Assembly (NCBI GenBank): GCA_937896565.1
Contig: CALBOV010000244.1
Location: 1 to 36,380 of the forward strand
Length of the DNA: 36,380 bases
Direction: 5' to 3'
DNA from: an uncultured Salinisphaerales bacterium
Lineage (GTDB): Bacteria > Pseudomonadota > Gammaproteobacteria > Nevskiales > OUC007
Below the pieces are notes generated by a model that worked only from the letters and a program-made list of their open reading frames with translations, was not told the origin of the DNA and ran no database searches. The position numbers and the translations under genes were made by a program. This document shows, in pieces, positions 1 to 36,380 of the stretch (within the stretch, counting starts at the first letter, position 1; each line of letters begins with the position of its first letter).

Positions 1-1733
1 CGGGAGATGTCCTGCTTGGATTCCACGGTTTCGTGGAAGGGCTCCCAGAAGCTTTCCAGCAGCGGTTTCCAGTCCTTCTCGCCGCGCGAGACGGCGTCGA
101 GCTCGTCCTCCAGTCGCGCGGTGAAGTCGTAATCCACGTACTGGGTGAAGTGCTCGGTCAGGAACTTGGTGACGATGCGGCCGATGTCGGTGGGGTAGAA
201 GCGCTTGGACTCCAGCTCCACGTATTCGCGCGACAGCAGCGTCGAGATGATGCTGGCGTAGGTGGACGGCCGGCCGATGTCGTATTCCTCCAGCGTCTTC
301 ACCAGGCTGGCCTCGGTGTAGCGTGGCGGCGGCTCGGTGAAATGCTGGTCGGCGGCGATGTCGCGCAGTTCCAGCACGTCGCCCTGTTCGACCGGCGGCA
401 GCGTCTTGTCGTCGTCGTCCGCCTTGGTGTCGTCGCGGCCTTCCTGGTAGACGGCGATGAAGCCCGGCTCGACCAGTGTGGAGCCGGTGGCGCGGAAGCT
501 GTGGCCGTCGCCGGCGGTCAGTGTCAGCGACACGGTGTCATAAAGCGCCGGCTGCATCTGGCTGGCCATCGCGCGCTTCCAGATCAGCTCGTAGAGCTTG
601 CTCTGGTCGCTGCTGAGGTATTTCTTCATGTCCGACGGATGCCGGGCCGCCGACGTCGGGCGCACGGCTTCGTGAGCCTCCTGCGCATTCTTGGACTTCG
701 CCTTGAACTGACGCGGCTTGTCGGGCAGCGCCTTGTCGCCGTAGCGCTCGGCGATCACCGAACGCATCTCGTGCAGGGCGTCGTTGGCCAGCGTGACCGA
801 GTCGGTACGCATGTAGGTGATGAGACCGATGGACGATCCGTCGATCTCGATGCCCTCGTAAAGCTGCTGCGCGGTGCGCATCGTGCGCGTGGTCGTGAAG
901 CCCAGCTTGCGCGAGGCCTCCTGCTGCAGCGTCGAGGTGGTGAACGGCGGCGCCGGGTTGCGGCGGCGCTGTTTCTTCTCGACCGTCTCGGCGGTCAGTG
1001 AGCCGCCGGCGGCCGCCAGCAGCGTTTCGCGGGCGCTGGTCGCGCCGGCCTCGTCGGTGAAGGTGAACTGCTCCACCTTGTCGCCGCCGAAGGTCCACAG
1101 CTTGGCGGTGAAGTCCTGCCCATCCTTCTGGACCTGGGCGTCCATCGACCAGTATTCCTGCGGCACGAACTTGTCGATCTCGTCCTCGCGCTCGACGATC
1201 AGGCGCAGGGCCGGACTCTGCACGCGGCCGGCGGACAGGCCACGCTGGACCTTGCGCCACAGCAGCGGCGAGAGGTTGAAGCCGACCAGGTAGTCCAGTG
1301 CCCGCCGCGCCTGCTGGGCGTCGACCAGATCATCGGACACATCCCGAGGCTGATTGAGGGCTTCCTGGATCGCGCGCTCGGTGATTTCGTGGAAGACGAC
1401 ACGCTGCACGCGCTTGTCGTCCAGCAGCTTGCGCTCCTTGAGAATCTCCAGCAGATGCCAGGCGATCGCCTCTCCCTCGCGGTCGGGGTCGGTGGCGAGC
1501 AGCAGCGCGTCGGATTTCTTCAGCGCGTCGACGATGGTCTTGACGTGCTTTTCGTTGCGGTCGATCACCTGGTAGCGCATGGCGAAATCCGCGCCGGGAT
1601 CGACCGCACCCTCCTTCGGGACCAGGTCGCGCACGTGGCCGTAGGAAGCGAGGACGCGGTAGTCCTTGCCGAGATACTTCTCGATGGTCTTGGCCTTGGC
1701 AGGCGATTCGACGATGACCAGGTTCTGCGCCAT
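1..1733 (-). CDS. topA: DNA topoisomerase I (3' end outside window)
   Basis: Type IA topoisomerase that relaxes negative supercoils through a 5'-phosphotyrosine intermediate in the cytoplasm. Reading the minus strand from the ATG at 1733-1731 gives an N-terminus MAQNLVIVESPAKAKTIEKY, the classic Toprim opening with its catalytic Glu in VESPAKA. ATDPDREGEAIAWH, the acidic metal-binding Toprim motif, follows near residue 85, and LSAGRVQSP near residue 165. The active-site motif GLITYMRTDS places the nucleophilic tyrosine at about residue 307 (codon 815-813), against Tyr319 in E. coli. About 577 codons are visible and the frame runs off the left edge, so the C-terminal part, including any zinc-ribbon domains, is missing. 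It follows smg and dprA on the same strand, as in many gammaproteobacteria. The family assignment is secure; only the 3' boundary is unknown. Confidence 0.97.
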   Translation of the reverse strand, partial: MAQNLVIVESPAKAKTIEKYLGKDYRVLASYGHVRDLVPKEGAVDPGADFAMRYQVIDRNEKHVKTIVDALKKSDALLLATDPDREGEAIAWHLLEILKERKLLDDKRVQRVVFHEITERAIQEALNQPRDVSDDLVDAQQARRALDYLVGFNLSPLLWRKVQRGLSAGRVQSPALRLIVEREDEIDKFVPQEYWSMDAQVQKDGQDFTAKLWTFGGDKVEQFTFTDEAGATSARETLLAAAGGSLTAETVEKKQRRRNPAPPFTTSTLQQEASRKLGFTTTRTMRTAQQLYEGIEIDGSSIGLITYMRTDSVTLANDALHEMRSVIAERYGDKALPDKPRQFKAKSKNAQEAHEAVRPTSAARHPSDMKKYLSSDQSKLYELIWKRAMASQMQPALYDTVSLTLTAGDGHSFRATGSTLVEPGFIAVYQEGRDDTKADDDDKTLPPVEQGDVLELRDIAADQHFTEPPPRYTEASLVKTLEEYDIGRPSTYASIISTLLSREYVELESKRFYPTDIGRIVTKFLTEHFTQYVDYDFTARLEDELDAVSRGEKDWKPLLESFWEPFHETVESKQDIS

Positions 1734-1931
1734 GGCGGGCGGAAACTCGTTAGTTGAATGGGGAGTCGGGGGCGCGAGCATGGCCGCGGCTCGGCAGACT
1801 TGCAAGTCGCGGCCGGCGTGAATGGCCGTCGCGGCGGCGCCCGTCCCCGCGGGGTGGGCGAGGCGAAACGGGCCCGCAAGCGCCAGGCGATCCCGGTGGT
1901 CGCGGGCGATGCCCGTCCGGTGAACCGGGTG

Positions 1932-1966
1932 CGGCCTCCGGTGCCGCGAGCGGGCGCCGGAGGCCG
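1932..1966 (-). terminator. GC-rich hairpin between smg and topA
   Basis: A perfect 10-bp stem (1932-1941 paired with 1957-1966) with a 15-nt loop lies 8 bp beyond the smg stop codon and about 200 bp before topA. There is no U tract on the minus strand, so it may be a factor-assisted terminator, an attenuator or an mRNA-stabilising structure. The rest of the 240-bp gap (1734-1973) holds nothing else recognisable; it may contain the topA promoter. Confidence 0.4.
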
Positions 1967-1973
1967 GTTGGCA

Positions 1974-2447
1974 TCAGTGCAGCGCTTCGGCGTAGCCCTG
2001 AAACACCAGGTCTTCCATCCGTGCGTAGGCTTCCTCGTGCTCGGGCTGGTTGAACAGCACCATCAGCACCACCCACTTCACGTGCTCTTCCTCGACCGCA
2101 TCATCGTCCAGCGCCATCAGGCGCTCGATGACGAGTTCGCGGCCGTCGGGGTGGAGGATGCCGAGGTTTTCCAGATGCATCAGCAACCCGCGGCAGCCGG
2201 TGGACAGACGCGCGATTTCCTCGGCGGCGTAGACCCTGGATGCGGTGGTGCTGGTGACGGTGTCGCTGGAGCGCTTGCGCGACTCCAGGCCTTCCAGCCA
2301 GTCGAAGGCGTGGCTGATCGCCTCGTCGGGAAAGCCGGCGGCTTCCAGTTCTTCCCGGAGTGGGCTGCCGTCGTAACGGGCTTCGATTTCTTCTTCCAGG
2401 TAGTTCTCAAAGAGGTAAAGGAGGACGTCGAGCACGTTTTCCTTCAT
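1974..2447 (-). CDS. smg: Smg family protein (DUF494)
   Basis: A 157-residue protein of the Smg/DUF494 family, found between dprA (smf) and topA in many gammaproteobacteria; its biochemical role is not established. The start MKENVLDVLLYLFENYLEEE closely resembles the family N-terminus (hydrophobic helix LLYLFENY followed by acidic residues). The motif LEAAGF then INDAFDWLEGL-type spacing is kept here as LEAAGFPDEAISHAFDWLEGL, and the C-terminal half is also acidic and helical. An ATG further upstream at 2522 would add 25 residues unlike the family. The ATG at 2447 is preceded by AAGGG at a good spacing, which decides the start. It lies downstream of dprA on the same strand with a gap of about 115 bp. 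Probably cytoplasmic: no signal peptide or membrane segment is seen. Confidence 0.92.
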   Translation of the reverse strand: MKENVLDVLLYLFENYLEEEIEARYDGSPLREELEAAGFPDEAISHAFDWLEGLESRKRSSDTVTSTTASRVYAAEEIARLSTGCRGLLMHLENLGILHPDGRELVIERLMALDDDAVEEEHVKWVVLMVLFNQPEHEEAYARMEDLVFQGYAEALH

Positions 2448-2562
2448 GTCGTTTGCCCTTGAGTTGGGCCTGTCTGCGCAGGCGTGGTACCGGTTTCGGT
2501 TGATGTGAAACAACGGCATCACTCACCCAAGCCGTGTGCTTCACAGCGCGGTTCTTCACGAT

Positions 2563-3681
2563 TCAGTGTGCAGATGACAATCGCATGAAAAGTCCGCTAG
2601 AGCCGGGGGCGATCGCACCGTCCAACTCTAGGACCAGCAGCATGGAAGAAACCGCCTCGACGGTCAATCCGGTCCTGTCCACGAGCTGGTTCAGCGACAC
2701 TGGAGAGTCGCCCATGGCCTCCAGCAGTCGCCGGTAGTCGGCGTCGTAGCGGTTGTCCTGCGATGGCGGCGGTGGCTTAGCCGAGGTGTCTTTCGCGCCG
2801 GGCACCCAGTTGATCCGCCCGGCCAGCGGTTCGAGGATGTCTTCGGCGGTTTCCACCAGCGTGGCGCCGTCGCGGATCAGCCGGTGGCAGCCACGCGCGA
2901 GCACGTTGTGGATGGAGCCGGGGATGGCGAACACGTCCCGATTCTGTTCCATGGCATCACGCGCGGTGATCAGGGAACCGGATTCGGTTGCCGCCTCGAC
3001 GACCAGCACGCCCAGAGCCAGACCGCTGATGATGCGGTTGCGGCGAGGGAAGTGCTCGGCCTTGGGCGGCGTACCCGGCGGCCATTCCGACACCAGTGCC
3101 CCTTCGGCGGCGATCTGGTGGGCGAGGTCGTGATGCGCGGCGGGATAGACCCGGTCCAGCCCGGTGCCGCAGACGGCGATGGTCAGGCCGCCGGCGTCCA
3201 GCGCACCGCGATGCGCCTCGCCGTCGATGCCCAGGGCCAGGCCGCTGGTGATCGTGAGCCCGCGCGAGGCCAGCGACCGGGCGAAGGCCTGCGCGTTTTC
3301 CTTGCCCTGCGGCGTCGGGTTGCGGCTGCCGACGATGGCGAGCTGCGGCAGCTTCAGTACCTCCGGATCGCCCGTCACGAACAGCGCGGGTGGCGGCGTG
3401 GGGATTTGTAGCAGCACCTCGGGGTACGCGGAGTCATCACGCGTGATCAGGTGGCGGTCGGGGCTTGCGTCCAGCCAGCGCAGGTCGTCGTCGACCGCGG
3501 CCGGCACCGCGTCCAGCGCGGCGGCTACCGACGCGGGGATTCCGGCGCGCTCACGCTCGCGGGGCGAGGCCGACAGCGCCCGGTCGGGGTGACCGAAGGC
3601 GTCAAGCAGGCGCTGGATTCGAACCGGACCGAGACCCGGCGTGCGCAGCAGTTGCAGCCAGGGGCGTCGGCGGTCAGGCAT
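2563..3681 (-). CDS. dprA: DNA processing protein DprA (Smf)
   Basis: Binds incoming single-stranded DNA and loads RecA during natural transformation; many non-competent bacteria also keep it. The 372-residue product has a short N-terminal helix-hairpin-helix/SAM-like region (about 1-60; RTPGLGPVRIQRLL). A Rossmann-like core follows (about 110-270) with the hallmark motifs AIVGSRNPT (115-123), TSGLALGIDGEAH (145-157), CGTGLDRVYP (171-180) and FPRRNRIISGLA (211-222). A C-terminal winged-helix domain (about 315-372; SLNQLVDRTGLTVEAVSSML) completes it. The ATG at 3681 gives the usual family length and a sensible N-terminus, but no strong ribosome site is visible. A GTG at 3744 would add 21 arginine-rich residues and also lacks good spacing. 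It lies between the LysM gene and smg on the same strand. Confidence 0.95.
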   Translation of the reverse strand: MPDRRRPWLQLLRTPGLGPVRIQRLLDAFGHPDRALSASPRERERAGIPASVAAALDAVPAAVDDDLRWLDASPDRHLITRDDSAYPEVLLQIPTPPPALFVTGDPEVLKLPQLAIVGSRNPTPQGKENAQAFARSLASRGLTITSGLALGIDGEAHRGALDAGGLTIAVCGTGLDRVYPAAHHDLAHQIAAEGALVSEWPPGTPPKAEHFPRRNRIISGLALGVLVVEAATESGSLITARDAMEQNRDVFAIPGSIHNVLARGCHRLIRDGATLVETAEDILEPLAGRINWVPGAKDTSAKPPPPSQDNRYDADYRRLLEAMGDSPVSLNQLVDRTGLTVEAVSSMLLVLELDGAIAPGSSGLFMRLSSAH

Positions 3682-3788
3682 CAGGGCAGCTTCGGTGGGT
3701 TCATGCCGCCGGGCGTCCGGCCGACGCAGCCGGGCTTTCCGCACTCCTGCCGTGTCGATCGCTCATCCGGGGCGTGAACCAGACAGCG

Positions 3789-4898
3789 CTAACGTCCGCC
3801 TTGCGGGTTCCTGACCTTGTCCAGCACGTGCGCGGGCCGGAACGCTTCCATGACGAGGCCGTAGGAGAACTGATCGTAGGTCTTGAACACCAGCAGCGTG
3901 CCCGCGTGCTGATCGGGCAACTGAATCTTGCCGTAGCCGCTCTTGTACGGGTCGGACACCTTGCGGCCGGCCTGATAAATGCTCAGCACATGGCCCGGGT
4001 TCAGACCGTCGGTCCGACCGCGGTTCAGGGCGACGATGGCGTACTGCCCGATCTGCGACACACCTTCATAGACGCTGACGATGCGACCTTCGATGTCCAC
4101 GGTCGGCGCGTGCGGGAAAAAGTTGGCGCTGAACACCTCGGCTTCCGACGGCAGCATGTGGTCGCCGATGAGGATCTCGCGCTGCGAGTCGAGCACACGG
4201 GCGACGGCCGGCGTGCCGTAGTCCAGCACTTCGACATCGCCGATCGGGATTGCCTCGACGCCCAGCACCTTGTTGTCGTCGGGATCGCGGTAGGTCTCGC
4301 CGCGGCGCACGATCTGATAGTCGGTGATGTCATTTTCCGGCAAGCGCATGACATAGACCGACATGCCCTCGGCACCGATGAGATGCTCACCCGCGAACTC
4401 GAGAATGTAGGGGGCATTCTTCAGCATCTCGGCCTCGATCAGCCGCGGTCCGCGCAGGAAGTTGCGGATCGCGTCGATCGGGATCGTCGGAATGGCGGCA
4501 TCCAGTGGCAGGTTGCGCACGCGTGGCGACAGGCGTTCCACGCCCAGGCCGCCGCGACGAATCTGCGGTTTGCCGTCTACCCAGACCAGCAGCAGCTCGT
4601 CCCCGGGGAAGATCAGGTGGGGGTTGTTCACCTGCGGATTGACGTACCAGACCTCGGGCCACAGCCAGGGGTCACGCAGGAAGTAGCTGGCGATGTCCCA
4701 CAGCGTGTCGCCTTTCTTGACGATGTACTTCAGCGGGGCGTTGTCGGCGACCTCGACCACCGGGGGCGGAGCGGTCGGTTCCACCGGGGGAGGCGGGGTC
4801 TCGGCGACGGGCATGGGCGCTGGCGCCGGATCGCTGGCACAGCCGAGCAGCAGGCAGGCGCCGGCAATTGAAGACAGCAACGGTTTATACTTCGTCAT
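3789..4898 (-). CDS. LysM domain lipoprotein
   Basis: A probable periplasmic, peptidoglycan-binding lipoprotein of 369 residues. Residues 1-20 form a lipoprotein signal ending in the lipobox LLGC (Cys20). A proline-rich linker follows (about 24-50). A LysM domain then covers about 57-107 (YIVKKGDTLWDIASYFLRDP, then NPQVNNPHLIFPGDELLL). The remaining 260 residues are a conserved region of unknown function typical of LysM proteins encoded next to dprA and def. The ATG at 4898 is chosen over one at 4919 because GGGAGTGGGGAC precedes it and the signal peptide then starts cleanly. It is divergent from def across about 100 bp and is the first gene of the minus-strand LysM-dprA-smg-topA group. Its exact role is unknown; a link to cell-wall maintenance is inferred from the domain. 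Confidence 0.92.
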   Translation of the reverse strand: MTKYKPLLSSIAGACLLLGCASDPAPAPMPVAETPPPPVEPTAPPPVVEVADNAPLKYIVKKGDTLWDIASYFLRDPWLWPEVWYVNPQVNNPHLIFPGDELLLVWVDGKPQIRRGGLGVERLSPRVRNLPLDAAIPTIPIDAIRNFLRGPRLIEAEMLKNAPYILEFAGEHLIGAEGMSVYVMRLPENDITDYQIVRRGETYRDPDDNKVLGVEAIPIGDVEVLDYGTPAVARVLDSQREILIGDHMLPSEAEVFSANFFPHAPTVDIEGRIVSVYEGVSQIGQYAIVALNRGRTDGLNPGHVLSIYQAGRKVSDPYKSGYGKIQLPDQHAGTLLVFKTYDQFSYGLVMEAFRPAHVLDKVRNPQGGR

Positions 4899-4998
4899 TC
4901 GCGTCCCCACTCCCAACATCGCGGCTGACAGGACGAGTGGCTACAGGAGTCAGCGCTAGACTTCACCAGCCACATCAAGTTGTTGCGAGCAATTTAGC

Positions 4999-5505
4999 AT
5001 GGCAATCCTGAAAATTCTCCACCATCCCGATCCTCGCCTCCGCAACGCCGGAAAACCGGTTGAACAATTCGATGACGATCTGCAAACGCTGATCGACGAC
5101 ATGTTCGAGACCATGTACGACGCGCCCGGCGTCGGCCTGGCCGCGACCCAGGTCGGTATCGCGTTGCGCCTGGCCGTCATGGATTGCTCGGAGCAAAAGG
5201 ATTCCCCGATCGTGATGATCAATCCCGAGATCATCGCCCGGGAGGAACCCGAGATCGTCGAGGAAGGCTGTCTGTCGGTGCCGGGTCACTATGACCGGGT
5301 CGAGCGTCACGGCCGGACCACGGTCCGCGCGCAGGATCGCCACGGTGAAACCTATGAACTCACCGGCGAGGGGTTGCTGGCGCAATGCATCCAGCACGAG
5401 ATCGACCATCTCGACGGCAAGCTCTACATCGACTACCTGTCGCAGCTGAAACGCAACCGCATCCGCCGCAAGCTCGAAAAGCAGCAGCGTCAGGCCGAGG
5501 CCTGA
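4999..5505 (+). CDS. def: Peptide deformylase
   Basis: Removes the N-formyl group from nascent proteins; a metal-dependent hydrolase acting at the ribosome exit. All three signature motifs of the 168-residue product are intact: GVGLAATQ (44-51), EGCLS (89-93, metal-ligand Cys91) and HEIDH (133-137, two metal-ligand histidines and the catalytic Glu). The length is normal. The basic C-terminal helix ([13 protein letters not shown]) is typical and contributes to ribosome binding in E. coli. It is the first gene of a def-fmt-rsmB operon, with 28 bp to fmt. No obvious Shine-Dalgarno precedes the ATG. Confidence 0.98.
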
Positions 5506-5533
5506 TCCCCTCGCTCCTCCCGGTACTCCCCTC

Positions 5534-6466
5534 ATGAAAGTGGTCTACGCCGGTACGCCGGATTTCGCGGTGCCGCCGCTGCAGGCGCTGGTCGATGCCG
5601 GTTTCGAGGTCTGCCGCGTGTACACGCAGCCGGACCGTCCCGCCGGGCGTGGTCGTATGCCTCGGCCCAGTCCGGTGAAGGTGCTGGCCGAATCCCTGGA
5701 TCTGCCGGTGCGTCAGCCGAAAACGCTGCGCGACGATGAAACGCAGCAGGCACTGGCGGCCGTTGAGGCCGACGTCATGGTCGTGGTCGCCTACGGACTG
5801 ATTCTTCCGCCGCCGGTGTTGAGCCTGCCCCGCCTGGGTTGCGTGAACATTCATGCCTCGCTGCTGCCGCGCTGGCGTGGCGCGGCGCCGATACAGCGCT
5901 CCATCCTGGCCGGTGACGACGAGACCGGCGTGAGCCTGATGCAGATGGATGACGGGCTGGATACCGGTCCGGTGCTCAGGCGCGCGGCGCTGCCGCTGAC
6001 AGGGCGCGAGAATGCCCAGCAGGTGCATGATGCCCTGGCGCAACTGGGCGCCGAGCATCTTGTGTCCTGTCTGATCGGGCTGGACCGCGGAACGCTGCGA
6101 CCGATTCCCCAGACGGACGACGGCGCGACCTACGCGCGCAAGCTCGACAAGGCAGAGGCCGAGCTTGACTGGACCCTGCCGGCCGAATCGCTGGATCGCG
6201 CCGTGCGCGCCTATAACCCCTGGCCCGTCGCGTTCTCGCCGCTGGCCGGCGAACCGGTGCGCATCTGGTCTGCCGAGCCACATGTGGCGAGTCTCCCGCG
6301 TGGTACGCCCGGGGAGGTGGTCGCGGTGTCGGAGGCTGGTGTCGATGTGACCTGCGGTGCCGGCCTGCTCCGCATCCTCGAATTGCAGTTCCCCGGCAAA
6401 CGGCGCATGCCGGCGGCCGAGGCGGCGCGCGGTCGATCACTGCTGGGCCAGCAGTTCGGATCTTGA
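5534..6466 (+). CDS. fmt: Methionyl-tRNA formyltransferase
   Basis: Formylates initiator Met-tRNA with 10-formyl-tetrahydrofolate. The 310-residue product has the N-terminal formyltransferase fold (about 1-190) with the opening [17 protein letters not shown] and the folate/catalytic motif [17 protein letters not shown]. This contains Asn105 and His107, and Asp143 follows in DDGLDTG. A C-terminal tRNA-binding OB-like domain covers about 205-305 ([19 protein letters not shown]). The length is as expected. It lies 28 bp after def and its stop codon overlaps the rsmB start by 4 nt, so the three genes are almost certainly co-transcribed. Confidence 0.98.
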
Positions 6467-7722
6467 AGGCCGACGCCCGAGCGGAGGCGGCGCGCGCGGT
6501 CGCGGCCGTGTTGTCCGGCCGGTCGCTGGAGGATGCGCTGGCCGCCTGTCCCCCGTTTCCCGATGCTCGTGACAAGGCTTTCGTTCGCGTGCTGGCCAGT
6601 GCCGTGTTGCGGGACTGGCGGGCGCTGGATGCGCTGATCCGGCGCATGGTCCAGCGGCCACCTCAACCACTGGTGTCCGCATTGCTCGCGGTGGGCCTGA
6701 CCCAGTTGCGGTCACTGGATACCGCCGATCATGCGGCCGTGTCCGCCACGGTGGACGCAACCCGCCCGCTGGGCGTGCCCAAGGCGCGGGGATTGGTCAA
6801 CGCGATTCTTCGGCGGTATCAGCGGGAGCGGTCGGCGCTGGAGGCCGGTCTGCCTCGGGTTTGGCTGCCCCCCTGGCTGGCTGACGCGATCCGGGCGGAC
6901 TGGGGCGATCAGGCATCGGAGGTGATGTCGCAATCACGGGTGCCGGGGCCAATGACGCTGCGGGTCAACCGGCGCCGCCTGTCGCGGCAGGCGGCCGCCG
7001 ATCGGCTGACCACCGATGGTCACGCGGTTCGCGCCCTGGAGGGTTTGTCCGACGCGTTGGTGCTCGACCAGGCCGTCGACGTCGCCGCCCTGCCGGGGTT
7101 CGCCGAGGGCTGGTTGTCGGTGCAGGACGCATCGGCGCAGCGGGCCGCCGACGTGCTCGCTCCCCGCGACGGCGAGCGGATTCTGGATGCCTGCGCGGCG
7201 CCCGGCGGCAAGACCGCGCATCTGCTGGAGCGGGCCGATGTCGAGGTGACCGCGCTGGATGTCGACGCCGGTCGCCTGGATCGAGTCGGCCAGACGCTGG
7301 ACCGGCTGGGCCTGCGGGCCCGCCTCGTCGCCGCGGATGCTGGCGCGCCGGAGGCCTGGTGGGACGGCGAGCCGTTCGACGCCATTCTGCTGGATGCCCC
7401 CTGCTCGGGGACGGGCGTGATCCGTCGCCATCCCGACATTCCCTGGCTGCGCCGGCCCGCGGACCTGCCGCGGCTGGCCGATATCCAGCGCCGTCTGCTG
7501 GATGCGCTGTGGCCGCTGGTGCGGCCCGGCGGCCGCCTGGTCTACGCCACCTGTTCCATCCTGACCGCGGAAAACGCCGGACTGGTGGGACCGTGGTCGA
7601 AGGCCCATCCCGACGCGTCGCCACGACCGTTCGGCGGCTGGGGGCAACCGGCCGGCCCTGGCCGGCGCATCCAGCCTGGCGGCGACTACGATGGGTTCTT
7701 CTACACTGCGTTCGAGAAATGA
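6463..7722 (+). CDS. rsmB: 16S rRNA (cytosine-967-C5)-methyltransferase
   Basis: SAM-dependent m5C methyltransferase acting on 16S rRNA position 967. Of its 419 residues, about 1-130 form the NusB-like RNA-binding domain ([25 protein letters not shown]). The Rossmann methyltransferase follows with the SAM motif [16 protein letters not shown] (241-256), DAPCSGTG (311-318, Cys314) and the catalytic-cysteine motif YATCSI (Cys364). The start is a TTG overlapping the fmt stop as TTGA. No better start is seen in this frame, and the N-terminus fits the family. The overlap suggests translational coupling. Confidence 0.96.
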
Positions 7723-7747
7723 CGGGACGGTCTCGTTCCCGTGTTTT
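7722..7747 (+). terminator. Weak hairpin plus T4 after rsmB
   Basis: A 6-bp stem, ACGGGA (7722-7727) paired with TCCCGT (7737-7742), is followed by GTTTT. It begins at the last base of rsmB and may end the def-fmt-rsmB transcript. The stem is short, so read-through into trkA is likely. Confidence 0.35.
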
Positions 7748-7762
7748 CCCGGGAGGACGAAA

Positions 7763-7909
7763 TTGACTTGTCAGTCAGTCGGGCCAGCCGTAAGGTGCGC
7801 AACCAATGGGAGTCCGGGGCTGTTGATGGCGCGTTCTGCGGCGGTGATGCGTTTCACCTCACGGCCCGCGTGCGCCCGAATCCCGACTGAATCCCCGGGC
7901 TCCGCGTGA
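7763..7909 (+). CDS. Possible 48-codon leader ORF overlapping trkA
   Basis: A short frame opens with TTG at 7763, preceded by GGGAGGA (7751-7757) at a workable spacing. It runs 48 codons and stops at TGA 7907-7909, which overlaps the trkA GTG start in the arrangement GTGA. trkA itself has no visible Shine-Dalgarno (CCGGGCTCCGC precedes its GTG), and a stop at 7888-7890 blocks an upstream trkA start. Ribosomes finishing this ORF could re-initiate at trkA. The encoded peptide resembles nothing I recognise, and its composition does not by itself argue for a functional protein. The role may be only in coupling, or the frame may be chance. Confidence 0.35.
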
Positions 7910-9279
7910 AGATCATCATTCTCGGCGCCGGGCAGGTGGGTTCCACGCTTGCGGAGAATCTCGCCGACGAGAACAACGACGTCACCGTCGTCGATACCAA
8001 CGCCGGGCTGTTGCAGGATCTGGCTGACCGGCTGGACATCCGCACGGTGCACGGATCGGCGTCCTACCCGAACATCCTGCGCCAGGCCGGTGCCGACGAC
8101 GCCGACATGGTCATCGCGGTCACCGATTCTGACGAGATCAACATGATCGCCTGTCAGATCGCCTACACGCTGTTCCATACCCCCACCAAGATCGCCCGCG
8201 TTCGTGCCGCCGAGTACCTGAGCGAGAAAAACCTGTTCAATCAGGAAGCGCTGCCGGTGGACATGCACATCAGCCCCGAGCAGCTGGTCACCGACTACAT
8301 CCGGCGGCTGATCAAGTATCCGGGCGCCTTGCAGGTCGTCGATTTCGCCGAGGGACGGGTGCGTCTGGTCGGCGTGCGTGCCTACTACGGCGGGCCGCTG
8401 GTCGGTCAGGAACTGCGCGAACTGGCCCACCACATTCCGGGCGTGGAAACGCGCGTCGCCGCGATCTACCGCCGCGGCAAGCCGATCATCCCCGAGGGCG
8501 ATACGGTCATCGAGGCCGAGGACGAGATCTTTTTCGTCGCCGACCAGCGCGATATCTCCAAGGTGATCTCCGAGCTGCGCAAGACCGACAAGGAGGTCAA
8601 GCGCGTGATCCTCGCCGGCGGCGGCAACATCGGTCTTCGCCTCGCGCGCGCGCTCGAAGGGCATTGCCAGGTCAAGCTGATCGAGCGGTCACGCGAGCGG
8701 GCGCGCCACCTGGCCGAGCAGCTCAACCACACCGTGGTGCTGGTCGGTGATGCTGCTAGCGAGAACCTGCTGCTGGAGGAGCACATCGAATCGGCCGACG
8801 TGTTCTGTGCCGTGACCAACGACGACGAGGCGAACATCCTGTCGGCGATGCTCGCCAAGCAGCTCGGCGCGCGCAAGGCGATGGCGCTGATCAACCGGCT
8901 GGCCTACGTGGACCTGGTCGAGGGCGGGGCGGTGGATATCGCGATCTCGCCGCAGCAGTCCACGGTGTCGGCCCTGCTGGCCCATGTTCGGCGTGGCGAT
9001 GTCGTGCGCGTGCACAACCTGCGCCGCGGTGCCGCCGAGGCCATCGAGGCCGTCGCGCACGGGGACCCCAAGTCGTCCAAGGTCGTGGGCCGTCGGGTTG
9101 ACGAAATCAACCTGCCCAAGGGGGCGACGATCGGTGCGATCGTGCGCGGTGATCAGGTGCTGATGGCGCATCATGACACCGTGATCGAGCCCGAAGACCA
9201 CGTGATCCTGTTCATTGTCGACAAGGCGCTGACCCCCAAGGTGGAACGCCTGTTTCAGGTGGGCGTCACGTTCATCTGA
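7906..9279 (+). CDS. trkA: Trk system potassium transporter peripheral subunit TrkA
   Basis: Cytoplasmic NAD(H)-binding regulator that gates the TrkH K+ channel. The 457-residue product shows the expected duplication. The first RCK-N domain (about 1-120) has the dinucleotide loop [13 protein letters not shown]. An RCK-C domain follows (about 140-220), then a second RCK-N (about 230-350; [16 protein letters not shown]) and a second RCK-C (about 370-455). Acidic strand-end residues after both glycine loops (VVDTN, LIERS) fit NAD binding. It starts with GTG, and trkH follows 14 bp downstream, so the two subunits form one operon. K+ uptake of this type supports osmotic adaptation, but the sequence gives no direct sign of its regulation. 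Confidence 0.97.
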
Positions 9280-9293
9280 AGCATGCTTTCCTG

Positions 9294-10748
9294 ATGGACG
9301 ACTTCTCTCCAGTTCAGCGCATCGTCGGCCAGTTGCTGATGCTGTTTTCCATCAGCATGCTGCCCCCGGCCGTGGTGGGCCTGTACTTTCAGGATGGCGG
9401 CGTGGCGGCTTTCGTCATCGCCTTCATCATCACCCTGGTCACCGGCGCCGTGGTCTGGTTTCCGGCGCGGCACAAGCATCGCGAGTTGAAGATTCGCGAC
9501 GGCATGCTGGTGGTCGTGCTGTTCTGGGTGGTGCTGAGCCTGTTCGGGGCAATTCCGCTGTACCTGTTCGAGCGTCCGTTTCTGTCGATAACCGACGCGG
9601 CGTTCGAGGCGGTATCGGGTCTGACGACGACGGGAGCGACCATTCTGGTCGGCATCGATTCGCTGCCGCACTCGATTCTCTGGTATCGCCAGCAACTCCA
9701 CTTCCTGGGCGGGATGGGCATCATCGTGCTGGCCGTCGCGATTCTCCCGCTGCTGGGCGTCGGGGGCATGCAGCTCTACCGCGCCGAGACGCCCGGCCCG
9801 ATGAAGGATGCCAAGCTCACGCCCCGCATCACCGAAACGGCCAAGACGCTGTGGCTGATCTACATCGGCCTGAACGCCGTCTGCGCCGTGGCCTTCTGGC
9901 TGGGCGGCATGACCTGGTTCGACGCGATCTCTCATGCGGTGTCGACGGTGGCCACCGGCGGATTCTCCACGCACGATCAGAGCATGGGCTACTACAACAG
10001 TGCGGTGCTGGAAGGTGTCGCCGTGGTGTTCATGATCCTCGGTTCGCTGAATTTCGGCCTGCACTACATGGCCTGGCGATCGGCCTCGGTGAGGGCGTAT
10101 CTGAAAGACACGGAGACCCGAGTGTTCTTTCTGGCGATCGCGATCGTCACCATGGTCGGTACCGCCTACCTTTATCTGGAGGGGACCTACGCGCGTCTGC
10201 CGGAATCGTTCATGGCCTCGATTTTCCAGGTCGTCTCGATCGGAACCACCACCGGCTTTACCACGGCCGAATACACGCTGTGGCCCAGCTTCCTGCCCAT
10301 GTTGCTGCTGCTCGGCTCCTTCGTCGGTGGCTGTGCGGGCGGAACCACCGGCGGCATGAAGGTGATCCGGTTCTCCCTGATCGTGCGCCAGGGCCGGCGC
10401 GAGGTGATGCAGTTGCTGCACCCGAGCGCGGAGCTGCCGATCAAGGTCGGCTCCAAGCGCGTGCCCGACCGGGTGATCCAGGCGGTGTGGGGATTCTTTG
10501 CGGTCTACGTGCTGATTTTCGTCGCGATGATGCTGGCGCTGATGGGGCTCGGGCTGGACGAGGTCACCGCGTGGTCGGCGGTGGCCGCCTGTCTGAACAA
10601 TCTGGGTCCGGGGCTTGGGGACGTGTCGACCAACATGGCGTCGCTCGGTGCGCCGGAAAAGTGGATCCTGATCCTGGCGATGTTCTTCGGCCGGCTGGAA
10701 ATCTTCACGCTGCTGGCGATCTTCACGCCGGCGTTCTGGCGACGGTGA
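9294..10748 (+). CDS. trkH: Trk potassium uptake membrane subunit TrkH/TrkG
   Basis: Inner-membrane K+ channel-like subunit of the Trk system, 484 residues, with about ten hydrophobic segments and the fourfold pore-loop repeats of the SKT superfamily. The selectivity-filter glycines are visible in TTGATI, TVATGGFST, TTTGFTTAEY and NNLGPGLGDV. GGMGIIVLAVAILPLLGVGG is characteristic of TrkH. It follows trkA closely. Its stop overlaps the next gene's GTG start (GTGA at 10745-10748), linking it to the TPR gene and then to thrB. Confidence 0.97.
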   Translation: MDDFSPVQRIVGQLLMLFSISMLPPAVVGLYFQDGGVAAFVIAFIITLVTGAVVWFPARHKHRELKIRDGMLVVVLFWVVLSLFGAIPLYLFERPFLSITDAAFEAVSGLTTTGATILVGIDSLPHSILWYRQQLHFLGGMGIIVLAVAILPLLGVGGMQLYRAETPGPMKDAKLTPRITETAKTLWLIYIGLNAVCAVAFWLGGMTWFDAISHAVSTVATGGFSTHDQSMGYYNSAVLEGVAVVFMILGSLNFGLHYMAWRSASVRAYLKDTETRVFFLAIAIVTMVGTAYLYLEGTYARLPESFMASIFQVVSIGTTTGFTTAEYTLWPSFLPMLLLLGSFVGGCAGGTTGGMKVIRFSLIVRQGRREVMQLLHPSAELPIKVGSKRVPDRVIQAVWGFFAVYVLIFVAMMLALMGLGLDEVTAWSAVAACLNNLGPGLGDVSTNMASLGAPEKWILILAMFFGRLEIFTLLAIFTPAFWRR

Positions 10749-11056
10749 GTCTGCGCGAGCGACTGGAGGCCGCGCTGGCCGCGGGTCAGGACACCGCGCT
10801 GCTGCGGTTCACGCTGGGTGATCTGCTGGTCAGGGAAGGGGAACCGGACGCGGGCTGCGCGCATCTGCGCCGCGCGGTGGAGCTCGATCCGGATTACTCT
10901 GCGGCCTGGAAACTGCTCGGACGCACCCAGTTGAAAGCCGGCGATGACGCCGCGGCCCGCGAAACGCTGAGCCGCGGCCTTGATGTCGCGCGCCGCCGGG
11001 GCGATCGGCAGGCCGAACGCGAAATGCAGGTTTTTCTCAAGCGGCTGGAGCGCTGA
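10745..11056 (+). CDS. Small tetratricopeptide-repeat protein
   Basis: A 103-residue protein made of about two TPR units. HLRRAVELDPDYSAAWKLLG (about 40-59) followed by GDDAAARETLSRGLDVARRRG are diagnostic helix-turn-helix repeats, and the N-terminal ALLRFTLGDLLVREG is a further degenerate unit. There is no signal peptide or membrane segment, so it is likely a cytoplasmic adaptor. Its GTG start overlaps the trkH stop by 4 nt and its stop overlaps the thrB ATG by 1 nt, so it is translated within the operon. Proteins of this size and type occur widely without assigned partners; its function is unknown. Confidence 0.85.
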   Translation: MSLRERLEAALAAGQDTALLRFTLGDLLVREGEPDAGCAHLRRAVELDPDYSAAWKLLGRTQLKAGDDAAARETLSRGLDVARRRGDRQAEREMQVFLKRLER

Positions 11057-11997
11057 TGTCCGTTTTTACGCCCGTCACCCGTCGATCCCTGGAACCGTTT
11101 CTCACCGGCTACGACGTGGGCGAACTGGTCAATTTCCACGGCATCAGCGAGGGCGTGGAAAACACCAACTATTTCGTCGACACCACCGAGGGCCAGTACG
11201 TGCTCACGCTGTTCGAGCGCCTGGACTACGAGCAGCTGCCGTACTTCCTGGGGCTGATGGCCCACCTGAACGCCGCGGGCGTACCGACTCCCGCGCCGAA
11301 ACCCGGCCGGTCCGGTGCGCTGAACCAGCCGCTGCTGGGCAAGCCCGCGGCACTGGTCGAACGGATCGCCGGTATCGGCGTGGCCGACCCCTCATCCGCC
11401 CAGTGCGCGGCGGTGGGTGATGCCCTGGGGCTGCTGCACACCCGGGGGCAGGGTTTCGATGGTCACAGGGCGCCGGATCGCAGCGTGGACTGGTGGCATC
11501 GCACGGCCGATGCCCTGCGTGATCGCCTGAGCCAGGATGAGCGGTCATTGCTGGATGACGAACTGGCGTTTCAGGCGACAGTGCCCCGCGAGGGTCTGCC
11601 CGCCGGTGTGATCCACGCCGACCTGTTTCGCGACAACGCCCTGTTCGCGGGCGAGCGGTTGTCCGGACTGATCGACTGGTATTACGCCTGCAACGACCGC
11701 TTTCTCTATGACGTCGCGGTCGCCGTCAACGACTGGTGCGTCGACGAGGACTGGAAGCCGGCCCACTCGCACTGGCGGGCACTGCTGGCAGCCTATGCCG
11801 CCAGGCGTGCATTCACCGACCAGGAACGCGAGATCTGGGAGGCGGAGCTGCGGGCCAGCGCCCTGCGATTCTGGCTGTCCCGGCTGTACGACCGTGCCTT
11901 TCCGCGAGGCGGCGACCTGACTCTCATCAAGGATCCGAACCCGCAGCGCCAGCGCCTGGAGCACTGGCGTGACGGTAGCGCCCTGCCGCTGCCCTGA
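11056..11997 (+). CDS. thrB: Homoserine kinase (APH-fold, ThrB type)
   Basis: Phosphorylates L-homoserine for threonine synthesis. The 313-residue product belongs to the aminoglycoside-phosphotransferase-like homoserine kinase group, not the GHMP kinase group. It has the N-terminal signature FHGISEGVENTNYFVDT, where the Asn residues help bind nucleotide. The catalytic loop is VIHADLFRDNALF (185-197; Asp189, Asn194) and the metal-binding Asp207 lies in GLIDWYYA. The ending RFWLSRLYDR then a proline-arginine-rich tail is typical. The ATG overlaps the preceding TPR stop by one base. No other threonine-pathway gene is nearby. Confidence 0.95.
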   Translation: MSVFTPVTRRSLEPFLTGYDVGELVNFHGISEGVENTNYFVDTTEGQYVLTLFERLDYEQLPYFLGLMAHLNAAGVPTPAPKPGRSGALNQPLLGKPAALVERIAGIGVADPSSAQCAAVGDALGLLHTRGQGFDGHRAPDRSVDWWHRTADALRDRLSQDERSLLDDELAFQATVPREGLPAGVIHADLFRDNALFAGERLSGLIDWYYACNDRFLYDVAVAVNDWCVDEDWKPAHSHWRALLAAYAARRAFTDQEREIWEAELRASALRFWLSRLYDRAFPRGGDLTLIKDPNPQRQRLEHWRDGSALPLP

Positions 11998-12014
11998 GCC
12001 ACCGGAGCGAGTCC

Positions 12015-12620
12015 ATGCAACTGCTTTGCACGTTGACCTCACCGTTTGCCCGCAAGGTGCGGATGTTCGCCCTCGAAAAGGGTGTCGCCGACCGGGTCGA
12101 GTTGCGGCTGTCCAACCCGCTGGACGATCCGGAAGACCTGCTGCGCGTCAATCCGCTGGCGAAGATTCCCGCGCTGTTGCTGGATGACGGCACCCCGCTC
12201 TATGACAGTCGGGTGATCTGCGAGTATCTGGACAGTCTCGCCGACGCGCCGGTGATGATCCCGTCATCGGGCGATCTTCGTTGGGCCGTGATGCGGCGTC
12301 AGGCGCTGGCGGACGGGCTGATGGACGCGGCGGTGAGTGTCGTGTTCGAGCATCGGCGCCCGCCGACGGAACAATCGCCTCACTGGCTGGATCGCTGGGA
12401 CGGCAAGATCCGGCGGGCCGTGGCGACGCTGGATGCGGAGCACGCGCGCCAACCACTGGAACTCGGTCGCCTGGATGGCATTGCCGCGGCGGCCGCGCTC
12501 GCCTATCTGGATTTTCGCCTGCCGGAACTGGACTGGCATGACGCCAGTCCCGGGCTTGCGGCGTGGTGGCTGGAGACGGCGCGGTGTCCCTGCGTGGTCG
12601 ACACCGCGCCGCCCGCCTGA
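12015..12620 (+). CDS. Glutathione S-transferase family protein
   Basis: A cytosolic GST-like protein of 201 residues. The N-terminal thioredoxin-like half (about 1-78) starts with CTLTSPFARKVRMFALEKG. Ser9 sits at the usual catalytic Ser/Cys position, KIPAL carries the cis-proline that contacts glutathione, and DSRVICEYLD is the Glu/Asp-Ser glutathione-binding motif. The C-terminal half is alpha-helical. It resembles YibF-type bacterial GSTs of unknown substrate. It lies 17 bp after thrB, with GGAG upstream of the ATG, and is the last plus-strand gene before a convergent lipoprotein gene only 5 bp away. No clear terminator is visible between them. Confidence 0.9.
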   Translation: MQLLCTLTSPFARKVRMFALEKGVADRVELRLSNPLDDPEDLLRVNPLAKIPALLLDDGTPLYDSRVICEYLDSLADAPVMIPSSGDLRWAVMRRQALADGLMDAAVSVVFEHRRPPTEQSPHWLDRWDGKIRRAVATLDAEHARQPLELGRLDGIAAAAALAYLDFRLPELDWHDASPGLAAWWLETARCPCVVDTAPPA

Positions 12621-12625
12621 CGCGA

Positions 12626-13465
12626 TCAGCCCTCGGCGGGGATCAGTTCGCCCTTGACGCACATCTCGTGCACGAACAGCGCGTCGCCCAGATCCAGCGA
12701 CAGCAGCGGCGCGTTCATGCGGATTTCCACCTGATCATAGGGCTCGGTGACGCGCCGGCCGATGTACGCGTACTTCTCCGTGCCCAGTGAAAAGCCGAGC
12801 AGGTCGAGGTTCACCGCGGAAATCGTGACCGGGTCTTCCTGCTGCACGCCATCCAGGTAGGTGGTGACTTCAACGCTGTTGAACAACGCCAGGCTCAGCA
12901 GGCTCTCGGGAAACGAGATCGCGAACACGGCGTAGTTGCTGCCGTCGGCTTCGATCACCGAGGGCATGTTGACGCGTTCACCGAGCGCGGACACGGTGTT
13001 TCCGAGCAACGACAGGGTCAGCGTGAACACCGACGCGGTCTGCATGGTGTTGTCGGCGACATAGGTGGGATCGCCGACCGATGTCAGCAGGTCGGCCAGC
13101 GAGTCACCTTCCAGCACGTCGACCAGATCGACGACAACCCCACCGACCAGACCGTAGGCGGCGGTTTCCACCGTCACGCCTTCCGGCCAGCTGGCCGAGT
13201 CGGAGCAGGCGAAGTTCATCCCGCTGTCGCCGCCGACGATCTGGATGTCGTCCTCGTAGACCGCGCCGCCGGCTTCACCGGCGTTGGGAAACCCGGTGTC
13301 GTCGTTGCCGGTGCCGGGATCATCGCTGCCATCGTCCGGATCGACCGGCGCGATGCCGTCGATGACCTCCGTGGTCGTGTCGGCATCGGCTTCGCAGCCG
13401 GACAGACCGATCATCAGGGGGGTGCAGAGGGTGAGTGCCAGTAGGGCGGAAATTCGATGAGACAT
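12626..13465 (-). CDS. Orphan secreted lipoprotein
   Basis: I do not recognise the family. The protein has about 279 residues with a lipoprotein signal (MSHRISALLALTLCTPLMIG, lipobox LSGC). An acidic, low-complexity Asp/Gly linker follows at about residues 27-65. The rest is a domain rich in alternating hydrophobic and Thr/Val residues that looks beta-rich, with one possible disulfide pair around NFACSDSA and the late MCVKGE. There is no enzymatic motif. Of two ATGs, 13465 has AAGGA at 8 nt, while 13474 lies inside that site, so 13465 is preferred. It follows the OmpA-family gene by 29 bp on the same strand and is likely co-transcribed. An outer-membrane-associated role is inferred from location and lipidation only. 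Confidence 0.75.
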   Translation of the reverse strand: MSHRISALLALTLCTPLMIGLSGCEADADTTTEVIDGIAPVDPDDGSDDPGTGNDDTGFPNAGEAGGAVYEDDIQIVGGDSGMNFACSDSASWPEGVTVETAAYGLVGGVVVDLVDVLEGDSLADLLTSVGDPTYVADNTMQTASVFTLTLSLLGNTVSALGERVNMPSVIEADGSNYAVFAISFPESLLSLALFNSVEVTTYLDGVQQEDPVTISAVNLDLLGFSLGTEKYAYIGRRVTEPYDQVEIRMNAPLLSLDLGDALFVHEMCVKGELIPAEG

Positions 13466-13494
13466 GGTTTTCATCCTTCAGTCGTCGGGGCGCC

Positions 13495-14550
13495 TCAGTT
13501 CAGAACCCGCAGTTCCACGCGGCGGTTGCGTTCGCGGCCCGCCTCCGTGTCATTGGGTGCGATGGGGTCGGTTTCGCCGTAGCCCTTCGCCCGAATCTGC
13601 GCAGCGCGCACTCCGGTTTCCACGAAGTAGTCGACGACCGCCTGGGCTCGGGCTTCCGACAGCGCCTGGTTGTAGTCATTGCTGCCGAGGCTGTCGGTAT
13701 GGCCGGCGACCTCCACCTGCATGTCCGGATAGCGATGCAGCAGCTTCACCGCCCAGTCGAGCAGGCTCAGCGCGTCCGGGCGCAGGCGGGTCTTGTTGAA
13801 CTCGAACGTCACGCCCTTGAGTTCCAGGATTTCCTGCAACTCGCAGCCATCGCCGTTGACACGTGTGCCCGGCGGGGTGCCGGGACAGCGGTCCCGGGCG
13901 TTGATGACGCCGTCATCGTCGTCGTCCAGCAGGCCAGTCGGCACCTCGACGACTTGCACTTCCGGTTTGGCCGGTGGCAATGGCGGAGGTGGTGCGGTCC
14001 ACAGCGGCATTTCCACGCCGATGCCGACCTCCGGTTCCCAGAACCCGTCGTCCAGGTCGTCGTAGCCGTACAGCGCCTGCGCCCGCACCTTGACCGGAAA
14101 GTCCCGGAACAGCGGAGCGGTGACCACGCCAACGCCGACGCGACCGGTTGCGGTCAGGCCGTCCTCGTCATCGGGGAGCACATCGTTGAACCCACCCCCG
14201 ATGCCTGCGAGCACGAAGGGGGTCAGCGATTCGCGATCCCCGAAGGAGTAGATGGCGTCGACACCAAGGCCGTAGCGATAGAAATCCGTTGCCGTGGTGC
14301 TGCCGGTCTCGAAGGTGTCCAGATCGACGTTCACCTCGAAGCCCAGGCCACCGTCGCGGTCGAACATGGCGCCGACCAGGAAGCCGATGCCGCCGCCATA
14401 GTCCACATCGGTGGCCGCACGGTCGTCGTCGGCCACGATGTACTGACCGAGCACGGCCGCATAGCTGGACCAGGCGGAGGTGTCCGCCATGGCCTGGGTT
14501 GATGTGGTCAGTGCGATCAGGCCCAGGGCCGGATACAGGACTCGTTGCAT
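13495..14550 (-). CDS. OmpA family outer membrane protein
   Basis: An outer-membrane beta-barrel protein that also anchors to peptidoglycan, 351 residues. Residues 1-22 are a Sec signal (cleavage after TQAMA). About 25-185 alternate polar and hydrophobic strands as in an eight-stranded barrel, ending GIGVEMPLW. A proline-rich hinge follows (187-195). A single calcium-binding thrombospondin-type-3 repeat covers 208-223 (DDDDDGVINARDRCPG). The C-terminal OmpA domain (about 247-350) has VTFEFNKTRLRP and the peptidoglycan-binding core VAGHTDSLGSNDYNQALSEARAQ and GRERNRRVELRV. The ATG at 14550 has GGGAGG upstream, whereas a longer frame to 14688 lacks a signal peptide. The orphan lipoprotein follows in the same operon. 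Confidence 0.95.
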   Translation of the reverse strand: MQRVLYPALGLIALTTSTQAMADTSAWSSYAAVLGQYIVADDDRAATDVDYGGGIGFLVGAMFDRDGGLGFEVNVDLDTFETGSTTATDFYRYGLGVDAIYSFGDRESLTPFVLAGIGGGFNDVLPDDEDGLTATGRVGVGVVTAPLFRDFPVKVRAQALYGYDDLDDGFWEPEVGIGVEMPLWTAPPPPLPPAKPEVQVVEVPTGLLDDDDDGVINARDRCPGTPPGTRVNGDGCELQEILELKGVTFEFNKTRLRPDALSLLDWAVKLLHRYPDMQVEVAGHTDSLGSNDYNQALSEARAQAVVDYFVETGVRAAQIRAKGYGETDPIAPNDTEAGRERNRRVELRVLN

Positions 14551-15160
14551 GGCGTTAGCCTCCCTGCCAAACGCGGGTACGGAATTAACCGGGTGAGACG
14601 ACCCGCACATTGCCTTGAGCGCCATCGGTGCCAGGCGCTGGTGTGGATCGTCATGGATGATGCGAGCGAGGCACTCCCTGCCCCGCATCAGTGCCGAGAG
14701 CAGAACACGCCCCGCCGGCCCCGGTCTGCCTCTCGCAAGACGGAAGAGGCATGTCGCCCGACCAGCGGATGAAGAAGGCGTTAAATATGAGTTCTATGGG
14801 AATAATATACTCTGCAACCAATTGATAAATATGGATTTGAATAGACAGTCAGCGCTGTTGATTTGATCGTGAATGGGCTTGTAATCATGCTTATGTTCAG
14901 ATCGTCATCAATCTGTCATTTTGTTCCGAGAGACTGCGTGGTCTCTTGGCGTCGGGTGCTGATCAAGCATCTGAAAATAAAAGAATAAAAATGATTTTTG
15001 GGCAGGGAATCCCGTCGATCTGATCCGGCGCCACTTTTTGTGAATCGGAGCCCGTTGCTTGCGCGGACGACAGGCGTCTTCCGCGCGGCATGCTCCGGAT
15101 ACGCCGGGTGGGGCGATCCCTCCGACCGGACAGACGAACGCGATTTCCAGGAGTGATTTG
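14551..15160. other. 610-bp intergenic region with AT-rich core and hairpin
   Basis: This is the longest non-coding stretch of the window, between the divergent ompA-like and PhoX-like genes. About 14775-14900 and 14975-15000 are clearly AT-rich against a GC-rich background (for example GGGAATAATATACTCTG and AAAATAAAAGAATAAAAATG). They contain several TATAAT-like hexamers on both strands, so promoters for both genes probably lie here. A stem of 9 pairs, one of them G-T (14926-14934 with 14941-14949), sits near 14938. No convincing ORF, tRNA or known riboswitch is seen. An unannotated small RNA is possible but unsupported. Confidence 0.6.
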
Positions 15161-16477
15161 ATGATCAGACCATTGCCCCACCGCGCCGGTGGATCGGCCC
15201 CCATGCGGCTTTCAAGACGCGACTTCCTGCGTCACAGCCTGGCCACGTCCGGCCTGGCCGTGACTGGCCCACTGCTGTGGAGCTGCAGCGGGGGAGGTGG
15301 TTCGGGGCCGGGCGGCACGGTGCTGGCGCCTTCCCTGACCAAGCTCGGAGCGCTGGGCGAACCGGATGCCAACGGCGTGCGATTGCCCGACGGGTTCTCC
15401 GCACGAATCATTGCCGAGGCCGGCTTCCCGGTGGTCGGCGACCTGCTGGACCCGATTCTGGGCCCGCTGCTGGGATACAACTGGCACACGTTTCCGGACG
15501 GAGGTGCGACCTTTCCCGCCGCCGACGGTGGCTGGGTTTACGTATCGAATTCGGAGTCGGTGCCCGGGGGTGTCGGCGCGCTGCGTTTCGATGCCGATGG
15601 CAATGTCGTCGATGCCTACCAGATCCTCGCCGGCACGATCATCAACTGCGCCGGCGGTCCGACTCCCTGGGGCACCTGGCTGTCCTGCGAGGAAATTCCG
15701 ACCGGTCGCGTGCACGAGTGCGATCCGTTTGGCGGGGTTCTCGATGCCCGCGCCCGTCCGGCGCTCGGCATCTTTGATCACGAGGCGGTCGCGGTCGATC
15801 CGCTGCGCCGTCAGCTGTTCCTGACCGAGGATTCGGGCGACGCCACGTTCTACCGCTTCGTGCCCAGCGAATCCGACTGGCCCGCGGCTGCCGAACGGCC
15901 CGCCCTGGAAGACGGCGTGCTCCAGGTGATGGTGGTCCCTGGTGTCGCCGATTCGCGCGATATCCCGTTCGACGCCGACCCGGTGGCGGTGCAGTGGGTC
16001 GATGCGCTCGCGCCCGACCGGCCGCAGGCCTCCAACCGCCATCCGGAGGCGACCGTGTTCGCCGGTGCCGAAGGCATCTGGTACATCGACGATATCGTCT
16101 ACTTCACCTGCAAGTCCGGCAATCGGGTGTGGGCGTATCACTGCGTGAACCAGACCCTGGAGCCGATTTACGACGACGACGCCTACGGCGGGGACGACGC
16201 GCCGCTGCGCGGTGTCGACAACTGCGTGGTGTTCGGTCCTTCGCGGGACCTGATCGTCGCGGAGGACGGCGGCGACATGCGGATCAGCGCGATCGGCTTG
16301 GACGGGTCCGTCGTGCCGATTATGCAGATCGTGGGTCAGGACGACTCGGAGATCACCGGTCCCGCGTTCAGTCCCGACGGATCGCGCCTGTACTTCAGTT
16401 CGCAGCGCGGCGGCCGTTTCTCCGGCGGCATCACCTACGAGGTGACCGGGCCGTTCGGCGAGGTGCGCCAGGGCTGA
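15161..16477 (+). CDS. PhoX-like DUF839 exported protein
   Basis: A secreted beta-propeller protein of the PhoX/DUF839 family (alkaline phosphatase PhoX superfamily), 438 residues. The N-terminus carries a Tat signal with the twin arginines in LSRRDFLRHS (about 18-26), a hydrophobic stretch and a possible lipobox LLWSC (Cys42), then a glycine-rich linker. Family motifs are VYVSNSESVPGGVGALRFD, the hallmark CAGGPTPWGTWLSCEE, FDHEAVAVDP and LTEDSGDATFYRFVP. The product is shorter than canonical PhoX phosphatases, so phosphatase activity is uncertain; calcium/iron binding is likely for the fold. AGGAG lies 7 nt before the ATG at 15161; an internal ATG at 15203 would keep the Tat signal. It converges on the TonB-receptor gene. 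Confidence 0.88.
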   Translation: MIRPLPHRAGGSAPMRLSRRDFLRHSLATSGLAVTGPLLWSCSGGGGSGPGGTVLAPSLTKLGALGEPDANGVRLPDGFSARIIAEAGFPVVGDLLDPILGPLLGYNWHTFPDGGATFPAADGGWVYVSNSESVPGGVGALRFDADGNVVDAYQILAGTIINCAGGPTPWGTWLSCEEIPTGRVHECDPFGGVLDARARPALGIFDHEAVAVDPLRRQLFLTEDSGDATFYRFVPSESDWPAAAERPALEDGVLQVMVVPGVADSRDIPFDADPVAVQWVDALAPDRPQASNRHPEATVFAGAEGIWYIDDIVYFTCKSGNRVWAYHCVNQTLEPIYDDDAYGGDDAPLRGVDNCVVFGPSRDLIVAEDGGDMRISAIGLDGSVVPIMQIVGQDDSEITGPAFSPDGSRLYFSSQRGGRFSGGITYEVTGPFGEVRQG

Positions 16478-16483
16478 GCGGTG

Positions 16484-16518
16484 GCGCGGGGCATCGGCGT
16501 GCGTCCGATGCCCCGCGC
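16484..16518. terminator. Bidirectional hairpin between PhoX-like and TonB-receptor genes
   Basis: A perfect 14-bp inverted repeat (16484-16497 paired with 16505-16518) with a 7-nt loop lies in the 45-bp gap between two convergent stop codons. It is very GC-rich and lacks a U tract on either strand. Its position fits a shared transcription terminator or mRNA 3'-end stabiliser. Confidence 0.75.
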
Positions 16519-16522
16519 GTGA

Positions 16523-18970
16523 TCAGAACTGCAGGTTCAGCGCCGCGAACAACTGTCGACCGCTGGCCAGCTGTGACTGGTAGGTGCCGGGGAAGAATGG
16601 GGTGTCGGTGACCTGGTTGAGCACACGCTCGTCGGTCAGGTTGGTGCCGCCCAGCGTGATCGACCAGCGTTCACTCTGCGAACCCAGCGTGATGCGGGCG
16701 GCGTACTTGGTGTAGGCCGGCACGTAGGTGTTCGGGTCCAGATCCGAATCGACGAACTGGTCGCCCTGGTAAAGCACGTCCACGGCGCTGATCAGCACCA
16801 TCGAACCCAGCGGAAAGGTCAGCGTCGGCGTCAGTGTTGCCGTGGCGCGCGGGGCGAAGGCGATGCGCTGGTCGCTGAGATCCTGCTCGGCGTCGATGCC
16901 TTGCTGGATGGGTGCCGGCGCGTCGCGGTAGTCCTTGTAGCGGGCGTCCAGCCAGCCGAAGGAGCCCATCAACTCCAGCGGGGCCCAGGGGGTCAGCCAC
17001 AGGAAATCGGCTTCCACGCCCCGTGAGTAGGCGCTGGCCGCGTTGCTGACATCGAAGAACGTGCCGTTGAAGGCCAGCACCTGCAGGTTGTCGAACTGGG
17101 TGTGATAAAGCGTCAGGTTGGCCTGCAGCGTGCGGTTGAAGAACCGACCCTTGATGCCGGCCTCGACCGTCTGGGTTTCCTCGGCCTCGTACTCCAGGTC
17201 ATCGCCGGTGTAGGACAGCGAGTTGAAACCGCCGCTCTTGAAGCCTTTCGCCCAGGATGCGTAGTAGTTGACGTCGTGGTCGCTGAAGTACTGCAGGACG
17301 AGTTTCGGCGACACGTCGGATTCCTCCCGGCGCAGGTTGTCGCGGTCGTAGTCGTTCGCGCCCAGCAGCAACCCCATCACGCAGGGGATCACGGACAGCG
17401 CGGTTCGTTCGCAGAACGCCGTGCCCGCCGAATCGACGCGTTTTTCCTCACGGTTGTAGCGGATGCCGGGAGTGATCGCCCAGCGTTCGGTGAGATACCA
17501 GGTCATCTGGCCGAACAGCGCCGCCGAGCTGATGTCCTGCGTGTAGTCGAACTGGTAGAAGTCGTTCTGCAGCAGCGGGACCAGCGCGGGCCCCAGGCCG
17601 CGGAGCAGGGTCAGCGGGCTGCTGGCGCCACCGTTTCCGGTGATCAGCTGGAATGCGTCGTCGGTGAACACGTAGGAGCTGAGGTCCTCGCCGGCGAGGA
17701 TCCGCGCCAGCAGGGTGTAGCTGGAATCGAACCAGAACGCACCGGCGACGAACTCGACGCCCGTTCCCCAGCCGAACGGTGCGGGGCCGGCACCGTCAAA
17801 ACGGAACTCTGCGGAGAGCTGGTCGTGATCCTCGTGGTTGTCCAGCCGGCCGATGTTCGCCGGTGAGATGTCCAGCTCATTGAGCTGGTCGATGTAGAAC
17901 CGCGAGCCACCGAGCACCAGCACGCTGTTGAGATCGTCGAGCGCGCCGACCGGCCCGTGCGCCCACTCGGTCTTCCAGCCGATGGTGCGTGAACCCTTCT
18001 CGATCCAGCCCGGTGTTTCGGCGGAGTTGATGAAGTTCTTCGGGTCGTCCTCGATGTCCGGATCGAAGTCTTCGAGATAGGTCCGTGTGTCCTCGTCCAG
18101 GTTGAACAGCTGGAACGGCCAGAACGCGGCTTCGGTATCCGAGATGACGGCGGTGATTTCGCTGTCGATGTCGTAGGTCGGCAGCACGCGGAACTTCAGC
18201 CGGGCGGCCTGCTGTTCCAGGTGCTCCTCGTCGCGTTGCAGGAGCTGGTTGTACAGCTCGCCGTCCTGCGCGCGGTCGAGCACCGCGAGGCGTCCGCCCA
18301 CCCATTCGTTGAACATCCCGCCGACACCCGCCTCGACGCGGTGTTCGCCGTGCTCGCCGTAGAACACGCGGCCGTCGACGCCGGCACCGGAGACCGGACC
18401 CTTGGTGATGACGTTGAACACGCCGGCCACGGTGTTCTTGCCGAACAGCGTGCCCTGCGGGCCGCGAAGCACCTCGACGCTGTCCACATCGAACATGGCC
18501 TCGGTGAAATAGCCCGGGCGGCCGAAGTAGATCTCGTCCTGCACGAAGCCGACCGAACTCTCGAAACTGGGGTTGAACGCGTTCGTGCCGAAACCGCGGA
18601 TGAACACCTGCGGCGAGCCGAGGTCGTCGGCATCGACGCGCACGTTCGGCACGTAAAGCGAGACGTCGGCGAGATCGGCCGAGCCGCTGGCCTGGATGAA
18701 TCCGCCGTCGATGGCGGTGACCGAGACCGGCACTTCCTGAAGGGTCTGCTCGGTTTTCTGAGCGGTGACCACCATTTCCTCGAGCTGACGCGGTGGCTCA
18801 TCGGCACTGCGTTGCTCGGGGCTGTCGATTGGCTGTACCGGAATCAGGTCGAGTTCCGTCTCGATCGATTCGGGTTCGGAGGGGCGCTCCTGATCGGCGG
18901 TCTGAGCACCGGCGGCGGTACTGAAGACGAGTGCCAGAACCGCCACTCCACGGGTCGAAAAGTGCTTCAT
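16523..18970 (-). CDS. TonB-dependent outer membrane receptor
   Basis: An outer-membrane 22-strand receptor driven by TonB, 815 residues. Residues 1-22 are a Sec signal (cleavage near AAGAQ). An acidic spacer (about 25-60) leads to a TonB-box-like EEMVVTA (64-70). The plug domain (about 75-190) contains VPVSVTAIDG, FIRGFGTN and the highly typical VEVLRGPQGTLFGKNTVAG. The barrel ends LFAALNLQF, with the terminal Phe required for BAM assembly. The plug resembles the FecA/FyuA-like receptors abundant in Xanthomonadales and sphingomonads, whose substrates include siderophores, vitamins and glycans; the substrate here cannot be read. The ATG at 18970 has GGGAG upstream and a normal signal peptide. 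No TonB, ExbB or sigma/anti-sigma gene adjoins it. Confidence 0.95.
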   Translation of the reverse strand: MKHFSTRGVAVLALVFSTAAGAQTADQERPSEPESIETELDLIPVQPIDSPEQRSADEPPRQLEEMVVTAQKTEQTLQEVPVSVTAIDGGFIQASGSADLADVSLYVPNVRVDADDLGSPQVFIRGFGTNAFNPSFESSVGFVQDEIYFGRPGYFTEAMFDVDSVEVLRGPQGTLFGKNTVAGVFNVITKGPVSGAGVDGRVFYGEHGEHRVEAGVGGMFNEWVGGRLAVLDRAQDGELYNQLLQRDEEHLEQQAARLKFRVLPTYDIDSEITAVISDTEAAFWPFQLFNLDEDTRTYLEDFDPDIEDDPKNFINSAETPGWIEKGSRTIGWKTEWAHGPVGALDDLNSVLVLGGSRFYIDQLNELDISPANIGRLDNHEDHDQLSAEFRFDGAGPAPFGWGTGVEFVAGAFWFDSSYTLLARILAGEDLSSYVFTDDAFQLITGNGGASSPLTLLRGLGPALVPLLQNDFYQFDYTQDISSAALFGQMTWYLTERWAITPGIRYNREEKRVDSAGTAFCERTALSVIPCVMGLLLGANDYDRDNLRREESDVSPKLVLQYFSDHDVNYYASWAKGFKSGGFNSLSYTGDDLEYEAEETQTVEAGIKGRFFNRTLQANLTLYHTQFDNLQVLAFNGTFFDVSNAASAYSRGVEADFLWLTPWAPLELMGSFGWLDARYKDYRDAPAPIQQGIDAEQDLSDQRIAFAPRATATLTPTLTFPLGSMVLISAVDVLYQGDQFVDSDLDPNTYVPAYTKYAARITLGSQSERWSITLGGTNLTDERVLNQVTDTPFFPGTYQSQLASGRQLFAALNLQF

Positions 18971-19204
18971 GCACACTCCCAGAGATGTCGTGAGTTGGAT
19001 CGGTCCGAGGTTCTGATGCCGCGGTGGTCGATGGCTGCTGCAGTGCCTCCGCCCCTTGGCACCATAGTCCACGCGCGGTCGGTGGATAGTCGTAAATTGA
19101 CCCTACTCGCGTGTCACATTCGGTCACGTCGTGTTCTGCTGGCATGATTACGGCGTACTGCGGGCACCGTTACTCAATTCACGACGCGCAAGGGAAGGTT
19201 GATC

Positions 19205-19570
19205 TTGAACCGCTTGTTTTTGCTGGGTGTTTTGGCCCTCGTGCTCACCGCCTGCGGGCAGGGTGGCTCCGAGCCGGGGATTTCCATCGCCAAGGCCTTG
19301 TCGCTGGCACCGGAGGATCCGGCGCTGGCCGATCAATACCGGTCCAGCTGCCGGGCGTGCCACGCGGCGAGCAACTCGGGGGCGCCGATGACGGGCAGCC
19401 TGGCGGCGTGGAAGCCGCGTCTGGACAAGGGCCTGGACGTGCTGGTGGAACACACCATCACCGGTTTCAAGGGCATGCCGCCGATGGGCCTTTGTTCCGA
19501 CTGCTCCGAGTCCGAACTGCGGGCGCTGATCGAGTTCATGGCCACTCCACCACAGGAGGATGGAGCGTGA
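19205..19570 (+). CDS. Cytochrome c5-like lipoprotein
   Basis: A small periplasmic monohaem electron carrier anchored as a lipoprotein, about 121 residues. The signal is NRLFLLGVLALVLTAC with the lipobox LTAC. The haem site is CRACH (about 49-53) and the distal Met lies in KGMPPMG. The extra CSDC pair after it is the disulfide typical of cytochrome c5, and the ending SESELRALIEFM is the usual C-terminal helix. GGGAAGG sits 6 nt before the TTG at 19205, so this start is preferred over the TTG at 19199. The stop overlaps the GTG of the next gene (GTGA). In context it is the likely electron acceptor of the downstream oxidase. Confidence 0.9.
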   Translation: MNRLFLLGVLALVLTACGQGGSEPGISIAKALSLAPEDPALADQYRSSCRACHAASNSGAPMTGSLAAWKPRLDKGLDVLVEHTITGFKGMPPMGLCSDCSESELRALIEFMATPPQEDGA

Positions 19571-20973
19571 AAAGGCGTGACTTTCTCGTCGGCGGCGCGG
19601 CGGTTGCCGTAACGCCGCTGGCCGGCTGCGATGACTATGGCGCCGCCAACATGCCGCAGCCGCCGGCTCCCAGGACCGGGCCGGATGGCGAGCGTCTGCT
19701 TCCTTGGCAGAACTGGTCCGGTTACCAGTCCAGTCTGCCGAGCCAGCGTGTCGCGCCCGAAACGGAAACCGCGCTGGCCGAACTGCTGACGTCGACGCAG
19801 GGCACCGTGCGACCGGTGGGTTCCGGGCATTCGTTCACGCCGCTGGTGCCCACGGACGACACCATCGTCTCGTTGCGCCATTTCAGCGGGCTGATCGAAT
19901 CCGACGACCAGGCGATGACGGCCGTGGTCGGGGCCGGAACCAAGCTGGGCCGCCTCGGCGAGCCCTTGCACGAGGCCGGGCAGGCGCTGATCAACATGCC
20001 GGACATCGACGCCCAGACCCTTGCCGGGTCGATGGCCACGGCCACGCATGGCACCGGCGCCGGGCTTGGCGCGTTGCACACCGCGGCGACCGCGCTGCGG
20101 CTGGTCACCCCCACCGGCGAGATCATCGATTGCTCCGCCGAGCAGAATCCGGACGTCTTTCAGGCGGCGCAGGTCTCGCTGGGGTCCCTGGGCGTTCTGA
20201 CCCGGGTCACGTTGCAGAACGTGCCCACGGTGCGCATGAAGCGCCGGGTCTGGGTCGAGGATTTCGCCTCGCTGGTCGACCGCTTCGACACGCTGGCCGC
20301 CGAGCACCACAGCTTCGAGATGTATTGCGTGCCGCATGGCGATTACGGGATTGCCATCACCATCGATCCGACCGATGAACCGGTCCAGCCGCGTGGTCCG
20401 GAGCAGGACAACGACGCGGTCATGGATCTGAAAAAGCTGCGGGACCTGCTGTCCTGGTTCCCGTCGGCGCGGCGCTGGCTGCTGAACATGGCCATGCAGG
20501 ACTACCAGCCCGAGGAAGCGGTGGATGTCTGGTATCGCATCTTTCCGTCCAGCCGCGCCGTGCGCTTCAACGAGATGGAGTACCACCTGCCGCGCGAGGC
20601 CTTGCTGCCGACCGTCATGGAGGTGCGCAAGACACTGGAGCGCAAGCATCCCGGCGTCTTCTTCCCGATGGAAATCCGGGTGGTCAAGGGCGACGATGCC
20701 TGGCTGAGCCCGTTCCAGGGTCACGCGACCTCCGGGTCGATAGCGGTGCATCGCTATTACGAGGAGGATCCGCTGCCGCTGTTTCGTGACGTGGAGCCGA
20801 TCTACCAGCCGCTGGGCGGTCGTCCGCACTGGGGCAAGATGCACACGCTGGGGCCGGAGACGCTGGCCGAGCGGTATCCGCGCTTCAACGACTTTGTCGC
20901 AATGCAGGCGAAACTGGATCCGCAGGGCCGCATGCTCAACGGATATTTGAGGGAGTTGTTTGGTCGTGGCTGA
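19567..20973 (+). CDS. FAD-binding oxidoreductase, D-arabinono-1,4-lactone oxidase type, Tat-like signal
   Basis: A vanillyl-alcohol-oxidase-superfamily flavoenzyme of 468 residues. The N-terminus KRRDFLVGGAAVAVTPLAGC combines a Tat-like twin arginine with a lipobox-like LAGC, so export as a folded holoenzyme is inferred. The FAD domain (about 45-240) has VRPVGSGHSFTPLVPTDD, where the His at about 88 is the usual covalent FAD site of ALO/GULO enzymes, and GSMATATHGTG. The C-terminal ALO domain ends in the typical PHWGKMHTL and DPQGRMLNGYLRELF. The family oxidises aldonolactones, alditols or similar polyols. Using cytochrome c rather than oxygen as acceptor is suggested only by the neighbour. 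It starts at a GTG after GGAGGATGGAGC and overlaps both flanking genes. Confidence 0.92.
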   Translation: MKRRDFLVGGAAVAVTPLAGCDDYGAANMPQPPAPRTGPDGERLLPWQNWSGYQSSLPSQRVAPETETALAELLTSTQGTVRPVGSGHSFTPLVPTDDTIVSLRHFSGLIESDDQAMTAVVGAGTKLGRLGEPLHEAGQALINMPDIDAQTLAGSMATATHGTGAGLGALHTAATALRLVTPTGEIIDCSAEQNPDVFQAAQVSLGSLGVLTRVTLQNVPTVRMKRRVWVEDFASLVDRFDTLAAEHHSFEMYCVPHGDYGIAITIDPTDEPVQPRGPEQDNDAVMDLKKLRDLLSWFPSARRWLLNMAMQDYQPEEAVDVWYRIFPSSRAVRFNEMEYHLPREALLPTVMEVRKTLERKHPGVFFPMEIRVVKGDDAWLSPFQGHATSGSIAVHRYYEEDPLPLFRDVEPIYQPLGGRPHWGKMHTLGPETLAERYPRFNDFVAMQAKLDPQGRMLNGYLRELFGRG

Positions 20974-22288
20974 TCGGGAGGTCAACTGGAAACGCCGCGC
21001 CTTGCTCGCCGGCTGTGTCGTGGCGCCGATTGCCATCGGTGCGGCGAAGAAACCGCGTGATCATGGCCGGGGCGGGCATGACGACTACTTCGGCGGCATC
21101 CAGCAGGCTCTGCGCGAAGCCGGCCTGATGCAGCCGACCCTGGTGATCGACCGCGCCAGGCTGGACGCCAACATCGAACGGCTGAAGTCCCACCTGCCGT
21201 CGTCCATGGCCTACCGCATCGTCGCCAAGTCGCTGCCCAGCGTCGAGCTGATCAGGCGTATCCGCGAGGCGACCGGCACCGACCGCCTGATGGTGTTCCA
21301 CCAGCCGCATCTGGACATCCTGTCCGCGGCGATGCCGGATTCGCGTCTGCTGCTTGGCAAGCCGATGCCGGTGGGGGCGGTGGACCGCTTCTTCACCGGG
21401 CATCAGCCCGGTGCGTTCGATGTGTCAGCCCAGATCGAATGGCTGGTGGACACGCCGCAGCGTGTGCGGGACTACCGCGAGATCGCGGCGGCGCGGGCCG
21501 CGCAGGGCGCGGGTCCGATGCAGTTGAACATCGAGCTGGATGTGGGGCTGCACCGCGGTGGCTTCACGTCGACACGGGACGTGGCCGAGGCCATTCAGGC
21601 CATGCATTCGGATCCGGCCGTCCGGTTTTCGGGCTTCATGGGTTACGAGGCGCACGCGTCGAAGATGCCGGAGCTGATGGGCGGGCCCGAAGCCGCGCTC
21701 GCCGATGCGATGGCCTTTTATTCGGATTGCGTGTCCACCGCCCGCGAGGTGCTGGGTTCCGCGTTCGACGAAGATGTCCTGACGCTCAACATGGGCGGCA
21801 GCAGCACCTACGAGCTGTACGACGACTCCGCGCCCTGCAACGAGCTGGCGATGGGGTCGGGGCTGGTCAAGCCCACCGATTTCGACACCAGCACCCTGGC
21901 GGATCATCAGCCGGCGTCATTCATCGCCACGCCCGTGCTCAAGCAACTCGATGGCGTACGCCTGCCCGGTCTGGAAGGGCTGTCCGGCCTGTTCCAGGCC
22001 TGGGATCCGAATCAGCAGCAGACATTCTTCATCTACGGCGGTTATTGGCATGCGGACACGGTGTCGCCGCCCGGCCTGCAACGCAACGCGATCTGGGGCC
22101 ACTCGACCAATCAGGAAATGGTCAACGGCTCGGATGCGGTGAAGCTCGCGGTGGGTGATCACATCTTCCTGCGCCCACACCAGAGCGAGTTCGTGTTCCT
22201 GCAGTTCGGCGACATCGCCGTCCATGAGGGCGGACGGATCGTCGACACCTGGCCGGTGTTCCAGCAGGGTTCGACCGGCTCAGCCTGA
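20960..22288 (+). CDS. PLP-dependent alanine-racemase/D-threonine-aldolase fold protein, probably exported
   Basis: A fold-type III PLP enzyme of 442 residues. Residues 11-30 (KRRALLAGCVVAPIAIGAAK) form a twin-arginine-like signal or membrane anchor. The TIM-barrel domain (about 58-320) has TLVIDRARLDANI and the PLP lysine in YRIVAKSLPSVELI (Lys90). Repeated glycines in FSGFMGYEAH and LNMGGSSTYELY help hold the phosphate. The C-terminal beta domain resembles the D-serine dehydratase/D-threonine aldolase metal domain, with PHQSEFVFLQFGDIAVHEGG. D-amino-acid aldolase, dehydratase or racemase activity is possible; the substrate is unknown. The TTG at 20960 or the GTG at 20966 may be the start; GGGAG at 20951 serves either. 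It overlaps the oxidase gene by 14 bp. Confidence 0.85.
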   Translation: MVVADREVNWKRRALLAGCVVAPIAIGAAKKPRDHGRGGHDDYFGGIQQALREAGLMQPTLVIDRARLDANIERLKSHLPSSMAYRIVAKSLPSVELIRRIREATGTDRLMVFHQPHLDILSAAMPDSRLLLGKPMPVGAVDRFFTGHQPGAFDVSAQIEWLVDTPQRVRDYREIAAARAAQGAGPMQLNIELDVGLHRGGFTSTRDVAEAIQAMHSDPAVRFSGFMGYEAHASKMPELMGGPEAALADAMAFYSDCVSTAREVLGSAFDEDVLTLNMGGSSTYELYDDSAPCNELAMGSGLVKPTDFDTSTLADHQPASFIATPVLKQLDGVRLPGLEGLSGLFQAWDPNQQQTFFIYGGYWHADTVSPPGLQRNAIWGHSTNQEMVNGSDAVKLAVGDHIFLRPHQSEFVFLQFGDIAVHEGGRIVDTWPVFQQGSTGSA

Positions 22289-22687
22289 TACGGTCGCGAG
22301 CGCACGGTCCTCGGGTTCGACGGTTTCGGTGCCGAACCCGGTGACGTGCAAACCGCCGAACTGGCGCAGAAAGGCGTCCACGATCAGCCGCGGGACGGGC
22401 TGTCCGTCGAACATGGGCGTCAGGGCACGAGCCTGATCCACGCGCTCGAATGCGTGGGGTGTGCGTTCCACAACCACGACCCGATTGTCACGGTCCCTGT
22501 ACATGAAGGCGTGCTGCATATCCATTGCTCCGGTGGCGAGTTCCATACAGAACGGCTTCCGGAGCCGAATCCGGACATCGGCCGGGATTGTGGCCGTGCC
22601 CGGGGACTGGAACATCCCCCCGAATGGGTCGTACAGCGTTCGGCAGGCGCGGGTCGGACGCTTAGTCTTCCCTGATTCCGGTGTCAT
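22280..22687 (-). CDS. Hypothetical protein, 135 aa
   Basis: Not recognised. The predicted 135-residue protein has no signal peptide or membrane segment. It mixes basic, aromatic and hydrophobic residues in a way typical of a folded cytoplasmic domain (for example MELATGAMDMQHAFMYRDRD, VVVVERTPHAFERVDQAR and VPRLIVDAFLRQFGGLHV). Its codons favour G or C in third positions like real genes here, and the opposite-strand frame is less protein-like. The ATG at 22687 gives the full length but lacks a good ribosome site; an internal ATG at about residue 25 is an alternative. Its 3' end overlaps the PLP gene by 9 bp on the opposite strand. Confidence 0.6.
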   Translation of the reverse strand: MTPESGKTKRPTRACRTLYDPFGGMFQSPGTATIPADVRIRLRKPFCMELATGAMDMQHAFMYRDRDNRVVVVERTPHAFERVDQARALTPMFDGQPVPRLIVDAFLRQFGGLHVTGFGTETVEPEDRALATVSG

Positions 22688-22718
22688 GCCGTCAGCCCGT
22701 CAATACGCTCCAGGATCC

Positions 22719-22910
22719 ATGAAGCAGCAACGAACCCGGCAATCAGAGAGACGGCAACAGACCGAGGTGGACCGTCTGCACCGGCGCATGGACGAGCTGC
22801 TTCGGACATCGCTGTTCCACGAATCGATGTCCGACGAACAGGAGTGGCTCAGCAGGGACCGCGCCTGGCGTGAATCGGGTCGGGGCCACAAGTCCGGGCA
22901 CGACGACTAG
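22719..22910 (+). CDS. Small charged hypothetical protein, 63 aa
   Basis: A short frame with ATG at 22719 and AGGA 4 nt upstream. The 63-residue peptide is rich in Arg, Gln, Glu and Asp, predicted mostly helical (TEVDRLHRRMDELLRTSLFH), with no membrane segment. It may form a short coiled coil. It starts 31 bp from the divergent 135-aa gene and ends before the ahpF terminator. It is not recognised and may or may not be expressed. Confidence 0.45.
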   Translation: MKQQRTRQSERRQQTEVDRLHRRMDELLRTSLFHESMSDEQEWLSRDRAWRESGRGHKSGHDD

Positions 22911-22929
22911 GCCGAGGCTCCGGTCGCAC

Positions 22930-22975
22930 AAAAAAGCCCGCACCGTGCACGAGAGGAATGGATGCACGGGCGGGC
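22930..22975 (-). terminator. Intrinsic terminator of the ahpC-ahpF transcript
   Basis: Read on the minus strand, a strong stem (22963-22975 paired with 22936-22949; 6 + 7 bp with one bulged base) is followed directly by six T residues (22935-22930). This is a standard Rho-independent terminator located about 65 bp after the ahpF stop. Confidence 0.9.
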
Positions 22976-23039
22976 GGTTTCGATCCGGAGCGGGCGGGCC
23001 ACGCGGCTCCGGGTCTGTCAGGTGACGTGACCGATGGGG

Positions 23040-24620
23040 TTACGCCGCCTGCTGTTGCGCGTCGTCAGGGGCTGAACTGCGCATCAGATGGTCGAACGCG
23101 CTGAGCGCGGCGGTGGAGCCGCCACCCATTGCGATGATGATCTGCTTGTACGGCGTCGTCGTGACGTCACCGGCCGCGAACACGCCGCGCATCGAGGTCT
23201 GCGCACGGTCGTCGATGATGATCTCGCCGCGGTCGGTGAGGTCCAGCGTGCCCTTGAGCCATTCACTGTTGGGCAGCAGGCCGATCTGCACGAACACGCC
23301 TTCCAGTTCCACCGTGTGGATCTCGTCGGTGTTCCGGTCCTTGTACTTCAGGCCCTGGACCCGCTGGCCATCGCCGAACACCTCGGTGGTCTGCGCGGAG
23401 GTCAGCACGTCCACGTTCGGCAGGCTCAGCAGCTTGCGTTGCAGCACGGCGTCGGCGCGCAGCTTGCTGTCGAACTCCAGCAGCGTCACATGGGCGACGA
23501 TGCCGGCCAGGTCGATGGCGGCCTCGACACCGGAGTTGCCGCCACCGATGACCGCGACGCGCTTGCCCTTGAACAGCGGACCGTCGCAGTGCGGGCAGTA
23601 GGCCACACCCTTGTTGCGGTAGTCCTCCTCGCCGGGCACGCCCATCTGGCGCCAGCGAGCGCCGGTGGCGATGACCAGGCTCTTGGCCTTCAGCGCGGCA
23701 CCGGATTCCAGATGCACTTCCAGGAACTCGTCGCCCTCGACCAGCTTGCTGGCCTTTTGCAGCTTCATCACGTCCACGTCGTATTCCATGACGTGCTGCT
23801 CCAGCGCGGCGCCCATCTTCGGGCCTTCGGTCTTGGGCACGGAGATGAAGTTCTCGATGTCCATGGTGTCCATGACCTGACCGCCGAAGCGCTCGGCCAC
23901 GACGCCGGTGCGAATGCCCTTGCGCGCGGAGTAGATGGCCGCCGCGGCGCCGGCGGGTCCGCCGCCAACGATCAGCATGTCGAAGGGATCCTTCTGCTTG
24001 ATCTTCTCGGCCTCGCGTTCGACCGCGCCGGTGTCCATCTTGGCCAGCAGTTCGTCGACCGTCATCCGGCCGGAGGCGAAGTGCTCGCCGTTGAGGAACA
24101 CGGCCGGCACGGACATCACCTGACGCGTCTCGACCTCCTCCTGGAAGAACGCGCCATCGATCGCCACGTGCTCGATGTTCGGGTTGAGCACCGCCATGAC
24201 GTTCAGCGCCTGGACCACGTCCGGGCAGTTCTGGCAGGACAGCGAGAAGAACGTCTCGAACTTGTGCGTGCCGTCGATGGCCTTGATCTGCGCGATGGTG
24301 TCCTCGCTCAGCTTCGGCGTGACGCCACCAACCTGCAGCAATGCCAGCACCAGCGACGTGAACTCGTGACCCAGCGGAATGCCCGCAAACTCCACGTGGA
24401 TTTCGGCGTCCGGCGTGCCGATCGCGAAGCTGGGAATGCGCTTGTCGCTGTCGGTTCCGCTGCTGACGGTGATCTTGTCCGAGGCGCTCTTCAGCTCACC
24501 CAGGAAACTCAGCATCTCCTTGGAGCGGTCGCCATCGTCGGTGTAGGCAGTGATTTCGACCGACCGCGACAGTCGCTCGAGATACTGCTTGAGCTGTGCT
24601 CTCAACTGATCATCCAACAT
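23040..24620 (-). CDS. ahpF: Alkyl hydroperoxide reductase subunit F
   Basis: Flavoprotein disulfide reductase that passes electrons from NADH to AhpC. The 526-residue product has the N-terminal tandem thioredoxin-fold domain (about 1-200) with the redox pair CQNC at Cys129 and Cys132, the same positions as in E. coli. The FAD motif [17 protein letters not shown] follows near residue 215. The thioredoxin-reductase-like domain carries CPHCDGP as its second redox pair and the NADH motif [25 protein letters not shown] near the C-terminus binds FAD. It lies 143 bp downstream of ahpC on the same strand and ends in an intrinsic terminator. Confidence 0.98.
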
Positions 24621-24715
24621 CTCGTCGTTCCTCTCATTCGGGAAGCAGCGGCGTTACGCGCGCTTCCGTCCGTCGGTCTGGCCGGCTGTCGCAACAGCCA
24701 GCCGCGAATTCGGGT

Positions 24716-24741
24716 GGCAGGTCGGCCGGAGCCGACCTGCC
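24716..24741 (-). repeat. Hairpin between ahpC and ahpF
   Basis: A perfect 10-bp stem (24716-24725 paired with 24732-24741) with a 6-nt loop lies 22 bp past the ahpC stop. A smaller stem, GGCTGT/ACAGCC, is at 24684-24699. Without U tracts they may act as partial terminators or 3'-end stabilisers, giving more AhpC than AhpF. Confidence 0.55.
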
Positions 24742-24763
24742 GATCGATCTTCGGCGGCGCCGT

Positions 24764-25327
24764 TTAGATCTTGCCGACCAGGTCCAGGGACGGGGTCAGC
24801 GTCTTTTCGCCTTCCTTCCACTTGGCCGGGCAGACTTCGCCGGGGTGGGCGGCCACGTACTGGGCGGCCTTGACCTTGCGGAGCAGCTCTTCGGCGTTAC
24901 GGCCGATGCCGTTGTCGTGGATTTCGCAGAGCTTGATCTCGCCTTCCGGGTTGATCAGGAAGGTGCCGCGCAGGGCGATGCCTTCTTCTTCGATCATGAC
25001 CTGGAACGCACGGGCCAGCTGGCCGGTGGGATCGCCGATCAGCGGGTACTTCACCTTGCCGATGGCGTCTGAGGTGTCGTGCCAGGCCTTGTGCGCGAAA
25101 TGGGTGTCGCAGGACACGCCATAGATTTCGACGCCGATCGCCTTGAACTGGTCGTACAGGTCAGCCAGGTCTTCCAGCTCCGTCGGACAGACGAAGGTGA
25201 AGTCGGCCGGGTAGAAAACGATGGCGGACCACTGGCCCTTGAACGTTTCTTCGCTGACTTCGACGAATTCGCCTGCCTGGAATGCGGTGGCCTTGAACGG
25301 CTGGACCGTCGTGTTGATCAGGGACAT
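24764..25327 (-). CDS. ahpC: Alkyl hydroperoxide reductase subunit C (peroxiredoxin)
   Basis: A typical 2-Cys peroxiredoxin that reduces hydrogen peroxide and organic hydroperoxides, 187 residues. The peroxidatic Cys47 lies in FYPADFTFVCPTE and the resolving Cys166 in GEVCPAKW; spacing and length match the AhpC group that partners with AhpF. The ATG at 25327 has AGGAGAGAGGA just upstream, which excludes the longer in-frame extension. It is the first gene of the ahpC-ahpF operon. The upstream region (25375-25440) is AT-rich and probably holds the promoter. No clear OxyR site could be read. Confidence 0.98.
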   Translation of the reverse strand: MSLINTTVQPFKATAFQAGEFVEVSEETFKGQWSAIVFYPADFTFVCPTELEDLADLYDQFKAIGVEIYGVSCDTHFAHKAWHDTSDAIGKVKYPLIGDPTGQLARAFQVMIEEEGIALRGTFLINPEGEIKLCEIHDNGIGRNAEELLRKVKAAQYVAAHPGEVCPAKWKEGEKTLTPSLDLVGKI

Positions 25328-25648
25328 TCCTCTCTCCTTGTTGCGTTGGGTGTTCCGTTGGGGGAGTCGAACGCTACAAACCTCAGAGCAATAGGGCAAG
25401 ACAATCGTTTTTATGGGTCTGATTGTTTTTATAAATTGATCGGAAGCGCTTGATCTGACGGCGTTTTTGCCGGGCGATTGTGGCTCCCGGCGCCGATTGG
25501 CGGCGCCTTGAGCGCCAGCGGGCCGCTGCCGGTCTGCGCGCTTGCGCAGCGCGACCGGCGCCGACCCTGACACTTTCCATCCCCGCTGCGTCTATCCGGG
25601 TGTGAAGCAAGCAGTGCTTTCCGAGAACAGCGAAACAGGAGATTCACG
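25328..25648. other. Divergent regulatory region of ahpC and the vWA/ECF operon
   Basis: This 321-bp gap contains, from left to right: an AT-rich ahpC promoter region with two near-identical 11-mers, ATCGTTTTTAT and ATTGTTTTTAT (25404 and 25422, 18 bp apart); a 7-bp stem GGCGCCG/CGGCGCC (25489-25507); a second strong hairpin GCCGGTC/GACCGGC with an inner TGCGC/GCGCA stem (25528-25559); an ECF-like promoter at 25568-25595; and the AGGAG site of the vWA gene. No ORF is convincing here. Confidence 0.6.
25568..25595 (+). promoter_or_regulatory. Candidate ECF sigma promoter of the vWA operon
   Basis: TGACAC (25568-25573) and CGTCTAT (25589-25595) are separated by 15 bp, 53 bp before the vWA start codon. 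CGTC at -10 is common for ECF sigma factors. Because this operon encodes its own ECF sigma factor, autoregulation is a natural inference, but it is not shown by the sequence. Confidence 0.4.
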
Positions 25649-27436
25649 ATGAAGCAGCGGGTCGCAGGCATTTTGATGATGGGCACGGCGGTCGCGGTTG
25701 GGCTGGCGGCCTGCGCGGGCGGTACGGACCGCCGCACAACGGTCGAACATGACGCCGACACCGATATGGCGACCGTCGCCACTCGCCCCGAGCCCCCGGC
25801 GGCGCCCGAGGTTCGCGAGGAGGCGGTCCGCGCCGCTGGCCAGCTCGCCCGCGGCAAGCAGGCCTCGAGCAGCTATGCGCTTTCGGCGCAGGACAGCATG
25901 GCGCGGATGATGGTGCCGACGCCCATGCCACCGGCCGTTCCGTTCAACCGCGAGGGCTATGAGGCGATCAGCGAGAACCGGTTCCACGATCCTCGGGTCA
26001 CGCCGCTGTCCACCTTCGGTCTGGATGTGGACACGGCGTCGTACACCAACCTCCGCCGCTTGCTGAACGCCGGTCGCAGGCCTCCGGTCGACGCCGTACG
26101 CATCGAGGAACTCGTCAACTATTTCGACTACAGCGAGTTGCCGGTGGATGGGCGCCACCCGATTCGCATGCGCACCGAACTGAGCCACGCACCATGGGCG
26201 GATGGTCATCTGCTGGCGATGGTCCAAGTGGCCGCGCAGGCGCCCGAAGCCCTGCGCGACCGGCCGAACCGGCTGGTGTTCCTGATTGATACCTCGGGGT
26301 CGATGCAGGCGGCCGACAAGCTGCCGATGCTGCAACGCGCGTTCCGCCAGCTCGTCGAGCAACTGGACGAGGACGATTCCGTCGCCATCGTCACCTACGC
26401 CGGTCAGGCGGGTCTCGCGCTGCCGGCCACGCGCGGCGACCGCAAGTCGGCGCTGTACCAGGCGATCGGCAATCTCCAGGCCGGCGGTTCCACGGCGGGT
26501 GCGCAGGGCATCGATCTGGCTTACCGGATCGCCCGCGAGCAGTTCGACGAGGATGCGAACAACCGGGTGATCCTGGCCACCGACGGTGATTTCAACGTCG
26601 GTGCGTCCAGTCAGGGCGAGCTGGTGCGGCTCATCGAGCAGCGGCGCGATCAGGGCATCTACCTCACCGTGCTGGGCTTCGGCACTGGCAACTACCAGGA
26701 CGGACGGATGCACCGCCTGGCCGACCACGGCGACGGCAACTACTACTACATCGACACCGACCTGGAGGCGCGGCGCGTGCTGGTGGAGAAGCTGCAGGGC
26801 ACGCTGGTCACCGTGGCCAAGGACGTGAAGCTGCAGGTGGAGTTCAACCCGCGGCGCGTGGCCAGCTACCGTCTGCTGGGCTATGAGACCCGGGCCCTGG
26901 CGGCGGAGGATTTCAAGGACGATCGCAAGGACGCCGGTGATGTCGGTGCCGGTCAGCGCGTGACGGCGTTGTACGAGATCGTTCCGGTTGGCGCCGACAC
27001 CGCCGAACCCGATGCGTTGCGCTACCAGAGCCGCGAAGCGACGCGCACCGGTCGGCGCGGCGACGAATGGATGCTGGTGAAGGCGCGCTACAAGCAACCG
27101 GAGGGTGGCGCCAGCACCGAACTGCGCCAGACCGTCAGCGCCGATGCACCTGCGCTGGAGCGTGCGTCCGATGACTTGCGATGGGCGGCGTCGGTTGCCG
27201 AATTCGGCCTGTTGCTGCGTCAGTCCGAGCATGCGGGGCAGGCCACGCTGGATGCTGTGCTGCGCCGTGCCGAGGAACTGGCCCGAAGCAGTGATGATCC
27301 GGCCCGGGACGAGTTCGTCGGGCTGGTGCGCCAGGCCGGTTTGCTCGCGAGCGGACCCGAGGCTCTGCGGATGGGGCGCGACTATCAACCCGTGAAGCGA
27401 GGGGCGGTGGAACAGGCCCGCGTTCAGGTTCGGTGA
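25649..27436 (+). CDS. vWA domain lipoprotein (YfbK/DUF3520 type)
   Basis: A cell-envelope lipoprotein of 595 residues. The signal ends in the lipobox LAAC (Cys22). A proline-rich linker and a conserved N-terminal domain follow (about 95-200; NRFHDPRVTPLSTFGLDVDT, RIEELVNYFDY). The vWA domain (about 205-385) has an intact MIDAS motif, DTSGSM (Asp214, Ser216, Ser218), so metal-dependent ligand binding is likely. The C-terminal DUF3520-like domain (about 390-595) is typical of YfbK proteins. AGGAG precedes the ATG. The next two genes encode a probable anti-sigma factor and an ECF sigma factor, 12 bp away and overlapping respectively. Its cellular role is not established in this family. Confidence 0.92.
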   Translation: MKQRVAGILMMGTAVAVGLAACAGGTDRRTTVEHDADTDMATVATRPEPPAAPEVREEAVRAAGQLARGKQASSSYALSAQDSMARMMVPTPMPPAVPFNREGYEAISENRFHDPRVTPLSTFGLDVDTASYTNLRRLLNAGRRPPVDAVRIEELVNYFDYSELPVDGRHPIRMRTELSHAPWADGHLLAMVQVAAQAPEALRDRPNRLVFLIDTSGSMQAADKLPMLQRAFRQLVEQLDEDDSVAIVTYAGQAGLALPATRGDRKSALYQAIGNLQAGGSTAGAQGIDLAYRIAREQFDEDANNRVILATDGDFNVGASSQGELVRLIEQRRDQGIYLTVLGFGTGNYQDGRMHRLADHGDGNYYYIDTDLEARRVLVEKLQGTLVTVAKDVKLQVEFNPRRVASYRLLGYETRALAAEDFKDDRKDAGDVGAGQRVTALYEIVPVGADTAEPDALRYQSREATRTGRRGDEWMLVKARYKQPEGGASTELRQTVSADAPALERASDDLRWAASVAEFGLLLRQSEHAGQATLDAVLRRAEELARSSDDPARDEFVGLVRQAGLLASGPEALRMGRDYQPVKRGAVEQARVQVR

Positions 27437-27448
27437 TAATCCGCTGTC

Positions 27449-28306
27449 ATGGCTGACGACATCGACCACTGGCTGGACCAGCTCGCGGGCCGCGCGCGCG
27501 GCGGTGTGGATGATCCCCTGGATCAGTCTTTGATCGCCGTGCTGCATGACGTCGATGCGCCGCGGGAGGACGAGCTGGGGCTGCGCCGATTGCTGAACCG
27601 CCTCGAATCCGAGGGCCTGCTGCGGGCGGCGCCACCAACTCGCCACCGGCCCCGCTGGCTGGCGGTGGCCGCGTCGCTGATGCTCGCGGTGTCCTTGGGC
27701 TGGTGGATGCTGCCCGAGCAGGGTCTGCGTCGTGCCGATCACATGGACGCCGCGCCATCGTCCGCACCGGTGCCCGATGTCGAGACTGATCCGGCGATGG
27801 CGGCCCGGCGGGCCGCGGAAGCGGAAATCGTCGAGGCGACACCCAGTTCGCCGGAGCCGTCGGCCGATGTCGCGTCGCCTCCACCCGCTCCCCGCGTCCG
27901 GGCGTTGTCATCGCCGCAGGCAGGCCGTTCCGAGGAGCATGCCACCGCCGGCGCCGCGGAGGAGGAGGCGTTGCTCGCGGAACATGAGCAGGACCTGCGG
28001 CTGGCGCAACGGGAGAAGATGAGGTCGCAAGCACTCAGCGCATTCGCCGCGCCGCCACCGGTCGTGGTGCTGCCGGCGAACGAGGCCGTCGATCTCGACG
28101 CGCTGCGTGCGGCGCTGGATGCGCTGGACGGGGTCGACGCCGACTGGCTGGCGGACAATCAGCATGATGCGCTGCGCCTGCGCTGGACGGATGCCGACGC
28201 GCGGGAACGCTGGATCGCCGCGCTGCCCGCGGGCAGCGAGATTCCGCGCCTGGACGCCGCGGGGCAGGCCATCGTCCGCCGGTGGGTCGCGGGGGCGACG
28301 CAGTGA
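27449..28306 (+). CDS. Probable membrane anti-sigma factor
   Basis: A 285-residue single-pass membrane protein. About 1-65 is a cytoplasmic acidic and helical region, a single membrane helix covers about 70-88 (WLAVAASLMLAVSLGWWML), and about 195 periplasmic residues follow, first Ala/Pro/Glu-rich, then a coiled region (EHEQDLRLAQREKMRSQ). The topology and the position directly before an ECF sigma gene suggest an anti-sigma factor. It lacks a zinc-binding HxxxCxxC motif, so it is not a classic ZAS protein. The stop overlaps the sigma GTG start (GTGA at 28303-28306). It could instead be only an accessory envelope protein. Confidence 0.65.
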   Translation: MADDIDHWLDQLAGRARGGVDDPLDQSLIAVLHDVDAPREDELGLRRLLNRLESEGLLRAAPPTRHRPRWLAVAASLMLAVSLGWWMLPEQGLRRADHMDAAPSSAPVPDVETDPAMAARRAAEAEIVEATPSSPEPSADVASPPPAPRVRALSSPQAGRSEEHATAGAAEEEALLAEHEQDLRLAQREKMRSQALSAFAAPPPVVVLPANEAVDLDALRAALDALDGVDADWLADNQHDALRLRWTDADARERWIAALPAGSEIPRLDAAGQAIVRRWVAGATQ

Positions 28307-28878
28307 GCACCGACGAGGCCGACTGCCTGCGCAGAATCGCATCCGGCGGTGCGCCCCGGCGTCAGGGCATCGCTGACCTTTACGCGCTTTACGCCGTGCG
28401 TTTTCGTGGTTACTTCCGCCGTCGCGGGGCTTCACCGGCCGACGCCGACGAGCTTTGCCAGGACAGCTTCGTCCGTCTGGTCCGCGCCCTGGATCGGGGC
28501 GCTCGGGTCGAGCAACCCCGAGCCTGGATCTGGTCGGTGGCGCAGTCCCAGTGGCTGGACTGGCGTCGGAAGACCACTCCGGCAGCCGTGGCCGTGGCCG
28601 CGGGTGACTGGGACGGGACCGAGCCCGGCGAGGATCCGACCGCTCGGGGCGTGCATCTCGACGACTGCGTACGCCGGCAGTTCGCCGCCTATTCGGCCAC
28701 GGACCCGGCCGGCGCGCAGGCCTTGCTGTGGGCCAGCGTCGAGCAGTTCACGGCACCGGAGATCGGTGAACTGCTGGGCCGTTCCCCGGGCGCGACCCGC
28801 CAGTTTCTCAGCGAGGCTCGCAAGCGCGTTCGCGACTACCTGTCGGTTTGCAGGGAGTGGCTGGATGCCTCGAGCTGA
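28303..28878 (+). CDS. ECF-type RNA polymerase sigma factor
   Basis: A small sigma-70 family protein of 191 residues with regions 2 and 4 only. Region 2 covers about 25-90, with DADELCQDSFVRLVRAL as the core-binding helix and PRAWIWSVAQSQWLDWRRK as the -10-recognition part. A variable linker follows. Region 4 (about 125-180) has PEIGELLGRSPGATRQFLSE, the helix-turn-helix for the -35 element. The GTG at 28303 overlaps the upstream gene. It probably reads envelope stress through the neighbouring anti-sigma factor and drives the vWA operon. Its last 43 bp overlap the 3' end of the convergent signalling gene. Confidence 0.88.
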   Translation: MSTDEADCLRRIASGGAPRRQGIADLYALYAVRFRGYFRRRGASPADADELCQDSFVRLVRALDRGARVEQPRAWIWSVAQSQWLDWRRKTTPAAVAVAAGDWDGTEPGEDPTARGVHLDDCVRRQFAAYSATDPAGAQALLWASVEQFTAPEIGELLGRSPGATRQFLSEARKRVRDYLSVCREWLDASS

Positions 28879-31800
28879 TCCAGCGCCGAGGAGAGATCGG
28901 TCGCGGCGGGAAACAGCAACCCCTGCCGATAGTCCACGCCGATGCGCTGCACTTCCTGATCGATGGCTTGCGTCTCGACGTATTCGGCCACCGTGCGCAC
29001 ACCCAGCAACTTGGCGATGCCGTCGATCGCCGCCACCAGGTCCCGGCTGGCCTGGTCCATCAACATGTCGCGGACGAAGCTGCCGTCGATCTTGACCAGG
29101 TCGCAGGGCAGCGACTTCAGGTAGTGGAACGACGCCAGGCCGCTACCGAAATCGTCGATCGCCACGCGGCAGCCGTGGCTGCGCAATTGCCGCACGAACT
29201 GGCTGGCCCGTTCCAGGTTGGAGATGGTCGCCGTCTCGGTGATCTCGAAGCAGAGCTTGTTGGCTGGTACGCGGCTCTGGCCGATCATTTCCAGCACCTT
29301 GTCGGCGAAGTCGCTGCGTCCCAGTGTCTGCCCGGACAGGTTGATGGACACGAACTCCAGGTCGGCAATGCGGCTGAGATTGGTTTCGAGCTGCGCCAGC
29401 GCGGTGCGCGTGACGTGGACATCGACATCGGGCGCCAGGCCATAGAGTTCGGCGGCGGCGATCAGTGCGCCGGTGTCGACGGGCGGTTCCCCTTTCGGGG
29501 TATCGACACGCAGCAGCATTTCCAGGCCGACGACCCGATTCTCGGCTGAGGCGACAATGGGCTGGCAGGCAAGGCGAATGGCATTGTTGCTGATGGCGTC
29601 CCGGATCAGCTTCGCCCAGTGCATTTCGGTTCGCCGACGGGCATCGCTGGTGTCGGCTTCGTCGAAGACCCGCGCCGAGCCCGGGCCTTCGCTACGTGCG
29701 ACATAGCTGGCGACGTCCGCGCGGCGGAGTACCTCCTCGGCCTCCACGTCATGGTCGTCGATGCCGACGATGCCGATGTAGCACTCCAGCGTGAAACTGT
29801 GTTCGTCGACCTCGATGGGCTGGTCCTTCAGCGTGCGCAGGATGCCGTCGGTGACCCGCCTGGCCTCGTCCACCGGGCAATATTCCATCAGGATGCCGAA
29901 CTCGTCACCGCCCAGCCGTGCGACGACATCGCGGCCACGAGTGTGCTGGCGCAGCAGCGTTCCGAACTGTCGCAGCACCGCGTCCCCGACATCGTGTCCG
30001 GCGGAGTCGTTGATCAGCTTGAAATTGGACAAATCCACCTGCGCCAGCACGTGCGCGGCGGTTCCGGGCCGATGATTCCGCAGAATACGCCGCAGCACCG
30101 CCTCGAACTCGCGACGGTTGAGCAGGCCGGTGAGCGCATCGTGGGTGGCGTGGAACTCCAGCTGGTCGGACAGATGCTTTTCCGAGGTCAGGTCCTGGCA
30201 CAGCACGTACAGCGTGGGTTCGTCGTCGACCGTGACGGCGCGGGCGATGCTGCGTACCCACAGTATCTTGCCGTTGCGACCGGACAGGCGCGCATCCCAG
30301 CGTTCGATGCCGTCACCGGAATCGAGAACGCTTAGCAGCAGGCTGCGCGTGCGTGCGGGGCTCCCGCTCAGCGCGGCGAAATCAGCGCCCTGCAGTTCAT
30401 CGGCCGTGGTGCCGAGTTGCTCTGCGCCATAGGCGTTGACCGACTCGATCTCCAGTTTGGCGTTGAGCGTGAAGAACATCGTCGGGTTGTCGTCGTATAG
30501 CGCGCGATAACGGGCCTCGCTGCGCCGAAGACCGGCCTCCGCATTCTTCAGCGCGGTAACCTCCGAGTAGGTGACGACTACGCCGGTGACGCGGTTGACG
30601 GCGGTGCGATAAGGCATCACCCGGCGGATATACCAGGCGCCGTCGATGTCCTGAACCTCGTCCTCGATCGGCTGCTCGTCGCGGGCGACGGTTTCGATGT
30701 CCGGAAGCAGCGGCGCGGCAACCCGCAGTCGGTTGGCGATGTCGTCGATCGGGCGGCCGACATCGGTCTGGATCAGATTGAACAGTCGCGTGGCGGACGG
30801 CGTGAACCGTCTGATCCGGCCCACCGGGTCCAGGAACAGCGTGGCGAAATCGGTGCTGGCCAGCAGGTTGCCCAGGTCGTTGTTGGTCTTCTCCAGTTCG
30901 TCGAGCTTGTCCTGCAACTCGCTGTTGACCGTGGACAGCTCTTCGTTGAGCGATTGCAGTTCTTCCTTGGAGGTTTCCAGTGCCTCGTTCGAGGACTGCA
31001 ACTCCTCGTTCATGCTCATCGCCTCTTCATTCGAGGTCTTGAGCTCCTCGTTCGCGGTTTCCAGCTCCTCGATCGTGCCCTGCAAGTCTTCGCGCGTGGA
31101 CTTCAGCTCGTTTTCCAGCTGGGCGATGGCGCTGTCATCCTCCAGGTTCAGTCCGGTGGCGGCGTCGTCGCTCGTGTCGAGGCTGTCTTCCGGGGAGAAG
31201 CTGATCAGGCACAGCCGCTCCTCGATCCGAGGGTGCTCCAGCGGACTGGCGGTGATTCGCGTGCGCTTGACCGGCCCGTCCTGGATACGGCCGCTAACGG
31301 TGATCGGCTGTCGCTCGGACAGCGCCTGCCGGACGATTTGTCGCAGCTTCACGCGCAGGCCTCGGCGGGCCAGCGTCAGCAGGTCATTGCTTGGCGGCCC
31401 GTTCGGCAGTTGTAGGTAGTCTCCCGTGGCGCCGAAGATCTGGACCACCTCGAAGTGCTCCGTGACCACGACCGAGGCCGGGACGTAGCGCTCCAGCAGC
31501 AGGCCCTGGACATAGGGCGCCAGCATGTCGGTTCCCAACGGGGATTCGGCGGGCTGGAGCTCCGGGTCCGCAGGCTCCTGCGGCACCTGGTGTCGCATGG
31601 TCTGAAAGCTGGAGCGTTCGAACAGCGTGGCACCCTGCACGCGCTGGAAAATCCGCGCCCGCTTGTCCACGGCGCGGAACAGCTTCTCCGCCCTGCCGAT
31701 GGTTTCCGAACCGCCGAGAAAGAGAAAACCTTCGTCGTTCAGCGCGAAGCTGAACAGCGACAGCACCCGTTGTTGCAGGTCGGTGTCGAGATAAATCAGC

Positions 31801-33083
31801 AGATTTCGGCAGGAGATCAGGTCCAGGCGTGAAAACGGTGGGTCGTTGATCAGGTCCTGCCGGGCGAAGACGACGGTTTCGCGCACGTGCTTGCTGACGC
31901 GATAGCTGTGATCCTCGCCGGTGAAGTAGCGTCGAAGCCGTCCCTCGGACACGTCGCCGGCGATACTTTCCGGATAAACCGCGGTGCGTCCGGTCGCCAG
32001 CGCGCGCTCGTCGATGTCCGTGGCGAAGATCTGTAGGTTCAGCGGTCGACCCACCTTCGACGCGCCATCGGTGATCGCGATGGCGATGCTGTAGGCCTCC
32101 TCGCCCGTGGAGCAGCCGGGGACCCAGACGCGAATCGGCTGGTCGTCCGGCTTGGCGAGCAGACGTTCGATCACCTCCTTTTCCAGTGCCTCGAAGTACT
32201 CGGGCTCGCGGAAGAACTGGGTCACGCCGATCAGCAGATCGTCGAACAGCTGCGTGACCTCGTTCGGATCACGTTTGAGCAGCGTGATGTAGTCGCTTAT
32301 CCGGTGCAGCTGCCGCAGTCCCATGCGCCGCTGGATTCGGCGGGCGACCGTGCCGCGCTTGTACTTGCGGAAGTCGTGCTTGGTGCGTGCCCGGACCACT
32401 GATAGCACGGCTTCGATCTGGTCATCCGGCGACTGTGCGGACGATTCCGTGTCCGCCGCGCGAATGTACTGATGCTGGATGTACTGGCGCAGCACCTCCG
32501 GCATCGCGGCCGGCGGCAACACGAAATCGACAACGCCCGTGCGGATCGCGGAGACCAGCATGCCGTCGTGCTGGGCACTCTTGGGTTCCTGCACCATGGC
32601 CATGCCGCCATTGCCCTTGATTGCCTTCAGCCCCTGTGTGCCATCGGTTCCGGTACCGGAGAACAGCACGCAGATCGCGCGTTCGCGCTCGCTTTCCGCC
32701 AGCGACCGGAACGAGAAATCGATGGCCATGCGCGCGCCGCGCTGTTCCTGCGGCTGGTGCAGGTGCAGGACACCGTCGGAGATGGACAGATACCGGTTCG
32801 GCGGGATCACATAGACATGATCGGGGGCAACCGTCATGCCGTCCGTGGCCTGGGTGACCGGCATCGCCGTGTACTTGCCCACCAGCTCGACCATCAGGCT
32901 GTGACGATGCGGGTCCAGATGCGGGATCAGCACGAAAGCCATGCCCATCCGGCTCGGTGCGGTCTTGAAGAACTCTTCGTAGGCGCTCAGTCCGCCCGCG
33001 GACGCTCCAATCGCGACAATGGGAGGCGATGAGGTCCCCTTGTTCCCCGGCTTGGGTCCCTTTGCCATGTGCTTCCCCGACAT
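28836..33083 (-). CDS. CheB-CheR-coiled coil-PAS-PAS-GGDEF-EAL signalling protein
   Basis: A 1415-residue soluble multidomain signalling protein. Numbering is from the ATG at 33083; the ATG at 33068, preceded by GGGGAAG, may be the true start. Domains in order: CheB methylesterase (about 20-205), with the catalytic Ser in GASAGG, His in PHLDPHRH and Asp in GTGTDGT; CheR methyltransferase (about 220-485), with VPGCSTGEEAYSIA and NDPPFSRLDLISCRNLLIY; a ligand-like domain (about 530-635); a coiled coil (about 655-738) of repeated NEEL/SNEE units; PAS (about 740-845) and PAS (about 855-970); GGDEF (about 980-1145), with GGDEF at 1058-1062 and an RxxD inhibitory site at 1049-1052; and EAL (about 1155-1400), with DDFGSG, KIDGSFV and AEYVET. 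The EAL signature itself reads EML (1188-1190). It probably links receptor methylation or demethylation to c-di-GMP turnover. Confidence 0.93.
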   Translation of the reverse strand: MSGKHMAKGPKPGNKGTSSPPIVAIGASAGGLSAYEEFFKTAPSRMGMAFVLIPHLDPHRHSLMVELVGKYTAMPVTQATDGMTVAPDHVYVIPPNRYLSISDGVLHLHQPQEQRGARMAIDFSFRSLAESERERAICVLFSGTGTDGTQGLKAIKGNGGMAMVQEPKSAQHDGMLVSAIRTGVVDFVLPPAAMPEVLRQYIQHQYIRAADTESSAQSPDDQIEAVLSVVRARTKHDFRKYKRGTVARRIQRRMGLRQLHRISDYITLLKRDPNEVTQLFDDLLIGVTQFFREPEYFEALEKEVIERLLAKPDDQPIRVWVPGCSTGEEAYSIAIAITDGASKVGRPLNLQIFATDIDERALATGRTAVYPESIAGDVSEGRLRRYFTGEDHSYRVSKHVRETVVFARQDLINDPPFSRLDLISCRNLLIYLDTDLQQRVLSLFSFALNDEGFLFLGGSETIGRAEKLFRAVDKRARIFQRVQGATLFERSSFQTMRHQVPQEPADPELQPAESPLGTDMLAPYVQGLLLERYVPASVVVTEHFEVVQIFGATGDYLQLPNGPPSNDLLTLARRGLRVKLRQIVRQALSERQPITVSGRIQDGPVKRTRITASPLEHPRIEERLCLISFSPEDSLDTSDDAATGLNLEDDSAIAQLENELKSTREDLQGTIEELETANEELKTSNEEAMSMNEELQSSNEALETSKEELQSLNEELSTVNSELQDKLDELEKTNNDLGNLLASTDFATLFLDPVGRIRRFTPSATRLFNLIQTDVGRPIDDIANRLRVAAPLLPDIETVARDEQPIEDEVQDIDGAWYIRRVMPYRTAVNRVTGVVVTYSEVTALKNAEAGLRRSEARYRALYDDNPTMFFTLNAKLEIESVNAYGAEQLGTTADELQGADFAALSGSPARTRSLLLSVLDSGDGIERWDARLSGRNGKILWVRSIARAVTVDDEPTLYVLCQDLTSEKHLSDQLEFHATHDALTGLLNRREFEAVLRRILRNHRPGTAAHVLAQVDLSNFKLINDSAGHDVGDAVLRQFGTLLRQHTRGRDVVARLGGDEFGILMEYCPVDEARRVTDGILRTLKDQPIEVDEHSFTLECYIGIVGIDDHDVEAEEVLRRADVASYVARSEGPGSARVFDEADTSDARRRTEMHWAKLIRDAISNNAIRLACQPIVASAENRVVGLEMLLRVDTPKGEPPVDTGALIAAAELYGLAPDVDVHVTRTALAQLETNLSRIADLEFVSINLSGQTLGRSDFADKVLEMIGQSRVPANKLCFEITETATISNLERASQFVRQLRSHGCRVAIDDFGSGLASFHYLKSLPCDLVKIDGSFVRDMLMDQASRDLVAAIDGIAKLLGVRTVAEYVETQAIDQEVQRIGVDYRQGLLFPAATDLSSALDQLEASSHSLQTDR

Positions 33084-33129
33084 CGAGAGCGCATGATCTC
33101 ACACTTGCCACCGCGCATCGGGGCGCGCG

Positions 33130-35034
33130 TCAGCCCTGCTGGTCCCGTGGGCTGGAGACCGCCCGCAGCGCGGGTTCGGAGGGGAGAAACGCCGCCATGC
33201 GAAACCGGTTGCGAAACGCGACGAATTCGTTGGGTGGCACGGCGGGCGAGAACAGGAAGCCCTGCGCACGGGCGCAGCCCGCCTCCCGTATCCAGTCGAG
33301 GTGGGTGCGGGTTTCGACGCCTTCGGCCACCACCTGCAATCCGAAGCTCTCGGCCAGGCGCATGATGGCGTCGACGATGGGTGCGCCGTCGCCGGGCAGT
33401 CGCGACACGAAGCTCTTGTCGATCTTGACCTCCTGCACCGGGAATGCCGGCAGGTAGGCCAGCGACGAGTAGCCCGTGCCGAAGTCGTCCACCGACAGTC
33501 GTACGCCCATGGTGCGGATATGGGACAGCCGTGCCGCGACCGCGTCGAAGGACTCGCCGAGCACGCTTTCGGTGATCTCGAGTTTCAGCTGGCTCGGAGG
33601 TACGCCGGTTTCGGTCAGTGCTTTTTGTAACTGGCGCACGAAATCGGGCTCCAGCAGGTGCTTGACCGACAGATTGACCGAGACCGTCAGAGGCGGTTCG
33701 CCGTGATCGGTCCAGTCGGTGATCTGGCGACAAACCTCCATCAGCACCCAGTGCCCGATCGACTGGATCAGCCCTGCTTCCTCGGCCAGCGGGATGAACA
33801 CGCCGGGCGAAACCCATCCGCGGCCGGGGTGTCGCCAGCGCAGCAGGGCTTCCGCGCCGTCGATCTGTCCGGAGCGCAGGTTCACGATCGGCTGATAGGC
33901 GACCGAAAGCTCTCCGCGGGTGATGGCTTCCCGCAGATCGCGGATCAGTTCGTAACGCTCCTGGTGCTCCCGCTCGAGGCCGGGGTTGTAGAGGCAGTAG
34001 GAGTTCTTGCCGTTGCGCTTGATCTCGTACATGGCCGTATCGGCCTTGCGAAACAGCTCATCGGGATCGCGGCCGTCATCCGGTGTCACGCAGGCGCCGA
34101 TACTGACGGCGAGCTGGAAACGCCGACCGCCGATGCGGATCGGCGTGGCCAGCACGCGTTGCACATCCTGCAGCAGGTGTTCGCCCGATCCGGCGCGTGC
34201 GGACAGCGTGGCAATCAGGCCGAACTCGTCACCGCCGAGGCGGAAGATCCGGACCTCCGCTCCCAGCGCGGTTTCCCGGGTGAAGCGTTCTCCCAGCTGT
34301 TTCAGCAGGTGGTCGCCAACACCGTGTCCGAGACCGTCGTTGATGTCCTTGAAATTGTCGATGTCGATCACCGCGACCAGCGTCCGCTGGTCGTCCTCGC
34401 GCGTCAGTGCCTGGAGCAGGTCGTTGAACGCGCGGCGGTTGGGCAGTCCGGTCAGCGGGTCGATCTTGGCGAGTTGGCGCAGTTGCTGGCTGGCAGCGTC
34501 GATCGCGTGGGCGAGCCGGCCGGCGAAGACGCTCACCGTCGCCAGCGCGACCAGACAGACCAGGGCGGTGAGGCCGGCGAAGATCGCCAGTCGCAGCCAG
34601 ACGGCCTGAATGCTGACCTGGACCACGGCTGTGCCGATCACGGTGGCATCTCGCTGAATCGGACTCGTCACCGTCAGTGTCGTCCAGCGGCGTTTCGCGC
34701 CGGATTCCGTGATCGGAGGTCCGAATGCCGCCAGCGTGTGCGCATCCGAGCGAACCTCGGCGGCGATGGTGGACAACTGGTGCGGCAGGTTCTTCAGATG
34801 CGCTCGCACCGCACCCGCGTCATGGTCGGCGACGGCATGCGCCGCAACCGCCGCAAGCATGTTCGCCTGGACCTGCGCGGCGTCCTCGAGGTCGTCTGCC
34901 AACAGTTTGAAGACAACGAGCGACTGCACGCCGCAGAGCACGCAGAATGCGAGCAGGGTGTATTTCTGGGCGGTGCGAAGCCGCGCCCGGGCGGAATGCA
35001 GGCGGTGTTGTCTGGGCGGCCCCTGAGTGGTCAT
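33130..35034 (-). CDS. Membrane GGDEF-EAL diguanylate cyclase/phosphodiesterase
   Basis: A 634-residue inner-membrane protein. A basic N-terminus precedes a first membrane helix (about 26-45), a periplasmic sensor region of about 100 residues and a second helix (about 147-171). GGDEF covers about 190-345, with IDIDNFKDINDGLGHG and an intact GGDEF at 267-271 but no RxxD inhibitory site. EAL covers about 360-615, with EALLRWRHP (395-397), SVNLS, EITES, DDFGTGYSSL, KIDKSF and AEGVET all present. Both activities could be real, and the balance is unknown. The ATG at 35034 is preceded by AAGG at a long spacing. It overlaps the stop of a short leader ORF as ATGA. A TTG at 35049 is a weaker alternative start. 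Confidence 0.95.
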   Translation of the reverse strand: MTTQGPPRQHRLHSARARLRTAQKYTLLAFCVLCGVQSLVVFKLLADDLEDAAQVQANMLAAVAAHAVADHDAGAVRAHLKNLPHQLSTIAAEVRSDAHTLAAFGPPITESGAKRRWTTLTVTSPIQRDATVIGTAVVQVSIQAVWLRLAIFAGLTALVCLVALATVSVFAGRLAHAIDAASQQLRQLAKIDPLTGLPNRRAFNDLLQALTREDDQRTLVAVIDIDNFKDINDGLGHGVGDHLLKQLGERFTRETALGAEVRIFRLGGDEFGLIATLSARAGSGEHLLQDVQRVLATPIRIGGRRFQLAVSIGACVTPDDGRDPDELFRKADTAMYEIKRNGKNSYCLYNPGLEREHQERYELIRDLREAITRGELSVAYQPIVNLRSGQIDGAEALLRWRHPGRGWVSPGVFIPLAEEAGLIQSIGHWVLMEVCRQITDWTDHGEPPLTVSVNLSVKHLLEPDFVRQLQKALTETGVPPSQLKLEITESVLGESFDAVAARLSHIRTMGVRLSVDDFGTGYSSLAYLPAFPVQEVKIDKSFVSRLPGDGAPIVDAIMRLAESFGLQVVAEGVETRTHLDWIREAGCARAQGFLFSPAVPPNEFVAFRNRFRMAAFLPSEPALRAVSSPRDQQG

Positions 35035-35120
35035 CGAGGCGCCTTGCAATCATTGAACCGCGGGAACAAGCCCGGCCGGGGGCGCGACAACCCATCGCCG
35101 AAGCCGGGTTGGGCACGCAC
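35031..35120 (-). CDS. 29-codon leader ORF upstream of the GGDEF-EAL gene
   Basis: On the minus strand, AAGGAGG (35132-35126) sits 5 nt before a GTG at 35120. The frame codes for 29 residues (VRAQPGFGDG at the start, FNDCKAPR at the end) and stops at 35033-35031. This overlaps the ATG of the GGDEF-EAL gene by the four bases ATGA. The ribosome site is the strongest in the region, while the main gene's own site is weak. Translational coupling is therefore the likely role. The peptide is not recognised. Confidence 0.55.
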   Translation of the reverse strand: MRAQPGFGDGLSRPRPGLFPRFNDCKAPR

Positions 35121-35149
35121 GTAAACCTCCTTGCGTTCTCGACGAACTG

Positions 35150-35169
35150 CGTCAGGCTCGCGCCTGACG
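35150..35169 (-). repeat. Hairpin upstream of the leader ORF
   Basis: A perfect 8-bp stem, CGTCAGGC/GCCTGACG (35150-35157 with 35162-35169), with a TCGC tetraloop lies 18 bp upstream of the leader Shine-Dalgarno. It may end the upstream hydrolase transcript or lie in the 5' UTR and affect translation. It carries no U tract on the minus strand. Confidence 0.5.
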
Positions 35170-35239
35170 TAAAAGTCATGTCTCCTTCACGGGATTATCG
35201 GCCCAGGAACGTGTGTTGCGCGTTAACGGCGGGGGATGT

Positions 35240-36136
35240 TCACCCCCGTTTGTCGGTTGCCGAGGCGTTGTTGCCGGCCAGCATCGCGACTCGTTCTGCG
35301 ATAGCCGGCGCGCAGTCCTCTTGCAGAAAATGCTTGCCTGGCAGTTCGATAAGCGGCGTGTCGGCCGGTGCCGCGGCTCTTGCCTGGGCGCCGTAGCGCG
35401 CCAGCTTCAGGGCGGGATCATGCGCACCCCACAGGATCTGGACCGGCCGTTCCGTGTTGGCGACAACCGCTCGGTAGATCGCCTGCTTGGCCGGGGTGGG
35501 CTCGAATCCACGCATGATCCGCAAAAACGCGGCGCCGCGATCCTGCCGCTTGAGCAGCGCCAGATGGGCGTCGATCTCGGTTGGCGCCACCTGCCCCATG
35601 TCGGCAATGCCCTGCATGGCCATGAGGCGGCGGAACACCGGCCGGGTCATGCCCGCGAGCCACACCTCGCCCAGACTGGTCCAGCCGAAGGGGCGCATGA
35701 CCCAGGGCTTGCGGAACGTCGCCACGTCGATGAGCGTGTTGAGAATCGTCAGCGACTGCACGCGATCGGGCATGGCGTGCGCCAGTTCGAACCCCACCGG
35801 TCCACCGATGTCGTGCACCACGAGATGAAAGCGATCCAGTTCCAGTGCGTCCACGGCCTTGCAGGCAAAGTGCCCCAGCCCGGTCCAGCTGTAGTCGAAA
35901 TCCACCGGGCGATCGGCCAGACCCAGCCCGGGAAAGTCGAAGGCGATGCCTCGCATTCCCCGCTCCGCCAGCTCCGGAACCACGCGTCGATAGAGAAAGC
36001 CCGACACCGGTACGCCATGCAGGCAGACCACGGCCTCGCCCTGTCCCTCGTCGCGGACGAAGCTTCCGGTGCCTGCGGCGCTGAATCGATAGCCGGCGGC
36101 CTCGTGGGCGGCGATGATTGCTGCGACGTCGGACAT
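35240..36136 (-). CDS. Alpha/beta hydrolase, haloalkane dehalogenase-like
   Basis: A cytoplasmic alpha/beta-hydrolase of 298 residues. The oxyanion-hole motif is HGVPVSGFLYR (40-50). The nucleophile elbow VVHDIGGP has Asp109 rather than Ser, as in haloalkane and haloacetate dehalogenases and epoxide hydrolases. The catalytic His is His269 in GKHFLQED, and Asp240 in GAHDP is near the usual acid position. A cap domain (about 135-215) separates the halves. The halide-binding Trp that follows the nucleophile in haloalkane dehalogenases is Ile110 here, so dehalogenation is doubtful. It has GGAGGA upstream of the ATG, is divergent from trhO, and is followed by a 190-bp gap to the GGDEF-EAL gene. 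The substrate is unknown. Confidence 0.88.
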   Translation of the reverse strand: MSDVAAIIAAHEAAGYRFSAAGTGSFVRDEGQGEAVVCLHGVPVSGFLYRRVVPELAERGMRGIAFDFPGLGLADRPVDFDYSWTGLGHFACKAVDALELDRFHLVVHDIGGPVGFELAHAMPDRVQSLTILNTLIDVATFRKPWVMRPFGWTSLGEVWLAGMTRPVFRRLMAMQGIADMGQVAPTEIDAHLALLKRQDRGAAFLRIMRGFEPTPAKQAIYRAVVANTERPVQILWGAHDPALKLARYGAQARAAAPADTPLIELPGKHFLQEDCAPAIAERVAMLAGNNASATDKRG

Positions 36137-36288
36137 GCCTTGTCCTCCACGGATCGACCAGCGGCCAGCCTATCAGGCCGGGGCGGCCAGGAGACGGTCA
36201 GCCCGCCGTGCCAGCGAAGGCTCACGTTGACCGGCATGCCGAACATGTCCGTCTCGGCGCGTCGGGACACTCGGGCGGGTGCGGCACG

Positions 36289-36294
36289 TACAAT
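36289..36294 (+). promoter_or_regulatory. Possible -10 element for trhO
   Basis: TACAAT lies 29 bp before the ATG at 36324. No good TTGACA-like -35 stands at the usual distance (GGGACA at 36264 is 19 bp away), so the call is weak. The rest of the 187-bp divergent gap shows only the hydrolase ribosome site. Confidence 0.35.
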
Positions 36295-36323
36295 ATGGCG
36301 CCCCGCCCGTTGTTCCGAGAGCG

Positions 36324-36380
36324 ATGTCCGACGTTGTGATCGCGGCGCTTTATCACTTCGCGCCGCTGCCCGATTTCGAA
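36324..36380 (+). CDS. trhO: tRNA uridine(34) hydroxylase, start only
   Basis: The first 19 codons of a gene cut by the right edge. The peptide MSDVVIAALYHFAPLPDFE matches the start of rhodanese-domain TrhO (YceA/UPF0176) proteins, which typically begin VVAALYKF and then LEDY. These hydroxylate uridine 34 of some tRNAs to help form cmo5U. The rhodanese domain with the catalytic Cys would lie beyond the window. The identification rests on this short N-terminus and is therefore tentative. Confidence 0.65.
   Translation, partial: MSDVVIAALYHFAPLPDFE

Follow-up and report, generated by a model that had tools for sequence, protein, structure and literature searches.

The sphBCD operon of Pseudomonas aeruginosa is induced by sphingosine and is needed for sphingosine removal (PMC3900636, PMC11893366). 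Within this operon sphB and sphC are important in sphingosine metabolism, growth with sphingosine does not require sphD under the conditions used, and orthology beyond Pseudomonas was considered hard to judge (DiGianivittorio et al., 2025, PMC11893366); the same paper cites SphC as Tat-secreted. We analyzed a stretch of 36,380 nucleotides (the window), which is contig 244 of a 4.07 Mb assembly (414 contigs, 88.5% complete), and found at 19205-22288 three overlapping ORFs on the same strand, for a lipoprotein cytochrome of the c5 type, a flavoenzyme of the ALO family and a PLP protein of fold type III (Table 1). A tblastn search against plasmid records led to a P. aeruginosa record with the order cytochrome c5, D-arabinono-lactone oxidase and DSD1-family PLP enzyme, an arrangement that corresponds to PA5328-PA5326 (sphBCD) beside a transporter gene (sphA) and sphR. 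Over nearly their full length, the three proteins of the window share 54, 44 and 46% identity with PA5328, PA5327 and PA5326, respectively (copies in NZ_CP070468). The trio is a member of this already known operon type, and the statement of the first-pass annotation that no described pathway joins the three genes was therefore wrong, since sphBCD of the SphR/sphingosine regulon is known from P. aeruginosa (PMC3900636, PMC11893366). The matched record, NZ_CP070468.1, is labeled as a plasmid and carries spoT, gmk, pyrE, argB and coaBC; as these genes are typically chromosomal, it seems to hold a chromosomal segment.

Gene families, gene order and types of export are alike in the window and in P. 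aeruginosa (LaBauve and Wargo, 2014; DiGianivittorio et al., 2025), and both genomes encode a ceramidase. The order c5-type cytochrome, ALO oxidoreductase and fold-type III PLP enzyme was found on one strand, and the combination of a Sec lipoprotein signal in SphB with a Tat signal in SphC was found at the level of motifs. In contrast to P. aeruginosa, the sphBCD genes of the window overlap, the trio adjoins a divergent TonB-dependent receptor rather than the SphA porin, no SphR is adjacent, and the ceramidase has a lipoprotein-like N terminus and is encoded on another contig, near a phosphoesterase. The overlaps amount to 4 bp between sphB and sphC (19567-19570) and 14 bp between sphC and sphD, or 8 bp with the GTG start of sphD that relatives match better, which upholds the earlier description of one operon with three overlapping genes. 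The best AraC-type match to SphR in the same genome is 33% identical and unlinked to the trio, and a search of this genome for an SphA homologue was empty, which proves little. An Abyssibacter MAG was the closest named relative found, with 76% identity in SphD.

Table 1. Positions of the sph trio, its divergent neighbor and the cytosolic cassettes
Feature	Position	Strand	Start and stop	Description
TonB-dependent receptor	16523..18988	-		Divergent from trio; probable outer-membrane entry
Divergent intergenic region	18989..19204	.		Presumed promoters; short blocks GTCGTAAA, CTGGCATGATTACGG
sphB	19205..19570	+	TTG 19205 or 19199; stop 19570	c5-type monohaem cytochrome, predicted lipoprotein
sphC	19567..20973	+	GTG 19567; stop 20973	ALO/alditol-oxidase-like covalent FAD enzyme, Tat-type N terminus
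sphD	20960..22288	+	TTG 20960 or GTG 20966; stop 22288	Fold-type III PLP protein, Tat-type N terminus
Cytosolic PLP-ALO cassettes	L147:8435-13996, L148:2316-8082, L149:3-6084, L151, L152, L153, L181:7079-13405			PLP enzyme paired with ALO enzyme

The export signals of the trio were called by motif and hydropathy, and at this level the proposed export of all three proteins holds. SphB has the lipobox LTAC and the haem motif CRACH, is assigned to Cytochrome_CBB3 in Pfam (8e-14) and matches ScyA and cytochrome c5 in the PDB. Among 64 SphB homologues the lipobox cysteine is kept in 61 and CxxCH in all. Like the soluble cytochrome c5 and ScyA, SphB is a CxxCH monohaem protein of the c5 type by sequence, but it is a predicted lipoprotein and is encoded together with one flavoenzyme. 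SphC, the only ALO protein of its genome, begins with the twin-arginine type motif KRRDFLVGG and scores 500 bits against TIGR01679 (cut-off 292) and 1e-52 against ALO, with FAD_binding_4 also assigned. Its covalent-FAD motif reads GSGHSF, and His88 (covalent FAD), Glu369, Arg371, His421 and Lys424 are invariant in all 97 SphC sequences and align with conserved residues of 2vfr. These are the active-site residues of this xylitol (alditol) oxidase. SphC thus keeps the covalent-FAD His, Glu-x-Arg and His-x-x-Lys of the alditol oxidase/ALO enzymes (xylitol oxidase 2vfr, 8ot8; TIGR01679), and differs from them in being exported and paired with a cytochrome. The earlier view of an ALO-type oxidoreductase able to pass electrons to a c5-type cytochrome was in our judgment right.

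We then considered the oxygen-gate position, which aligns with Ala113 of galactonolactone dehydrogenase (PMC11099136) and is mostly Pro, Ala or Ser in SphC, as against Gly in the majority of the other ALO proteins sampled. Loci with Gly lack sphB in 6/7 cases and those with Ala, Ser or Leu have it in 11/11; Pro loci are mixed (49 with sphB, 22 without and 3 at contig ends). As the window SphC has Pro145, the gate residue decides nothing for it, and we rejected it as a predictor of cytochrome use here; this SphC may use O2 rather than SphB. Asp146, which lies beside the flavin, is present in 97/97 SphC sequences and had looked like a possible binder of the substrate amine, was likewise rejected as a marker, since most ALO proteins without a nearby PLP partner carry it too.

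SphD starts with WKRRALLAG followed by a hydrophobic stretch and matches Ala_racemase_N in Pfam (4e-15), and its Schiff-base lysine, Lys90, is kept in 102/102 sequences. The AlphaFold model (pLDDT 88) has beta-hydroxyaspartate aldolase (BhcC) and D-threonine aldolase as its closest folds, followed by same-fold racemases (alanine racemases, BsrV) and dehydratases. D-threonine aldolase and BhcC (4v15, 6qkb) are thus the nearest in fold and distant relatives in sequence with a common Schiff-base lysine, and the assignment of the PLP enzyme to a class acting on D-amino acids proved sound. In D-threonine aldolase, Mn is coordinated by His347 and Asp349 (PMC4401734); in contrast, SphD has RPxQSE at the metal ligands, with Gln408 and Glu410 at these two positions in at least 101 of 102 sequences, as placed by gapless comparison of the C-terminal GD... 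motif with the D-serine-deaminase-like protein (SHPC) of a relative. None of 16 SphD members matches PF14031, the domain with the His and Asp/Cys metal ligands, and SphD differs from the aldolases also in being exported. Aldolase activity of SphD is therefore not assured, as both PF14031 and the His/Asp ligands are absent. However, a metal-free aldolase is plausible because one mutation makes alanine racemase an aldolase, a result cited in PMC4401734. A SphD family without the metal ligands of D-threonine aldolase is new here.

Conservation of the gene order, which the first-pass annotation had put forward as a check, is widespread. We compiled 104 loci with similarity to SphD as the sole criterion. 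They comprise 80 named genome contigs, 4 plasmid records and 20 regions taken from the window's relatives, and a few of them repeat the same genome. Directly upstream of sphD on the same strand lies sphC in 94 loci, and sphB precedes sphC in 58. As these loci were chosen by the PLP gene alone, such an arrangement is not due to chance. The twin-arginine N terminus of SphD is recognizable in 93-97 of 101 scorable cases. With start codons inferred, SphD has no clear signal in Ruegeria and Yoonia, where a DUF819 membrane protein is encoded nearby, and neither SphC nor SphD has one in G003 and Halovibrio. In these last two no SphB was recognized by similarity, and an upstream ORF in G003 has a CxxCH motif.

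The genome of the window encodes a neutral ceramidase (416 bits, both Pfam domains, lipoprotein-like N terminus), a family present in 0/14 control genomes, and its only match to PF04185 (PlcH-type phosphoesterase) lies about 9 kb away on the ceramidase contig. Elsewhere the ceramidase gene is beside the trio in Solimonas fluminis, in a second genome of the same order (G052) and, three genes away, in a Salinisphaerales MAG, and it is within 10 kb of the trio in Pseudomonas sp. F(2018) and a Hellea MAG. These 5 cases compare with about 0.8 expected if a genome holds 1.5 ceramidases in 3.9 Mb. The order sphBCD, ceramidase, GDSL lipase, SDR and PF04185 phosphoesterase is found in S. fluminis and the second same-order genome. 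Co-occurrence of ceramidase and sphD among 61 genomes was significant overall (p = 3e-5) and not within one family (p = 0.14); as it mostly follows family membership, we set it aside as evidence and relied on physical linkage.

The best match to the TonB receptor of the window is the sph-linked one in 7 other genomes, each with up to 44 matches, and a TonB receptor also adjoins the trio in Hydrocarboniphaga, Sinimarinibacterium, Litorivivens and a Spongiibacteraceae MAG, one of these four loci being from the same genome as one of the 7. The receptor may thus stand in for the SphA porin; a TonB receptor adjoining a sph operon is new here. A paralogue in the genome of the window (G000:C214:9999-13543) is 50% identical and adjoins a DUF819 membrane-protein gene; in Ruegeria a DUF819 gene is next to sphBCD, and in Yoonia one is found close to it. 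In the intergenic region GTCGTAAA and CTGGCATGATTACGG are mostly conserved in two genomes of the same genus, and a promoter scan of 18989-19204 found no sigma-70 consensus. Several other genes of the window were recorded. A short PhoX-like protein with a PD40 repeat (15320-16477, plus strand), convergent with the receptor gene, occurs also in G002 and near the trio in L038. A small protein without a Pfam match (22280-22687, minus strand) is convergent with sphD and overlaps its end, with a similar ORF near the trio in both same-genus genomes. Finally, 28836-33083 (minus strand) encodes one 1,415-residue protein with CheB, CheR, PAS, GGDEF and EAL domains, adjoined by a second GGDEF-EAL protein.

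In six genomes of the same order without a close sphD, we found a PLP enzyme with about 24% identity to SphD together with an ALO enzyme that lacks a signal sequence, is 38-40% identical to SphC and has Gly at the gate. This cassette usually follows a TetR gene, includes an MFS transporter gene in the three examined (L147, L149, L151) and is adjacent to a ceramidase gene in 3/6 genomes (L147-L149). Mycobacterium riyadhense, Arthrobacter and Burkholderia arboris carry similar pairs, and that of B. arboris (L181) is accompanied by an AraC regulator sharing 39% identity with SphR. The row in M. riyadhense (L168:4333-8094), with consecutive genes for an amino-acid deaminase/aldolase, an M28 peptidase and a D-arabinono-lactone oxidase, is an actinobacterial version of the pairing. 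The same chemistry seems to have been assembled anew from another PLP subfamily, and a joint oxidation-plus-PLP step is therefore favored over an incidental SphD. A cytosolic oxidase-plus-PLP cassette beside a ceramidase or an SphR-like regulator is new here; we met no description of it in a literature survey of more general scope than the cassette.

We consider it probable, at roughly 70%, that the trio is a sphBCD operon for the extracytoplasmic degradation of sphingoid bases, with C1 oxidation by SphC, SphB as electron acceptor and a subsequent SphD step. Beyond what we observed, namely an operon with export motifs and catalytic residues, its similarity to and synteny with that of Pseudomonas and the linkage to sphingolipid genes, we infer the oxidation site of SphC, its product, the reaction of SphD and the cargo of the TonB receptor as follows. 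The lipid or its precursors would enter through the receptor, and sphingosine would be provided by the ceramidase, which is encoded on another contig. SphC would oxidize the primary alcohol at C1 of sphingosine or sphinganine, probably as far as the carboxylate by two 2-electron steps, and SphB would pass the electrons to the respiratory chain. By our derivation, oxidation of C1 to COOH swaps the CIP priorities at C2, so that (2S,3R)-sphingosine would give a (2R,3R)-2-amino-3-hydroxy acid. Such a D-amino acid with a beta-hydroxyl group belongs to the substrate class of D-threonine aldolases, and the oxidized sphingosine could then be cut into glycine and a fatty aldehyde. It is tempting to speculate, although we hold this only tentatively, that there is a kinase-free cleavage of sphingosine, with C1 oxidation by an ALO enzyme and a split by a PLP enzyme free of the metal site, and that it evolved in at least two forms: an exported, cytochrome-coupled sphBCD and a cytosolic one with a different PLP subfamily, the Gly gate and an MFS transporter. 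A literature search for other bacterial sphingosine-aldolase routes found none.

An alternative is that detoxification of sphingoid bases needs SphB and SphC only, through a single oxidation to the aldehyde or the 3-keto form, and that SphD has another or an accessory role, for instance in aldehyde handling or as a racemase. This agrees with the dispensability of sphD in P. aeruginosa, with sphBC lacking sphD in P. fluorescens WCS365 and Caulobacter, with the absent aldolase metal ligands and with the racemases among the matches of the SphD model. However, those two organisms showed little or no phenotype, aldolases rank first among the fold neighbors of SphD, SphC and SphD are neighbors in most loci, and a different PLP subfamily is paired with an ALO enzyme beside a ceramidase, so that we regard sphBC acting alone as rather unlikely. 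We find it unlikely, too, that the trio is a general module for 2-amino-1,3-diols that in this marine genus acts mainly on a long-chain amino alcohol other than sphingosine, such as a sphingoid base of bacteria or algae or a lipid resembling capnine. The neutral ceramidase of the same genome points instead to ceramide-type precursors, although P. aeruginosa sphBC matters for phytosphingosine and sphinganine too and related ALO-PLP pairs are found in Mycobacterium, Arthrobacter and Burkholderia.

The substrate favored by the first-pass annotation, an amino-sugar- or peptidoglycan-derived compound, would make the PLP enzyme a counterpart of the D-glucosaminate deaminase OngC, a fold-type III PLP enzyme whose substrate is an oxidized amino sugar and whose pathway is supplied through TonB receptors, and ALO enzymes do accept polyols and lactones. 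Yet OngC is predicted to be cytoplasmic, the orthologues in Pseudomonas respond to sphingosine and remove it, and the loci showed no conserved sugar genes, whereas ceramidase, PlcH-family phosphoesterase and SphR-type regulators recur there; we therefore found no support for such a substrate and judge it very improbable.

Altogether, the synteny of the trio, its linkage to ceramidase, the stereochemical fit and the second cassette allow a specific claim about an extracytoplasmic sphBCD pathway, one whose product can be measured, and the question of what SphC and SphD produce is sharpened here rather than solved. Sphingosine is an antimicrobial defense lipid of skin and airway, and marine algae and bacteria also contain sphingolipids. 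Many environmental hosts carry sph genes, among them Abyssibacter, Solimonas, Alcanivorax and Hyphomonas, and the removal of sphingosine matters both in skin and airway defense and in marine settings.
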